Source: Paracoccaceae bacterium
GTDB lineage: Bacteria > Pseudomonadota > Alphaproteobacteria > Rhodobacterales > Rhodobacteraceae
Assembly (NCBI GenBank): GCA_020832705.1
Contig: JAFIEE010000001.1
Location: 1-64,000 of the forward strand
Reading direction: 5' to 3'
DNA length: 64,000 bases
Shown: positions 1 through 64,000 of the stretch, one piece after another
How the letters are laid out: each line of letters starts with the position of its first letter
Numbering within the stretch: position 1 is the stretch's first letter
Notes under the pieces: generated by a model
Told to the model about the DNA's origin: nothing
Seen by the model: the letters and a program-made list of their open reading frames with translations, nothing else
The model's database searches: none
Position numbers and translations under genes: made by a program

Positions 1-68
1 CCCGCAAGGGGGCTGGACTCCCCCCGGAGTATTTGGAGCAAGAAAATGGGGGCGGGGGGCGGGGGTGG

Positions 69-950
69 TCATGCCGCCCTCCGGCGCTGGCGTTCGCCTT
101 CGGCGGTGGCCTGCCCGCGCGAGAGCCGCACCGTCAGCCAGCCGAAGCCGCGTTCGCTGATCCAGGTCAGGAACAGGTAGAAGACCAGCAGCGCCAGGAA
201 ATACCACACCCGCCAGTCCGGATGCGGGTAGGTGTAGAGCGAGGTCTTGGCTCCGCCAAGTTCGCGCGCCCAGAACACGGCATCCTGAATGCCCAGCAGG
301 AACAGCAGTGGCGTCGCCTTGACCAGGATCTGCCAGATGTTCGACAGCCCCGGCAGCGCGAAGACCCACATCTGCGGCAGCACGATGCGGCGGAACGCCT
401 GGGCGCGCGTCATGCCGTAGCTTTCGGCGGTTTCCACCTGCGCGCGCGGCACCGCCTGCATGGCGCCATGAAGCGTGTTGGCCACGAAGGCGCCGAAGAC
501 CAGCGCGAAGGCGATGATCGCCATGGTGAAGCCATAGACGTTGCGGGTCCAGGCGCTGGCGCCGACCGGGGGCATCTTGGCTTCTCGGCAGACGATGAAA
601 TCATTGCCCTGCCGGATGGGCTGGTCCCAGTCGGGGCAGTTGATCTGATGGAGCACCCATTCGATCCCCTGTCCCAGCGCGATGGGCACGAAGAGGAAGA
701 ACACGATATCCGGCACGCCCCGGATCAGGTTGACGTAGCCGCGCCCGATCAGGTTCAGCGGCACGGAATGCGACCGCAGCGCCAGCGCGCCGAGCATCCC
801 CATGCCCAGCGCCACCGGGGCGGTGATCATCAGAAGCAGGATCACCACCAGAAACGAGCGGTAGAACGCCAGATGCGTGCCACTGGTGAGGTAGCAGGCA
901 AACCACTGCCAGTCCGGCAGGATCGAGGGATCGGCGCAGAATTCGAACAT
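69..950 (-). CDS. Amino-acid (polar/basic type) ABC transporter permease
   Basis: 293-aa multi-TM ORF with HisM/ArtM-like inner-membrane pattern (AESYGMTRAQAFRRIVLPQM EAA loop); adjacent SBP and ATPase. Confidence 0.9.
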   Translation of the reverse strand: MFEFCADPSILPDWQWFACYLTSGTHLAFYRSFLVVILLLMITAPVALGMGMLGALALRSHSVPLNLIGRGYVNLIRGVPDIVFFLFVPIALGQGIEWVLHQINCPDWDQPIRQGNDFIVCREAKMPPVGASAWTRNVYGFTMAIIAFALVFGAFVANTLHGAMQAVPRAQVETAESYGMTRAQAFRRIVLPQMWVFALPGLSNIWQILVKATPLLFLLGIQDAVFWARELGGAKTSLYTYPHPDWRVWYFLALLVFYLFLTWISERGFGWLTVRLSRGQATAEGERQRRRAA

Positions 951-1003
951 CGCGCACCCGAGAAGATGGCGGGGCGCTCAGGCCCCGCCAGGCGATGTCA
1001 GGA

Positions 1004-1732
1004 TCAGAAGGTGGGCGTGTCTTCGCCGAACCAGCGGATCAGCAATTCGTTGAGCGAGCCGTCTTCCTTCATCTCGGTGATCACCGCGTCGAAGGCCTCG
1101 CGCAACTCGTCATCGGACTGGCGCAGCCCCATGCCGACGCCGCCGCCGATGTGCATCGGATCGCCGATGAATTCCAGGTCCGAGGATTCCTCGACGATCG
1201 GGCGCAGGAAGTCGCCATCGGCCAGCACCGCATCGGCCTCGCCCGCGCGGACGGCGGCGATGGTCTCGTCCGGTGTGGGGAATTCGATCAGGTCGGCGTC
1301 GGTTTCGGCCACGTATCCCGCCTGCACGGTGTTGGACTGGGTGGCGATCACGCCGTTGTCGATCACCGACGGGTCCGTGCCGATCAGCGCGGCGTAGCGG
1401 GACGGGTCAGGCTCCTTGTAGTTCTGGGTGAAGGAGATCACCTCCTGGCGGGCTTCGGTGATGCTCATGCCGGCGATGATGGTGTCATAATTGCCGGCCA
1501 CCAGGTTGGGAATGATCGTGTCCCAGTCGTTGATGACCCATTCGCAGGTCAGCCCGGCGCGTTCGCACATCGCGTTGCCGAGGTCGATCTCGAACCCTTC
1601 GAGCTCGTTGTTGTCGTTGATGAAGTTGAACGGCGGATAGGCGCCTTCGGTGCCCATGCGAACCACATCCTGCGCCGCCGCACCGGATGCGGTCAGCGCC
1701 AGCGCGGCGAGGGTGAGTGTCAGTTTCTTCAT
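1004..1732 (-). CDS. Amino-acid ABC transporter substrate-binding protein
   Basis: Signal peptide MKKLTLTLAALALTASGAAAQ; SBP family 3 pattern (GTEGAYPPFNFINDNNELEGFEIDL). Confidence 0.92.
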   Translation of the reverse strand: MKKLTLTLAALALTASGAAAQDVVRMGTEGAYPPFNFINDNNELEGFEIDLGNAMCERAGLTCEWVINDWDTIIPNLVAGNYDTIIAGMSITEARQEVISFTQNYKEPDPSRYAALIGTDPSVIDNGVIATQSNTVQAGYVAETDADLIEFPTPDETIAAVRAGEADAVLADGDFLRPIVEESSDLEFIGDPMHIGGGVGMGLRQSDDELREAFDAVITEMKEDGSLNELLIRWFGEDTPTF

Positions 1733-1771
1733 GGATTGCTCCCTTTGGTTGGACTTTGCTTCGAATTGCCG

Positions 1772-4767
<2,996 letters not shown>

Positions 4768-4830
4768 AACACCGGCGCGGCGTGCCGCCGCGCGGGAGAA
4801 AACCCAACCAAGCAAAGGGATGAGCACCAG

Positions 4831-6237
4831 ATGAGCACTGCTGACGTTCTGAAACTGATCAAGGATGAGGACGCCAAGTTCGTCGATATCCGCTTCACCG
4901 ACCCGCGCGGGCGGCTGCAGCATGTCACCATGATGGCCGATCAGGTCGACGAGGATTTCCTGGAAGAAGGGCTGATGTTCGATGGCTCGTCCATCGCCGG
5001 GTTCAAGTCCATCGACCAGTCGGACATGAAGCTGATGCCCGATCTGGACAGCCCCTATGTCGACCCTTTCTATGCGGAAAAGACCGTCTGCCTGCACTGC
5101 AACATCCTGGAGCCCGACACAGGCGAGCATTATGACCGCGACCCGCGCGGCACCGCCGTCAAGGCCGAGGCGTATCTGAAGTCCAGCGGCATCGGCGACA
5201 CCGCCTTCTTTGGCCCCGAGGCCGAGTTCTTCGTCTTCGACGATGTGCGCTTCTCCACCTCGATCAACAAGGTCGCCTATGAAGTCGATGCCATCGACGG
5301 CTCCTGGAACACCGACACCGAATACGAAAGCGGCAACATGGGCCACCGCCCGGGCGTCAAGGGTGGCTACTTCCCCACCAACCCCACCGATTCCGGCCCG
5401 GACCTGCGCTCGGAAATGCTGACCACCATGGCCGAAATGGGCATGAAGGTGGACAAGCACCACCACGAGGTCGCAAGCTGCCAGCACGAACTCGGCCTGA
5501 TCTTCGGCTCGCTGACCAAGCAGGGCGACGAGCTGATGAAATACAAGTATGTGGTCCACAACGTGGCCCATGCCTATGGCCGCACCGCCACCTTCATGCC
5601 CAAGCCCATCAAGGGCGACAACGGCACCGGCATGCACTGCAACATGTCGATCTGGAAGGACGGCAAGCCGCTCTTTGCCGGCGACAAGTATGCCGACCTG
5701 AGCCAGGAAGCGCTGTGGTTCATCGGCGGCATCCTCAAGCATGCCAAGGCGCTCAACGCCTTCACCAACCCCTCGACCAACAGCTACAAGCGCCTGATCC
5801 CGGGCTTCGAAGCTCCGGTGCTGCTGGCCTACTCGGCGCGCAACCGCTCGGCTTCGATCCGTATTCCGTGGACCGAAAGCCCCAAGGCCAAGCGCGTCGA
5901 AGCCCGCTTCCCGGATCCGTCCTGCAACCCCTATCTGGCCTTCTCGGCGCTGCTGATGGCGGGCCTGGACGGGATCAAGAACAAGATCGACCCGGGCGAG
6001 GCTTCGGACAAGGATCTCTACGATCTGCCCCCCGAGGAGCTGGCCGACATTCCGACCGTGTGCGGCTCGCTCCGCGAGGCCATCGGCGCCCTGGAAGCCG
6101 ACCACGAGTTCCTGCTGGCCGGTGACGTGTTTACCAAGGACCAGCTTGAAGGCTACATCGCCCTGAAATGGGAAGAGGTCTACAACTACGAACACACCCC
6201 GCATCCGATCGAATATCAGATGTATTACAGCTGCTGA
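4831..6237 (+). CDS. glnA: Type I glutamine synthetase
   Basis: 468 aa; [52 protein letters not shown]. Confidence 0.98.
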
Positions 6238-6257
6238 CCGGCGCTGAAAGACATGCG

Positions 6258-6287
6258 GACCCCCGGCATTGCCGGGGGTCTTTTTTT
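6258..6287 (+). terminator. Rho-independent terminator downstream of glnA
   Basis: GACCCCCGGC-ATT-GCCGGGGGTC perfect 10-bp stem followed by T7. Confidence 0.93.
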
Positions 6288-6429
6288 GTGCAGTTTCAAT
6301 AGGCTGCCAGAAGTTTTCGGTGGTGCTGACATTATTCCTTGTCAGCCCCTGAAAAAAACTGCAATCCTTTCCGGAAGCTCCGGCGCCAAGACCGGGAGCC
6401 AATAACGACATATTCCCGGGGAGGGATGC

Positions 6430-7428
6430 ATGCCCGATGGGGCCTTGCCTGTTCTTGATGTCAGGAACCTCAAGACCGTGTTCCGCACGCGTGCGGGCGA
6501 GATTCATGCGGTCAATTCCGTCAGCTTCCAGTTGCGCCCGGGCGAATTGCTGGGGGTGGTCGGCGAGTCCGGGTCGGGCAAATCCGTCACCATGATGTCG
6601 CTGATCGGGCTTCTGCCCTCGCCCCCGGCCGAGGTGCGCGACGGCAACGTGATGCTGGGGGACAAGGACCTCCTGAAGATCGGCGAGGACGGGCTGCGCG
6701 CGATCCGGGGGCGTGATGTGGGTTTTGTCTTTCAGGACCCCATGACCTCGCTCAACCCGGTGTTCACCGTGGGGTTCCAGATCATGGAGCCGTTGCGCCG
6801 CCACATGGGCATGGACAAGGCGCGTGCACGCAAGCGGGCGGTGGAGCTTCTGGAACTGGTCGGCATCCCCGATGCCGAGCGGCGGCTGAAGGACTTTCCG
6901 CACCAGTTTTCCGGCGGGATGCGCCAGCGGGTGATGATTGCCATCGCGCTGGCCTGCGACCCCAAGGTGCTGATCGCCGACGAACCCACCACCGCGCTGG
7001 ATGTGACCATCCAGGCGCAGATCATCGAACTGGTGAAGGGCCTGCGCGAGAAGCTGGGCATGGCGATCATATGGATCACCCATGATCTGGGCGTGATCGC
7101 GGGCATCGCCGACCGGGTGATGGTCATGTATGGCGGGCAGGTGGCCGAGCACGGCCCGGTGCGCGAGGTGTTCGCCAACCCGGCGCACCCCTACACCCGC
7201 GCGTTGCTGAAGACCGTGCCGAAGCTGCGCGAGCCGCGCGCCGACAAGCTGCGCGTGATCGAAGGCCAGCCGCCGATGCTGGGCGCGCACCCCACCGCCT
7301 GCCCGTTCCGCGCCCGCTGCGAGCATGCCTTCGAGCGCTGCGCCCGCGAAAACCCGCCCCGGCGCGAAATCGGCGCGGGTCATGATGTCGCCTGCTGGTG
7401 GGACCATCGCACGGGAGAGCCGGTATGA
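6430..7428 (+). CDS. Peptide ABC transporter ATP-binding protein (DppD/OppD-like)
   Basis: Walker A GESGSGKS, signature [16 protein letters not shown]-terminal [18 protein letters not shown]. Confidence 0.93.
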
Positions 7429-8492
7429 GCGTGCCGCGCAAGAAGCTGCTGGAGGTGCGCGACCTCAAGATGCATTTTCCCATCACCGGCGGGCTGCTGC
7501 GCCGTCAGGTCGGCGCGGTCAAGGCGGTGGATGGCGTGTCCTTCGACATCTACGAAGGCGAGACGCTGGGGATCGTGGGCGAGTCCGGCTGCGGCAAGTC
7601 CACCTGCGGGCGCGCGGTTCTGCGGCTTTATGATATCACCTCGGGGTCGATCAAGATCGACGGGACCGAGATCGGCACCATGGGGCAGTCCGCCCTGCGC
7701 CGGATGCGCCCGAAGATGCAGATGGTGTTCCAGGACCCGCAAGCTTGCCTCAACCCGCGGATGACGGTGGCGGGCATCATTGCCGAACCGCTGGAAGAGC
7801 ATGGCAAGCTTTCGGGCAAGAAGCGGCTGGAGCGGGTGTACGAGTTGATGGACGCGGTCGGCCTGAACCGCAATTTCGCCAACCGCTACCCGCATGCGTT
7901 TTCCGGCGGCCAGCGCCAGCGGATCGGCATCGCCCGCGCGCTGGCGCTGAACCCCAGGTTCATCGTCTGCGACGAACCCATCGCCGCACTGGACGTGTCG
8001 ATTCAGGCGCAGGTGGTCAACCTGCTGGAAAAGCTGCAGGACGAATTCGGCCTGACATACATGTTCATCAGCCACGACCTGAGCATGGTCAAGCATATCG
8101 CCGACCGGGTGGCGGTGATGTATCTGGGCAGGATCGTCGAACTGGCAGAGCGCGACGAACTGTATGAGCGCCCCCTGCACCCCTATACCGAAGCGCTGAT
8201 GTCGGCGGTCCCCGAGCCTGACCCGGCGATCGAGGCCAAGGTCGAACGCATCATCCTGCGCGGCGATGTTCCGTCACCGTCGAACCCGCCAAAGGGCTGC
8301 AATTTCTCCACCCGCTGCCCGAAGGTGATGGATATCTGCCGCAAGCTGGACCCCGAATACCGCGAGGCGCGGCCCGGCCATTTCGTGGCCTGCCATCTGC
8401 ATGATGCGGGCATCATGAATAACGAGCCGAGCGCCGGAACAACCGGCGCCACCCCGAGGAACGAGCATAAACAACAAGGAGAGGACGCATGA
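7425..8492 (+). CDS. Peptide ABC transporter ATP-binding protein (DppF/OppF-like)
   Basis: ATGA overlap with previous gene; [18 protein letters not shown]-terminal [14 protein letters not shown]. Confidence 0.93.
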
Positions 8493-10204
8493 AACGAAGA
8501 ACAGCCCTGATGGGTGCCGTCGCCGCCGCCGCGCTGGTGCCGGGGATGGTCATGGCCGACGAGCGCACGCGCGGATCGTCCGGCCATCTGAATGTCATCT
8601 ACTGGCAGGCCGTGTCCACGATGAACCCGTTCCTTTCGGGCGGGACCAAGGAGATGAACGCCTCGTCCATCGTGCTGGAACCGCTGGCGCGCTTCGACAA
8701 CATGGGCGAGCTGGTGCCCTGGCTGGTCGACGAGTTGCCGACCCTGGAAAACGGCGGCGTGTCCGAAGACCTCAAGACCATCACCTGGAAACTGACCGAC
8801 GGCCTGCTGTGGTCCGACGGCACCGACGTCACCTCGGCCGATGTGGTGTTCACCTATGAATACTGCACCCACCCCGAAGGCGGCTGCTCGTACCGGGACC
8901 GCTTTGCCGGGATCGAAAGCGTCGAGGCGGTGGATGATCTGACCATCAAGATCACCTTCGAGGATGCGACGCCGAACCCCTATCTGCCGTTTGTGGGCGC
9001 CGGGTCGCCAATCATCCAGCAGGCCCAGTTCGCTGACTGCATGGGCGCGCGGGCGCCGGAATGCACCGATGCCAACTTTGCCCCCGTCGGCACCGGCCCC
9101 TACACCGTGGCCGATTTCCGCCCCAATGACGTGATCCAGTTCGTGGCGAACGAGCACTATCGCGTCCCCACCCAGCCCTATTTCGAATCGATCACCTGGG
9201 CAGGTGGCGGCGACGCCACGGGGGCCGCGCGCGCCGTGTTTCAAACGGGCGAGATGGACTACGCCTGGAACCTGCAGCTTGCGCCCGAAGTGATCGAACA
9301 GATGGAAGCGGGTGGCCGTGGCCAGTTGCTGGTGGACTTCGGCCCGCTGATGGAGCGGATCGAGATCAACTTCACCGACCCCTCGCCCAGCCTGCCCGAG
9401 GGTGAGCGCGCAACACGCCAGCACCCGCATCCGATCCTGTCGGACATCCGCGTGCGCGAGGCGCTGAGCCGCGCCATCGACCGCGAATTGCTGACCGAAA
9501 TCGGCTTTGGTCCGATGGGCCAGCCGACCTGCAACTTCATCGTCGCACCGCCGGCAATGGCTTCTCCCAACAACGACAACTGCCTGGTGCAGGACATGGA
9601 CCGCGCCAACGAGTTGCTGGACGAAGCCGGCTGGGAGCGTGGCGCCGACGGCATCCGCAGCAAGGACGGCATGCGGCTGGAACTGCTGTTCCAGACCTCG
9701 ACCAATGCCGTGCGCCAGGACTTCCAGGCGCTGATCCAGCAGTGGTGGCGTGAAATCGGCATCGACACGCGCTTGCGGAATGTCGATGCGGGCGTGTTCT
9801 TTGGCTCGGATCCCGGCAGCAACGACACCTATCTGAAGTTCTATGCCGATGTTCAGATGTATGCCTCGCTGTTCGAAGGCACCGACCCGACCCCGCACCT
9901 GGAACAGCGTCGCTGCGGCCGCGAGCCTCAGCCCAGCACCCAGTGGCAGGGTCAGAACATCAACCGCTACTGCAACGAGGAATATGACGCGCTCTGGGCG
10001 GAACTGAACCGCGAGCCCGACCCCGACCGTCGGCAGGAACTGGTGATCGCGCTCAATGACATGTTCGTGCAGGACTACGCGCACCTGCCGCTGGTCGCGC
10101 GCGGCCGGGTTTCGGCTGCGGCCAACACGGTCGGCGGCCTCGTCCTGAACGTCTGGGACAGCGAGCACTGGAACCAGGCCGAATGGTACCGGATCGCGGA
10201 TTGA
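8489..10204 (+). CDS. Peptide ABC transporter substrate-binding protein
   Basis: 571 aa, signal peptide, SBP family 5 pattern; ATGA overlap with upstream ATPase. Confidence 0.9.
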
Positions 10205-10220
10205 TCCGGCCCTGAAACCA

Positions 10221-10246
10221 CCCGCTCCGGCTTCGGTCGGGGCGGG
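10221..10246 (+). promoter_or_regulatory. Intercistronic stem-loop with UUCG tetraloop
   Basis: CCCGCTCCGGC-TTCG-GTCGGGGCGGG: 11-bp stem (two G-U pairs) between SBP and permease genes, no following T-tract. Confidence 0.6.
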
Positions 10247-10284
10247 CTGGCAATCACGCTGCCGAAGCTGCGGGGCATTGCGGA

Positions 10285-11292
10285 ATGTTCACATACACCC
10301 TTCGCCGACTGGCCTTTGCCGTGCCCACGGTGCTGGTCATAAGCCTGATCGTCTTCCTGATGCTGGACATGGCGCCCGGCGATCCGACCGGCAGCCTGCC
10401 GCTGACCATCCCGCTGGAAGTCCGCGAACAGATCCGCCAGGCGCTTGGCCTGGGCGATCCGGTGCTGGTGCGATATTTCAAGTGGCTGCACATGATGGTC
10501 ATCATCGAACCTTCGCACATGCTGGCCAATGCCACCGGCTGGAACATCGCCATCGAAGGGCCGCGCATCCTGTCCTGGCAGACCCGCTCGCCGGTGGGCG
10601 ACATCATCGTGCAGCGCATTCCGCAGACACTGTGGGTCGTGGGGCTGGGCTATCTGTTCGGCATCCTGATTGCCGTGCCGATCGGCGTGATTTCGGCCTA
10701 CAAGCAGTATTCCTGGTTCGACCAGACCGGGACATTCATTTCCATGGTCGGCTTTTCGGTGCCGACCTTCTTTACCGGGGTGGTGTTCATCCTGATCTTC
10801 TCGGTCTGGCTGGGCTGGTTTCCGTCCATGTATGACACCACGCACCGGGTGCGCGACTGGGACAGCTTCCTGTTCCAGGTCCGCCAGATCGCCATGCCGG
10901 TTGCGGTGCTGGCGCTGTTCAACGCCAGCCAGATCAGCCGCTTCATGCGCGCCTCCATGCTGGACAACCTCAACCAGGATTATGTCCGCACCGCCCGCGC
11001 CAAGGGGCTGATGGAACGCACGGTGCTGCTGGTCCATGTGCTGCGCAACTCCATGATCCCGGTGGTGACCGTCATCGCCATCGGCATTCCCACCGTGTTT
11101 ACCGGCGCGATCATCACCGAACAGATCTTTCGCGTGAACGGGCTGGGCGATGCGCTGATCCGGGCGATCTATGTCAGCGACTGGCCCATGGTGCAGACCA
11201 TCACCTTCATCTTTGCGATCCTGATCGTGCTGTTCAACCTGATTGCCGATGTTCTCTACGGCATCCTTGACCCGAGGATCCGCTATGAGTGA
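10285..11292 (+). CDS. Peptide ABC transporter permease (DppB-like)
   Basis: MFTYTLRRLAFAVPTVLVISLIVFLMLDMAPGDP; EAA loop DYVRTARAKGL. Confidence 0.92.
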   Translation: MFTYTLRRLAFAVPTVLVISLIVFLMLDMAPGDPTGSLPLTIPLEVREQIRQALGLGDPVLVRYFKWLHMMVIIEPSHMLANATGWNIAIEGPRILSWQTRSPVGDIIVQRIPQTLWVVGLGYLFGILIAVPIGVISAYKQYSWFDQTGTFISMVGFSVPTFFTGVVFILIFSVWLGWFPSMYDTTHRVRDWDSFLFQVRQIAMPVAVLALFNASQISRFMRASMLDNLNQDYVRTARAKGLMERTVLLVHVLRNSMIPVVTVIAIGIPTVFTGAIITEQIFRVNGLGDALIRAIYVSDWPMVQTITFIFAILIVLFNLIADVLYGILDPRIRYE

Positions 11293-12214
11293 GACAGCGC
11301 CCGCCCCCGCCGCCGAGGACGTCCACGACCTGCGCCCGCCGCGCAACCAGTGGTGGGATGTCTGGGACCAGTTCAAGACCCACAAGGGCGCCATGGCCGG
11401 GATGATCGTGTTCATCTCGATCCTGCTGTTCGTCTTTGCGGGGCCGTGGGTGTGGCAGGTCGATCCCGGCCTGATCGACATCCGCTCGCGCAATCAGGGG
11501 TCAAGCTGGGCCCACCCGATGGGCACCGACCAGTTGGGCCGCGACCTGCTGGCCCGGATGATGTATGGCGGCCGGGTATCGGTGGCCGTGGGGCTGACGG
11601 CGATGCTTCTGGGGCTGGTGCTGGGCACGCTGATCGGGGTGCTGGCGGGGTATTTCAAGCTGTTCGACGGTCCGCTGATGCGGGTAACCGACCTGTTCCT
11701 CGCGCTGCCGCTGCTGCCGCTGCTGCTGATCCTCGTCACGCTGTTCCGGGACCCGCTGGAAGGGGCCTTCGGTCAGGCGATGGGGGTGTTCGCCCTGATC
11801 GTGGTGGCCATCGCCATCACAAGCTGGATGCAGACCGCGCGGATCGTGCGTGGCGACGTGCTGGCCCTGAAGGAACGCGAATTCGTGCTGGCGGCGCGCT
11901 CCATCGGCACGCCCGCGCGGCGGATCAACACCCGCCATATCCTGCCCAACGTCATGTCGCCGATCATGGTTTCGGCCACGCTCGGCATCGCCTCGGCGAT
12001 CATCACCGAAAGCGCGCTGTCGTTCCTCGGTCTGGGGTTCCCGCCGGATTTCCCTACATGGGGGCGCATCCTCTATGACGGGCGCGACTGGATCGAACAG
12101 TATCCGGCGCGCGTGGTCTGGCCGGGTGTCTTCATTTCCCTGACGGTGCTGAGCGTCAACTTCATCGGCGACGGGCTGCGCGATGCCCTTGACCCGCGCA
12201 TCCGCGGCCGCTGA
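11285..12214 (+). CDS. Peptide ABC transporter permease (DppC-like)
   Basis: 309 aa from ATG overlapping previous stop; HPMGTDQLGRDLLARMMYGGRVS motif. Confidence 0.92.
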   Translation: MSETAPAPAAEDVHDLRPPRNQWWDVWDQFKTHKGAMAGMIVFISILLFVFAGPWVWQVDPGLIDIRSRNQGSSWAHPMGTDQLGRDLLARMMYGGRVSVAVGLTAMLLGLVLGTLIGVLAGYFKLFDGPLMRVTDLFLALPLLPLLLILVTLFRDPLEGAFGQAMGVFALIVVAIAITSWMQTARIVRGDVLALKEREFVLAARSIGTPARRINTRHILPNVMSPIMVSATLGIASAIITESALSFLGLGFPPDFPTWGRILYDGRDWIEQYPARVVWPGVFISLTVLSVNFIGDGLRDALDPRIRGR

Positions 12215-12369
12215 GCCGGGCGTCTGCGCACCTCTGCGTTACCGAACTGCCGCAGTGCGCGCCATGCGCGAACCGGGGCGCATGCAGGCCGTTGTGCGGC
12301 CGGTCGCATTCTGACAATGGCCGGGAAAGGGTCGGCATTTCCGCCGACTCCGAGTCCGGAGCCTCTGTC

Positions 12370-13155
12370 ATGTTCGTGTTTCCTTCGCTTCGTCGGGTCC
12401 TTCTGGGTCTTGGCCTGGCGGTCGGTCTGCTCTCCCCGGTTGCTGCGGACGCGCCGCGGTTCGAATTTGCCGTGGGCGGTGCGCTGGGGATCGGGCCGGA
12501 CTACCCTGGTGCGCGCAGTTACGGGGCCGGGGTCGGCGCCCAGGTGCAGGTGCACCGGCTGCGCCTTGGACGGTTCACTCTTGCCGAGCGGGACGGCTGG
12601 CGCGAGCAGGACGGCTTCGGCATTGCGCCGGCCTTGCGCGTGACGGGCGCCCGCAAGGCCAGCGACCACCCCGAGCTTGCCGGCACCGAGGATGTGGCGC
12701 GGGCTATCGAACTGGGCGTGCGCGTGCAATACAGGACCGAGGGCTGGCAGGTGTTCACCACCGTCCGGCATGGGCTGCGCGGTCACCGCGGCTGGGTGGG
12801 CGAGGCCGGGGCCGACGGCTTCCTTGCGCTGGGCGCGCAGACAACGCTCAGCGCGGGTCCGCGGATCGGGTTCGGGGATGGCACGTTCCAGCGCACCTAT
12901 TTCGGGGTGCCCGGCAATGACGGCATCGGCGTGAAGTCCATCGGACTGCCGGGCTACACGCCGCGCGCGGGCATTCATTCGGCGGGGCTGGCGGTGGGGC
13001 TGGTGCATGAACTGTCGCCGGAATGGGCGGTGTTCGGCGGGGTGAGCTATGACCGGCTGATCGGCCCGGCGCGGCATTCGCCTATCGTGGCCGCCGGGTC
13101 ACGCCACCAGTACGGTGCCAGCATCGGCATCGCACGCAAGATCAGCCTGTTCTGA
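12370..13155 (+). CDS. MipA/OmpV-family outer membrane protein
   Basis: Signal peptide, FAVGGALGIGPDYPGARSYGAG, beta-barrel-like alternation ending in aromatic F. Confidence 0.75.
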   Translation: MFVFPSLRRVLLGLGLAVGLLSPVAADAPRFEFAVGGALGIGPDYPGARSYGAGVGAQVQVHRLRLGRFTLAERDGWREQDGFGIAPALRVTGARKASDHPELAGTEDVARAIELGVRVQYRTEGWQVFTTVRHGLRGHRGWVGEAGADGFLALGAQTTLSAGPRIGFGDGTFQRTYFGVPGNDGIGVKSIGLPGYTPRAGIHSAGLAVGLVHELSPEWAVFGGVSYDRLIGPARHSPIVAAGSRHQYGASIGIARKISLF

Positions 13156-13270
13156 ACCCCGGATCGTGCGGCGCGCGGGCACGGCTGCTGTGACAGGATG
13201 TCGTATCGTCATATTGCAATTTGTCGGCTTTCCTTGGGTGCGCAATTCGTGGCAACGCAAAGGAGACCTC

Positions 13271-13717
13271 ATGCCCCGCCTTCCCCGCACCCTCGCCAGC
13301 GCCGCCCTTGGCGCGGTCATGCTTGCCGCCGCGCCCGCCAGTGCCGATGACGCCGCCGCGCTGGTCACCGTGGTGACAAGCGAGCAGCCGCAGACCCAGC
13401 TCATGGCCATGGTGCTGACCACCCAGGCGGTGGAACAGGGCGCCAGCGCGCGGATCCTGCTCTGCGGCGCCGGTGGCGATATCGCGCTTGCGGACGCGCA
13501 AGACACCGCCACCGCCCCGCAGCCCCCGCACGACATGAGCCCCCAGGGCATGCTGCAGATGCTCATGGAGCGCGGGGTCACGGTCGAGGTCTGCGCCATC
13601 TACCTTCCCGGACTGGGCGCCGATGAAAGCGTGCTGATCGACGGTGTGGGCGTTGCCCAGCCCCCGGCCATGGCAGGGGCCATGCTGGACGAAGGGGCGC
13701 GTGTCTGGTCCTTCTGA
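13271..13717 (+). CDS. Exported DsrE-like protein
   Basis: 148 aa, signal peptide MPRLPRTLASAALGAVMLAAAPASA; ARILLCGAGGDIAL...MLQMLMERGVTVEVCAIYLP DsrE-like. Confidence 0.65.
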   Translation: MPRLPRTLASAALGAVMLAAAPASADDAAALVTVVTSEQPQTQLMAMVLTTQAVEQGASARILLCGAGGDIALADAQDTATAPQPPHDMSPQGMLQMLMERGVTVEVCAIYLPGLGADESVLIDGVGVAQPPAMAGAMLDEGARVWSF

Positions 13718-13820
13718 CCGGCCTGCCGGTTCATCCTGCCCCCAAAGCCCCGGCTGAAACCGGGGCCAATGCGGGGCCGGTGGGGGGGCAGCGCACCGCC
13801 CGCGCGCCCGCAAGGGCGCG

Positions 13821-13918
13821 CGCCCGGCCCAACCGGCGGCGGGGGGGGGGGGGGGGGGGGGGGGGGGCGGGGGGCGCGCCCCCCCCCCCCCCCCCCCCGC
13901 CCGGCCCAACCGGCGGCG
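13821..13918. repeat. 21-bp direct repeat (CGCCCGGCCCAACCGGCGGCG) flanking G27...C20 homopolymer block
   Basis: Copies at 13821-13841 and 13898-13918; G-run 13841-13867, C-run 13879-13898. Confidence 0.95.
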
Positions 13919-13936
13919 CCGGATCTTCGATCCGGC
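13918..13936. terminator. Stem-loop downstream of gcvP, possible terminator
   Basis: GCCGGATC-TTC-GATCCGGC perfect 8-bp stem between convergent genes; no T-tract. Confidence 0.4.
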
Positions 13937-13964
13937 ACCGACGGGCGGGAGCGCCCCTTTCCCG

Positions 13965-16799
13965 CTACTCTGCCGCCTGCGCGTAATCTTCCATCGGCGG
14001 GCAGGTGCAGATCAGGTGCCGGTCGCCGTGAACATTGTCCACCCGTCCGACCGGCGGCCAGTACTTGTCCACCCGGAAGCTTGCAGGCGGAAAGCAGCCC
14101 TGTTCGCGGCTGTAGGGGCGGTCCCATTTGGCGACCAGATCCTCCACCGTATGCGGGGCGCGTTTCAGCGGGTTGTTGGCGGCGTCAATCTCGCCCGCCT
14201 CCACCGCGGCGATTTCTTCACGGATCGCCAGCATCGCGGTCACAAAGCGGTCGATCTCGGCCTTGGTCTCGCTCTCGGTCGGTTCCACCATCAGCGTGCC
14301 CGCCACCGGCCAGCTCATGGTTGGCGCGTGAAAGCCGTTGTCGATCAGCCGCTTGGCGATATCGTCCACGGTGATGCCCGCTTTCGCGAAGGGCCGCGTG
14401 TCCAGGATGCATTCATGCGCCACCCGGCCCCGGTTGCCCATGAACAGCACGTCATAGGCGCCTTTCAGCCGCGCGGCGATGTAATTGGCGTTCAGGATCG
14501 CCACGCGCGTGGCCTGCGTAAGCCCCTCGCCCCCCATCATCAGGCAATAGGCCCAGGAAATCAGCAGGATCGAGGCCGAGCCGTAAGGCGCCGCGCTCAC
14601 CGGCCCCTCATCGCCCCCGGTTTCCGGATGCCCGGGCAGGAAGGGGGCCAGATGCGCGCGCACCCCGATCGGTCCCATGCCGGGGCCGCCGCCGCCATGG
14701 GGAATGGCAAAGGTCTTGTGCAGGTTCAGGTGCGACACATCCCCGCCGATCTCGCCCGGCTTGACCAGCCCGACCATGGCGTTCAGGTTCGCCCCGTCGA
14801 TATAGACCTGCCCGCCGTGCTCATGGGTGATGGCGCAGACCTCGCGCACGGTTTCCTCGAACACGCCGTGGGTGCTGGGATAGGTGATCATGCAGGCGGC
14901 CAGCCGGTCGCCTGCCGATGCCGCCTTGTCGCGGAAATCGTCAAGGTCGATGTCCCCGTTGGGCGCCGATTTGATCGCCACGACCTTCATCCCGCACATC
15001 TGCGCGCTGGCCGGGTTGGTCCCGTGCGCCGACATGGGGATCAGACAGATGTCGCGCTCGCCTTCGCCCCGGCTGCGGTGATAGGCCTGGATCGTCAGCA
15101 GCCCCGCATATTCGCCCTGCGCGCCGGAATTGGGCTGCATGGACATGGCGTCATAGCCGGTGATCTCACGCAGTTTCGCGGCCAGATCGTCAATCACCTG
15201 CGTATAGCCCTGCGCCTGATCGGCGGGGGCGAACGGGTGGAGGTTGGCGAACTCGGGCCATGTGATGGGCAGCATCTCGGCTGCGGCGTTCAGTTTCATG
15301 GTGCACGATCCCAGCGGGATCATCGCCCGGTCCAGCGCCAGATCGCGGTCGCCCAGACGGCGCATGTAGCGCATCATCTCGGTTTCGGCCCGGTTCATGT
15401 GGAACACCGGGTGGGTCAGGTAATCGCTTTCGCGCCGCAGCGCCTGCGGAAAGCCCAGCCGCTCGCGGTGCGGCGGCACGCCTTCGATCCCGAAGGCGCG
15501 CAGGACCTTCATGCAGGTTCGTTCGTCGCAGGTCTCGTCCAGGCTGATGCCCACCCTGTCGGCGCCGACCCGGCGCAGGTTCAGCCCCTCCAGCCGCGCG
15601 GCGGCCAGAATGCCCGCCTGGCCCACGCCGACCTCGATCGTGATGGTGTCAAAGAACGCCTCGGTCAGAACCTTCGCCCCGGCGGCGCGGAGCGCGCGGT
15701 GCAGCCGCTCGGTCAGCCCGTGCACCCGTTCGGCAATCGCACGCAGCCCCTGCGGCCCGTGAAACACCGCATACATGGAGGCCATGACCGCCAGCAGCGC
15801 CTGCGCGGTGCAGACATTCGAGGTCGCCTTCTCGCGCCGGATATGCTGTTCGCGGGTCTGCAGCGCCAGCCGATAGGCCGGGTTGCCGCGCGCGTCGATG
15901 CTGACACCCACGATCCGCCCGGGCATGGAGCGCTTGTAGTCGTCCCGGCAGGACATGAACGCCGCGTGCGGCCCGCCATAGCCCATGGGCACGCCGAAAC
16001 GCTGGGCGCTGCCTACGGCAATATCGGCCCCCATGGCGCCCGGTTCGCGCAACATGGTCAGCGCCAGCAGGTCGGTGGCCATCACGGCCACGGCCCTGGC
16101 CTCGTGCAGCGCGGCGATGGTGTCGGTGAAGTCGCGCACATCGCCATGCGTGCCGGGATACTGGAAGATCGCGCCAAAGACCGCTGCGGGGTCCAGCGCC
16201 TCGGGCGCGCCGATGATCACCTCAATCCCCAGCGGCGCGGCGCGGGTCTGCATCACGGCAATGTTCTGCGGGTGGCAGTTTTCATCGACGAAGAACCCCG
16301 TGGCCTTCGATTTCGCCACCCGTTTCGCCATGACCATCGCCTCGGCGCAGGCGGTGGATTCGTCCAGCAGCGAGGCATTGGCGATGGGCAGCCCGGTCAG
16401 GTCCGCCACCATCGTCTGGAAATTCAGCAGCGCCTCCAGCCGCCCCTGGGCGATTTCCGGCTGATAGGGGGTATAGGCGGTGTACCAGCCGGGGTTTTCC
16501 AGAATGTTGCGCTGGATCGCGGGCGGGGTGACGGTGCCGTAATACCCCTGCCCGATGAGCGAGGTGAGCACCTGATTCTTCGCCGCCGCGCGGCGCAGAT
16601 GCGCCAGCATCTCGCCCTCGGACAGCGGCGCCCAGCTCAGGGGGCGATCCTGCCGGAAACCCGGCGGCACGGTCTGGTCAATCAGCTCGTCCAGCGAGGC
16701 GACACCGAGGACCGCCAGCATCGCCTCCATTTCCGCAGGCGAGGGGCCGATGTGGCGGCGGTTGGCGAAATCATAGGGGTTGTAGTTGCTGTAGGTCAT
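13965..16799 (-). CDS. gcvP: Glycine dehydrogenase (decarboxylating), P-protein
   Basis: About 944 aa; PLP region [23 protein letters not shown]; in gcv operon. Start placed at [11 protein letters not shown]. Confidence 0.96.
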
Positions 16800-16803
16800 G
16801 GGG

Positions 16804-17139
16804 TTACCTTTGCGGGTCGGCATATTTTTCAGTGAAGCGCAGCGTCAGGCGCAGGTTCTCGGTATCGATATTCAGATCTGTGAATCGGAAGACCCCGATA
16901 TAGCCGTCGCGCGCTAGGGTTTGGGCATCGCGGTCCCGCTGCACAACCACCAGGTCATTGCCTTTCAGAGCCACGACAAGCTCCTGAAATCGCTTCTGAT
17001 TCAGGTGTTCGGGATATATCTCGGCGCTGTATCCGTCCCGACCTTGCCGGTGCAGGTGGTGGAGGACGCCCAGCATGCGCCCTTCAACCTTGGCTACCCA
17101 ACGACCGCGCTGGCCGCGTATGTCGACCCGCCGCAGCAT
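16804..17139 (-). CDS. Hypothetical protein between gcvH and gcvP
   Basis: 111-aa ORF tightly packed (gap of 1 bp to gcvH stop, 4 bp to gcvP start); no family recognised. Confidence 0.65.
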
Positions 17140-17140
17140 G

Positions 17141-17500
17141 TCAGGCGATGAAATCCTTGTATTCGTCCTCGGACATGAACCCGTCCAGCACGCTCATGTC
17201 GTCAAGCTTCATCTTGAAGAACCAGCCGTCGCCGGTGGGGTCTTCGTTGACCAGCGCGGGTGTGTCGGGCAGGGCCTCGTTCACGGCGACGATCTCGCCG
17301 TCGCATGGGGCCAGGATGTCGGACGCAGCCTTGACCGATTCGATCACGCAGACCTCGTCACCCTTGGCGACCTGGGTTTCCAGTTCGGGCAGTTCCACGA
17401 ACACCACATCGCCAAGCTGTTCGGCGGCGTGTTCGGTGATGCCGACCACCACCAGATCGCCCTCGACCCGCAGCCATTCGTGTTCTTCGGTGTATTTCAT
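17141..17500 (-). CDS. gcvH: Glycine cleavage system H protein
   Basis: 119 aa; lipoyl-lysine context ESVKAASDILAP. Confidence 0.97.
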   Translation of the reverse strand: MKYTEEHEWLRVEGDLVVVGITEHAAEQLGDVVFVELPELETQVAKGDEVCVIESVKAASDILAPCDGEIVAVNEALPDTPALVNEDPTGDGWFFKMKLDDMSVLDGFMSEDEYKDFIA

Positions 17501-17529
17501 TGCGCGCGCTCCCTCACGTTTGCAGTTGT

Positions 17530-18651
17530 CTATTTCCTGTATCCGGGCGGGCGGAAGGGCAGGTCAACCACCTGCGCCGGATGGCGCCTGCCGCGCAGCT
17601 CGCCGAAAACCCGCGTGCCGGGGGCGGCCAGTGCGGCGGGCAGGTAGCCCATGGACATCGGGCCTTCGATGCTGGGGCCATAGGCGCCCGAGGTGACGGT
17701 GCCCAGCGGTTCGGTGGCCGCTTCATCGGCGAACAGGACCGTTCCCGCGCGCATCGGCGCCCGGCCCTCGGGGCGCAGGCCGACGCGGCGGCGGGCCGGG
17801 CCGTCCTCCAGTTGCCGGAGGATCACCCCGGCCCCGGGGAAGCCCCCTTCGCGCGCCCCACCCCGGCGGCGCACCTTCTGGATGGCCCAGCCCAGCGCAG
17901 CCTCGACCGGTGTGGTGTCTCGGGTGATGTCATTGCCATAGAGGCACAGCCCCGCCTCCAGCCGCAGGCTGTCGCGCGCGCCAAGGCCGATAGGCGCCAC
18001 CTCGGGGCGGGCCAGCAGCGCGCGGGCCAGCGCTCCGGCGCGGGCCTCGGGCACCGAAATCTCGAACCCGTCCTCACCGGTGTAGCCCGAGCGCGAGACC
18101 CAGAGTTCCGCGCCGTCCCAGGCATGGGTCGCCACATCCATGAAGCGCATGTCGGCCACGCCGGGCACCAGCGCGGCCAGCACGGCCGTGGCCTGCGGGC
18201 CCTGCAGGGCGATCAGCGCGCGGTCGGTCACCGGCGTGACCGTCACCCCGTCCAGATGCGCGCGCATATGCGCGATATCAGCGTCCTTGCAGGCGGCATT
18301 GACCACCAGGAACAGATGATCGCCGCGGTTGGCCACCATCAGGTCATCCAGAATCCCGCCCCGGTCATCGGTGAACATGGCGTAGCGCTGCCGCCCCGCG
18401 GCCAGCCCCTGCACATCGACGGGCACCAGCCGTTCCAGCGCCGCCGCCGCCCCGTCCCCGCGCAGGATCACCTGCCCCATGTGGCTGACATCGAACAGCC
18501 CGGCGTGGGCGCGGGTGTGCAGGTGTTCGGCCATCACGCCGGGCTTGAACTGCACCGGCATTTCATAGCCTGCGAAGGGCACCATCTTGCCGCCCAGATC
18601 CAGATGCAGGTCATGCAGGACCGTGCGCTGCAATCCTTCGGTATCCGCCAT
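17530..18651 (-). CDS. gcvT: Glycine cleavage system aminomethyltransferase T protein
   Basis: 373 aa; FDVSHMGQ, GYTGEDGFEI motifs. Confidence 0.96.
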   Translation of the reverse strand: MADTEGLQRTVLHDLHLDLGGKMVPFAGYEMPVQFKPGVMAEHLHTRAHAGLFDVSHMGQVILRGDGAAAALERLVPVDVQGLAAGRQRYAMFTDDRGGILDDLMVANRGDHLFLVVNAACKDADIAHMRAHLDGVTVTPVTDRALIALQGPQATAVLAALVPGVADMRFMDVATHAWDGAELWVSRSGYTGEDGFEISVPEARAGALARALLARPEVAPIGLGARDSLRLEAGLCLYGNDITRDTTPVEAALGWAIQKVRRRGGAREGGFPGAGVILRQLEDGPARRRVGLRPEGRAPMRAGTVLFADEAATEPLGTVTSGAYGPSIEGPMSMGYLPAALAAPGTRVFGELRGRRHPAQVVDLPFRPPGYRK

Positions 18652-18732
18652 GCCGCCCCCTTATCGCTGCCGACGTGTCGCTGCCGGATACCCGGCACTG
18701 CCAGGACGAGCCGTGCCCGCCGCCCAGTGCCC

Positions 18733-18886
18733 CCTCTGTCCTTGCGCCTGAGATCGTTATCCCTTCGGCGGGCGCGCGGGCGCGCCACTCTCCAGAGTGC
18801 TGTTGCCGGTCCGGTCCTTCTGCCTGAGAGTTTACCGGGGCGGTTGCTCCTTCGGCCCTGACGACAGTGCGCCAGCGTCTCCCGAA
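18733..18886 (-). ncRNA. Tandem glycine riboswitch upstream of gcvT
   Basis: Minus strand carries two aptamer cores: GGGAGACGC...GCCGAAGGAGCAA...CTCTCAGGCAGAAGGACC and GGAGAGTGGCGC...GCCGAAGGGATAA...CTCAGGCGCAAGGACAGAGG. Confidence 0.93.
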
Positions 18887-19052
18887 CACGACGCGGCCAC
18901 GCTAGCGTATGCCATGGTATCCTGACAAGGGGTTTCCGGGGCGGGCGGGCGCACCCCTCGCGCGGGATCAATTGCCCCGCCAAGCCTGCCCCCAAGCCGA
19001 CCCCCAAGCCGACCCCTTGCCATTCCCGGCCCTTCGGCGCAGGTTTGCGGGC

Positions 19053-19616
19053 ATGAGCGACCCGTTCTTCTTCGGCTACGGCAGCCTTGTGAACCGCCGC
19101 ACCCATGGCTACCCCGAGGCCTTCCCGGCCCGCATCAGGGGCTGGCGGCGCGCCTGGCGCTATTCGCGCAGCCACAAGCGCACCTTCCTGACCGCCGTGC
19201 CCGCACCGGGGGTGGAAATCGACGGGCTGATCGCGGCCGTGCCGGGCGGGGATTGGGCGGCGCTGGACCAGCGCGAGGCCGGGTATGAGCGCCACCCCGT
19301 CCCGCACCCGGAACTGGTGCACCGGGCCGCGCGGCAACTGGCGGCGCAGATCTACGCGATTGCGCCGCGCAACATGGCCGACCGCGTGCATCCGATCCGG
19401 CTGAGCTATCTTGATGTGGTGGTGCAGGGCTATCTGGATGAGTTCGGCGAGGCCGGCGCGCGCGACTTCTTTGAAACCACCGACGGCTGGGACACCCCGG
19501 TTCTGGATGACCGCGCCGCGCCCAGCTATGCCCGGCACCAGCAACTGCGCGCCGATGAGCGCGCCTTTGTGGATGACGCGCTGCGCGCGCTGGGCGTGCG
19601 TCTGGTGCAGCCGTAG
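19053..19616 (+). CDS. Gamma-glutamylcyclotransferase-fold protein
   Basis: FFFGYGSLVNRRTHG (YGSL motif) N-terminus, 187 aa. Confidence 0.75.
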   Translation: MSDPFFFGYGSLVNRRTHGYPEAFPARIRGWRRAWRYSRSHKRTFLTAVPAPGVEIDGLIAAVPGGDWAALDQREAGYERHPVPHPELVHRAARQLAAQIYAIAPRNMADRVHPIRLSYLDVVVQGYLDEFGEAGARDFFETTDGWDTPVLDDRAAPSYARHQQLRADERAFVDDALRALGVRLVQP

Positions 19617-19686
19617 CGTCAGCGCCGGCGCCATGTCACGGGATGGCGCCAGCGGTGCTGTCGGGGGCGAGTCCCTCGCCCGGCGC

Positions 19687-20550
19687 TCAGTGCATCTGCC
19701 GTTCCAGCAGTTTGCCCAGCGCGCTGTGGCGGTCACGCCCCATCAGTTCGCGGGTGATCCGCATGGCGGCTTCCAGTTCCTCGACCGTGCTGGCGGCGCG
19801 GATCTGGTCGGTGCAATATTCCATCACCTCGCGCGGGCCGATGGCAGGGGGCGGTGCCGCAACCCGGGCGGCACGCTCCGCCGCCGCGGCGGCGCGGGCC
19901 GCGCGCGCATCCAGCAGGGCGCGGACCTCGGCCTCGTCGGCGAAGACGTCGCCTTCGATCCCGGCAAAGGCGCGCACCCGCGCGATCCGCGCGTCCGAGC
20001 AGTCCAGCAGCGCCGCCAGCGCCGAGACCTTGCCCATGGGCTTGCGCGATCCGACATAGCCGTAAGGCGCATTATCCGACCGCTTGAGCACCCGGTCCAT
20101 CACCGGGTCGATCACCGTCACGATATCGGTGATCCCCGATTCCTGCGCGTATTCCAGCGATCCGACCATCAACTCGCAGGTGGCATAGGAGATCGAATTC
20201 CGCCCCTTGCCCCGGTCCAGCCGGTCCGTGTCCACGCAGAACCGGGTCGATTCCCACAGCGTGGCGCTGCGCATCGGCGGTTCGCCGTCCAGGATGGACG
20301 AGAACACATCCGCCAGCATGTGCGGCCCCGTGGTCTGAAGGGCCCGCACGCAGGCGACGACATTGCCTTCATCGTCCAGCCCGACAACATAGGCGGGATC
20401 GAGCGCATCGAAATCGTCGATCTCCTTGCCGTCGGTGATGGTGACATCCCAGCCCAGCCGATCGCCGAACACACGCGCCCGAAGGCGATACATTTCATCC
20501 AGGACATCGGCGAAGCGGTCAGCGTTCAACGCATCGATCACGAGAATCAT
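19687..20550 (-). CDS. LuxI-type acyl-homoserine-lactone synthase with ~80-aa C-terminal extension
   Basis: RARVFGDRLGWDV...DDFDALDPAYVVGLD...SATLWESTRFCVD autoinducer-synthase motifs; 287 aa against about 200-220 usual. Confidence 0.9.
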   Translation of the reverse strand: MILVIDALNADRFADVLDEMYRLRARVFGDRLGWDVTITDGKEIDDFDALDPAYVVGLDDEGNVVACVRALQTTGPHMLADVFSSILDGEPPMRSATLWESTRFCVDTDRLDRGKGRNSISYATCELMVGSLEYAQESGITDIVTVIDPVMDRVLKRSDNAPYGYVGSRKPMGKVSALAALLDCSDARIARVRAFAGIEGDVFADEAEVRALLDARAARAAAAAERAARVAAPPPAIGPREVMEYCTDQIRAASTVEELEAAMRITRELMGRDRHSALGKLLERQMH

Positions 20551-20941
20551 TTTTCCGGCCTCCGATTGATTGCCTGAAAAAGGATACAGCCAGAGGGAGA
20601 GCGCACCATTAGGGAAATCCCGTATGTCAATCCGTTCGGTTGAAGCATGAGAAAGTCATCCGAGATATTTGCGCCGCGAAAGGGTCATGGCGTCACTGGC
20701 CGCGCGCGCTGTCTGAGCGGTGTCAACGGCAAGCGGCGGCGGGGGATGCACCCCGCGGCCCGTGTCACGGCGGCGGCGGAAGCCACACGCGCGGGGCCTT
20801 TTCTTTTCCGCCGCGCTGGTGTAAGCGGCCCCCACATGCGCGTGGGCCCGCTTAAGGCATGAGATCGAATCGGCTGCATGGCCGTGCCGTGGGTCCGTTT
20901 GCGCAACCGAAACGCAACCGACCCGAAAGAGACCCGCACCC

Positions 20942-21208
20942 ATGGCCAATACGCCCCAGTCCAAGAAACGCGCCCGCCAGAACGAGCGCCGCTATGCCGT
21001 CAACAAGGCGCGCCGCTCGCGCATCCGCACCTTCCTGCGCAAGGTCGAGGAAGCCATCACCTCGGGCAACGCCGATGCCGCCAACGCCGCACTGCTGGCC
21101 GCCCAGCCCGAAATCGACCGTGGCGTGACCAAGGGCGTGCTGCACAAGAACACCGCCGCGCGCAAGAAGTCGCGCCTGTCGGCACGGATCAAGGCCCTGA
21201 CCGCCTGA
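20942..21208 (+). CDS. rpsT: 30S ribosomal protein S20
   Basis: [39 protein letters not shown]. Confidence 0.97.
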
Positions 21209-21238
21209 CACCCGCCGCGCGGCACCATGCCGTTCCAG

Positions 21239-21264
21239 GGCCCGCCCCCCGTGGCGGGCCTTTT
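21239..21264 (+). terminator. Rho-independent terminator downstream of rpsT
   Basis: GGCCCGCC-CCCCGT-GGCGGGCC followed by TTTT. Confidence 0.85.
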
Positions 21265-21339
21265 GCATGCGCTACTGGAACACGGCCCGCGCGGCCCCCA
21301 TATGCGCAGCCGGATCGCGGCATCACGGTGGAGGGCAGG

Positions 21340-22806
21340 ATGATCCGGCAAGGCAAGGGCGCTGCATTGGGCGCATTCGCGGGGCTGCTGCTGGGCATGA
21401 CCCTGCTGGCCGTGAGCCCCACGTCCCTGCGCGCCGAGTCCGAGGCCCGCGTGCCCGCCGACCGCGCCGAAATCACCCTCAGCTTCGCCCCTGTGGTACG
21501 CGAGGCCGCGCCTGCCGTCGTCAATATCTATGCCAGCCGTCTGGTCGAACAGCACCGCAGCCCCTTCGCCTCGGACCCGTTCTTCGGCAACCTGTTCGAA
21601 GATTTCTTCGGCGGGTTCGGCGGCGGATTCGGGGGTGGATTCGGGGCCCCCGCCCCGCGCGTGCAGAACGCGCTTGGCTCCGGCGTGATCGTCGCGCCCG
21701 AGGGGATCGTGGTCTCCAACCATCACGTGGTCGGCGATGCCTCCGACATCCGCGTGGTGCTGGCCGACCGGCGCGAATACGCGGCCGAGGTGATCCTGAG
21801 CGATGCCGAAAGCGATATCGCGGTGCTGCGGCTTCACGGCGCGGCGGACCTGCCCGCGCTGGGCCTTGCCGACAGCGACCGGGTCGAGGTCGGCGAACTG
21901 GTGCTGGCCATCGGCAACCCCTTCGGCGTGGGCCAGACGGTCAGCAGCGGCATCATTTCGGGGTTGGCGCGGTCCGGCATCGCGCTGGGGTCCGGGCGCG
22001 GGTATTTCATCCAGACCGACGCCGCCATCAACCCCGGCAACTCGGGCGGTGCGCTGGTGGACATGCAGGGGCGGCTGGTGGGCATCAACACCGCCATCAT
22101 GACCCGTGGCGGCGGCTCGGTCGGTGTGGGCTTTGCGGTGCCGTCGAACCTTGTGGCGCAGGTGGTGGCGCAGGCGCAGGACGGGCAGGACCGATTCCGG
22201 CGCCCCTGGGCGGGGGTGCGCGCGCAGGCGCTGGACGCAGCCCTGGCCGAGGCTTTCGGCATGACCCTGCCCGAAGGCGTGGTGCTGACCGACCTGCACA
22301 CCGAAAGCCCCTTTGCCGCGGCCGGGCTGCGCCCGGGCGATGTGGTGCTGGCGGTGGACGGCGGGCCGGTGAATTCGGCCCCCGAAATGATGTTCCGCCT
22401 GGCAGCGACCGGGATCGGCGGGGCGGCGGAAATCGACTATCTGCGCGCGGACGGTTCGGCGGAAACGGCCACCGTCGCCCTGATTCCGCCGCCCGAGAGC
22501 CCGCCGCGCGACCCGCGGCTGATCCGTGCCGACAGCGCCCTGCGCGGACTGGGTGTGGAAACCGTGAACCCCGCCGTGATCGCCGAATACAACCTGCCGC
22601 TCGATGCGCGGGGCGCGCTGGTCACGGACCTGCGCGATATTGCCGCCCGCACCGGGTTGCGGCGCGGGGATATCGTGCTGGCCATCAACGGTGCCGCGGT
22701 GGCAGGCAGCGCCGATGTGGAACGCGCGGCGCGGACAGCCGCACGCAACTGGCAGGTCGAGGTGCTGCGCGACGGTCGCCGCCTGGCGCTGCGCTTCCGG
22801 CTCTGA
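21340..22806 (+). CDS. Do-family (DegP/DegQ-like) periplasmic serine protease
   Basis: TNPGNSGGALV-type catalytic Ser (INPGNSGGALVDM), HHVVGDA, two PDZ-like C-terminal domains. Confidence 0.94.
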   Translation: MIRQGKGAALGAFAGLLLGMTLLAVSPTSLRAESEARVPADRAEITLSFAPVVREAAPAVVNIYASRLVEQHRSPFASDPFFGNLFEDFFGGFGGGFGGGFGAPAPRVQNALGSGVIVAPEGIVVSNHHVVGDASDIRVVLADRREYAAEVILSDAESDIAVLRLHGAADLPALGLADSDRVEVGELVLAIGNPFGVGQTVSSGIISGLARSGIALGSGRGYFIQTDAAINPGNSGGALVDMQGRLVGINTAIMTRGGGSVGVGFAVPSNLVAQVVAQAQDGQDRFRRPWAGVRAQALDAALAEAFGMTLPEGVVLTDLHTESPFAAAGLRPGDVVLAVDGGPVNSAPEMMFRLAATGIGGAAEIDYLRADGSAETATVALIPPPESPPRDPRLIRADSALRGLGVETVNPAVIAEYNLPLDARGALVTDLRDIAARTGLRRGDIVLAINGAAVAGSADVERAARTAARNWQVEVLRDGRRLALRFRL

Positions 22807-22848
22807 CGCCCCTTTCCCGCGCCCGCAAGCGCGCGTAACCTGGTGCCC

Positions 22849-24219
22849 ATGGCAGATCTGTTCGATACCGCCGCCAAGGGGCAGGACAAGGCGCCCGGCA
22901 CCACCCCCGGCGGTGCGCCCGACACTGCGCCCGACACTGCGCCAGACACCGGGCCCCGCCCGCTGGCCGACCGGCTGCGGCCCGCGCGGCTGGCAGATGT
23001 GATCGGACAGGATCAGGTGCTGGGCGCCGACGGCCCGCTTGGCGCGATGCTGGCGGCGGGGGCGCTGTCCTCGCTGATCCTCTGGGGGCCGCCTGGCGTC
23101 GGCAAGACCACCATCGCGCGCCTGCTGGCCGATCAGGCGGACCTGCATTTCATCCAGATCAGCGCCATCTTCACCGGCGTCCCCGATTTGCGCCGCATCT
23201 TCGACGAGGCCAGGCTGCGCCGCCGTCAGGGGCGCGGGACGCTGCTGTTCGTCGACGAGATCCACCGCTTCAACAAGGCGCAGCAGGACGGGTTCCTGCC
23301 CCATATGGAGGACGGCACCATCATTCTGGTGGGCGCCACCACCGAAAATCCCAGCTTCGAGCTGAACGCCGCCGTGCTCAGCCGGGCGCAAGTGATGGTG
23401 CTGGAGCGACTGTCACTCGCCGATCTGGAACGTCTGGCGCAACGGGCCGAGGGCGCGCTTGGCACGCCCCTGCCGCTGACCGGCCCCGCGCGCGAGGCAT
23501 TGCTGGACATGGCCGATGGTGACGGGCGCGCGCTTCTGAACCTGATCGAACAGGTGGCGGCGTGGAATGTGGCGGGCAAGCTGGACACCGAGGCGCTGGG
23601 CCAGCGCCTCGCCCGGCGCGCGGCGCAGTATGACAAGAGCGGCGACGCGCATTACAACCTGATCTCGGCGCTGCACAAATCGGTGCGCGGCTCGGACCCC
23701 GATGCGGCGCTTTACTGGCTGGCGCGGATGATCGACGGGGGCGAGGACCCGCGCTATCTGGCCCGCCGGATCACCCGCATGGCGGTCGAGGATATCGGCC
23801 TGGCCGATCCGCAGGCGCAATCGGTCTGCCTGCACGCATGGGAGGTCTACGAGCGCCTCGGCTCGCCCGAGGGCGAACTGGCGCTGGCGCAGGCGGTGAC
23901 CTATCTGGCGCTGGCGCCGAAATCGAACGGGGTCTATGCGGCGTGGAAAGGCGCGCAGCGGCTGGCAAAATCCACCGGTTCGGCGCCGCCGCCGAAACAC
24001 ATCCTGAACGCGCCGACGAAGCTGATGAAGGATCAGGGCTATGGCGCGGGCTATGCCTATGACCACGATGCCGAGGACGGGTTTTCGGGGCAGAACTACT
24101 TCCCCGAAGGCGTGAAGCGCCCGGTCCTTTACGCGCCGCCCGAACGCGGCTTCGAGCGTGAGTTGCACAAGCGGCTTGACTATTTCGCCAAGCTCCGCGC
24201 GCGGCGGCAGGCCGAGTGA
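22849..24219 (+). CDS. rarA: Replication-associated recombination AAA+ ATPase RarA (MgsA)
   Basis: LWGPPGVGKTTIARLLA, LLFVDEIHRFNKAQQDGFLPHMEDGTIILVGATTENPSFELN. Confidence 0.95.
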   Translation: MADLFDTAAKGQDKAPGTTPGGAPDTAPDTAPDTGPRPLADRLRPARLADVIGQDQVLGADGPLGAMLAAGALSSLILWGPPGVGKTTIARLLADQADLHFIQISAIFTGVPDLRRIFDEARLRRRQGRGTLLFVDEIHRFNKAQQDGFLPHMEDGTIILVGATTENPSFELNAAVLSRAQVMVLERLSLADLERLAQRAEGALGTPLPLTGPAREALLDMADGDGRALLNLIEQVAAWNVAGKLDTEALGQRLARRAAQYDKSGDAHYNLISALHKSVRGSDPDAALYWLARMIDGGEDPRYLARRITRMAVEDIGLADPQAQSVCLHAWEVYERLGSPEGELALAQAVTYLALAPKSNGVYAAWKGAQRLAKSTGSAPPPKHILNAPTKLMKDQGYGAGYAYDHDAEDGFSGQNYFPEGVKRPVLYAPPERGFERELHKRLDYFAKLRARRQAE

Positions 24220-24256
24220 GCGCCCGAGAAGGGTGTGGCGTGCCCTTCGCGGGCAC

Positions 24257-25324
24257 TCAGGCGCGGGGTCGGTCGGGCGCATTCTCCAGTCGCGCCACCG
24301 CCCAGCGGGCGGCATCGGCCACCGCCGGGTCCGGGTCATCGCAGCGCGCCTGCGCTGCCGCGCGCAACGCGGCCAGCCCGGAATTGCCGATGGCATAGAG
24401 CACGTTGCGCACGAACCGGTCGCGCCCGATCCGCTTGACGGGCGAGCCCGAAAACAGCGCCCGGAAGCCTGCATCATCCAGCGCCGCCAGATCCGCCAGC
24501 CGGGGCGCGGTCAGTTCCGGCCGCGCGCGCAGGCGCATTTCGGTCGCACTCTGCGCGAACTTGTTCCAGGGGCACACGGCCAGGCAATCGTCGCAGCCAT
24601 AGATGCGGTTGCCCAGCCCCGGGCGCAGGCTTTCGTCCACCGGGCCGCGGTGTTCGATGGTCAGATACGAGATGCAGCGCCGCGCATCGAGCTGGAATGG
24701 CGCCGGAAACGCCTGCGTGGGGCAGATGTCCAGACAGGCGGTGCAGCTTCCGCAATGCTCGGTCTCGGGCGTGTCGGGGGGCAGGGGCAGGGTGGTGAAC
24801 AGCGCACCCAGAAAGAACCAGTTGCCCAGGTCCCGCGACAGCAGGTTGGTGTGCTTGCCCTGCCAGCCCAGCCCCGCCGCCGCCGCCAGCGGCTTTTCCA
24901 TCACCGGGGCGGTATCGACAAAGACCTTGATCTCGCCCCCCGCCTGCGCCAGCAGCCAGCGGCCCAGCCGCTTGAGCCGTTTCTTCACCGTGTCGTGGTA
25001 GTCGCGGTTCTGCGCATAGACGGAAATCGCGGCGCGGTCGGGGCGGGCCAGCACCGCCAGCGGGTCGTGTTCGGGGGTGTAGAGCTCGGCCAGCATGACC
25101 ACCGCGCGCGCAGCGGGCCAGAGCGCGCCGGGATCGCCCCGCCACCCCGTGCGCTCGGCCATCCAGCCCATCTGCCCGTGACGGCCCAGCTCCAGGAACC
25201 GGGCCAGCCGGGCCGGGGCCTCGGGGATCGCATCGGGGCGGGTGACGCCCATCGCGGCGAAGCCCTCGGCCAGGGCCTGTGCGTGCAGGGCGGATTTCAG
25301 CGCGGCGGGGTCCATGCCCCCCAT
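24257..25324 (-). CDS. queG: Epoxyqueuosine reductase
   Basis: Two 4Fe-4S motifs [16 protein letters not shown] and [19 protein letters not shown]-like C-terminus. Confidence 0.94.
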
Positions 25325-25476
25325 CTAGCCCCTGCGCGCCGTTTCGGAAACCGCCCACTGGCCCTGCCGTCAGGGTTCGGTTACCCGATCGGCGATCGGC
25401 CCACGCACTCTGAGCACTGGCGCTCGGGGGGCCTGTTCCATATCGACACCGTCGAAGTGCAGACAAGCGCGACCAA

Positions 25477-25689
25477 CACGACAGCCACGACCGGTTGTGG
25501 GCGCCCCTCGCGGACTTTGTCGCAGCCCATGATTTCGCCCGTCGGCGAAAGACGCTGAGCGATATCACGCCATTCGAACATGCCTGCAAGACCTGGACTT
25601 CAGAGCCGGGCAGCTTCACCCTGCACCCGACCCAACAGATGCCGGGCCAGCAGATGCCGGGCCAGCAGATGCCGGGACTGAACACCTAA
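25477..25689 (+). pseudogene. 3' remnant of an IS481-type transposase
   Basis: HDSHDRLWAPLADFVAAHDFARRRKTLSDITPFEHACKTWTSEPGSFTLHPTQQMPG...LNT matches the familiar C-terminus ending HQMPGLNT; catalytic core absent. Confidence 0.75.
25636..25680 (+). repeat. 15-bp tandem repeat x3 (CAGATGCCGGGCCAG) in transposase remnant
   Basis: Two exact copies plus a third diverging in the last bases; encodes QQMPG repeats. Confidence 0.95.
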
Positions 25690-25784
25690 CCAGGGGGATG
25701 ATTCCCCAACCATTCACCATCAAGAGAAAAGGGCCGACGCACCGCTGCGCCAGCCCCATTATCGAGAATTCGAAGCGTGCCGCC

Positions 25785-26573
25785 TCAGAAGCGGAAGTTC
25801 ACGCCAAGCCGCACCTTGTGGGCGCTGGAACGGTAGCTGACCGTGCCGTCCCGTTGGCTGCCCGGGATATCGTCCCAGTCTCTGTAATAGGCGCCGCCAG
25901 CGACGCTTCTCAAGCCGACGTAGAGATACTCGGCGCTGATCGAGATGTTGTTGGAGACTGCGTGTTCAATGCCGCCACCAGCGGCAAAGCCCATTTCCCG
26001 ACCGCTGTAGGGCAGGAACCCCCTCTCCTCAGCATCCGGGCCGTGATTGTAATCGTGGCGATAGTTCACATCGGCCCAGGCAAGGCCACCAGTCGCGTAG
26101 AACAAGGTCTGGTCCGCAGCGAGTCCGGCGCGCGCCCTGAGCGTCGTCAAGCTGTTCCACGAAGCTTCGGTATACGAGGTATATTTGTTGTTGGTGGGGC
26201 CGTCATGGATGTTGATATTTTCGAAGTTGGTGACCATGTGATCAACAACCCCGCCGACCACAAGACTGCCCATTTGCCAGTCGTAGCCAAGGGCCAGGCC
26301 GACACCGCCACCACCGCTTGCCATCGACGCGCCATCACACGCAACCCAGCACCAGTGGTCAGACGTTTCGGAATTGAGCATTCCGTAGGCGCCGACGCCC
26401 CCCACATAGGGGCCCGTCCAGTCATAGCCGACAGAGGGCTGCGTGAACGTCACCGGCTGCTCGGGCATCACAGGGCTGTTGCTGCCCGCGTTTGCGGCCG
26501 TCGTGCACATGGCGCCAAGCACCGCGCCAGCAGCGAGTTGCTTGAGCATATCTAGCTTCATTTGAACCTCCAT
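25785..26573 (-). CDS. Outer membrane beta-barrel protein (Omp25/porin-like)
   Basis: Signal peptide, YDWTGPYVGGVGAYGM, C-terminal KVRLGVNFRF barrel ending. Confidence 0.88.
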   Translation of the reverse strand: MEVQMKLDMLKQLAAGAVLGAMCTTAANAGSNSPVMPEQPVTFTQPSVGYDWTGPYVGGVGAYGMLNSETSDHWCWVACDGASMASGGGGVGLALGYDWQMGSLVVGGVVDHMVTNFENINIHDGPTNNKYTSYTEASWNSLTTLRARAGLAADQTLFYATGGLAWADVNYRHDYNHGPDAEERGFLPYSGREMGFAAGGGIEHAVSNNISISAEYLYVGLRSVAGGAYYRDWDDIPGSQRDGTVSYRSSAHKVRLGVNFRF

Positions 26574-27161
26574 CGGTCAATGGTTGCAGTTTTCGAACGC
26601 TGATCCATGCAAAGCCATTTCCGAAATGACCTGCCCGTTCATGAAGCGGGGGTCGCCCAACGCGCCTTCCTGATCAATCGCTTTTCAGAGAGCGACTATT
26701 ATCGAAAGAGATCGCGCGGCGTCTGATCAACGCCGTCGGCTGGGCCGCAACGGCGATGTGACTGCCTTTTCGAGCGCTCATGCACTGACACCGTTCTGAG
26801 GACGGATTTCGCCATTTCAGTTCTGCCAGATTCGCGGTCCAGCAATTTCGAGGCAGATTCGTCCTCATGCAGTCAGCCACTCACGCAGCAGGCACAGGTT
26901 GGCGAGCGCAAGGCGCGTGAAAGCGGGTCATGGTTCATGGCGAGGCCGCGGTAGCGAGCCCCCGTCAGCGGCGTGTTCGTGCGGGATACGGGGGGCGCGC
27001 GCTTGGCTTTCTGCGTTGCGGCGTGTAGGAGGCGGGCAGTCAACTTGGACCCGGGCGCGATTCCCGGGTGGCTCTTCCGGCCGCCGATCCGCCGGATAAC
27101 ATGAAAAAGAAGACTTCCCGGGCGGCTGGTCCATGATCACGCGGGCGGGAACGGGACATGC

Positions 27162-28652
27162 ATGATATCTCTTGACGCGTATCGTCGGCAGTGGACCGGC
27201 AATATCCGGGGCGATCTGCTCTCGGGGCTGGTTGTCGCACTGGCGCTTATTCCTGAAGCCATCGCCTTTTCGATCATCGCGGGCGTCGACCCCAAGGTGG
27301 GGCTTTACGCCAGCTTCTCCATCGCCGTGATCACCGCGATCACGGGCGGGCGGCCGGGCATGATCTCGGCGGCCACGGCGGCCACGGCGGTGCTGATGAT
27401 CACGCTGGTGCGCGATCACGGGCTGGAATACCTGCTGGCGGCAACGGTTCTGGCAGGGCTGTTGCAGATCGGCGCGGGGCTGACGGGGCTGAGCGCGATC
27501 ATGCGCTATGTCTCCAAGTCCGTGATGACCGGCTTCGTCAACGCGCTGGCGATCCTGATCTTTATTGCACAACTGCCCGAACTGGACCCGCGCAGCGTGA
27601 CCGGGATCACCTATGTTCTGGTCGCCGCCGGGCTGGCGATCATCTATCTGTTTCCGCTGCTGACCAAGGCTATCCCCTCGCCGCTGGTGACCATCATCGT
27701 GCTGACGGCACTGGCCTGGGCACTGGGGCTGGATGTGCGGGTGGTGGGCGACATGGGCGCGCTGCCCGATACGCTGCCGGTGTTCCTGATCCCGGATATT
27801 CCGCTGAACCTGGAAACCCTGTGGATCATCCTGCCCTATTCGGTGGCCGTGGCGGTGGTGGGCCTGCTGGAAAGCCTGCTGACGCAGAACATCGTCGATG
27901 ACCTGACCGACACCAGTTCCAACCGCAATCAGGAATGTATCGGCCAGGGTGTCGCCAATACCGCAACCGGCTTCATCGGCGGGATGGCGGGCTGTGCCAT
28001 GATCGGCCAATCCATCATCAACGTGAAATCCGGCGGGCGGGGGCGGCTGTCATCCTTTGTCGCCGGGGTGTTCCTGCTGATCATGGTGGTGGGGCTGGGC
28101 GATCTGGTCAGCATCATCCCCATGCCCGCGCTGGTGGCGGTGATGATCATGGTCAGTATCGGCACATTCTCGTGGTCTTCCATCACCAATCTGCGCACGC
28201 ATCCGCGCTCCAGTTCGGTGGTGATGGTCGCCACCGTGGTCACGGTGATCTATACCCATAACCTGGCCATAGGTGTGCTGGTGGGCGTGCTGCTGTCCGG
28301 CATCTTCTTTGCGGGCAAGATCGCGCAGCTTTTCCGCGTGACCACCGACATCAGCCCTGACGGGCGGGTGCGCACCTACCGGGTGGAAGGGCAGATGTTC
28401 TATGGCTCGGTCGAGGATTTCATGGCAGCCTTCGACTTCAAGGAAGCGCCGGAGCGCGTGATCATCGACGTCAGCCGCGCCCATATCTGGGATATCTCGT
28501 CGGTGCAGGCGCTGGACATGGCGGTACTGAAATTCCGCCGCGATGGCGCCGAGGTCGAGATCAGGGGCATGAACAAGGCGTCCGAAACCATCGTCGACAA
28601 GCTTGCCATCCATGACAAGCCGGGCGCGATGGACAAGCTGATGTCGCACTGA
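27162..28652 (+). CDS. SulP-family anion transporter with STAS domain
   Basis: [36 protein letters not shown]-terminal STAS-like region. Confidence 0.95.
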
Positions 28653-28666
28653 GGGGGGGCTGGGAC

Positions 28667-29521
28667 ATGACCAACAAGATCATCGCACTGGTGGATGGCT
28701 CGATCTATGCGCAAAGCGTGTGCGAACACGCGGCCTGGGCTGCGCAGCAGACCGGCTGGGCGGTCGAACTGCTGCATATCCTTGGCCGCCGCGAAGGCGC
28801 CGGGAAGGCCGATTATTCAGGCTCCATCGCCCTTGGCGCCCGCACCGCCCTGCTGGAGGAACTGGCCGAACTGGACGCACAGCGCGCGCGGCTGGTGCTG
28901 CACCGGGGCCGCGCGATCCTGGAAGATGCCCGCGCGATCCTCGATCAGGCCGGGATCAACGAGATCACCACCCGCCTGCGCCATGGTGATATCGTCGATA
29001 CGGTCACCGAGCAGGAATCCGGGGCCGAGATGGTGCTGGTCGGCAAACGCGGCGAGGCGGCGGATTTCGCGCGCGGGCATCTGGGGTCGAATCTGGAACG
29101 GATCGTGCGGGCCAGCACGAAACCCGTCTTTGTGGCCGCGCGTGCGTTCAAGCCCATCGAACGGGTGCTGATCGCCTATGACGGCGGCGCTTCGGCCATG
29201 CGGGCGGTGGACCATGTCGCGCGCACCTCGCTTTACCGCGGCCTGCAGGTCAGCGTCATCACCGTCGGCACGGCCACCGACACCGCGCGCAAGGGGCTGG
29301 CCGATGCAAAGGCGATGCTGGCTGCCGCCGGGATCGAAGCCGCAACCGATATCGTCAGCGGCCAGCCCGAAACCGCGCTGGCCAGGCTGGTGGAACAAAC
29401 CCCCTTTGATATGCTGGTGATGGGCGCCTATGGCCATTCGCGCATCCGAAGCCTGATCATCGGCTCCACCACGACCGAGATGATCCGCTCCTGCAAGGTG
29501 CCGATCGTCCTGACCCGGTGA
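28667..29521 (+). CDS. Tandem universal stress protein (UspA family)
   Basis: VLIAYDGGASAMRAVDHVA...LLVMGAYGHSRIRSLIIGSTTTEMIRSCKVPIVL-like, 284 aa. Confidence 0.93.
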   Translation: MTNKIIALVDGSIYAQSVCEHAAWAAQQTGWAVELLHILGRREGAGKADYSGSIALGARTALLEELAELDAQRARLVLHRGRAILEDARAILDQAGINEITTRLRHGDIVDTVTEQESGAEMVLVGKRGEAADFARGHLGSNLERIVRASTKPVFVAARAFKPIERVLIAYDGGASAMRAVDHVARTSLYRGLQVSVITVGTATDTARKGLADAKAMLAAAGIEAATDIVSGQPETALARLVEQTPFDMLVMGAYGHSRIRSLIIGSTTTEMIRSCKVPIVLTR

Positions 29522-29525
29522 CCGC

Positions 29526-29873
29526 ATGCCCGAGCCCTCGGATGACGACCTGCATGAACGCTACCGCCCTCGCCTCGTGGAGGAGGCGGTCGAGCTGGAT
29601 GCGGCTTCCGGTATCACGACGGCAGACCGCAGGCCGGTCAAGCTGGACCAGCAGAGCGTCGGGCGGCTCAGCCGCATGGATGCGCTGCAGCAACAGGCAA
29701 TGGCGGTGGCGCAGGAAGCCAGGCGCCGCGCCCGGATGACCGCCATCGACGCGGCGCTTCGGCGGCTGGACGCGGGCGAATTCGGCTGGTGCACGCATTG
29801 CGGCGAGTTCATCGGCATCAAGCGGCTTGACCTCGACCCCGCACTGATGCGCTGCGTTGACTGCGCGCGCTGA
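29526..29873 (+). CDS. DksA/TraR-family zinc-finger protein
   Basis: FGWCTHCGEFIGIKRLDLDPALMRCVDCAR C4 zinc finger, 115 aa. Confidence 0.88.
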   Translation: MPEPSDDDLHERYRPRLVEEAVELDAASGITTADRRPVKLDQQSVGRLSRMDALQQQAMAVAQEARRRARMTAIDAALRRLDAGEFGWCTHCGEFIGIKRLDLDPALMRCVDCAR

Positions 29874-29881
29874 AGACCGGC

Positions 29882-31138
29882 ATGCGGACCTTCCTCGCCT
29901 TCCTCCGTGCGAATGCGCCCTGGCTGGCGGCCGGTTTTCTGCTGACCTTTGCCTCCAGCTTCGGTCAGACGTTCTTCATCTCCGTCTTTGCCGGGGAGAT
30001 CCGGGCGGAATTCGATCTGTCGCATGGCGCATGGGGCTCCATCTATGCCATCGCCACCACCAGTTCGGCGGCTGTGATGATCTGGGCCGGCAGCCTGACC
30101 GACCGCTTCCGCGTGCGCCATATCGGCATCGGGGCGCTGATCGGACTGGCGCTGGCGGCGGCGTCGATGACCTGGATCGCCGAGGTCTGGATGCTGGTGG
30201 CGGCGATCTTCCTGTTGCGGCTTCTGGGGCAAGGGCTCATGGGGCATGCCGCGATGGTGGCGATGGCGCGCTGGTTCGTCGCAACACGGGGGCGCGCCGT
30301 CTCGGTCGCCGGGCTGGGCGTTGCGGCAGGCGAGGCGCTTCTTCCCGTCACCTTCGTCGCCCTGCTCGGCGTCTTCGATTGGCGGGCGCTGTGGCTGCTC
30401 GCGGCTGCGGCGCTGATTGCACTCGCGCCGGTTCTCTGGTCCTTGCTGCGTCAGGAGCGCACGCCGCAATCCTTCGCGCAGGACAAGGGAAGCGCCGGAA
30501 TGCACGGCCGCATGTGGACACGCTCCGAGGCCCTGAGGCATCCGGTCTTCTGGCTCATGCTTCCGGCGATCCTCGGGCCGGCGGCGTGGAATACGGCGTT
30601 CTTTTTCCAGCAGGTGCATGTGGCCGAGGCGAAGGGCTGGGCGCACATGACCCTTGTCTCCCTGTTTCCCCTCTATACGGCCACCAGCGTCGTTTTCATG
30701 CTGGTGGCAGGTGGTTTGGTGGACCGACTGGGCAGCCCGCGTCTCGCCGCGTTCTACCTCCTGCCGATGGCGGCCGGATATCTGGTCTTTGCACTGGCCG
30801 GGAGCGTCCCGGTCGGGATCATGGGGATCGTTCTGATCGGAGCGGGCGTGGGAATGCATGTCACCATGATGGCCACGTTCTGGGCCGAAGCCTTCGGAAC
30901 CCGGTATCTGGGATCGATCCGCGCCGCGATGGCCGCGGTCATGGTGCTTGGAACCGCGCTGGGGCCTGCGATGACAGGCGCCATGATCGACTTCGGATAT
31001 CCCTTCCCGACCCAGAGCTTCGGGATTGCCGCGTATTTTCTGATCGCCGCCGCCATGGCGGCGATCGCGGGAGGCGTTGCAGCACATGGGCGCATCGCAA
31101 CTGAAGATGCACCGCAAACCCGGGCCGACACGGATTGA
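29882..31138 (+). CDS. Major facilitator superfamily transporter
   Basis: 12-TM-like ORF, GSLTDRFRVRHIGIGALIG loop motif. Confidence 0.88.
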   Translation: MRTFLAFLRANAPWLAAGFLLTFASSFGQTFFISVFAGEIRAEFDLSHGAWGSIYAIATTSSAAVMIWAGSLTDRFRVRHIGIGALIGLALAAASMTWIAEVWMLVAAIFLLRLLGQGLMGHAAMVAMARWFVATRGRAVSVAGLGVAAGEALLPVTFVALLGVFDWRALWLLAAAALIALAPVLWSLLRQERTPQSFAQDKGSAGMHGRMWTRSEALRHPVFWLMLPAILGPAAWNTAFFFQQVHVAEAKGWAHMTLVSLFPLYTATSVVFMLVAGGLVDRLGSPRLAAFYLLPMAAGYLVFALAGSVPVGIMGIVLIGAGVGMHVTMMATFWAEAFGTRYLGSIRAAMAAVMVLGTALGPAMTGAMIDFGYPFPTQSFGIAAYFLIAAAMAAIAGGVAAHGRIATEDAPQTRADTD

Positions 31139-31627
31139 GGTCACATGATAAACTTCGCCTTTGCCCAACTTCGGGCGGTTGTGTGACCACAGACACCGCT
31201 CAGGGCGGAAAACGCTTGCTCAACTGGCAAGATCAGCCGATCTTGACGCCAGACGGCAGGTCACTTGGGGAATGTCGGCAATTGTAGCGGACATCTGATC
31301 CGGACGCGTGGGATCTTCGGATCGATGACCGAGTCAGGGGCGCTTGCCGGCATCACGGGATCATTTCCCGCTGACCGCACAGCGAGCCGCCTTGCGTCCG
31401 ATCTGGGCAGATATGTCAACGCTTCGCTGCAGTTCCCCGAAAAGCGCAAATGACCCTGGCAGCTTGGCAGCCCCCTGGCCGAGGGGGCGCGGGGCATGGC
31501 GTTTGCAAAGCCTGGCTCAGCCTGGCGCGGGTGGCGGCAGTTGCAAAGCGGCTTGGTGAACCGGATTTGCCGGCGGCGGAAAGCGGTTTCACTGGCGGGG
31601 CGCGCGGCGGGCGGCTACGTTCGGGGC

Positions 31628-33241
31628 ATGGCAGCATGGGAGAGCACCTTGCCCGCAGCCCCGTTCACGCCCGCCCAGAACACCGCACTGAAGGCGCTGG
31701 CGGCGCGCACTGCGGACCTGTCCGACTGGTGCGCGACAATCTTCGACTTCGGCGAAACCGCCTGGCGCGAATACCGCTCGGCCGAGTGGTATGTGCAAAG
31801 ACTGCGGGCCGAAGGCTTCACGGTCGAGGAAGGCTCGGGCGGGATGCCCACGGCGTTCTGCGCCGAATGGGGCAACGGGTCCGGCCCGGTGATCGGACTT
31901 TACGCCGAATATGACGGTATCCCCGGCAACTGTCAGGCGCGCGGACCCCGCCGCGCCCCACGCCCCGGGCTGGGGTTTCAGGCGGGCGGGCACACCGACC
32001 CGCATTCGGGGCTGGGCATTGCGGGGCTGGGCGCCGCGCTGGCGATCAAGGCCGCGATGGAGCGCCACGGCATTGCAGGCGGCATCCGCTTCACCGGCGA
32101 ACCGGCGGAAAAGCTGCGCGGCTCCAAGCCCATCCACGCCGCACGCGGCTATTATGACGGGCTGGCGGCGATCCTTTCGTTTCATCCGTTCTACATGCTG
32201 CCCATGTGCAATACCGTGCGCTGGGACACGCATTGCGGCGCGGCCTATGCGATGGTCTATCGCTTCATCTGTGACGCGCCGGAACGCTGGGGCGCCCATG
32301 ACGGCGCGCCCATCCCGCAGGCCCACAGCGCCGTGCGCGCCCCCGGCGCGGGCGAGGCGCTGACCCTGATGTTCACCGCCTCCAAGGCCCTGCGCGAGTC
32401 CATGCTGCCCCATACCGGCGGCTGGTCGATCTCCGAGGCGGTGCTGACCCATGCGCAGGCCACCGCCGACAACCTGCCTGCCGGGCTGGCTGAACTCCAA
32501 TACATGATCCGGGTGCCCACGCTGGCCATGGCCGAGGCCGTGACCGCCGCGCTGGACCGCAACGCCGAGGCCGCCGCCGCCATGACCGGCTGCCGCTGGG
32601 AACGCCACTGGGTCAGCAAATCCCGCCCCGGGCTGGCCAATCACGCCATGGCGGGCGCGGTCTGGGACTGCCTGCGGACCCTGGGCGCGCCCGAATGGGG
32701 GCCGGAGGCGCGCGCGGTCGCGCAATCCATCCAGCGCGTCCTGGGGCTTGAGCCGATGGCCGATCCGTTCATCCCGGAAATGTCCGCGCTGCTGGCCCCG
32801 CAGGACGCCGAAGCCGCCCTGCGCCGTGACCTGCCGCCCGCCCAGACGCATTCCACCTCGGACGACTATACGGACATGTGCTGGCACGCCCCCACCGCGC
32901 GGTTCTACATCGCCCGCCCGGCCCTGCGCGCGCCTGCAGGCTTTGCCTATCCCGCCTGGGTAATGAATGCCCTGGGGGGCATCCCCGCCACCATCGACCC
33001 GATGGTGGAACGCGCGGCACAGGTGCTGGCCACCACCGGGCTGCGGGTGCTGGAAGATGCCACCCTGCGCGCCAATGCCGCGCAGGAGTTCGAGCGCCGC
33101 ACCGGCGGCGGTATCGGCGGGGCCGAGTGGCTGGCGCCCTTGTGCGACTATGACCCGCCGATCCACTTCCGCTGGCCCGAATATGTGACCACCCCCCGCG
33201 GACATGACTGGTGGATCCCCTCGGCCATGGCCCACGCCTGA
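31628..33241 (+). CDS. M20-family amidohydrolase (AbgB / aminobenzoyl-glutamate utilisation-like)
   Basis: GLYAEYDGIPG, AGGHTDPHSGLGIAGLGAALAIK, TSDDYTDMCWHAPTARFYIA; 537 aa. Confidence 0.85.
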   Translation: MAAWESTLPAAPFTPAQNTALKALAARTADLSDWCATIFDFGETAWREYRSAEWYVQRLRAEGFTVEEGSGGMPTAFCAEWGNGSGPVIGLYAEYDGIPGNCQARGPRRAPRPGLGFQAGGHTDPHSGLGIAGLGAALAIKAAMERHGIAGGIRFTGEPAEKLRGSKPIHAARGYYDGLAAILSFHPFYMLPMCNTVRWDTHCGAAYAMVYRFICDAPERWGAHDGAPIPQAHSAVRAPGAGEALTLMFTASKALRESMLPHTGGWSISEAVLTHAQATADNLPAGLAELQYMIRVPTLAMAEAVTAALDRNAEAAAAMTGCRWERHWVSKSRPGLANHAMAGAVWDCLRTLGAPEWGPEARAVAQSIQRVLGLEPMADPFIPEMSALLAPQDAEAALRRDLPPAQTHSTSDDYTDMCWHAPTARFYIARPALRAPAGFAYPAWVMNALGGIPATIDPMVERAAQVLATTGLRVLEDATLRANAAQEFERRTGGGIGGAEWLAPLCDYDPPIHFRWPEYVTTPRGHDWWIPSAMAHA

Positions 33242-33292
33242 CCCTGCACGCCGAAGCGTGCCGCGGACATCCAGACCCCGGTCGCCCCGTTC

Positions 33293-33470
33293 ATGGCCCA
33301 GACCAACACCGGCCATGACCTGCGCCATCTGTTCGCCGACTCAGAGGGCACTCTGGGGACGATGGCCCGCCGCGCCGTGTGCCGCCTGTGCCCGGCGCCT
33401 GCACCGCACGCGACCGTTATGGGCGCGCGGTCGGATTGCGCCGCCGCCGTGCGCGTGGGGGCGCGCGCCC
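33293..33470 (+). pseudogene. Fragment of a FAD-linked oxidase (GlcD/D-lactate dehydrogenase type)
   Basis: TNTGHDLRHLFADSEGTLGTMARRAVCRLCPAP corresponds to the DNTGYDLxxLFIGSEGTLGxITxAxLxLxPxP FAD-binding segment; rest of enzyme missing. Confidence 0.7.
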
Positions 33471-33656
33471 TTTTGCCACTGCCCCGCCCCTGGCCGCGCG
33501 GCCCGAGGCCGACGATACGCCGGACGTGATGACCCCGCGCGAAGCGGCACTGCAAGACGGCACCGTGTCCAGAGCGCTGTGCGCCCGGTCGCAGATGATG
33601 CGATGGCAGGATTTCCAAGCACCAGGCCGCTCCATCAACCAATGAAGCCGGGGGAC

Positions 33657-34775
33657 TCAGTCAAGAAGCCTTGCCACATGCCAGCGCCCGGCTTCGTGCA
33701 CCATGTCGTCGCGCCCCGAAAGCGGCCCCGGCCGGAACAGGGCCGAAGCCAGCGCCCGCTGCTGGTCTTCGAGGATGCCGATATCCTCGCGCGCCACGCG
33801 CAGCCAGCGTTCCTGATAGGGCGCGGCGCGTTCGGCGAAGTCCGGCAGCGCGACGGTATCCTCCGGGAAACAGCCGCCGATCTCGATCCGGGAGGCATCT
33901 GCGCTCAGCGGCGTCACGTTGAGCCACCACATGCAGTCCTGCGCGACGGCGAATTGCGTCAGCGGATGAAGCAGCGTGAAATACGTCCCTTCGCGCGCGT
34001 CCTCGTCCAGCCCTGGGATCGGGTCGAATGGCGCACGCGACCTGTCGAGGCTGCCGATACTGGTGCGGCTGAGCACCTGCATGCACAGCCAGTCGCCGCG
34101 CGTGGGGATCGCGCGCTGGGTCTGCGCCCCGATCGAATCGCGGTGTACCGTCCCGGTGTGATAGGTCTCCATGGCGTTTTCAAGAAACAGCTTCCAGTTG
34201 CACCCGGCCTCGATCTCGGTGGTCCAGGTGCAGCGCATCCGGTCCATGCGGTGCGAGGCGAACCGCTCCGGCAGATCGCCAAGCTGGTCCTCCAGCGACG
34301 GGCCGTCCTGCGCAAAATTCACGAACACGAACCCCGCCCAGCTGTCGATGCGCAATGGCACCAGCCCGTTTTCCTTGCGGTCGAAGCCTTCGGCGTCCTG
34401 CATGTCCGGGCACCCGTACAGGCGGCCATCGCTGAAATAGCTCCAGGCATGATAGGGGCACATGATCCGCGCCCCGCAGTTGCCGCTGCCCTTGACCAGC
34501 AGCGACCCGCGATGCCGGCAGTAATTGGCGAAACACCGCAGCACCCCGTCCTGCCCCCGGACCAGAAAGATCGGGCCGCCCTGGGTGTCGAAGCTGCGGT
34601 AGTCTCCGGGGTTCGGCAACTGGTCCTCGCGGCACAGGAAGAACCAGTGGCGCAGGAATATCTTCTCGCGTTCCGCGGCGAAGATGTCGGGCGAGGTATA
34701 GATGTCGGCGGGCATCGACCGGGCGACCCGCAGGGGCGCGATCGCGGCTTCGATCTTGTCACGGTCAAGCTGCAT
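33657..34775 (-). CDS. Rieske-type aromatic ring-hydroxylating oxygenase alpha subunit
   Basis: Rieske CRHRGSLLVKGSGNCGARIMCPYHAW; mononuclear iron region METYHTGTVHRD. Confidence 0.93.
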   Translation of the reverse strand: MQLDRDKIEAAIAPLRVARSMPADIYTSPDIFAAEREKIFLRHWFFLCREDQLPNPGDYRSFDTQGGPIFLVRGQDGVLRCFANYCRHRGSLLVKGSGNCGARIMCPYHAWSYFSDGRLYGCPDMQDAEGFDRKENGLVPLRIDSWAGFVFVNFAQDGPSLEDQLGDLPERFASHRMDRMRCTWTTEIEAGCNWKLFLENAMETYHTGTVHRDSIGAQTQRAIPTRGDWLCMQVLSRTSIGSLDRSRAPFDPIPGLDEDAREGTYFTLLHPLTQFAVAQDCMWWLNVTPLSADASRIEIGGCFPEDTVALPDFAERAAPYQERWLRVAREDIGILEDQQRALASALFRPGPLSGRDDMVHEAGRWHVARLLD

Positions 34776-34790
34776 GATGCTTTCCTCCGC

Positions 34791-35294
34791 TCAGGGTTCC
34801 AGTTCGATCGTGGCCCAGGTTTCGAAGCAATGCCCCTGCGCCAGCGCGGTCACGCCGATGGTGGCCCGGCCGCCAAGCCCGCGCTCGGGGCCGAACACCT
34901 CGACCAGCAGGTCGCTCAGCCCCGAGGAAACCTTGTGAACCTCGGTGAAGCCGGGGGTGCAGACCACGAAATTGAGCGTGCGCACGATGCTGCGCACCTG
35001 GTCCAGACTGCCCACGGCCTGACGGATGCCACCAAGCAGGTTCTGCCCGCAGACACGCGCCGCGGCATAGCCTTCGGCGGTGCCAAGGGTGTCGCCCAGC
35101 CGCCCGCCCATGACCGTGCCATCCGGTTTCTGCCCCACATGGCCGGACAGGAACAGCAGATTGCCCATGCGGTGAAAGGGCTTCATGGTCCCGTAATCGG
35201 CGCCGTAGTAGCCGGTGGTATCGAAGTCGGGGATATCCAGCCCCATGGCGATGGCCATCTGTTCCGGGGCCATCTGTTGCGGCGGTCGGGTCAT
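34791..35294 (-). CDS. RidA/YjgF family protein
   Basis: NLLFLSGHVGQKPDGTVMGGRLGDT...FTEVHKVSSGLSDLL; 167 aa. Confidence 0.85.
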   Translation of the reverse strand: MTRPPQQMAPEQMAIAMGLDIPDFDTTGYYGADYGTMKPFHRMGNLLFLSGHVGQKPDGTVMGGRLGDTLGTAEGYAAARVCGQNLLGGIRQAVGSLDQVRSIVRTLNFVVCTPGFTEVHKVSSGLSDLLVEVFGPERGLGGRATIGVTALAQGHCFETWATIELEP

Positions 35295-35295
35295 C

Positions 35296-36156
35296 TCAGC
35301 CCTCCTCGAAGCCATAGAGCGTGGCGGGGTTGTCCACGAGGATCTGTTGCATCCGGGCTTCGGACCCGCACCATGCGGCGAACAGGTCCACCAGCAGCGC
35401 GTCGTCGGGCGGATCGCCGGGTTTCGACGGGTGCGGCCAGTTGGTCGCCCAGACGCAGCGTTCAGGGAAGCGGTCGATCAGGGTGCGCGCCAGCTTCGCC
35501 ACATCGGCATAATCCGGCAGCCCGGTTTTCGAGGTCTCGTAGACCCCGGATGTCTTGACCCAGACCTTGCCGGAATCGAGCATCCGGCACAGCGCGCGGA
35601 ACCCGGGGTGATCCGTGTCCACGGGTTCCAGGAACTTGCCGTTGTGGTCGATCACAACCGGGCAGGGCAGCGCCATGATCTCGGCCTCGCGGTCGTGCAG
35701 GAAGCGGCCGTCCATCTGCAACTGGATGTGCCAGCCGAAGGGCGCGATCCGCGCCGCCAGCGGTGCAAGCTTTTCCCATCCCAGCACGCCGCCCGGCAGC
35801 ATGAAGAAGCGCAATCCGCGCGCGCCCGCGCCGGTCAGGCGCTGCAGCTCGGCGTCGTCGGCGGTGTCATCGACCACCACCACCGCGCGGCCGTCCTGGC
35901 CCAGACGCTCCAGCGCCATCAGGGTGCAGCGGTTGTCGGTGCCATAGGCCGACGGCTGCACCACCACCGCCCGCGTCAGGCCAAGGGTCGCGCGCAGGGC
36001 CATGTAGGCATCGATCGATCCCCCCGGCACCGGCTTGAACGGCGAATCTGGCGGCGCGGGATACAGGGCCGGGTCGCCATAGATGTGCATGTGACAGTCG
36101 CACGCACCTGCGGGCAGGCGGGTGCGCGGCGGGTTTGCGGGCAGAAGGCCGGTCAT
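35296..36156 (-). CDS. TIM-barrel amidohydrolase (LigI/PDC-hydrolase-like)
   Basis: DCHMHIYGDPALYP N-terminal metal motif, VIDHNGKF, WATNWPHPSKP; 286 aa. Confidence 0.88.
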   Translation of the reverse strand: MTGLLPANPPRTRLPAGACDCHMHIYGDPALYPAPPDSPFKPVPGGSIDAYMALRATLGLTRAVVVQPSAYGTDNRCTLMALERLGQDGRAVVVVDDTADDAELQRLTGAGARGLRFFMLPGGVLGWEKLAPLAARIAPFGWHIQLQMDGRFLHDREAEIMALPCPVVIDHNGKFLEPVDTDHPGFRALCRMLDSGKVWVKTSGVYETSKTGLPDYADVAKLARTLIDRFPERCVWATNWPHPSKPGDPPDDALLVDLFAAWCGSEARMQQILVDNPATLYGFEEG

Positions 36157-37151
36157 GCGGGTCTCCTCAGGCGGTCCAGCCGCCGGGCCATGTGGCCGTT
36201 CACGGCCAGTTCGGGCAGTTTTCCGTCGATGAGGTCGCGGATCTGGCGCACGGTCTCGAAGGCCTGATGATCGGTCGCCGCGCGGGTCAGCCCGGCGACA
36301 TGCGGCACCGCGATCACGTTCGGCAGGGCCGCCAGCCGTGGGTGCGGCTGCTCGTCGTGTCCCATGCCGACATCCAGCCCCGCCCCGGCGATGCCCCCGG
36401 TTGTCAGCGCCTCTTCCAGTGCATCCTCGTCCACGACGATCCCGCGCGCGACGTTGACGAAATACGCATCCGGCCGCATCCGGGCAAACGCGTCGCGGTT
36501 CATCATGCGTTCGGTTTCGGGTGTGGCATAGGCCGCGCAAACCACGAAATCGCAGCCCAGGACGGTGTCAAGATCGGCCTGCGTCACGCAGCCATTGACA
36601 AGGCGCTTGTAGGGATCGAAGGCCAGCACCTTCATGCGCGCGGCAATCGCCAGATCGGCAATGCGGCTGCCGATGGCGCCAAAGCCGATGATCCCCATGC
36701 TGGACCCCGCAAGCTGCCGACCCAGAACCATCGGCTGGTCGGCGATGCCTTGCTTGTATAGCCGGTCGCAGATGGCGAACCGCCGTCCCAGCGCGATCAC
36801 CAGCCCCAGCGCCGTTTCGGCGACCGCGTCGCCGTAGCCCGCACTGCAGCGCACCACCAGCGTCCCCGCGTCCGAGGCGGCGGCGACGTCGATGTTGCGG
36901 ATATCGACCGCGCAGCGCATGTAGACCGCAAGTTCGGGCAGGGCCGCGAAAACCTCGGGCGTGCCCGGCGCCAGACGGTCGGACAGGATGATATCCACAT
37001 CCTGCGCCGCCGCGATCAGGTCCCTGCCCCGCAGCGGCGTGTCGGTCCCGTTCAGGCGCACCTCGGCAAGGCCGCGCAACGCCTCCACCGCCTCCAGGCT
37101 GTAGAAGTTCTGGAGCAGGTCGTTGTTGTGGGTGATCAGTATCTTGACCAA
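36153..37151 (-). CDS. D-2-hydroxyacid dehydrogenase family protein
   Basis: GIIGFGAIGSRIADLAIAARMKVLAFDP Rossmann motif, NVARGIVVDEDAL; TTG start after AGGAGG proposed. Confidence 0.9.
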   Translation of the reverse strand: MVKILITHNNDLLQNFYSLEAVEALRGLAEVRLNGTDTPLRGRDLIAAAQDVDIILSDRLAPGTPEVFAALPELAVYMRCAVDIRNIDVAAASDAGTLVVRCSAGYGDAVAETALGLVIALGRRFAICDRLYKQGIADQPMVLGRQLAGSSMGIIGFGAIGSRIADLAIAARMKVLAFDPYKRLVNGCVTQADLDTVLGCDFVVCAAYATPETERMMNRDAFARMRPDAYFVNVARGIVVDEDALEEALTTGGIAGAGLDVGMGHDEQPHPRLAALPNVIAVPHVAGLTRAATDHQAFETVRQIRDLIDGKLPELAVNGHMARRLDRLRRPA

Positions 37152-37152
37152 T

Positions 37153-38094
37153 TCAAGCCTCCTGTCGGTGGGCATTGCGGCCCAGATACATCAGGTTCAG
37201 CGCGGTCACCGCCACATGCCCGGCCAGACATGCGGTCATGCCGCCGACATCATGCGGGGGGCTGACGGTGTTGATGTCCACCGCGACGATGGGCAGCCCC
37301 GCAAGCGCGTTCAGGAAATCCAGGCCCGTGGCCGCGTCGGGGCCGCCCCAGGTCGGCGTGGCGACGCCCGGCGCCGCCGAAGGGTCGAAGAAATCCATGT
37401 CGAAGCACAGATAGAGGGGCCGCCCTTCGGTTCTGGCGCGGACCTCGTCCACCACGTCATCCACGCCGCGCCTGCGCAGCTCCGCCCCCGAGATCAGGTT
37501 GTAGCCAAGCGCGCGGGTGTGGTCATAGGCGCCGGGCGCCATCAGCGTGCCGCGCGCGCCGATGTGGAAGGAGCGCGCCACGTCGATGATGCCTTCCTCG
37601 GCCGCGCGGGTGAAGGTGGTCGAGGTGTTGTAGCCCTCGCCTTCATAGGCATCGGTGTGGGCGTCGATATGCAGCACCGCAAGGTCCGGGTAATGGCGGT
37701 GCAGGGCGCGCAGTTGCGGCAACGTCACCAGCCCGTCGCCGCCAAAGGTCACCGGATAGCCCCCCTGCGCGACAGCCATGTCCAGCGCTGACTCGATCGC
37801 CGCAAGCGCGGGCCCGGTCTGCCCCGAGACCACCGCCACATCCCCCAGATCGACCACGTCCATCGCGGCAAGGATGTCGCGGTCGCCCAGTTCCGGCAGC
37901 ACCGGGCGCACCAGCCCGGACTGTTCGCGGATCGCCCGTGGCCCCTGACGCGCGCCGATACGCGTGGGATGCGTGCCACAATCGAAGGGAATTCCCAGAA
38001 TGACCCCCTGACCGGGCGTGATGGCCGTGGCGGCGGGCACGCTCATGAAGGTGCCTGCAGGCACAAGCAGGTCATCGGGAAAGGCTGTCATCAC
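37153..38094 (-). CDS. Ureohydrolase (agmatinase/guanidinobutyrase-like)
   Basis: GGDGLVTLP, HIDAHTDAYEGEGYN, CFDMDFFDPSAAPGVATP metal-binding motifs. Confidence 0.92.
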   Translation of the reverse strand: MMTAFPDDLLVPAGTFMSVPAATAITPGQGVILGIPFDCGTHPTRIGARQGPRAIREQSGLVRPVLPELGDRDILAAMDVVDLGDVAVVSGQTGPALAAIESALDMAVAQGGYPVTFGGDGLVTLPQLRALHRHYPDLAVLHIDAHTDAYEGEGYNTSTTFTRAAEEGIIDVARSFHIGARGTLMAPGAYDHTRALGYNLISGAELRRRGVDDVVDEVRARTEGRPLYLCFDMDFFDPSAAPGVATPTWGGPDAATGLDFLNALAGLPIVAVDINTVSPPHDVGGMTACLAGHVAVTALNLMYLGRNAHRQEA

Positions 38095-38106
38095 TGTGCT
38101 CCGCGA

Positions 38107-38826
38107 TTATACGTCATGGCCAAGATAGAGGTCGCGCAAGAGGTCATCGCCGATTTCGGACCCGGGGCTGGTATGGACCACACGGCCCAGCCGCAGGACG
38201 GTGACCATGTCCGACAGCCGGATCGCCTCGACCGCGTTCTGCTCGACCAGCAGGATCGTGGTGCCAAGGCGCCGGATCTCGAGGATCCGCTCCAGGATCA
38301 GTTCGACCATCTGCGGCGCCAGCCCCATGGTGGGTTCGTCCATCAGCAGCAGTCGCGGCCGCGACATCAGCGCGCGCCCGATGGCCAGCATCTGCTGCTC
38401 GCCCCCCGAAAGCGTTCCGGCAAGCTGCTTGCGCCGTTGCTCCAGGATCGGGAAAAGGGTGGTGATCGCCTCGAGATCCTCGGGCACCGAGGCGTCTCCG
38501 GGGCGCAGATACGCGCCCAGTTGCAGGTTTTCCAGCACTGTCATGCGCGGGAACACACGCCGCCCTTCCGGCACCTGCGCCAGCCCCATGGCAACCCGGG
38601 TTTCCGCGGCGACCCCGGCCAGATCGCGGCCGTCGAACCGGATCGAGCCCGCGGCCGGGGCCAGCAGCCCCGAGATCGCGCGCAAGGAGGTGGTCTTGCC
38701 CGCGCCATTGCTGCCGATCAGACTGACGATACTGCCCGGCGCCACCGAAAGGCTGACGTCCTCGACCGCGTTGATGACGCCGTAACGCACCGCCAGCCCG
38801 CCGACTTCCAGAAGCGGTGTGCTCAT
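38107..38826 (-). CDS. livF: Branched-chain-amino-acid-type ABC transporter ATPase LivF
   Basis: GSNGAGKTT, LSGGEQQMLAIGRALMSRPRLLLMDEPTMGLAP. Confidence 0.92.
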   Translation of the reverse strand: MSTPLLEVGGLAVRYGVINAVEDVSLSVAPGSIVSLIGSNGAGKTTSLRAISGLLAPAAGSIRFDGRDLAGVAAETRVAMGLAQVPEGRRVFPRMTVLENLQLGAYLRPGDASVPEDLEAITTLFPILEQRRKQLAGTLSGGEQQMLAIGRALMSRPRLLLMDEPTMGLAPQMVELILERILEIRRLGTTILLVEQNAVEAIRLSDMVTVLRLGRVVHTSPGSEIGDDLLRDLYLGHDV

Positions 38827-39587
38827 GCTGCCTGCCCCAGATACGCGGATTGCACCAGCGGATTGGAAAACACCTCCTTCGGGGTGCCGTCCGCCAGCAG
38901 GGCGCCATGGTGCAGCACGCTCAACCGGTCGCACAGTGTGCGCATGATCTGCATGTCATGCTCGATGATCAGCACGGTGATTCCCCGGTCGCGGATGGCG
39001 CGGATGATATCGGCCAGTTCATCCTTCTCGGCGGCGTTCATGCCCGCAAGCGGTTCGTCCAGCAGCAGCAGCCGCGGCTGCAGCATCAGGGCGCGGGCGA
39101 TTTCCAGGCGACGCTGGTGGCCATAGGACAGCCCGGTCGCCATCTGCTCGTCGCGGCCCCGCAGCCCGACGAAATGCAGCGCCTCCAGCGCCCGGGCCCG
39201 CTGGCTTTCCTCTTCTTCGCGTGCCGCACGCGACCGCCGCAGAAGCGCTGCGAAACTGGCCCGGAAATGCCGGTGCGCGCCAACCAGCGTGTTTTCCAGC
39301 ACCGTCATCCCGGCGAAATTGCGGATGTTCTGGAAGGTGCGTGCAATCCCCGCGTCGGCGATTTCCCACGTGGGGCGGCCATGCAGGGGGCGGTCCGCCA
39401 GTTGCATGCTGCCCGCGCTTGTCGGCACCAGCCCGGTCAGCGCGTTGACCATGGTGGACTTGCCCGCCCCGTTCGGACCGATCAGCCCGTGGATGGCTCC
39501 GTCGGCGACCTGCAGGTCCACCGCTTTCAGCGCGAACAGCCCGCCGAATTCCACCGTCAGGCCCCGTGTTTCCAGAAGCACGCTCAT
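38823..39587 (-). CDS. livG: Branched-chain-amino-acid-type ABC transporter ATPase LivG
   Basis: GPNGAGKSTMVNALTGLV, GIARTFQNIRNFAGMTVLEN, LLLLDEPLAGMN. Confidence 0.92.
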   Translation of the reverse strand: MSVLLETRGLTVEFGGLFALKAVDLQVADGAIHGLIGPNGAGKSTMVNALTGLVPTSAGSMQLADRPLHGRPTWEIADAGIARTFQNIRNFAGMTVLENTLVGAHRHFRASFAALLRRSRAAREEEESQRARALEALHFVGLRGRDEQMATGLSYGHQRRLEIARALMLQPRLLLLDEPLAGMNAAEKDELADIIRAIRDRGITVLIIEHDMQIMRTLCDRLSVLHHGALLADGTPKEVFSNPLVQSAYLGQAA

Positions 39588-41572
39588 TTCGACATCATCA
39601 GGCTGACGCGCGCCCGCGCCGCCAGCCCCTGCGGGCGGTAGATCATCAGCAGCACCAGCACCAGACCCAGCGCGGCGTAGCGCAGTTCCGGATGGGCCTG
39701 GATCAGCGGCATGCCCTGCGCCACCTGCAGGAAGACGATCCAGAACAACGCCCCCAGGAACGGCCCGATAAAGGTTCCCAGCCCGCCCATGACGATCAGC
39801 ATCAGGATCAGGATGTTTTCGAACAGCGAGAAGCTCAGCGGGCTGATATATTGCTGGGAATGCGCGAAGAACACGCCGACCAGCCCGCCGATGAACCCTC
39901 CGGTGGCATAGGAAAGCAGCTTGTAACGGGCGGTCGGCACGCCCATCGCCTCGGCCGCGACCTCGTTCTCGCGGATCGCGACCCAGGCGCGGCCCACATA
40001 GGACCGCACCAGCCGCGCAATGCCGAACACCACCAGAATGCTCAGCGCCAGACCCAGAAGATACAGGTATTTCGGCGACATCAGCGGCATCCCGAACAGG
40101 CTGGGCGTGGGGATCCCGCGGATCCCCATCGGCCCGCGTGTCAGGTCGATCCAGTTGGTCGCCACGATGCGGATGATCTCGTGGAAGCCCAGGGTCATGA
40201 TCGCCAGGTAGTCGCCCCGAAGCCGCAGCGTGGGCGTTCCGATCAACGCCCCTATGAGCGCGGCCAGCGCCCCGCCCAGGAACAGGTTGGCGTAGAACAG
40301 CCACCAGATGTCCGCCGGATCGATGCCGAAGCGGCCGCGCAGGACCAGCACGAACAGGATCGAGGTGAAATAGGCCCCCACGGCAAAGAACGCGACGAAG
40401 CCCAGATCCAGCAGCCCCGTGAACCCCACGACGATGTTCAGCCCGCTGGCCAGCATCCCGTAGGTCACCACGAACACCAGGATGCGCAGCCAGTAGTCAT
40501 TGGTGATGATGAAGGCCAGCGCCACCGCGATACAGGCCAGCGCGATGTTCAGCACCGTATTGCCCTGTCCAAGCCAGCCGAAGAACCGGTCAACGGGCGC
40601 GAAAAGTCCGCGCGGCGCGACCTGCTCGCCCACCAGGCTGCCGGCCGGGGCCTCGTTCAGTTCCTTGCGGCCCAGGATTCCCTGCGGGCGAAAGGCCAGG
40701 ACCAGGATCAGGATCGCAAAGCCGACCGCATCGCGCCACGCCGCACCGTTGGGCAGGTATCCGGCGGCGAAGGTTTCGACGAATGCCAGCAGCATGCCCC
40801 CCAGCGCCGCGCCTGGGATCGATCCGATCCCGCCCAGCACCGCGGCGGTCAGCGCTTTCAGACCAGGCAGGAAGCCCATTGTCGGATGCGCAAAGCTGTA
40901 GGTCTGGGCATAGAGCACCCCGGCCAGCGCGGCAAAGGCCGACCCGATCAGGAACGCCATGGCGATCACGCGGTTGACCGGGATACCCACCAGCCGCGCC
41001 GCGGTCGGGTCCTCGGCGGTGGCGCGCATGGCCCGCCCCATGCGGGTATACTGCACGAACAGGGTCAGCCCGATCATGCTGGCGATGGCGGCGACCAGCA
41101 CGAAGATTTCCATCACCCGGATATAGATGGTGTCGAACAGCACGATCGGCGGCAGTTGCCCCAGCGCGAAGCGCGGAAAGCGCAGCTCCTCGGGGCCCCA
41201 GATGCTTTGGGCCACCGACTGCAGCAGCACCGAAACCGCAATCGCTGCGATCAGCGGCGCCAGGCGGGGCGCGTTGCGCAACGGCCTGTAGGCCAGCCGT
41301 TCGACCACAACACCGAGCCCCGCCACGATCACGACCGCCAGCGGCAGTGCGACCAGGAACGGCAGCGCGGGCATCGGCGCCTGCCAGCCGAACAGCGCAA
41401 CCGAGGGCAGCATCAGGCTGACGCAGATGAAGGCCCCGAGCATGAACAGCTCGCCAAAGGCGAAGTTCACAAGCTGGATCACCCCGTAGACCAGCGTATA
41501 GGCCACGGCGGCCAGGGCATAGATCGCGCCCAGCATGAGCGCATTCACCAGAAGCTGGCCAAAGATGTCCAT
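39584..41572 (-). CDS. Fused LivH-LivM ABC transporter permease
   Basis: 662 aa: N-half LivH (VNALMLGAIYALAAVAYTLVYGVIQLVNFAFGE), C-half LivM (LASGLNIVVGFTGLLDLGFVAFFAVGAY) in one continuous ORF. Confidence 0.92.
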   Translation of the reverse strand: MDIFGQLLVNALMLGAIYALAAVAYTLVYGVIQLVNFAFGELFMLGAFICVSLMLPSVALFGWQAPMPALPFLVALPLAVVIVAGLGVVVERLAYRPLRNAPRLAPLIAAIAVSVLLQSVAQSIWGPEELRFPRFALGQLPPIVLFDTIYIRVMEIFVLVAAIASMIGLTLFVQYTRMGRAMRATAEDPTAARLVGIPVNRVIAMAFLIGSAFAALAGVLYAQTYSFAHPTMGFLPGLKALTAAVLGGIGSIPGAALGGMLLAFVETFAAGYLPNGAAWRDAVGFAILILVLAFRPQGILGRKELNEAPAGSLVGEQVAPRGLFAPVDRFFGWLGQGNTVLNIALACIAVALAFIITNDYWLRILVFVVTYGMLASGLNIVVGFTGLLDLGFVAFFAVGAYFTSILFVLVLRGRFGIDPADIWWLFYANLFLGGALAALIGALIGTPTLRLRGDYLAIMTLGFHEIIRIVATNWIDLTRGPMGIRGIPTPSLFGMPLMSPKYLYLLGLALSILVVFGIARLVRSYVGRAWVAIRENEVAAEAMGVPTARYKLLSYATGGFIGGLVGVFFAHSQQYISPLSFSLFENILILMLIVMGGLGTFIGPFLGALFWIVFLQVAQGMPLIQAHPELRYAALGLVLVLLMIYRPQGLAARARVSLMMSK

Positions 41573-41652
41573 CTGTGTCGGGTTCCCGGGGCTTGGATTT
41601 CGGCAGACGTCGGCGCCACGCAGGGTCGCGGCGCCGACGCGGCGGGTGTGGT

Positions 41653-42765
41653 TCAGTCGGCCAGCGTGAAGGTGCCGTCCTCGACCCTGAGGAAATACAG
41701 CGCGCCGTCGCGGTCGCCCTGCGCGTCGAAGGTGGTCGGGCCGGTCACGCCGGGAAAGGCATCAATCGCGCCGAAGGCGTCATTCAGGGCCGCGCGCGTG
41801 AAATCGCCGCCTTCCTCGGCCATCCGGATCGCTTCGGCGGTCACCATCATCGCGTCATATCCCCGCGCCGAAACCGCGTGGGGGTAACCCCCTACCCGGG
41901 CGCGGTTGGCGTGTATTATGTTTGCCGGCGGGGGGGTGGCCACCGACGGGTCGAACATGCCGTAGACGATCATGCCTTCGACCGCCGGGCCGCCAAGGGT
42001 GATCAGTTCCGGGTTCAGCGACCCGTCCGTGCCGAGGATCTGTGCGCTGATGCCCAGATCGCGCGCCTGTTCGGCGATCTTCGACGCCTCGCTGTAGAAG
42101 CCGCCAATGAAGATCGCATCCGGGCGCGCCGCGCGGGCGCGTGTCATCTGGGTGCGGAAATCCCGCGCGCCCAGGAGATAGGTCGCGGTGTCGATGACCT
42201 CCATCCCGGCTGCAGTCGCGGCGGCGGAAAACGCATTGGCGACACCGATGCCATAGTCGTCCTGCTGGTGGATGACATAGACCGTGGACAGACCCAGTTC
42301 GGTCGCGGCGTATTCGCCCATCATCGCGCCCTGCACCGCATCGGTCAGGATGTTGCGGCGGAACCACGGGCTTGCGCCCGAAAGATCGGGGCTGGTCACG
42401 GCCGAGCCGACCACGGGCAGCCCGCACTGGTCATAGATCGGCACGGCGGCCAGCGCGATCGAGCTGAAGGAATACCCCAGCACCGCCGCCACACTGCTGT
42501 CCGAACAGAAGCGCTGCGCGATCAGCACGCCCTCGCGGGCTTCGCCCCGGTCATCCGCGATGACCAGATTGAAGCTTGGCCCGCCCGAGGCGGCAATCTC
42601 TTCCATCGCGAGTTCCACGCCCCGGCGCATGTTCACGCCGAAGGCTGCGAAATCGCCGCTGAGAGCGGCGGTAAAGCCGATGCTGTGGCTGTCCTGCGCC
42701 GCTGCTGGCTGCATGCAGACGAGCGTTGCCGCCACTACCGCCAGAGATGTTCTGATGCCGTTCAT
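41653..42765 (-). CDS. ABC transporter substrate-binding protein (LivJ-like)
   Basis: Signal peptide; IGFTAALSGDFAAFGVNMRRGVELAMEEI periplasmic-binding type 1 fold. Confidence 0.92.
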   Translation of the reverse strand: MNGIRTSLAVVAATLVCMQPAAAQDSHSIGFTAALSGDFAAFGVNMRRGVELAMEEIAASGGPSFNLVIADDRGEAREGVLIAQRFCSDSSVAAVLGYSFSSIALAAVPIYDQCGLPVVGSAVTSPDLSGASPWFRRNILTDAVQGAMMGEYAATELGLSTVYVIHQQDDYGIGVANAFSAAATAAGMEVIDTATYLLGARDFRTQMTRARAARPDAIFIGGFYSEASKIAEQARDLGISAQILGTDGSLNPELITLGGPAVEGMIVYGMFDPSVATPPPANIIHANRARVGGYPHAVSARGYDAMMVTAEAIRMAEEGGDFTRAALNDAFGAIDAFPGVTGPTTFDAQGDRDGALYFLRVEDGTFTLAD

Positions 42766-42970
42766 CCTTCACTCCACTGTTGCCGGACCCAAGGGGCCAC
42801 CCGTTTTGTCGGACCGTCGCCAGGCGCCTGCGAGAACGAAGCATGGGATGCTTCGCGGCACGCTCATGGCATAACTTTTCTTTATGCCAGATATCTCCTT
42901 TTTTTCTTGATTTTTCTTGGCACTTCCGAGATGCTAAGCGCGATCCAGCACATGTCAATAAGAATTATTC

Positions 42971-43879
42971 ATGCCTGTCGACTCAAGTCTTCTCATCGGC
43001 CTTCGGGCAGTCATGGAAAACGGATCGGTCACCCGTGCCGCCGCAATTCTGGGCATCACACAGCCCGCGATGAGTGCAAAACTGGCGCGTCTGGAACAGG
43101 AGCTCGGCTTCAAGCTGTTCGAACGCGACGGCGGCAACCGCCTGCGGCCGACGTCACGGGGCCTTGATTATTTCGAGGCCGCGCGTCCGACGCTGGCCAT
43201 GCTGGACCGGCTCGAGATCACGGCGGAGCGCCTGCGCACCGGGGCGACCGGAACGCTTGTGATCGCCGCGCATCCTTCGGCGTCGATCTCGCTGCTTCCC
43301 GGCGTGCTGGCGCGCTTCCGGACGCAATTGCCCAACATTGCCGTCAAGATGATCAACCGCACCTCCGAGGAAGTGCGGAGCTATTTCGAGGCAAGCATCG
43401 TTGATATCGCCGTCGCCGAATACCCGGTGGAACTGGCCAATGTGGAAAAGCGGCGCTACCGGCTGGAATGCGTGGCCATCGCCCCCGAGGGGGCGTTTGC
43501 TCTGGGCGGCGAACGGATCAACCCGTCCGCGCTGGCGGACAAGCCGTTTGTCGCCATGACCACCGCGCGCATGATCGGCCATCAGATCCGCAACGCGGTG
43601 ATCGAATCAGGCGGAACATTTGCCAAGGTGGTGGAGGCCGAATACTTCAGCACCATCTGCGCCCTTGTCGCGCAGGGACAAGGGGTTTCGATCGTCGACG
43701 CGTGGTCGGCGCAGATGTTCCGCAACCTCGGCCTGACCGTACACCGTCTGGATCCGCCGTTGCATTATGAGATCGCAGTCTTCTATCGGGCGGACCGCCC
43801 GCGCAGCGAGGCCGCGAACCTCTTCCTTGGACTGCTGGATGAGCACTTGCACAATTCACCTGCATCGCAGGCGAATTGA
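42971..43879 (+). CDS. LysR-family transcriptional regulator
   Basis: N-terminal HTH VTRAAAILGITQPAMSAKLARLEQELGFKLFERD; divergent from SBP. Confidence 0.95.
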   Translation: MPVDSSLLIGLRAVMENGSVTRAAAILGITQPAMSAKLARLEQELGFKLFERDGGNRLRPTSRGLDYFEAARPTLAMLDRLEITAERLRTGATGTLVIAAHPSASISLLPGVLARFRTQLPNIAVKMINRTSEEVRSYFEASIVDIAVAEYPVELANVEKRRYRLECVAIAPEGAFALGGERINPSALADKPFVAMTTARMIGHQIRNAVIESGGTFAKVVEAEYFSTICALVAQGQGVSIVDAWSAQMFRNLGLTVHRLDPPLHYEIAVFYRADRPRSEAANLFLGLLDEHLHNSPASQAN

Positions 43880-43920
43880 TCGTCGCGCCGCCGGGCGGCG
43901 GTCATTTTCGAAGCGTGCAG

Positions 43921-44691
43921 TCAGCGCGTCTCCAGAATTTGCCGCGCCCAAGCTGGTGGCGAATAGGAAAACTGCTCAAGTTCCCACGAAAAAATATCGG
44001 CGACAGTATCTAGTTGGGCCGCAGAAAGCTTGATAGATGCCCTCTTGGTGTAAACCCCTTTGGCACGTCCTATGTCCGTTGCGTCGAGTGGAACGCCCAA
44101 GTCATCAAAAACAATCTGTAGCTGCTCGACAAGTTCTTCAAATCGCAAAATTCTATCTACGAGAATCTCATTGGTCTTCGGGTGACAATATATGTATTGA
44201 TTAAAGGGGACTTGGCCGACCCCATTGGTCCTTCGGGCTTTTATTTTCTTGAGATCATGCAAATAATTGTCTATGTTGAGCTGCCGGTTTCTCTCCGCCC
44301 GCCACCTCAAGCCTGACAAGACAACGTCGTACGGATTTCTAACGACTGCGAACTTAAAATAGGATTCAAACTCCTCGGGCAGCCGGTTCTTTATGCGCCA
44401 CGCCGGCATATGGTGAAAAAAATTTCTACTCTTGTGGCTTATTGACGATTTAAGCAGCTTCATATACTCAAGGCGAACATTGAACCGTAGGCTTTCGACA
44501 ATATCTGGAATTGGATTGAACATTCCCCGATAGTTTCTTGGCTCATGCCCATCTTCACGAACCACGAAAGGTGTTAAGATATCGTCAGGTCCGCAAGCTT
44601 TTGAAAGCAGTGTTTCTACACTTGTTCCGGCAGTTTTTGCTGTCTTCACGAAAATGAAGCGGTGCTTGTGAGAGACTATCATCGTACCCAT
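43921..44691 (-). CDS. Sulfotransferase-family protein
   Basis: FIFVKTAKTAGTSVETLLSK (5'-PSB-like), FAVVRNPYDVVLSGL (3'-PB-like); clearly AT-richer than neighbours. Confidence 0.85.
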   Translation of the reverse strand: MGTMIVSHKHRFIFVKTAKTAGTSVETLLSKACGPDDILTPFVVREDGHEPRNYRGMFNPIPDIVESLRFNVRLEYMKLLKSSISHKSRNFFHHMPAWRIKNRLPEEFESYFKFAVVRNPYDVVLSGLRWRAERNRQLNIDNYLHDLKKIKARRTNGVGQVPFNQYIYCHPKTNEILVDRILRFEELVEQLQIVFDDLGVPLDATDIGRAKGVYTKRASIKLSAAQLDTVADIFSWELEQFSYSPPAWARQILETR

Positions 44692-44771
44692 TCTTTGTTG
44701 AGGCAAGATTTTCCAAGTTATCAGCGGTTCAGTGGGACGCAAGCATGAATGCTGCAGTCGATCAAGACTTG

Positions 44772-45203
44772 TCAATCCCGCCGATGCACGACACTCGGAT
44801 TTGGAGCAGAACGGGCCACGAACCGAAACGCGACTCCCCTGTTCCGCCGCTTTATATCGCTTACATGCAGCGGCGGTATCCTGCCCTGACGAGAGCGGAT
44901 CACCGCCGGGAATGTGATCATCCGGGACGGGAAGCTACGTCTTGCATAGTGCACCTTGATCCAGCATCCCATCAGCAGCAACCGCCATCGCAGGGCATGA
45001 ATGCGCCTGGCGTCTTCGGCCCGCGCGAAAAGATCGATATCGTTGTCCCAGGGCAGCAGACGCCCTTCCCGGTAGATACCGAGCAGAGTTCCGCCATCAA
45101 TGCAGAAATCAATTCCGCTCCGATGCAAGAGGTCCGCAACACGCGGCAAAAGCTGCTCTGCCTTCTGCAACAAGCGCCCCTCAAGTCTTCGGCTGCCCGC
45201 CAT
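44772..45203 (-). pseudogene. Truncated LicD-like protein (copy A)
   Basis: First ~87 aa near-identical to 45705-46319 product (GTLLGIYREGRLLPWDNDIDLFARAEDA); C-terminus replaced by unrelated sequence. Confidence 0.8.
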
Positions 45204-45205
45204 GT

Positions 45206-45649
45206 TCAGTCGCCCCCTGTGAGTGCGTTGAGCGCCTGTCGCAACAACGTGCTTGATGTGGTTTCTGTGTAGGGAAAATAGACAATCTCTACATCGCGAT
45301 CCTTGAATTCGCGCTCCAAGGCGTTCCAGGCGGGGGTTCCACGCCAGTCGCTCCCCACCATCATCTTATTGAAACGCAATCGCTCCCATGCAGCGATCTT
45401 GTCCATGTCGTCCTGCGGGACGACCTGGTCAACAAAGCGCAGGCTTTGCACAATATCCACACGCTCGGCAAAGGGAATAACCGGCTTCTTCTTCTTTCTT
45501 TGAAAACAGAGTTCATCGGTCGTGACACCGACAATGAGATAATCGCAACTCAGTTTCGCGCGGCGCAGGATATTCAGATGCCCAATGTGAAAAAGATCAA
45601 ATACACCAGTTGTGTATCCGATACTGCCTTGACCCAAGTCCCCGTTCAT
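45206..45649 (-). CDS. Cytidylyltransferase-like protein (TagD-type)
   Basis: YTTGVFDLFHIGHLNILRRAK (HxGH), VGSDWRGTPAW, TTSSTLLRQAL; 147 aa. Confidence 0.9.
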   Translation of the reverse strand: MNGDLGQGSIGYTTGVFDLFHIGHLNILRRAKLSCDYLIVGVTTDELCFQRKKKKPVIPFAERVDIVQSLRFVDQVVPQDDMDKIAAWERLRFNKMMVGSDWRGTPAWNALEREFKDRDVEIVYFPYTETTSSTLLRQALNALTGGD

Positions 45650-45704
45650 TGCGAACCATCTCCTTATGAAATGCTCTGGCCGTATGTATTAATAAGTCCC
45701 AGGT

Positions 45705-46319
45705 CTACGTCCTGCCCCCCTCACCAGAGACAATTGCACTATCATCTTTCACCCAAGAATAATCCTTGACTGGCACCCGCCAGTCACCATAGCGCGCGGT
45801 CAGATACTCTTCGACATGCGCGGGGATCGGATAGGTCTTGCCCTTGAATTCGATTTCGTCAAACTGATCGTAATACTTCCGCGAAATTTTCTTGTGAACC
45901 TGATTCTTACAACCAATCACCCAATGATAGTCAACACCATCACAATATTTCAGAAATATATCAATATGCACTCTGTCACCATTGATCTTGGGAATATAGC
46001 CGATCTTCATGCTTCTTGGCGCACCTTCCGGAATCGGCCCATACGCCTTCTTTGACGGTCTGATCTTGATCCAACATCCCATCATAAGCAATTTCCAGCG
46101 CAAGGCGTAAATGCGTTCAGCGTCCTCTGCCCGCGCGAAAAGATCGATATCATTGTCCCATGGCAGCAGGCGTCCCTCTCGATAGATTCCGAGCAATGTG
46201 CCGGACTCGAGACAGAAATCGATTCCGCTGTCACGCAACAGATCGGCCACACGCGGCAAGAGTTGCTCCGCCTTCTTCAACAAACGCCCCTCTAGTCTCC
46301 GGTCTCCCGCCATGGTCAT
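45705..46319 (-). CDS. LicD-family protein (copy B, intact)
   Basis: ESGTLLGIYREGRLLPWDNDIDLFAR; conserved C-terminal half retained. Confidence 0.85.
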   Translation of the reverse strand: MTMAGDRRLEGRLLKKAEQLLPRVADLLRDSGIDFCLESGTLLGIYREGRLLPWDNDIDLFARAEDAERIYALRWKLLMMGCWIKIRPSKKAYGPIPEGAPRSMKIGYIPKINGDRVHIDIFLKYCDGVDYHWVIGCKNQVHKKISRKYYDQFDEIEFKGKTYPIPAHVEEYLTARYGDWRVPVKDYSWVKDDSAIVSGEGGRT

Positions 46320-46390
46320 TCGCTCCTTGTGAGTTGACTTAACGCTTGCCGCAGCAGTGTGCACGACGTTACTTCGGTTCAGGGTAAGAA
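46316..46390 (-). pseudogene. Vestigial 3' end of a second TagD-like gene
   Basis: Minus-strand reading FLP*TEVTSCTLLRQALSQLTRSE* aligns to the intact TagD C-terminus YFPYTETTSSTLLRQALNALTGGD*. Confidence 0.75.
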
Positions 46391-46416
46391 CTTGTCTTCG
46401 AATTCTTCAAGCTGTA

Positions 46417-46821
46417 TCAAAGAACTTGCCCAAGCCTTTCGACATAGGATCGCGCACAGCGGTCCAGATCCTCGGGTGTATCGATCTCATGCCAGAAACC
46501 GTCACCGGCCTGAACCGGAAAGATGGTCGAGCGCTCGATGATCGTGGCATAGGCATGGGCCGGAAACATTTGCAGACCCTTCTTAGCTGTCAGAACGGCG
46601 GCCGTCTCGAACAGGAGGGCAGAATCCTCGGCCCCAAATTTCATCAACTGCAGGCTTTGTGCATGGGCTTCAGCGGCCGGGACAGCCTTGCTAAAGCGCG
46701 TGATCCGGCCCTCTTCAATCACGACATTCATTTCGCCGTCAATGAGCGGCAAACGATCATCGATCAGGGCCGCAGTGGCGGCAGGCGCATTGATCAGGTG
46801 GCCATGCCTTCCCGCGAACAA
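46417..46821 (-). pseudogene. 3' fragment of a nucleotidyltransferase (LicC-like NTP transferase)
   Basis: DGEMNVVIEEGRITRFSKAV...GDGFWHEIDTPEDLDRC resembles C-terminal half; N-terminal GxGxR nucleotide-binding segment absent. Confidence 0.65.
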
Positions 46822-46852
46822 AAGACTGAATTTGTCAAGGAATATTACTCCT

Positions 46853-46952
46853 CCATGCGCGTTTCAGAAAATCCTGATGCGCGCAGGCACAGGTGCGGGT
46901 GTCTTGCCCCGCACAAACGCCGATCCCGCATCCGGTGCGATTACGCCTTGCT
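46853..46952. repeat. ~100-bp direct repeat, copy 1 (nested inverted repeats)
   Basis: About 91% identical to 48245-48344 with a 56-bp identical core (46883-46938). Confidence 0.95.
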
Positions 46953-46989
46953 GACCTTTATCCACGACTGCGAGATTCCGGTTTCGCAT

Positions 46990-48237
46990 TCATCGCGAAT
47001 CGGCTCCTTCTTCCAGCCCTATCTCAAGCCCCATACGCCGGACATCCTTCGGTGTGAACAGCGTGCGGCGCCACAACTGATTGGATGCCCTGTCCCGAGT
47101 TCGCATATCCGAGATATACCCAGGATCAGGGGTGCGCCATGTCTTGCCGTAATAGCCTTCGAGGATGCGCTCGGCATTGTTCGGCACCAGAACGGGCACT
47201 CCCGCCATCATGACCTGCCGGGCCGGCAGGATATCATCGCGCGTGCAGCGCACCTTCTTGCCGGTATACATGATCAGATCGTCCCCGTGGAACCAAAGCG
47301 GAACGCCCAGGGAAATGATGACGTCTTCCCCCTGACGATGTACGCTCAGATCTCTCCGTACTTGCGTAACCAACGGCCAAGCCTCAAGGCGTTTCGCGAA
47401 TTCAAGAGCCTCTTTCCGCACCTCTTCCGGGGTTTCGAGGTCCGACAGGTAGCTGACGTCGAAATCATCATCGTTTTCGATCACCCCGCCCTCGCGGATA
47501 CAGCCCAGCAAGGTGCCGTAGGAAACAAACAACGGCTTTCCGGTTGCAGCCTCGAACCTTGCGGCGATGTCGACATAGGCATCCAGGTATTCCTGCTGCC
47601 GCTTGGCGACTGCGTTCGGGTTGGCCTGTGCCAGCTCTCCCTTCTTGGTCAGCAGGTTCCCCTTTGCAGCGAGACCAGCGAGTTCCCCGGACGCGTTTGG
47701 AATCCGGACGCGGATGGCATCTGCGCCGCCATGGGACAGCCGGGCGCCGGTGTCGTCGACGATACTCAGCCCACATTCAGTCGGGAAGGACCTTACGAGC
47801 TCATGCCCAAGCAGGGCGTCGAACTTTGTCTGTCGCCCGGGCAAGTTGCGCTTGCAAACAGGGATGTCGTCGATGTGAACTGTCACCGAGGGCGTGTTAC
47901 CCGACTTCACCGCTCCCGCGATGAATATCCCGCCTTTCGACTCCAGCGCGTCAAATGTCCCTCCCGGGCGGAGGGCCCGGACGATCGCGGCGAGCGCGCT
48001 GGTTTCAACGACAATGCGGCTTGCGCCGGTTTCCGTCGGAACAGACCCTTCGCGAAGTCTCTGGCGCCGCGTCAGTTCAGCCTTCCAGGTCGACCTTCCA
48101 ATTATCCGCCAGCGGGTCAGGGTATCGATCCCCGGCAGGTGCACCATCAGCCACACGATGAGCGCATGCAGGCCGCGCCCGATGGGCGGAACGTAACAGG
48201 CGGCCCGGACGAGCCTTATGTATAATGTCTGGGACAT
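46990..48237 (-). CDS. LicD-family phosphotransferase-like protein
   Basis: FVSYGTLLGCIREGGVIENDDDFDVSYL; 415 aa. Confidence 0.85.
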   Translation of the reverse strand: MSQTLYIRLVRAACYVPPIGRGLHALIVWLMVHLPGIDTLTRWRIIGRSTWKAELTRRQRLREGSVPTETGASRIVVETSALAAIVRALRPGGTFDALESKGGIFIAGAVKSGNTPSVTVHIDDIPVCKRNLPGRQTKFDALLGHELVRSFPTECGLSIVDDTGARLSHGGADAIRVRIPNASGELAGLAAKGNLLTKKGELAQANPNAVAKRQQEYLDAYVDIAARFEAATGKPLFVSYGTLLGCIREGGVIENDDDFDVSYLSDLETPEEVRKEALEFAKRLEAWPLVTQVRRDLSVHRQGEDVIISLGVPLWFHGDDLIMYTGKKVRCTRDDILPARQVMMAGVPVLVPNNAERILEGYYGKTWRTPDPGYISDMRTRDRASNQLWRRTLFTPKDVRRMGLEIGLEEGADSR

Positions 48238-48244
48238 TCTTCCC

Positions 48245-48344
48245 CCATGCGCCTTTCAGGAAAACCGGATGCGTGCAGGCACAGGTGCGGGTGTCTTGCC
48301 CCGCACAAACGCCGATCCCGCATCCGGTGCAATACCGCGTTGCT
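48245..48344. repeat. ~100-bp direct repeat, copy 2 (nested inverted repeats), immediately 5' of LicD-like gene
   Basis: CCGGATGCG...GTGCGGG-TGTCTTGC-CCCGCAC...CGCATCCGG; 56-bp identical core 48275-48330. Confidence 0.95.
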
Positions 48345-48364
48345 GCCCCTTGCCATCGGACCTG

Positions 48365-49198
48365 TCACAACGACAGCCGTCTTGCATCTTCGCGCGAGAC
48401 ACGCATGCCATAGTGCAACATGACCGCCGCCGCTGTCAGTGCGGCCACAGCCGTAAAGACAACAAGGAAGGGCATCTGCACATTGAACAGGATTGCACCC
48501 AGGAAAAGCGGCGCCAGCGTCAACTGATTGAACTCCCGCGGCAGGCTCGACCGCATCCGGCGCAACACCCCCCCGCGTTTCGGCCCGTCAGGCTGGGCAG
48601 TGTCCGGTTTCGGCAGAATTCTGGCCGCCTTCTGGTGCACAAGCCGCATCAACAGGCTCAGGTTGCTTGCAAGCCCACCGAGCAGGATGAACTCTCCGGA
48701 AAAGAAGTAGACCGGTGTTGTCTGCTCGACATAGAGACCAAGCGCGAGCGGCATGAGCATGTAGCAGAAATAACCGCCGACGGCATCGAACCACGGGCCG
48801 AACAGGGATTTCAATCCGTTCGCCCGCGCAATGTTCCCGTCGACACAATCCAGCAGCGCAACAAGAACGAACACGACGGCGCCGATGAGTGCGAGCACCC
48901 TGTCTCCAGTGGCGATCAGAAACGCCGCAGGGAATGCCAGCAGCAGCCCAAGGAGCGTGACCTGATTGGCCGTGACCCCCATCCGGTGCAGAACCCAGGA
49001 TACGGGGATCGAAACCGGGCGAAACAGGTATCTTTCAACCGTGCTTGCGCCGTCCTTCTTGGACTGAGGGAGATAGGACTTGAATTCTTCAAGGGTCACA
49101 GTGTTCTCCGGTTCAGACAGGTGCCGCCCATATTCATCCTGCTGCCTATTGTTCAACGGATCACATTTCTTGCACAGGGCAGTATCAGTGAATATCAC
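48365..49198 (-). CDS. CDP-alcohol phosphatidyltransferase family protein
   Basis: DCVDGNIARANGLKSLFGPWFDAVGGYF (CDP-OH-P motif variant), multi-TM; 277 aa. Confidence 0.85.
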   Translation of the reverse strand: MIFTDTALCKKCDPLNNRQQDEYGRHLSEPENTVTLEEFKSYLPQSKKDGASTVERYLFRPVSIPVSWVLHRMGVTANQVTLLGLLLAFPAAFLIATGDRVLALIGAVVFVLVALLDCVDGNIARANGLKSLFGPWFDAVGGYFCYMLMPLALGLYVEQTTPVYFFSGEFILLGGLASNLSLLMRLVHQKAARILPKPDTAQPDGPKRGGVLRRMRSSLPREFNQLTLAPLFLGAILFNVQMPFLVVFTAVAALTAAAVMLHYGMRVSREDARRLSL

Positions 49199-49223
49199 AT
49201 TGATATGTCATGATTTTCGAAGG

Positions 49224-49769
49224 TTACTCAGTATAGAATACCGGCGCGTCGGGGTCGGGCGTGATGAATTCCCTTTGCAGCGTGGTCTCGATCGCCTCGG
49301 CAAGCGGCGTCTGGGCGGTGAAGCCTTCGACGGCGTGTGCGGCACTGGCGAAACGAGTCGTCGCGCAGAACTTCCGCACCCTGATCGCGCTGACGGGCAG
49401 CGTTCTGCCGCTGATGCGCGCGGCCACATCCGCTGCATGGCCTGCGACCATGCCCAGCCACAAGGGCAGACGCAGGCCGACCCCTTCCTTCCCGAAAAGC
49501 CGCCAGCGCACCAGCGCTACCAGTTCATTCATGGTCAGGTCGGGCTTGTCGACGTAGTTGTACAGATGCACCCCCGGACCGAAACCCGCAGCAAAATGCA
49601 GAAAGGCCGCAACGTTCTCGACATAGGCCATGGACTTGCTGTTCTGCCCGTTGCCGATCATCACGAACTTTCCGGAACTGATGAAAGACAGCAGGTTGAA
49701 GACATTGCCCCGGTTTCCAGGTCCAAACACCACGGTTGTCGTTCCTCGATCCCGAATGCAAGAAACCAT
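49224..49769 (-). pseudogene. 5'-truncated NAD-dependent epimerase/dehydratase
   Basis: TTVVFGPGNRGNVFNLLSFISSGKFVMIGNGQNSKSMAYVENVAAFL is SDR-extended C-terminal half; Rossmann GxxGxxG and YxxxK parts missing. Confidence 0.75.
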
Positions 49770-50154
49770 GCTGCACCTGCAAAGCCCACCGGCTGACCTG
49801 CCGGAAATTGCAGCAAGTGCAGGTCAACGCGGGCAAGGGCTTGCAGGTAATCACGAGGCTCAAGGTTTCGGGCGCCCCGATGTTCGGAGAGAGTGTGACC
49901 GATGTCGCCGGGTATTTCATCGACCCGCCGGATGTTGCCGTTTCGCTGTCTCCTGACGAGACGTCCCGGAACCAGGCGTCGGCCGGAACCAGGCCCCGGA
50001 TCGCACGCAACCGGGGCTGCCGCTCAAGGAAGAACCAGCCCAAGCCCCTGAAACCGATACCTCCAGACCGCGCCTGCAAATTCCCGGAGCGCGCCGCTGG
50101 GAAATCGCCACGGGATTTGCGACAAGACCCGCACCGGACCCGGCTTCGACGGCG

Positions 50155-50319
50155 TCAGAAGATGAGGCGAACCACCATCACGATCACCCAGACCCAGGCC
50201 AGGGCGCCAAGTACCGCACACGGGAGGATATACCATCCGGCAGACCATCGCTGCGCCCGTTTCGGGGCTTCGCACGCCCTGTGCGATGATTGTGAAACGT
50301 CACTCGTTGTGAATGCCAT
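50155..50319 (-). CDS. Small single-TM protein (54 aa), unannotated size class
   Basis: MAFTTSDVSQSSHRACEAPKRAQRWSAGWYILPCAVLGALAWVWVIVMVVRLIF; GGAG about 10 nt upstream. Confidence 0.4.
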   Translation of the reverse strand: MAFTTSDVSQSSHRACEAPKRAQRWSAGWYILPCAVLGALAWVWVIVMVVRLIF

Positions 50320-50391
50320 CGAAGCCAACTCCATTCGGGATGTGCCCCCCCGAAGCCCGATGATCCGGCAACGGGGGGCAATGGACGTGCC

Positions 50392-51144
50392 TCAGCGCAT
50401 CTGCTCCGAAATGCTGCTGCTCGATACCGGAACGGTGATCATTCCGCCCGAAGGCGTTACGTCGATCTGGCCGACCTCGACACAGGCCGGTCTGCTCCAG
50501 AGTTGATCCGATGTTTCAAAGCGAAGGCGCGTGATCCGCATGTCGTCGGAAACCCAGGTGTCGTGGACAAGGCCGATCATGGTCCCCGTGCTGTCAAAGA
50601 CAGGCATGCCGGTAAAGTTCTGCGAGTTACCCTCGCCTATGCACCGCGGCATACCCCCGCGCATCGTGACTGTCCCGCGCGGGACGACCGGCGTTCCCGG
50701 CGTGGCGGACCCATTCCCGCCGTTGCCGCCATTGCCGCCGTTTCCACCGTTCCCGCCGTTTCCGTTCCCGGGCTCACCGCCATTCGAGCCATCGCCGATT
50801 CCGACACCGATCAAACCACCGCTGCCCTCACCGCCGACACTGACACCCGCGGCGCCGCCGGTGCCGTCGCCACCGACACTGACACCCGCGGCCCCGCCGG
50901 TGCCGTCGCCCCCGACACCGACGCCTGCAACACTGCCGCTGCCGCTGCCGCCTATGCCGACGGACACCGCAGCGTCATCCGCATCCTGGCCGACCCCGAC
51001 AGAGACAACACCGCCCAGGTTGACCCCCACGCCATCGCCCAGGAATGCTTGTGCCTGGACGGCGGGGAAACAGATAAGCGCGCAGATCACGCCCGATACG
51101 GTGGTTCTGCGCGACGTTGCCGAGAATTTCTCAAGCATCGACAA
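50392..51144 (-). CDS. Secreted Gly-rich repeat protein with C-terminal PRC-barrel-like domain (paralogue 1)
   Basis: Signal peptide, GVGVGGDGTGGAAGVSVGG repeats, (NGG)n linker, GMPVFDSTGTMIGLVHDTWVSDDMRITRLRFE. Confidence 0.75.
   Translation of the reverse strand: MSMLEKFSATSRRTTVSGVICALICFPAVQAQAFLGDGVGVNLGGVVSVGVGQDADDAAVSVGIGGSGSGSVAGVGVGGDGTGGAAGVSVGGDGTGGAAGVSVGGEGSGGLIGVGIGDGSNGGEPGNGNGGNGGNGGNGGNGGNGSATPGTPVVPRGTVTMRGGMPRCIGEGNSQNFTGMPVFDSTGTMIGLVHDTWVSDDMRITRLRFETSDQLWSRPACVEVGQIDVTPSGGMITVPVSSSSISEQMR
50834..50911. repeat. 39-bp tandem repeat x2 encoding VGGDGTGGAAGVS
   Basis: CCGACACTGACACCCGCGGC(G/C)CCGCCGGTGCCGTCGCC(A/C) twice, two mismatches. Confidence 0.9.
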
Positions 51145-51752
51145 TTCTCCATCTTAACATCAAGTGACTTCAGGTCCCACGCTGCGCACCGGAACGGATC
51201 AGCACCTCCGAAGAAATCGAGGCACTCGGAACATTCGGCGACGGAGTTGCAATCAGAGGGTGCGCTCGCCCACTCTCTCTAAGGCAGTCCGCCAAAGGGG
51301 TGATATCCGCCTTTGGGTCGAACCATACCAAAGTGCGATACCGTCAAATTGCAGCAAGTCACTGTTTATATTATATAAATATCAAATCCGCGCGTGCACC
51401 CTGGCGCGCGGCGGCCAAGACTTCGGGGCTGCAGGGTCTGCCAGGCCGCCGCATCGGACCTTCGGTCGATAAGTCGGCGATCAGCCTGAGGGTGTATGTC
51501 GCACGCGCGGCGACAGTCGTATCAATGCACGGATCGCCTGGCGCCGAGCGTCGCACCGTGTCGTCAGTTCGCGGTTTTAACAGGTCCCGCGCATGAGGTT
51601 GGCTATCACGTGAGCGCCTCGGGTCCCGACTTCGCCGGGGGTCTTGCGGCCCGGGTTGAACCAAATCCGGGCCGCACCATGAGAACGGAAGCAACCGGTG
51701 CGCGAGGAGCAGTTGCAACGAATACGGACTGAAACAACACGGGATCGAGCTG

Positions 51753-52394
51753 ATGAGCATCTCTTCGAACTTTTCGCCGACCGGCGCCTCTCGACCGTCA
51801 CGATTGCATGAAGCGTTGCGCGCGCTGGCCGCGCGCTGGTCGGGCGGCAGCCCGGACCAGACCGAAAAGACCTGCAGCGCGCGCATCAGCAGCCCGCACA
51901 GCGCCGACGTCTCGCGGGAACTTGTGGAGTCGCTCTTCACGCGTGAGTCCGCGTTGCGCGCAGGCCTTGCGGATGATGGCATCAGCGACGCGCTTGCGAC
52001 GGTGTGTCACCTGGAATGCCATGTCGTCTGCGCCGGCGGGGGGCTGGCCGCGCATGCGTCATGGCTGTCGGACCGGTTCCGGCACGTCCGGTGCTGGACC
52101 AGCGTCTGCAGCGCCACGAACTTTGTCGTCGCACCGCGCAAGCCGTCGCCGCGGTTCCTGCTGGTCGATCATGATGTGGTCTCGGCCCGCGCCGATGTGG
52201 TGAGTGACCTGATCCAGTTCCGTCGCCATGAGCCATTGACCCCCGTAATCCTTGCGTCGCGGTGGTTCCGGCGCCACGAGTTTTCGCGCCTGCGTTCCGC
52301 CATTGCGGATGTGTCTCTGGCGCTGCCGGTCAGCGGCGAAACGATGGAACAGGCCATTGTCCAGGCGGTTGCGAATTGTGACCGACACCACTGA
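51753..52394 (+). CDS. Degenerate receiver-domain-like protein
   Basis: FLLVDHDVVSARADVVSDLIQFRRHEPLTPVILASRWFRRHEFSRLRSAIADVSLALPVS; 213 aa. Confidence 0.6.
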   Translation: MSISSNFSPTGASRPSRLHEALRALAARWSGGSPDQTEKTCSARISSPHSADVSRELVESLFTRESALRAGLADDGISDALATVCHLECHVVCAGGGLAAHASWLSDRFRHVRCWTSVCSATNFVVAPRKPSPRFLLVDHDVVSARADVVSDLIQFRRHEPLTPVILASRWFRRHEFSRLRSAIADVSLALPVSGETMEQAIVQAVANCDRHH

Positions 52395-52415
52395 CGCCGT
52401 GGCGGCCGAAAGCCA

Positions 52416-52886
52416 TTGAGTTGTCCTGTTGACCGGCTTCGTCTATGCAGGAACGGATCAGGCGACAGGAAGTGCTCGGACGTGACGCCGGAATCCGCAC
52501 GCGCAAAAGGACGCTGGGCAGCGGTGTTGCTGTGTCTCGTGACACTTTCCGCACCGCTTGCCGCCAATGCGCAACCCATCGACCGCACAGCGGCAGTCGC
52601 CGTCGCGGCTGACCGTGCGCCCGAGAACAGGTATCTTGATGTCATTGACGCACTCGAACGTCAGGGATACCGGATCCTCGCCGTGCGGCAGACGCTCTTG
52701 CGCCGCGTCCTGATCCGCGCCGAGACCGATATCCACCTGCGCGAGATCGTGGTCAGCCGTGCGAACGGTGGCATCCTGCGGGATGTCATCGTCGAGGAAT
52801 ACACCGCCGTACGTCGCTGGATCGATGACGCGCCCCCGGCGGATATCAGACCCGGCGACATCGACCCAACGTTGCTTCCGGACTAG
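52416..52886 (+). CDS. Exported small protein, PepSY-like
   Basis: Signal peptide WAAVLLCLVTLSAPLAANAQ; RYLDVIDALERQGYRILAVRQTLLRRVLIRAE...REIVVSRANGGILRDVI. Start could be internal GTG at 52482. Confidence 0.6.
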   Translation: MSCPVDRLRLCRNGSGDRKCSDVTPESARAKGRWAAVLLCLVTLSAPLAANAQPIDRTAAVAVAADRAPENRYLDVIDALERQGYRILAVRQTLLRRVLIRAETDIHLREIVVSRANGGILRDVIVEEYTAVRRWIDDAPPADIRPGDIDPTLLPD

Positions 52887-52952
52887 ACCCCCCATGCACA
52901 GCGGCTCCGGAGATCTGCATGAACGCGTCAACCCTGTCCTGCGGAACCGGAC

Positions 52953-53465
52953 ATGAAGCGCCACAGCAAAGGAACGCTCGTCCTTCTGGTCTGCGCTCTC
53001 GTCGTCCAGTTCATGGGGGCGGGATTCTTCATCGCGAAGATCCTTTCCGATGTCTTCCTGTTCCGGATCCCGTTCATTCCGTGGGAAATGGTCGAGGTCC
53101 TGGAGCTGATGGCCAGTGTCGGGCTGCTGTTCGGGGTGGCGAGCAGTGTCACCCTGATCCTGATGTCTGTCCGCAGGATCGATCGCCTTTCGGACCAGAT
53201 CACTGCTCTTGGCGGGCAGTTCCAGGAATACATCGACCGTCAGTTCCTGGAGTGGAATCTGACCCCGACCGAGCGCAATGTCGCCCTGCTGGCAATCAAG
53301 GGGTTCAGCAACGCCGAGATCGCCCGTCTTCGGGGCACGACCGAGTCAACCGTCAAGTCGCAACTCACATCGATATTCCGCAAGACAGGCCTTTCGAGCC
53401 GTCAGCAATTGACGACCTATTTCATCGAGGATCTGGTCTCAACCCTCGATCAGGGGCCGCAATAG
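52953..53465 (+). CDS. Membrane-anchored LuxR-type HTH regulator
   Basis: Two N-terminal TM segments, then LTPTERNVALLAIKGFSNAEIARLRGTTESTVKSQLTSIFRKTGLSSRQQL. Confidence 0.88.
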   Translation: MKRHSKGTLVLLVCALVVQFMGAGFFIAKILSDVFLFRIPFIPWEMVEVLELMASVGLLFGVASSVTLILMSVRRIDRLSDQITALGGQFQEYIDRQFLEWNLTPTERNVALLAIKGFSNAEIARLRGTTESTVKSQLTSIFRKTGLSSRQQLTTYFIEDLVSTLDQGPQ

Positions 53466-53654
53466 GCGCCCGGGCGCGCGGCTGCAGCCTGCCATGTTGC
53501 GGTCATCAGGATGGGGGGCGCGTCCGGCCCAGGCAGCGCGGGCGCAGGATTCTGCACCGCTATTGCAAATTCGGATGCACCCTGCGAGAGTGGGTCCCCT
53601 TTGCGGTTGGTCACGCTGCAGAAACAACCTCTGCGCGAAAGGGAGGGGTTCACA

Positions 53655-54386
53655 ATGTATCCGGAAGTTGCATGTTCCCGGCGAATGGCCCGGACTCTGG
53701 CCACGCTTGTCGTTGCCCTGACACTGGGCCTGGGCGTGAATGCGCCTGCCCGGGCGCTTGACCTCAATCTCGGTGGCGCGGGCGGTATCAGTGTCGGCAT
53801 CGGTGGCGGGGGCGGCGGGCTTGGCGTTGAAGCGAATGTCGGCGGGGACAGCGGCATCGGCGCGGGCGTCAGCGTCGGTGGCGAGAGCCTTGCGGGCGTG
53901 GAGGCCTCGGTCGGGGGGGACGATGGGGTGAATGCGTCGGCGACCCTGGGCGGCGACTCGCTGCTTGAAGCGGAGGTGGGTGTCGGTGGCGGGTCTTCCG
54001 GAACGACACCACCGGGCGAAGACCCGGGCGCGGGTCCCGGGCCGGACCCCGAGGCGCCTTTCCCACCGATTGACGGGGTCCGCTTGCAGGACGTGTCACC
54101 CGATCTGCTTGCTGCTGCACGCAGGGCGCGGTGTCGGCATGACGGCAACAGTTCGGCCTATGACGGTTTTGTTGTGTTCGATCCGCAGGGCACCGCCGTC
54201 GGTGTGGTCCACGGCGCGCGGGTATCGACCGGCCTCGACATCGCGGATCTGTGGATGGCCACGCTTCCCCGCGACGGTCTGCGGACAGGTTGCGTGCTGA
54301 TCCGCGCGCCGCAGGCGCGTGTCGGAAACGGTGCCATGCTCATCGCCGTGCCCTGGGAGCGCCTGGCAACTTCGCTGACCCGCTGA
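53655..54386 (+). CDS. Secreted Gly-rich repeat protein with C-terminal PRC-barrel-like domain (paralogue 2)
   Basis: Signal peptide, GVEANVGGDSGIGAGVSVGGES repeats, GFVVFDPQGTAVGVVHGARVSTGLDIADLWM. Confidence 0.75.
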   Translation: MYPEVACSRRMARTLATLVVALTLGLGVNAPARALDLNLGGAGGISVGIGGGGGGLGVEANVGGDSGIGAGVSVGGESLAGVEASVGGDDGVNASATLGGDSLLEAEVGVGGGSSGTTPPGEDPGAGPGPDPEAPFPPIDGVRLQDVSPDLLAAARRARCRHDGNSSAYDGFVVFDPQGTAVGVVHGARVSTGLDIADLWMATLPRDGLRTGCVLIRAPQARVGNGAMLIAVPWERLATSLTR

Positions 54387-54605
54387 TCGCATCGGCATCG
54401 CTTCAAGCGGCTCCCTGGCGCGACCTGTCGGGGAAACGGCTGTCCGGGGTGCGCACCGGTCGGGTGTCCACGCCCGCTCCTTTCACGCTTGCGCTGGTCG
54501 CGGTCCGGTGGACCTCATGTAAGCTGCGCCAAGGGTGATCGTCTTGCCCTCGCGGCGTTCCGCGGCCGGAACAACCGTGATCTGCGCCAAGATGCCTTCC
54601 CGCAC

Positions 54606-54654
54606 CCCAGCGCCCAGCGCCCAGCGCCCAGCGCCCAGCGCCCAGCGCCCAGCG
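54606..54654. repeat. Heptanucleotide tandem repeat (CCCAGCG)7
   Basis: Seven perfect copies read directly. Confidence 0.97.
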
Positions 54655-54699
54655 CAAGGACTGCACGATAGAAACGTGGAATCAAGCATCCGGTTGGCG

Positions 54700-55836
54700 C
54701 TATGCAGCCAGCATCCCTTCCAGTGCGCGGGCAACATCACGCATGTATTGCGTGTCATATCCCGACCGGTTTTCCAGAACGCTCAGATAGGCCGCCACCC
54801 TGCCGTTGGCGGGGTTGACCATCAGGTATTGCCCGCCATAACCCGAATGCCCGAACATGCCGGCGCCGACCATGAGATGTCGGCTGTAGCGCTGCCACGG
54901 GCGACGCGGAGCAAGCGACAGTGCCGGTCTGTCAAGGCTTTCGCGCAGAAAACCGGCATCGCCGACAGCGCTGCCGTCCCCCCCAAGCCCGGCCCGCGCC
55001 ATCAAGAGCCCAAGGCGCGCCAGATCGAGCGCGCTCAGGCAGCCGCCGCCGGAAAGCGCGGGCATGCCTTCGGGCGAAAGGCTGACATGAAACGCCCCCT
55101 CGTAACCGGCCGCATCAACGATGTCGGCCAGCATGGCCGTCAGATCGCACAGGCTTGCACAGATCATTGTCAGAACATCGGTATTGGCCGATTTGTAGTG
55201 TGCCGCAGCGCCGTCATGGCGCGCGCAGTCGCCTGAAATCCCGGCCAGGAAATCGCGCAGGCTTGGCTCGGGGCTGCCATCGGCGTTCAGACGCCAGCCC
55301 AGCGACAATTCCTCGCGGTAACAGTCGGCGTCAGGGTCTGCGTAATCCTCGTTGAAATCGTTGCGCACTGCCATATCGAGCAAATCGCCCACCGATGCGC
55401 CCGCATAACCCGAGCCAAGCCAGGGCAGATAGTCCCCGGCGGGCAATCCCGGGTCGAGCAAGCCATCTGCTATCAGGCGCCCCGCGACCAGATGTATGTG
55501 CATCTTTGTTACCGACTGGATGGAATGCGGTCGGTCAAGCGCGAAGTCCGGAGCCGCCCGAGCATGGAGGACTTGGTTGCCCTGCGCCACCACCAGCGCC
55601 GAAAAGGCCGGATGACGCGTAAGCCTGGCCCTTGCCACGCAAGCGGCAACGGCTTGATCTGGCACGTCATGGAGGGTCAGCACGTTGCGCGCGCGCAGCA
55701 TGAGCGCCTTGCGAAAGAGCGTGTGCAGGTTGTGAAACCCGTGCCGACGCTGCGCGGGACGGTTCCAGCCCTGCAGATTGTCGGGCCCCACGGTCAGCGC
55801 CGGATTCGGATGGGTTTCGGGTCGCTCGCTCATCAT
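54700..55836 (-). CDS. Serine hydrolase, beta-lactamase fold (NylB/6-aminohexanoate-dimer-hydrolase-like)
   Basis: SVTK (SxxK) and HYKSANTDVLTMI motifs; 378 aa from MMSERP start. Confidence 0.82.
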   Translation of the reverse strand: MMSERPETHPNPALTVGPDNLQGWNRPAQRRHGFHNLHTLFRKALMLRARNVLTLHDVPDQAVAACVARARLTRHPAFSALVVAQGNQVLHARAAPDFALDRPHSIQSVTKMHIHLVAGRLIADGLLDPGLPAGDYLPWLGSGYAGASVGDLLDMAVRNDFNEDYADPDADCYREELSLGWRLNADGSPEPSLRDFLAGISGDCARHDGAAAHYKSANTDVLTMICASLCDLTAMLADIVDAAGYEGAFHVSLSPEGMPALSGGGCLSALDLARLGLLMARAGLGGDGSAVGDAGFLRESLDRPALSLAPRRPWQRYSRHLMVGAGMFGHSGYGGQYLMVNPANGRVAAYLSVLENRSGYDTQYMRDVARALEGMLAA

Positions 55837-57932
55837 GCGCCCTGCCGATGGACCAGCGCATCGACGATCAAGCAGCCCTCGGAGCCGACGAACAGCGGGT
55901 TGATCTCGATCTCGGCTATTGTCTCGTCCTGCATCATGCCCTCGGCAAGCTTTGACAGCAGCGCCACCAGGGCGCTTGTGTCGGCGGCAGGCGCGCCGCG
56001 ATAGCCCGCCAGAAGGGGCGCCACCCGCAGACCGCTCAAGGCCCGCCGCACTGCATCCGGGGACGTGGGCAGCAGCAATGCGGCAGTGTCGCGCAGAAGC
56101 TCGACCAGCACCCCGCCGGCCCCCAGGGTCAATGCCGTGCCGAAGCGGGGATCGCGCCGCAGGCCAACCACCAGTTCGACAACCGGGCGCGGCGCCATCG
56201 ATTCGACAAGGAAGCTGTCGGTTACGGCCTCGGGGCAATGAGCCTGGACCTTCGCACGCATTGCCTCAAGCGCCGCAAGGAGTGCGCGCCTGTCGGCAAT
56301 TCCGGTCGCGACGGCGCCGGCCTCGGATTTGTGGGCAAGCAGCGGGCTCATCATCTTCAGAGCGACGGGATAGGGATACGCCCGTGACTCGCGCAGAATT
56401 TCAGCCCCGGAACACAGGCGCGCATCCGGCACGGGCAGGCCCCAGTCAGACAGGAGCGTCTTTGAGCGGGCTTCGTCCAGCGATTGCAGCGCGCCCGTCA
56501 CCGGCCTGGCCCGCACCAGCGCATCGGGCGGCGAGGCCATGATCCGCGCCCGCGCCGCGCCCCAGCGCACCGCTGCCGCCAGCGCGTCCAGCCCCTCGCT
56601 GAGCCCCTGCAGGGGCGCGCCACCCGCCGCGATGATCTCGGCGCGGGTGCGCGCGTCGATGTTTTCGGGCAGTGTAGCGATGATCGCGGCGGGCACTTCG
56701 CGGGCGCGGGCGGCATCGAGCAGCGCCATGGCATCGGCAAGATACAGGGGGCGGGATTCGTCCAGACCGGGTGCGGGGTAATCCTGCACCAGGACCGCGG
56801 CGGCGGCGGCGGTTGCATCCAGCCCGGCGGCAAAGACCGGTCTGGTGCGCTCAGGGTTGCCCCAGATGGGGGTCGTGTAGTCGAGCGGATTCGACACCGT
56901 CGCGACCGACGGCAAGAGGCGGGCAAGCGTCGCTTCCCCTTCGGGCGGCACCGGTGGCAGGGCCAGGCCAACATGCTCGGCATGGTCGGCCAGCATCGTC
57001 GCCCCGCCACCGGAACAGGTGAAGGCGGCGATCCGGTTTGCCGAAGGCACCCCGGCAAAGACCATGAGTTTCAGCGTTTCAAGCAGTGTCGCCGGGCTGT
57101 GCACACGGGTAACGCCGCAGCGATCAAAAAGCGCGTCATGCAACGCCTCGTCACCTGACAGCGAGCCGGTATGGCTGACGGTAAGCCGGGCACCGATCTG
57201 CGACGAGCCGGTCTTGAGCGCCACAATCGGCTTTCCGCAGCGCAGGGCCCTGAGTGCCACCTCGGCGAAGCGCGGCACGTCGATCAGGCCCTCGATATGC
57301 AACCCGATGACGCGAACCTCGGGCAGATCGATCAGGAAGTCGGTGTAATCTTCAAGCGACAGAGCCGCCTGATTGCCGCATGATATCATGTAGGCAAGCG
57401 GCAGCGAACGCTGACTATGGGTGATATCCGACGACAGCATGCCGCTTTGCGTAACGATCGCGGCGCCACTCTCGGCGCGGCAGTCGCCATGGGCAAAGGG
57501 CCAGAGCGCGACACGTTCGATATAATTGATGAAGCCATAGCAGTTGGGGCCGATCAACGCCATGTCGCCTGCGGCCTGCACCAGCGCGGCCTCAAGCCGC
57601 GCGCCTTCTTGCCCGCCGGATTCGCGAAAGCCCGCAGCGTAACATGCGATGCCGCCGGCGCCGCGCGCCGCCAGTTCCGCGGTGACCCGAACCGCACCTT
57701 CGGCCGGCACCGCAAGAAAGGTGGCGTCAGGCGCTTCGGGCAACTCGGCGACCGAGGCATGACAGCGGTAACCACCCAGCATTTCGCGCCTGGGGTTCAC
57801 CGGCCATATCTCGCCGCGGTAACCGATACGGGTTGCCTCGCGCAGCGCCACCTCGGCATCGCGCCCGCCGATGAAGGCAATATGGCGTGGCGACAGGAGT
57901 CGCTGAAAATTCCTGCGCTGAGCGGGTGTCAT
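55833..57932 (-). CDS. ADP-forming acyl-CoA synthetase (acetate-CoA ligase-like)
   Basis: CoA-binding FIGGRDAEVALREATRIGYRGEIWPVNP, succinyl-CoA-ligase and ATP-grasp halves; 699 aa. Confidence 0.9.
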   Translation of the reverse strand: MTPAQRRNFQRLLSPRHIAFIGGRDAEVALREATRIGYRGEIWPVNPRREMLGGYRCHASVAELPEAPDATFLAVPAEGAVRVTAELAARGAGGIACYAAGFRESGGQEGARLEAALVQAAGDMALIGPNCYGFINYIERVALWPFAHGDCRAESGAAIVTQSGMLSSDITHSQRSLPLAYMISCGNQAALSLEDYTDFLIDLPEVRVIGLHIEGLIDVPRFAEVALRALRCGKPIVALKTGSSQIGARLTVSHTGSLSGDEALHDALFDRCGVTRVHSPATLLETLKLMVFAGVPSANRIAAFTCSGGGATMLADHAEHVGLALPPVPPEGEATLARLLPSVATVSNPLDYTTPIWGNPERTRPVFAAGLDATAAAAAVLVQDYPAPGLDESRPLYLADAMALLDAARAREVPAAIIATLPENIDARTRAEIIAAGGAPLQGLSEGLDALAAAVRWGAARARIMASPPDALVRARPVTGALQSLDEARSKTLLSDWGLPVPDARLCSGAEILRESRAYPYPVALKMMSPLLAHKSEAGAVATGIADRRALLAALEAMRAKVQAHCPEAVTDSFLVESMAPRPVVELVVGLRRDPRFGTALTLGAGGVLVELLRDTAALLLPTSPDAVRRALSGLRVAPLLAGYRGAPAADTSALVALLSKLAEGMMQDETIAEIEINPLFVGSEGCLIVDALVHRQGA

Positions 57933-59092
57933 GCGCCGAACGGCCTGAGCATGGAGCGGGTGATGATATGGCGCTGGATCTCCGAGGTGCCGTCCCAAAT
58001 GCGCTCAAGCCGCGAATCGCGCCACAGCCGCTGGATGGGCATTTCCTCCATCAGCCCCATGCCGCCGTATATCTGCACGCAATCATCGGCAACCCGGCCC
58101 AGCATTTCCGAGCAGTAGACCTTGACCATCGCGGCATCGCGATCTTCCATCAAGCCCGCTTCGGCCCGCGCCACCGTGTCGGAGACCAGCAGATCGGCTG
58201 TGCGCAAACCCATTGCCATGTCGGCCAGCTTGAAGCCGGTGGCCTGAAACTGCCCGATGGGCTTGCCGAACTGCCGACGGTCGGCCGCCCACTGAACGGC
58301 AAGATCCATGATCCGTTCAGCCTTGCCGCAGCAGCATGCGCCAACCCAGACCCGTCCCATCGACAGCCATTTCCCGGCAAGCTCCAGCCCCTGGCCCTCT
58401 TGACCCAGGATCTGCCCGTTCCCCAGACGCACATCGGAAAAGGAAAGCTCGAACGTCTTGTAACCGCGATAGCTGACGCAGCGGTTGCCTTCGCGGATGT
58501 CGAAACCGGGCGTTCCGACATCGACCAGAAATGCCGTGATGCGCCGCCGGGATCCGCGTGGTGTCTCGTCAATGCCGGTGGCGGCAAAGACGATGGCGAA
58601 ATCCGGCATGCAGGGGCCCGAGATGAAATGCTTGGACCCATTCAGTATCCAGTCATCGCCATCGCGCCGGGCGTTTGTCTTCATGCCCATCACGTCCGAA
58701 CCGGCCTCGGGTTCGGTCAGGGCAAACAACTCGCGCTTGCGCGCCTCGACGCAGGGGCGAAGATAGCGCTCGATCTGGTCGCCCTCGCAGGCCAGCAGTA
58801 TTTCGGTGGGCCGGCCGATCCACGCATGCAGCGCATGGCTGGTCTTGCCGTATTCGCGCTCGATCAGCGACATCGCCCGCATCGACAGCCCGCCGCCGCC
58901 CACCGCCTCGGGAAGGTTCGCGGCATAGAGCCCGGCTTCGATGGCCCGTTGCTCGATCTGGCGACCCAACTCGTCGGGCACATGGCCCAGCCGGTCAACC
59001 TCGGCTTCATGGGGGTAGATTTCGGCGTCCATGAAGCTGCGAACAGTCGCGAGCATGAGTTCGTTCTCATGGTCGGAAGGCCCGGAATACAT
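57929..59092 (-). CDS. Acyl-CoA dehydrogenase
   Basis: LFALTEPEAGSDVMGMKTNARRDGDDWILNGSKHFISG; QIYGGMGLMEEMPIQRLWRDSRLERIWDGTSEIQR. Confidence 0.95.
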   Translation of the reverse strand: MYSGPSDHENELMLATVRSFMDAEIYPHEAEVDRLGHVPDELGRQIEQRAIEAGLYAANLPEAVGGGGLSMRAMSLIEREYGKTSHALHAWIGRPTEILLACEGDQIERYLRPCVEARKRELFALTEPEAGSDVMGMKTNARRDGDDWILNGSKHFISGPCMPDFAIVFAATGIDETPRGSRRRITAFLVDVGTPGFDIREGNRCVSYRGYKTFELSFSDVRLGNGQILGQEGQGLELAGKWLSMGRVWVGACCCGKAERIMDLAVQWAADRRQFGKPIGQFQATGFKLADMAMGLRTADLLVSDTVARAEAGLMEDRDAAMVKVYCSEMLGRVADDCVQIYGGMGLMEEMPIQRLWRDSRLERIWDGTSEIQRHIITRSMLRPFGA

Positions 59093-59095
59093 TGT

Positions 59096-59902
59096 TCAGT
59101 CTCCTGTCTGGCTGAGAGCCCTGGTGGCGCGGCGCTGCAAGATCATCCAGCCGATAAAGACGACGGCGGTGATGGCAAGCAGCACCACCGCAGCGGCCGC
59201 CGTGGTTGGGTCGGTGTTTTCGCGCACGCCATTCCACATCCGGCGTGGCAGGGTGAAGACGCTGAAGCGGGTGATGAAAAGCGTTATCACGATCTCGTCC
59301 CACGAGGTGATGAACGCGAAAATCGCCCCCGCCAACACCCCGGGGCGGATCGAAGGGAGGATCACCCGGCGCATGGTGGTCCAGTTCGATGCGCCAAGCG
59401 AGCGTGATGCCTGTTCGAGCTTCGGGTCGAAACCCGCCAGAGATGCCGAGACTGCGATCAGCACCAGCGGGGTGCCCAGCACGGCATGGGCAAGGATGAT
59501 GCCCGCATATGTGTCGATCAGACCCATGGGTACGAACAACCTGTAGAAGGCGAAGGCCGAGATGATCGGGGGCACCACAAGCGGGATCAGCAGCAGCGCG
59601 CGCACCGCCTCGGCCGCGCGCGAGGCGATACGCCACAGGCCGATCGCACAAAGCGTGCCCAGCACGGTGGCCAGAAGCGCCGCGCTGACTGCAATGATCG
59701 CGCTCTGGGCGAAGCTCGACATCCAGGCCGGGCTGGCGAACAGCGCCTCGAAATGCCGCAATGAATACTCGCCGCGCGGCATCGACAGAAAGCGCCTTGG
59801 CGTCAACGAAACCGGTATCGCCACCAGCGCAGGCAACACCAGGAACAATATGAGAAGCCACGCTGCGGTGCGGTTGACGCGCGACCAGAGTCCGGCGTTC
59901 AT
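59096..59902 (-). CDS. ABC transporter permease (PotC-like)
   Basis: EQASRSLGASNWTTMRRVILPSIRPGVLAGAIFAF; 268 aa. Confidence 0.92.
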   Translation of the reverse strand: MNAGLWSRVNRTAAWLLILFLVLPALVAIPVSLTPRRFLSMPRGEYSLRHFEALFASPAWMSSFAQSAIIAVSAALLATVLGTLCAIGLWRIASRAAEAVRALLLIPLVVPPIISAFAFYRLFVPMGLIDTYAGIILAHAVLGTPLVLIAVSASLAGFDPKLEQASRSLGASNWTTMRRVILPSIRPGVLAGAIFAFITSWDEIVITLFITRFSVFTLPRRMWNGVRENTDPTTAAAAVVLLAITAVVFIGWMILQRRATRALSQTGD

Positions 59903-60750
59903 CGATGCGCCCCCCCGAAGACATGCGACAGGCGCATGAAGCGCGACAACACGAACAGAAGCGCCAGCACGCCGAACAGCAGCACGACAGAGAGCATTGC
60001 CGCCGTGCCCCATTGCGACGTGATCAGCACCTGCACCGAGATGTATTCCGCCACCATCAGCACGCGCCCGCCGCCGAGGATCGCCGGCGTGACGAAGAAG
60101 CCGAGGCTGAGAATGAAGACCAGCAGCGTGCCCGCAACGATGCCGGGCGTTGTCAGCGGCAGGTAGATGCGCCGGAACGTCTGCACGCCACTGGCGCCCA
60201 GATTGCGCGAGGCGGCGATCACGCGTTCGTCGATATTCTGCATCGATGCCAGGATCGGAAGCACGGCATAGGGGATCATGTAGTGCACCATGCCGATCAC
60301 CACGCCAAGCTCGTTGCGCATGAACTGTATCGGCTGACCGACAATGCCGGCGGCAATCAGCCATCCGTTGACCGGACCGTTGTGACCCAGCAGCATCAGC
60401 CAGGCAAAGGTGCGCACCAGCACCGAGATCCAGAAGGTGACCAGAACCAGGCTCAGCATCCAGTTGCGGCTTACGCCGCTGACATGCATCATGGCATATG
60501 CGATGGAATAGCCCATGACGACGCTCAGCAGTGTCGTGATCAGGCAGACCCGTACAGTCGTCCAGAGCATCGAGCGCAGGGAACCAGTATGGGCGAGCGC
60601 CGCGAAATTGCCCAGGCCCGGCTCGGGAACCGTCACGCTCAGCCACATGATGTTCAGGACCGGGCCCAGGAACATGCCCAGCACGACCAGCAGCAGGGGC
60701 AGCACAAGCCACCAGCCCGGATGAGGGTTCAGGCGTCGAAAACTCGGCAT
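59899..60750 (-). CDS. ABC transporter permease (PotB-like)
   Basis: VIAASRNLGASGVQTFRRIYLPLTTPGIVAGTLLVF; ATGA overlap. Confidence 0.92.
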   Translation of the reverse strand: MPSFRRLNPHPGWWLVLPLLLVVLGMFLGPVLNIMWLSVTVPEPGLGNFAALAHTGSLRSMLWTTVRVCLITTLLSVVMGYSIAYAMMHVSGVSRNWMLSLVLVTFWISVLVRTFAWLMLLGHNGPVNGWLIAAGIVGQPIQFMRNELGVVIGMVHYMIPYAVLPILASMQNIDERVIAASRNLGASGVQTFRRIYLPLTTPGIVAGTLLVFILSLGFFVTPAILGGGRVLMVAEYISVQVLITSQWGTAAMLSVVLLFGVLALLFVLSRFMRLSHVFGGAHR

Positions 60751-60805
60751 GGGGTTGTTCCGTGAGAGAGCGTGCCGGCGGCGGTTCCGCCGCCGGCAGC
60801 GCGTT

Positions 60806-61915
60806 TCAGCTGATGGTCTCGAGGAACCGGTTCACCGCTTCGTCAATGTTGTTTCCCCACCAGACCGGGTCATTGAATATCACCTTGTCGATGTTCATCG
60901 CCGAGGTGATGGCGTAGGGCTGGTCGTCCTCGGGAACCGCATCAAAGGCTTCGGGGTTGGCGGGTGTCATTCCCAGGCAGTCGAAGAGTTCAAGCTGCGA
61001 AGCCATCTCCTGCGCGGTCGCGATGAAACGCATGGCCGCCTCACGCCCGGCCGGGTTGCCGCGCGGCACGGTGTAGCCGCCGGGATAAACAAAGGCATCG
61101 TTCATCACCATCTTGTAGCGGCCGTCGGTGTCTTCCTCCATGCTGCGGCCACGGTTCTGCCAGATCATGCCCATCGACACCTCGCCATTGACGATCATCG
61201 AATGTGCCTCGGAGGCAGCGCTCCAGAATATGGTGTCGTCCTTGATCGACGCCACCTTCGCCAACGCCCGAGGCAGATCGAGCGGGTAAAGCTCGTCGCG
61301 CGGCACACCGTCGGCGATCAGCGCGGCCTCGATCGAGCCGTTGGCCCAGCGATAGAGCGTGCGCCGGCCGGGGAAGCGCCCGGTATCGAAGAAATCGGCC
61401 CAGGAATCGGGCGGATTGTCAGGGTAGGCATGGGTATCATAGACAAAGGCATACCCGTAAAGGATCACGGCGATACCGTATTCGAGTGCATATCCATCGA
61501 CGGTGCGGTCGGCCCTGACAATGTCATAGTCTATGGGCTCAAGATGTCCGGAATTGCCAAGGCTCACCGCATCGAACAGGTCGCCGTCCGCGACATCGGC
61601 GGTCACGGCGCCGCTTTCGACCATCTCCCTGATCTTGCCCTGCAACGGCCCCGAGGTATCGAAGCCCACGGGAATGCCCGTCGCAGCCGTGAACGGCTCG
61701 CCAATGGCACGGCCGTGGCAGACTTCCGAAAGCCCGCCCCAGTTCCACATGATCACCTGATTGGCGGCCGCATCGGCGCGTCCTGCCAGCACTGCGGGGG
61801 TGACGAAACCGGCCATCCCGCAAAGGACCAGGAAGCGGCGCCGGTCCATGCGGCCTTCCTTGTAGGCCCTTGCCCCGTCGACGAGGGTTTCGCGCAGAAA
61901 ACGCTTGTCGTGCAT
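60806..61915 (-). CDS. ABC transporter substrate-binding protein (PotD-like)
   Basis: Twin-arginine-like leader MDRRRFLVLCGMAGF; VIMWNWGGLSEVCHGRAIGEPFTAATGIPVGFD. Confidence 0.9.
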   Translation of the reverse strand: MHDKRFLRETLVDGARAYKEGRMDRRRFLVLCGMAGFVTPAVLAGRADAAANQVIMWNWGGLSEVCHGRAIGEPFTAATGIPVGFDTSGPLQGKIREMVESGAVTADVADGDLFDAVSLGNSGHLEPIDYDIVRADRTVDGYALEYGIAVILYGYAFVYDTHAYPDNPPDSWADFFDTGRFPGRRTLYRWANGSIEAALIADGVPRDELYPLDLPRALAKVASIKDDTIFWSAASEAHSMIVNGEVSMGMIWQNRGRSMEEDTDGRYKMVMNDAFVYPGGYTVPRGNPAGREAAMRFIATAQEMASQLELFDCLGMTPANPEAFDAVPEDDQPYAITSAMNIDKVIFNDPVWWGNNIDEAVNRFLETIS

Positions 61916-62003
61916 GTCTTCTCTCCTGTTGTGGCGCGGCGTCATGCGGCACCTTCGATACTGGGCGGGTTCCGCCCGCCTTGGTGTTTTCCGTTCGACC
62001 GGT

Positions 62004-63002
62004 TCAGGGGCTACGCAGCCGGACCAGGGCCTCATCGGGCCAGAACAGTTCGACATCGCTTCCTTCGGGCAGGGCTTCGCCGCCCCGCCAGGCATCGACG
62101 TCCGCCTCCATGATGCCCGCATCCGGCACGTCGATCGCATAGCGCAGGACCGAGCCCAGATAGGTCATCGAAACCACCTTGCCCGCCATGCGCGGCTCCG
62201 GCCGTGCGCCTTTCGAGGCAATGTCGATCCGCTCGGGGCGCAGGGCATGGGCAATGCCGTCGATGGTCAGGAAGTTGCTGTTGCCAAGAAACCCAGCGGA
62301 GAATTCGGTTTCCGGTTTCTGGTAGAGCTCCTGCGGGGTGCCCACCTGTTCGATCCGGCCGCTTTGCATGATCACCACGCGGTCCGACATCGACAGGGCT
62401 TCCTCCTGGTCGTGGGTGACATAGACAAAGGTGGTGCCGATCCGGCGGTGTATTTCCTTGAGCTGGGCCTGCACATCGCCGCGCAACTTGCGGTCCAGCG
62501 CCCCCAGCGGTTCGTCCAGCAGCAGGATTGGCGGCGCGAAGGATAGCGCGCGCGCCAGAGCGACCCGCTGTTGCTGCCCCCCCGAAAGCTGCGCAGGCTT
62601 GCGATCTCCGAAAGGCGCAAGCTGGACGAGGTCGAGCATTTCGTCGACCCGGCGGTTGATCTCGGCGCGCGCGCGTCGGCGGATTTCGAGCGGATAGGCG
62701 ATGTTCTGGCGCACTGTCATGTGTGGAAAGAGCGCATAGCCCTGGAACACCATGCCAAGGTTCCGCTTTTCGGCCGGCAGCGGTGCGATCGACTGGCCGT
62801 CCAGAAGGATGTCGCCCTCGGTGACATCCTGAAAACCGGCAATCATCATCAGGAGCGTCGTCTTGCCCGAGCCGGACGGGCCCAGGAACGTGAGGAATTC
62901 ACCGGTCCGAATGTCGAGATCGACCCGGTCAACTGCCGTGAAATCGCCATAGCGCTTCACGACACCGCGTATCGACAGCCCCTTGCCGGATCCTGCGCTC
63001 AT
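62004..63002 (-). CDS. ABC transporter ATP-binding protein (PotA-like)
   Basis: [58 protein letters not shown]-like C-terminus. Confidence 0.94.
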
Positions 63003-63892
63003 GCCGTTGTCGCTCCCCGCAACTTCAGCTTGTCGCGCGTCTCGCGGGGGCTCAGAACCCGCGCGCCCATTCGCTCGATGATGCCAGCGGCGCGTTCCAC
63101 AAGCTGGGCGTTGGTCGCCAGAACGCCACGATCCAGGTAGAGATTGTCCTCCAGCCCGACACGGACATTGCCGCCCAGCGCCACAGCGGCCGCCACCATT
63201 GGCATCTGCATGCGGCCAATGCCGAAACCGGCCCAGTTCGCACCGGGCGGAAGCTGATGCTTCATCGCCGCCATCGTTTCGACGTCATGATCAGCGCCCC
63301 AGGGGATGCCGAGGCAGATCTGGAACATGGGTGGCTCTTCAATCAGTCCCTCCGCGATCATCTGACGCGCAAAACGGACATGCCCCAGATCAAAGACTTC
63401 CAGTTCGGGTTTCACCCCCCAGGCCCGAACCTGCGCAGCCATGCGCCTCAGAATCGGCGGGGTCGAGATATAGATCGTATGGTCATTGCCGAAATTGAGC
63501 GTCCCGCAGTCAAGCGAGCAGATCTCGGGCAGGCAGTCGCCGACATGCACCAGACGCTCATCGGGGCCGATCATGTCGGTGCCCGGTCCCGGTTGCGCCC
63601 AGTCCGCGTCCGAAGGGGTCCAGTCGCCGCCCATGCCGGCGGTGAGGTTGATAACGACATCCGTGCCGCTGTCACGAACCCGCGCCACCACTTCGCGAAA
63701 CAGCGCCGGATCGCGCGATGCCTTGCCGGTATCGGGGTGACGCACATGCAGGTGAACCACCGAGGCACCGGCTTTCGCCGCCTCCACCGCGTCCCGGGCG
63801 ATGGCCTCGGGTGTGACGGGCACATGCGGGTTCTTTGCGGGAGAGTCACCCGCCCCTGTAACCGCAGAAGTGAGCACCACTTCAAAGTTCAT
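62999..63892 (-). CDS. Beta-keto acid cleavage enzyme (BKACE / DUF849) family
   Basis: [71 protein letters not shown]. Confidence 0.93.
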
Positions 63893-64000
63893 CTGAATCT
63901 CCCCCCTTTTTCCTCATCATGTGCTTGCGGAGCGACTGGCGTATCAAGTTTTCGACAAATATGATGGCCCAATGTCGAAAGATCGAACCAGCCCGACATC

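Follow-up and report, generated by a model that had tools for sequence, protein, structure and literature searches.

The window analysed here is a stretch of 64,000 nucleotides from a member of the Rhodobacteraceae, in which an initial annotation, made from the letters alone, had described two secreted Gly-rich paralogues bracketing a membrane-anchored LuxR-HTH regulator, a PepSY-like exported protein and a degenerate receiver-like protein. All five open reading frames were recovered at the positions given for them, and the C-terminal strings quoted for the Gly-rich proteins were present in both translations. The genes and features of the locus are as follows:

50392..51144, minus strand: Gly-rich exported protein 1, likely start ATG at 51138
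50395..50679, minus strand: C-terminal PRC-like domain of Gly-rich protein 1 (profile match 4.4e-35)
51292..51334, no strand: candidate operator region separating the Gly-rich 1 gene from the divergently oriented receiver-like gene
51753..52394, plus strand: stand-alone degenerate receiver-like protein with a CheY-like fold, homologues in 13-14 of 23 named regulator loci
52416..52886, plus strand: short exported PepSY-like protein, start uncertain, GTG at 52482 plausible
52953..53465, plus strand: two-TM LuxR-type regulator (GerE HTH and hydropathy)
53655..54386, plus strand: Gly-rich exported protein 2, reading frame opening at 53511, likely start ATG at 53655
54114..54377, plus strand: C-terminal PRC-like domain of Gly-rich protein 2 (profile match 2.5e-27)

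The locus can indeed be called undescribed: the HTH aside, none of its products has a family name in Pfam or NCBIfam, the locus genes other than the regulator are labelled 'hypothetical protein' in the only close relative with an annotation, and neither a description of the gene combination nor a relevant paper was found in the literature searched. The window copy adjoins LicD, CDP-alcohol transferase and sulfotransferase surface-glycan genes.

Gly-rich proteins and their C-terminal domain

Gly-rich protein 1 consists of a signal peptide, repeats of the GVSVGGDGTGG type, a GGN linker and a C-terminal PRC-like domain with a cysteine pair. Full-length searches with this low-complexity protein returned unreliable matches, and the C-terminal domain alone was therefore used as query; the Gly-repeat regions by themselves gave weak matches. 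The profile search revealed homologous C-terminal domains common to both proteins, in agreement with their designation as paralogues, with a pair of invariant cysteines (alignment positions C13 and C66) that may form a disulphide bond. The profile retrieved mostly true relatives, with E values down to 1e-35, in only 13 of 397 Rhodobacteraceae genomes and found no match in 288 genomes elsewhere in the class. Against the Pfam PRC family (PF05239), Gly-rich protein 1 scored 17.8 bits, below the cut-off of 21.2, Gly-rich protein 2 had no match, and 4 of the 31 family members matched at E <= 0.1 (best 2e-4). An AF2 model of the C-terminal domain of Gly-rich protein 1 (pLDDT mostly about 88-96) found overwhelmingly PRC proteins as its best PDB matches in Foldseek (E about 5e-3), and the PRC-barrel-like character proposed for these segments is thus borne out by the model, though the PF05239 score lies below the cut-off. 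Sequence matches of the PRC profile to CBS proteins in the PDB looked like short motif coincidences and were discarded.

The regulator, its exported partner and the receiver-like protein

The regulator carries TM1 at about residues 8-30, TM2 at about 52-73 and the HTH at 102-156. Both TM helices appear as hydropathy peaks above 2.0 and are conserved in 64 aligned relatives, while the GerE HTH (PF00196) passes with 39.5 bits against a cut-off of 23.5; two TM helices are thus joined to a GerE HTH, as expected of the membrane-tethered regulator proposed earlier. Residues 1-100 comprise the two helices plus a linker, and no autoinducer-binding domain of quorum-sensing LuxR proteins or other Pfam match was found outside the HTH region. 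Since the outer loop, which contains a conserved PW, is only about 20 residues long, the regulator has no ligand-binding sensor domain.

The PepSY-like gene lies just upstream of the regulator in the same orientation. It is present in 21 of the 23 named loci and, by tblastn, beside the regulator in about 29 of 38 other loci, and the pairing holds even where neither a Gly nor a receiver-like gene occurs, as in most loci of the trpB type. A two-TM LuxR-type regulator with an exported partner occurs in over half of the sampled Rhodobacteraceae. When PF03413 and PF13670 were tested, PepSY_2 was the top recurring Pfam match, for 3 of 16 PepSY-like members and always below the cut-off (0.0019, likewise sub-cut-off, for a trpB-linked homologue), while the window protein matched neither; the PepSY identity of the partner, read from sequence, is weak. 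PepSY/Gly-tail fusions at loci L054 and L162, together with the Gly-repeat tail of the PepSY protein at L128, place both parts in one exported chain.

The receiver-like protein is a stand-alone protein of about 200 residues with no ATPase domain and no family match in Pfam. Structural comparison with the PDB places receivers at the top (E 2.8e-4; TM, normalised by target length, up to 0.74), and by sequence the closest solved protein is the atypical receiver of CpaE. D141, S169 and P192 are invariant among its homologues, while the acidic pair after strand 1 and the Lys before P192 are absent in all 14. It had been called a degenerate receiver, and this description fits a protein that has kept the fold and lost the acidic pair and the lysine.

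Co-occurrence of the genes and a candidate operator

A Gly-PRC gene was found in 18 of the 23 named regulator loci, with two copies in 11. The regulator-independent search of the 397 Rhodobacteraceae genomes, with the window and L035 as seed loci, returned 12 Gly-PRC loci, seven of which adjoin the regulator; without the seed loci these numbers are five of ten, compared to 0.03 expected by chance at about one regulator copy per 4-Mb genome. The same gene set therefore recurs in other Rhodobacteraceae, where its failure to co-occur had been named as a refuting condition. The idea of a five-gene cluster stands as far as the set is concerned, but the pure order is not universal, and the receiver-like and second Gly genes are often missing. 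Gly-PRC genes without the regulator exist (L091-L093, L139 and L140). Within the genus of the window the module is patchy, the regulator being missing from four congeners, and in Roseinatronobacter S2 it is plasmid-borne. Carriers are dispersed over a single family of marine, halophilic and alkaliphilic bacteria, and the linkage is stable across many genera with different flanking genes. In the regulator tree, Gly-linked members group together as a near-single clade, apart from the commoner relatives that adjoin trpB without Gly genes, and Gly-linkage needs 2 changes compared to 17.6 when shuffled. The two groups also differ in the recognition helix, with S132/S136/L138/T139/S140 in Gly-linked regulators and G/A/T/N/A in the trpB group.

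Upstream of the Gly genes, ACCAAGGT and ACCAAAGT, together ACCAARGT, were the two most enriched of 8929 8-mers. Exact sites fall within 400 bp upstream of Gly-rich genes in 11 of 15 cases: the 11.4 kb of Gly upstream DNA contains 11, and the other non-coding DNA (41 kb) and the coding DNA (316 kb) contain 2 each. Because the motif came from an 8-mer count, held-out halves and non-coding controls were run, and the enrichment over non-coding DNA was upheld in both halves (p = 0.0066 and 8.5e-4). Beyond the chosen 8-mer, the flanking sequences show dyad symmetry (28 of 56 positions complementary, 14 expected), and extra half-sites cluster weakly near exact sites (p = 0.04). The window carries an exact ACCAAAGT at 51327-51334 as well as CCAAAG/CTTTGG cores at 51292 and 51311 in the same intergenic region, and at L128, where no separate Gly gene accompanies the regulator relative, the PepSY-LuxR genes have CTCCAACCAAAGTTGGAG a short way upstream. 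Only a minority of the 31 Gly promoters have an exact copy, and the motif is missing from most second Gly genes, including Gly-rich 2 of the window (none within 400 bp); none lies near the PRC-bearing Gly genes of the congeneric plasmid copy L161, and expectation-maximisation searches for 16 and 20 bp motifs upstream of Gly genes did no better than shuffles. Frigidibacter L091, with a third, unlinked Gly-PRC gene, has three exact sites in a 16-kb stretch but none just upstream of that gene, leaving regulation in trans unsupported. ACCAARGT is a candidate operator of the LuxR-type regulator, assigned by co-occurrence. Taken together, the common upstream motif and co-inheritance independently support a putative link from the regulator to the Gly genes.

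Proposed mode of action and comparison with known systems

The PepSY-like and LuxR-HTH genes form a conserved pair which, in one clade, is co-inherited with Gly-repeat/PRC proteins and often a degenerate receiver. We think it fairly probable that the locus is a ToxRS-like co-component switch, a self-contained envelope-to-DNA module controlling its own exported Gly-rich PRC proteins. The PepSY-like and LuxR-HTH proteins would form a co-component sensor, in which the former, outside the inner membrane, contacts the PW-containing outer loop and the membrane helices of the regulator. Inside, the HTH would bind ACCAARGT dyads in the region from which the Gly-rich and the receiver/PepSY/LuxR genes diverge, and would thereby set Gly-rich expression and, by feedback, that of the operon, while the degenerate receiver may modulate the HTH protein through binding and not phosphorylation. 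Once exported, the Gly-rich proteins would associate via their presumably disulphide-bonded PRC domains and function in the envelope or outside it, where they could plausibly serve as matrix or surface-layer material.

A regulated surface module without envelope sensing may be envisaged instead, although we hold it to be unlikely. The membrane anchor would only keep the LuxR protein near both its targets and the export machinery, input would come from inside via the degenerate receiver (as a localisation or partner protein resembling CpaE), and PepSY would be an exported structural or chaperone component. The very short outer loop, the receiver-like protein (closest among solved sequences to the CpaE atypical receiver), which is conserved next to the regulator at more than half of the named loci, and the fusions, which make PepSY resemble cargo or a subunit chaperone, all fit this arrangement, but the pairing of PepSY with the regulator even without a Gly or receiver-like gene favours a regulator-PepSY partnership. 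An extension of the co-component switch, tentative and on balance doubtful, is that the module monitors how far its own exported polymer has been assembled, with unassembled Gly-PRC subunits, or PepSY binding the Gly-repeats as the fusions suggest, acting on the LuxR protein to raise or lower synthesis at ACCAARGT.

It is quite improbable that the motif and the Gly genes answer to a different, global regulator (of biofilm or stress, for instance), with PepSY-LuxR linked to them otherwise, such as through joint horizontal transfer of an island of envelope genes. The second Gly genes that mostly lack the motif, the plasmid-borne and patchy module and the neighbouring surface-glycan genes in the window would suit such a scenario; against it stand the linkage that persists over many genera despite different flanks, the near-single clade of Gly-linked regulators and the site upstream of the regulator genes themselves in L128. 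A chance neighbourhood of unrelated envelope genes, with low-complexity convergence behind the Gly-rich likeness, draws on the weak, unreliable matches of the repeat regions but has next to no chance of being correct and was refuted by the neighbourhood analysis, given co-occurrence far above chance and a Cys-pair PRC domain that is a real family by profile.

Transcription factors tethered to the membrane have been described mainly in enteric pathogens. In regulators of the VtrA/ToxR type, the DNA-binding domain is N-terminal and is joined to a single TM and a periplasmic domain, and partners such as VtrC are lipocalin-like. The present locus resembles ToxR/ToxS, VtrA/VtrC and TcpP/TcpH (PMC9214523) in that an HTH regulator tethered to the membrane and an exported partner are encoded side by side, the targets lie nearby and the cassette is restricted and fast-evolving. 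It differs in its C-terminal LuxR-type HTH, two TMs and PepSY-like partner, and no sequence homology is claimed; the periplasmic domain for a heterodimer with the partner, a criterion of the ToxR/VtrA superfamily, is absent from the regulator with its outer loop of about 20 residues. The DadR, CadR and HcdR regulators of Eggerthella lenta (PMC9734109) likewise join an N-terminal TM region to a C-terminal LuxR HTH and control neighbouring genes, but they have 10-12 TM helices, small-molecule inducers and enzyme targets, compared to two TM helices, an exported partner and exported structural-type proteins here. A DNA-binding domain tethered to the inner membrane is also shared with the transmembrane transcription regulators surveyed in PMC10269533, whose main text makes no mention of LuxR or GerE and thus does not discuss the LuxR-type class. 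In one clade of regulators the likely targets and a candidate operator lie alongside, and the input, DNA site and output of an envelope-to-DNA switch are testable in culturable strains, Frigidibacter albus and Maritimibacter alkaliphilus among them.

Several known PRC-barrel members serve as assembly domains in complexes or filaments. The Gly-rich C-terminal domain has its fold in common with the reaction-centre H subunit, archaeal CdpB/PRC1-PRC2 and CdvA, but differs from known PRC barrels in its signal peptide and export, two invariant cysteines, Gly-repeat region and score below the Pfam cut-off, and a new family of exported Gly-repeat proteins using a PRC barrel outside the cytoplasm can be named. 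Like the CpaE/TadZ atypical receiver and other pseudo-receivers, the receiver-like protein combines a receiver fold with an incomplete phosphorylation site, but in contrast to CpaE/TadZ it stands alone. If the assembly-sensing reading were true, the locus would represent a Rhodobacteraceae-specific, self-monitoring surface-polymer system, with the exported PRC barrel as assembly domain and the pseudo-receiver as modulator from inside.

Architecture of the five-gene module

All five ORFs proposed in the initial annotation were present in the window at the following positions:

50392-51144, minus strand: Gly-rich 1, exported Gly-repeat protein
51753-52394, plus strand: receiver-like protein
52416-52886, plus strand: PepSY-like protein
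52953-53465, plus strand: LuxR-HTH regulator
53655-54386, plus strand: Gly-rich 2, exported Gly-repeat protein

The C-terminal strings quoted for the two Gly-rich proteins were likewise found, as were GVSVGGD-type repeats in both. Among the five proteins the HTH of the regulator was the only domain above the Pfam cut-off, while Gly-rich 1 had a PRC match below threshold and the remaining three proteins had no significant Pfam family. In the structure model of Gly-rich 1 the repeat region was predicted with low confidence and the C-terminal domain as a beta fold (pLDDT ~88-96), whose proposed PRC-like nature was supported by PDB fold matches. The best of these were almost all PRC barrels (reaction-centre H subunits, 3htr, archaeal PRC1/PRC2, CdpB and CdvA), with Foldseek E-values of just ~5e-3, probably because the query takes in the low-confidence half. 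The C-terminal domain alignment of this family (Gly-PRC) has two invariant cysteines, which may form a disulphide.

The receiver-like protein was modelled with five strands in receiver order, and almost all matches listed were receivers, CpaE among them. Although D141 (at the phospho-Asp position), S169 and P192 never vary, all 14 homologues lack the acidic pair and the lysine, in line with the degeneracy initially suggested; given established receiver chemistry, ordinary phosphorylation is unlikely. The PepSY-like protein exhibited a conserved pattern with weak Pfam support. The regulator carries the two TM helices (~8-30 and ~52-73) and HTH attributed to it, its basic ends being predicted inside by the positive-inside rule, and W44 and E48 in the outer loop of ~20 residues are nearly invariant in both subfamilies.

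The module is adjoined by surface-glycan-type genes (43921-49198; sulfotransferase family, two LicD-family proteins and CDP-alcohol phosphatidyltransferase) and by the C-terminal half of an NAD-dependent epimerase-like protein (49224-50079, minus strand), which lacks an intact N-terminal half and looks like a broken gene. Between Gly-rich 2 and a beta-lactamase-fold gene, CCCAGCG is repeated perfectly in tandem (7.1 copies, 54606-54655).

Co-inheritance of the regulator and Gly-PRC genes

Of 150 Rhodobacteraceae genomes sampled, 94 encode relatives of the regulator, most of which align across both the TM region and the HTH, usually with 30-47% identity. The majority of those examined lie downstream of trpB, a conserved location that has no Gly-rich gene, with a short exported PepSY-like gene directly upstream on the same strand. 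This widespread trpB-PepSY-LuxR arrangement has no description as far as searched. Its PepSY-like gene is sometimes duplicated, and at one such locus (L042) each of the two copies ends in a long Asp-rich tail. A Leisingera plasmid (L164) carries a related, shorter LuxR-family gene (4950-5378) immediately downstream of a 9.2-kb gene encoding Ig-like domains, which hints at another link to surface proteins.

At L035, the closest regulator relative in the first search, a divergent Gly-rich gene adjoins PepSY and LuxR. A Gly-PRC profile from its C-terminal domain aligned with both window domains had matches in 8 of the first 298 family genomes, in 13 once 397 were covered, and in none of 288 genomes sampled from elsewhere in the class. 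Seven of the 12 true Gly-PRC loci (G000, G094, G260, G206, G155, G230 and G327) adjoin a two-TM LuxR gene; the other five have no adjacent regulator, three being beside isocitrate dehydrogenase. With the two seed loci excluded, five of ten adjoined the regulator vs 0.03 expected by our own arithmetic (taking each 4-Mb genome to hold roughly one regulator copy and counting 5 kb either side). A second Gly-PRC gene set near isocitrate dehydrogenase (L091, L092 and L093) lacks the regulator, and a C-V-G-x-C motif is present in two of its three members.

When GTDB genomes were scanned with Gly-associated regulators, 23 Rhodobacteraceae loci were obtained, including Natronohydrobacter thiooxidans (68% identity), Roseinatronobacter, Alkalilacustris, Frigidibacter, Solirhodobacter, Maritimibacter, Anianabacter and Allosediminivita. 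The anticipated co-occurrence of the five genes elsewhere was observed, with Gly-PRC at 18/23 loci (two copies at 11), PepSY at 21/23 and the receiver-like gene at 13 (14 by clustering), frequencies biased towards Gly-linkage by a query built from Gly-linked members. Eight loci carried every gene of the module including both Gly-PRC copies, although some of these loci are closely related (L117/L118; L113/L114). A 613-kb plasmid carries the module in Roseinatronobacter sp. S2, where all module genes but the regulator are annotated 'hypothetical protein'. Eight loci (L088, L113, L117, L118, L120, L124, L125 and L126, with L088 and L118 from the same genome) encode a multi-pass ICMT-like membrane protein near a Gly-rich gene. 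One member matches PF04140 at 1.3e-5; the protein, which is absent from the window, may serve the module as a modifying enzyme.

On a tree of 64 regulators, where clustering is less affected by the biased query, Gly-linkage required two changes vs a shuffled mean of 17.6 (0/500 shuffles with as few), and the window regulator clustered with those of Natronohydrobacter and Alkalilacustris (support 99). The recognition helix distinguishes the groups at positions 132 (S/G), 136 (S/A), 138 (L,V/T), 139 (T,S/N) and 140 (S/A), which suggests that Gly-linked and other regulators use different DNA sites.

A shared motif upstream of Gly genes

When 8-mers upstream of Gly genes were ranked against the rest of the loci, ACCAAGGT (6/7 occurrences upstream) and ACCAAAGT (5/8) were first and second of 8929. 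The 11.4 kb preceding Gly genes contain 11 sites of the resulting motif, ACCAARGT, compared with 2 across 41 kb of other non-coding sequence (Fisher p = 2.7e-6) and 2 across 316 kb of coding sequence. Since it was chosen on the same data, split halves were compared, giving 5 sites in 6.2 kb vs 1 in 17.0 kb non-coding in the held-out half (p = 0.0066) and 6 in 5.2 kb vs 0 in 11.7 kb in the reverse split (p = 8.5e-4); this is supportive and not fully blind, as ranking alone picks the motif (rank 2) from just one half. Flanks outside the 8-mer exhibit dyad symmetry (28/56 complementary at offsets 1-4). Marivivens L128 has a related regulator and no separate Gly gene; there the PepSY-LuxR genes are preceded at a short distance by CTCCAACCAAAGTTGGAG, a perfect palindrome.

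The 64-kb window contains a single exact site (51327-51334), separated by 193 bp from the start of Gly-rich 1 and by 422 bp from that of the receiver-like gene. Many Gly promoters, including that of Gly-rich 2, have no exact site; Gly-rich 2 starts 190 bp after the regulator, with which it may be co-transcribed.

Proposed mechanism and relation to known systems

Alongside the gene set, signal sequences, modelled folds, co-inheritance and shared upstream motif demonstrated here, a working scheme can be proposed in which PepSY and the LuxR regulator would form a co-component sensor, the motif would be its operator, the receiver-like protein a putative modulator and the Gly-rich proteins envelope or matrix material. 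In L054, L128 and the Thioclava plasmid L162 a PepSY-like protein carries a tail of Gly repeats, and the joining of these two parts in a single exported chain suggests that they act together.

Literature on PRC-barrel, PepSY, LuxR, glycine-rich and Rhodobacteraceae yielded no description, most subscription papers being outside its coverage. LuxR regulators with 10-12 TM helices are known from Eggerthella (PMC9734109). The nearest functional analogue is the ToxR/ToxS-VtrA/VtrC type (PMC9214523); the periplasmic domain that defines the ToxR/VtrA superfamily is, however, absent from the module, which would thus work like this type without being filed as one. A membrane-tethered regulator with an exported partner is a known kind of system, and the version here carries an exported protein family that is undescribed as far as searched.
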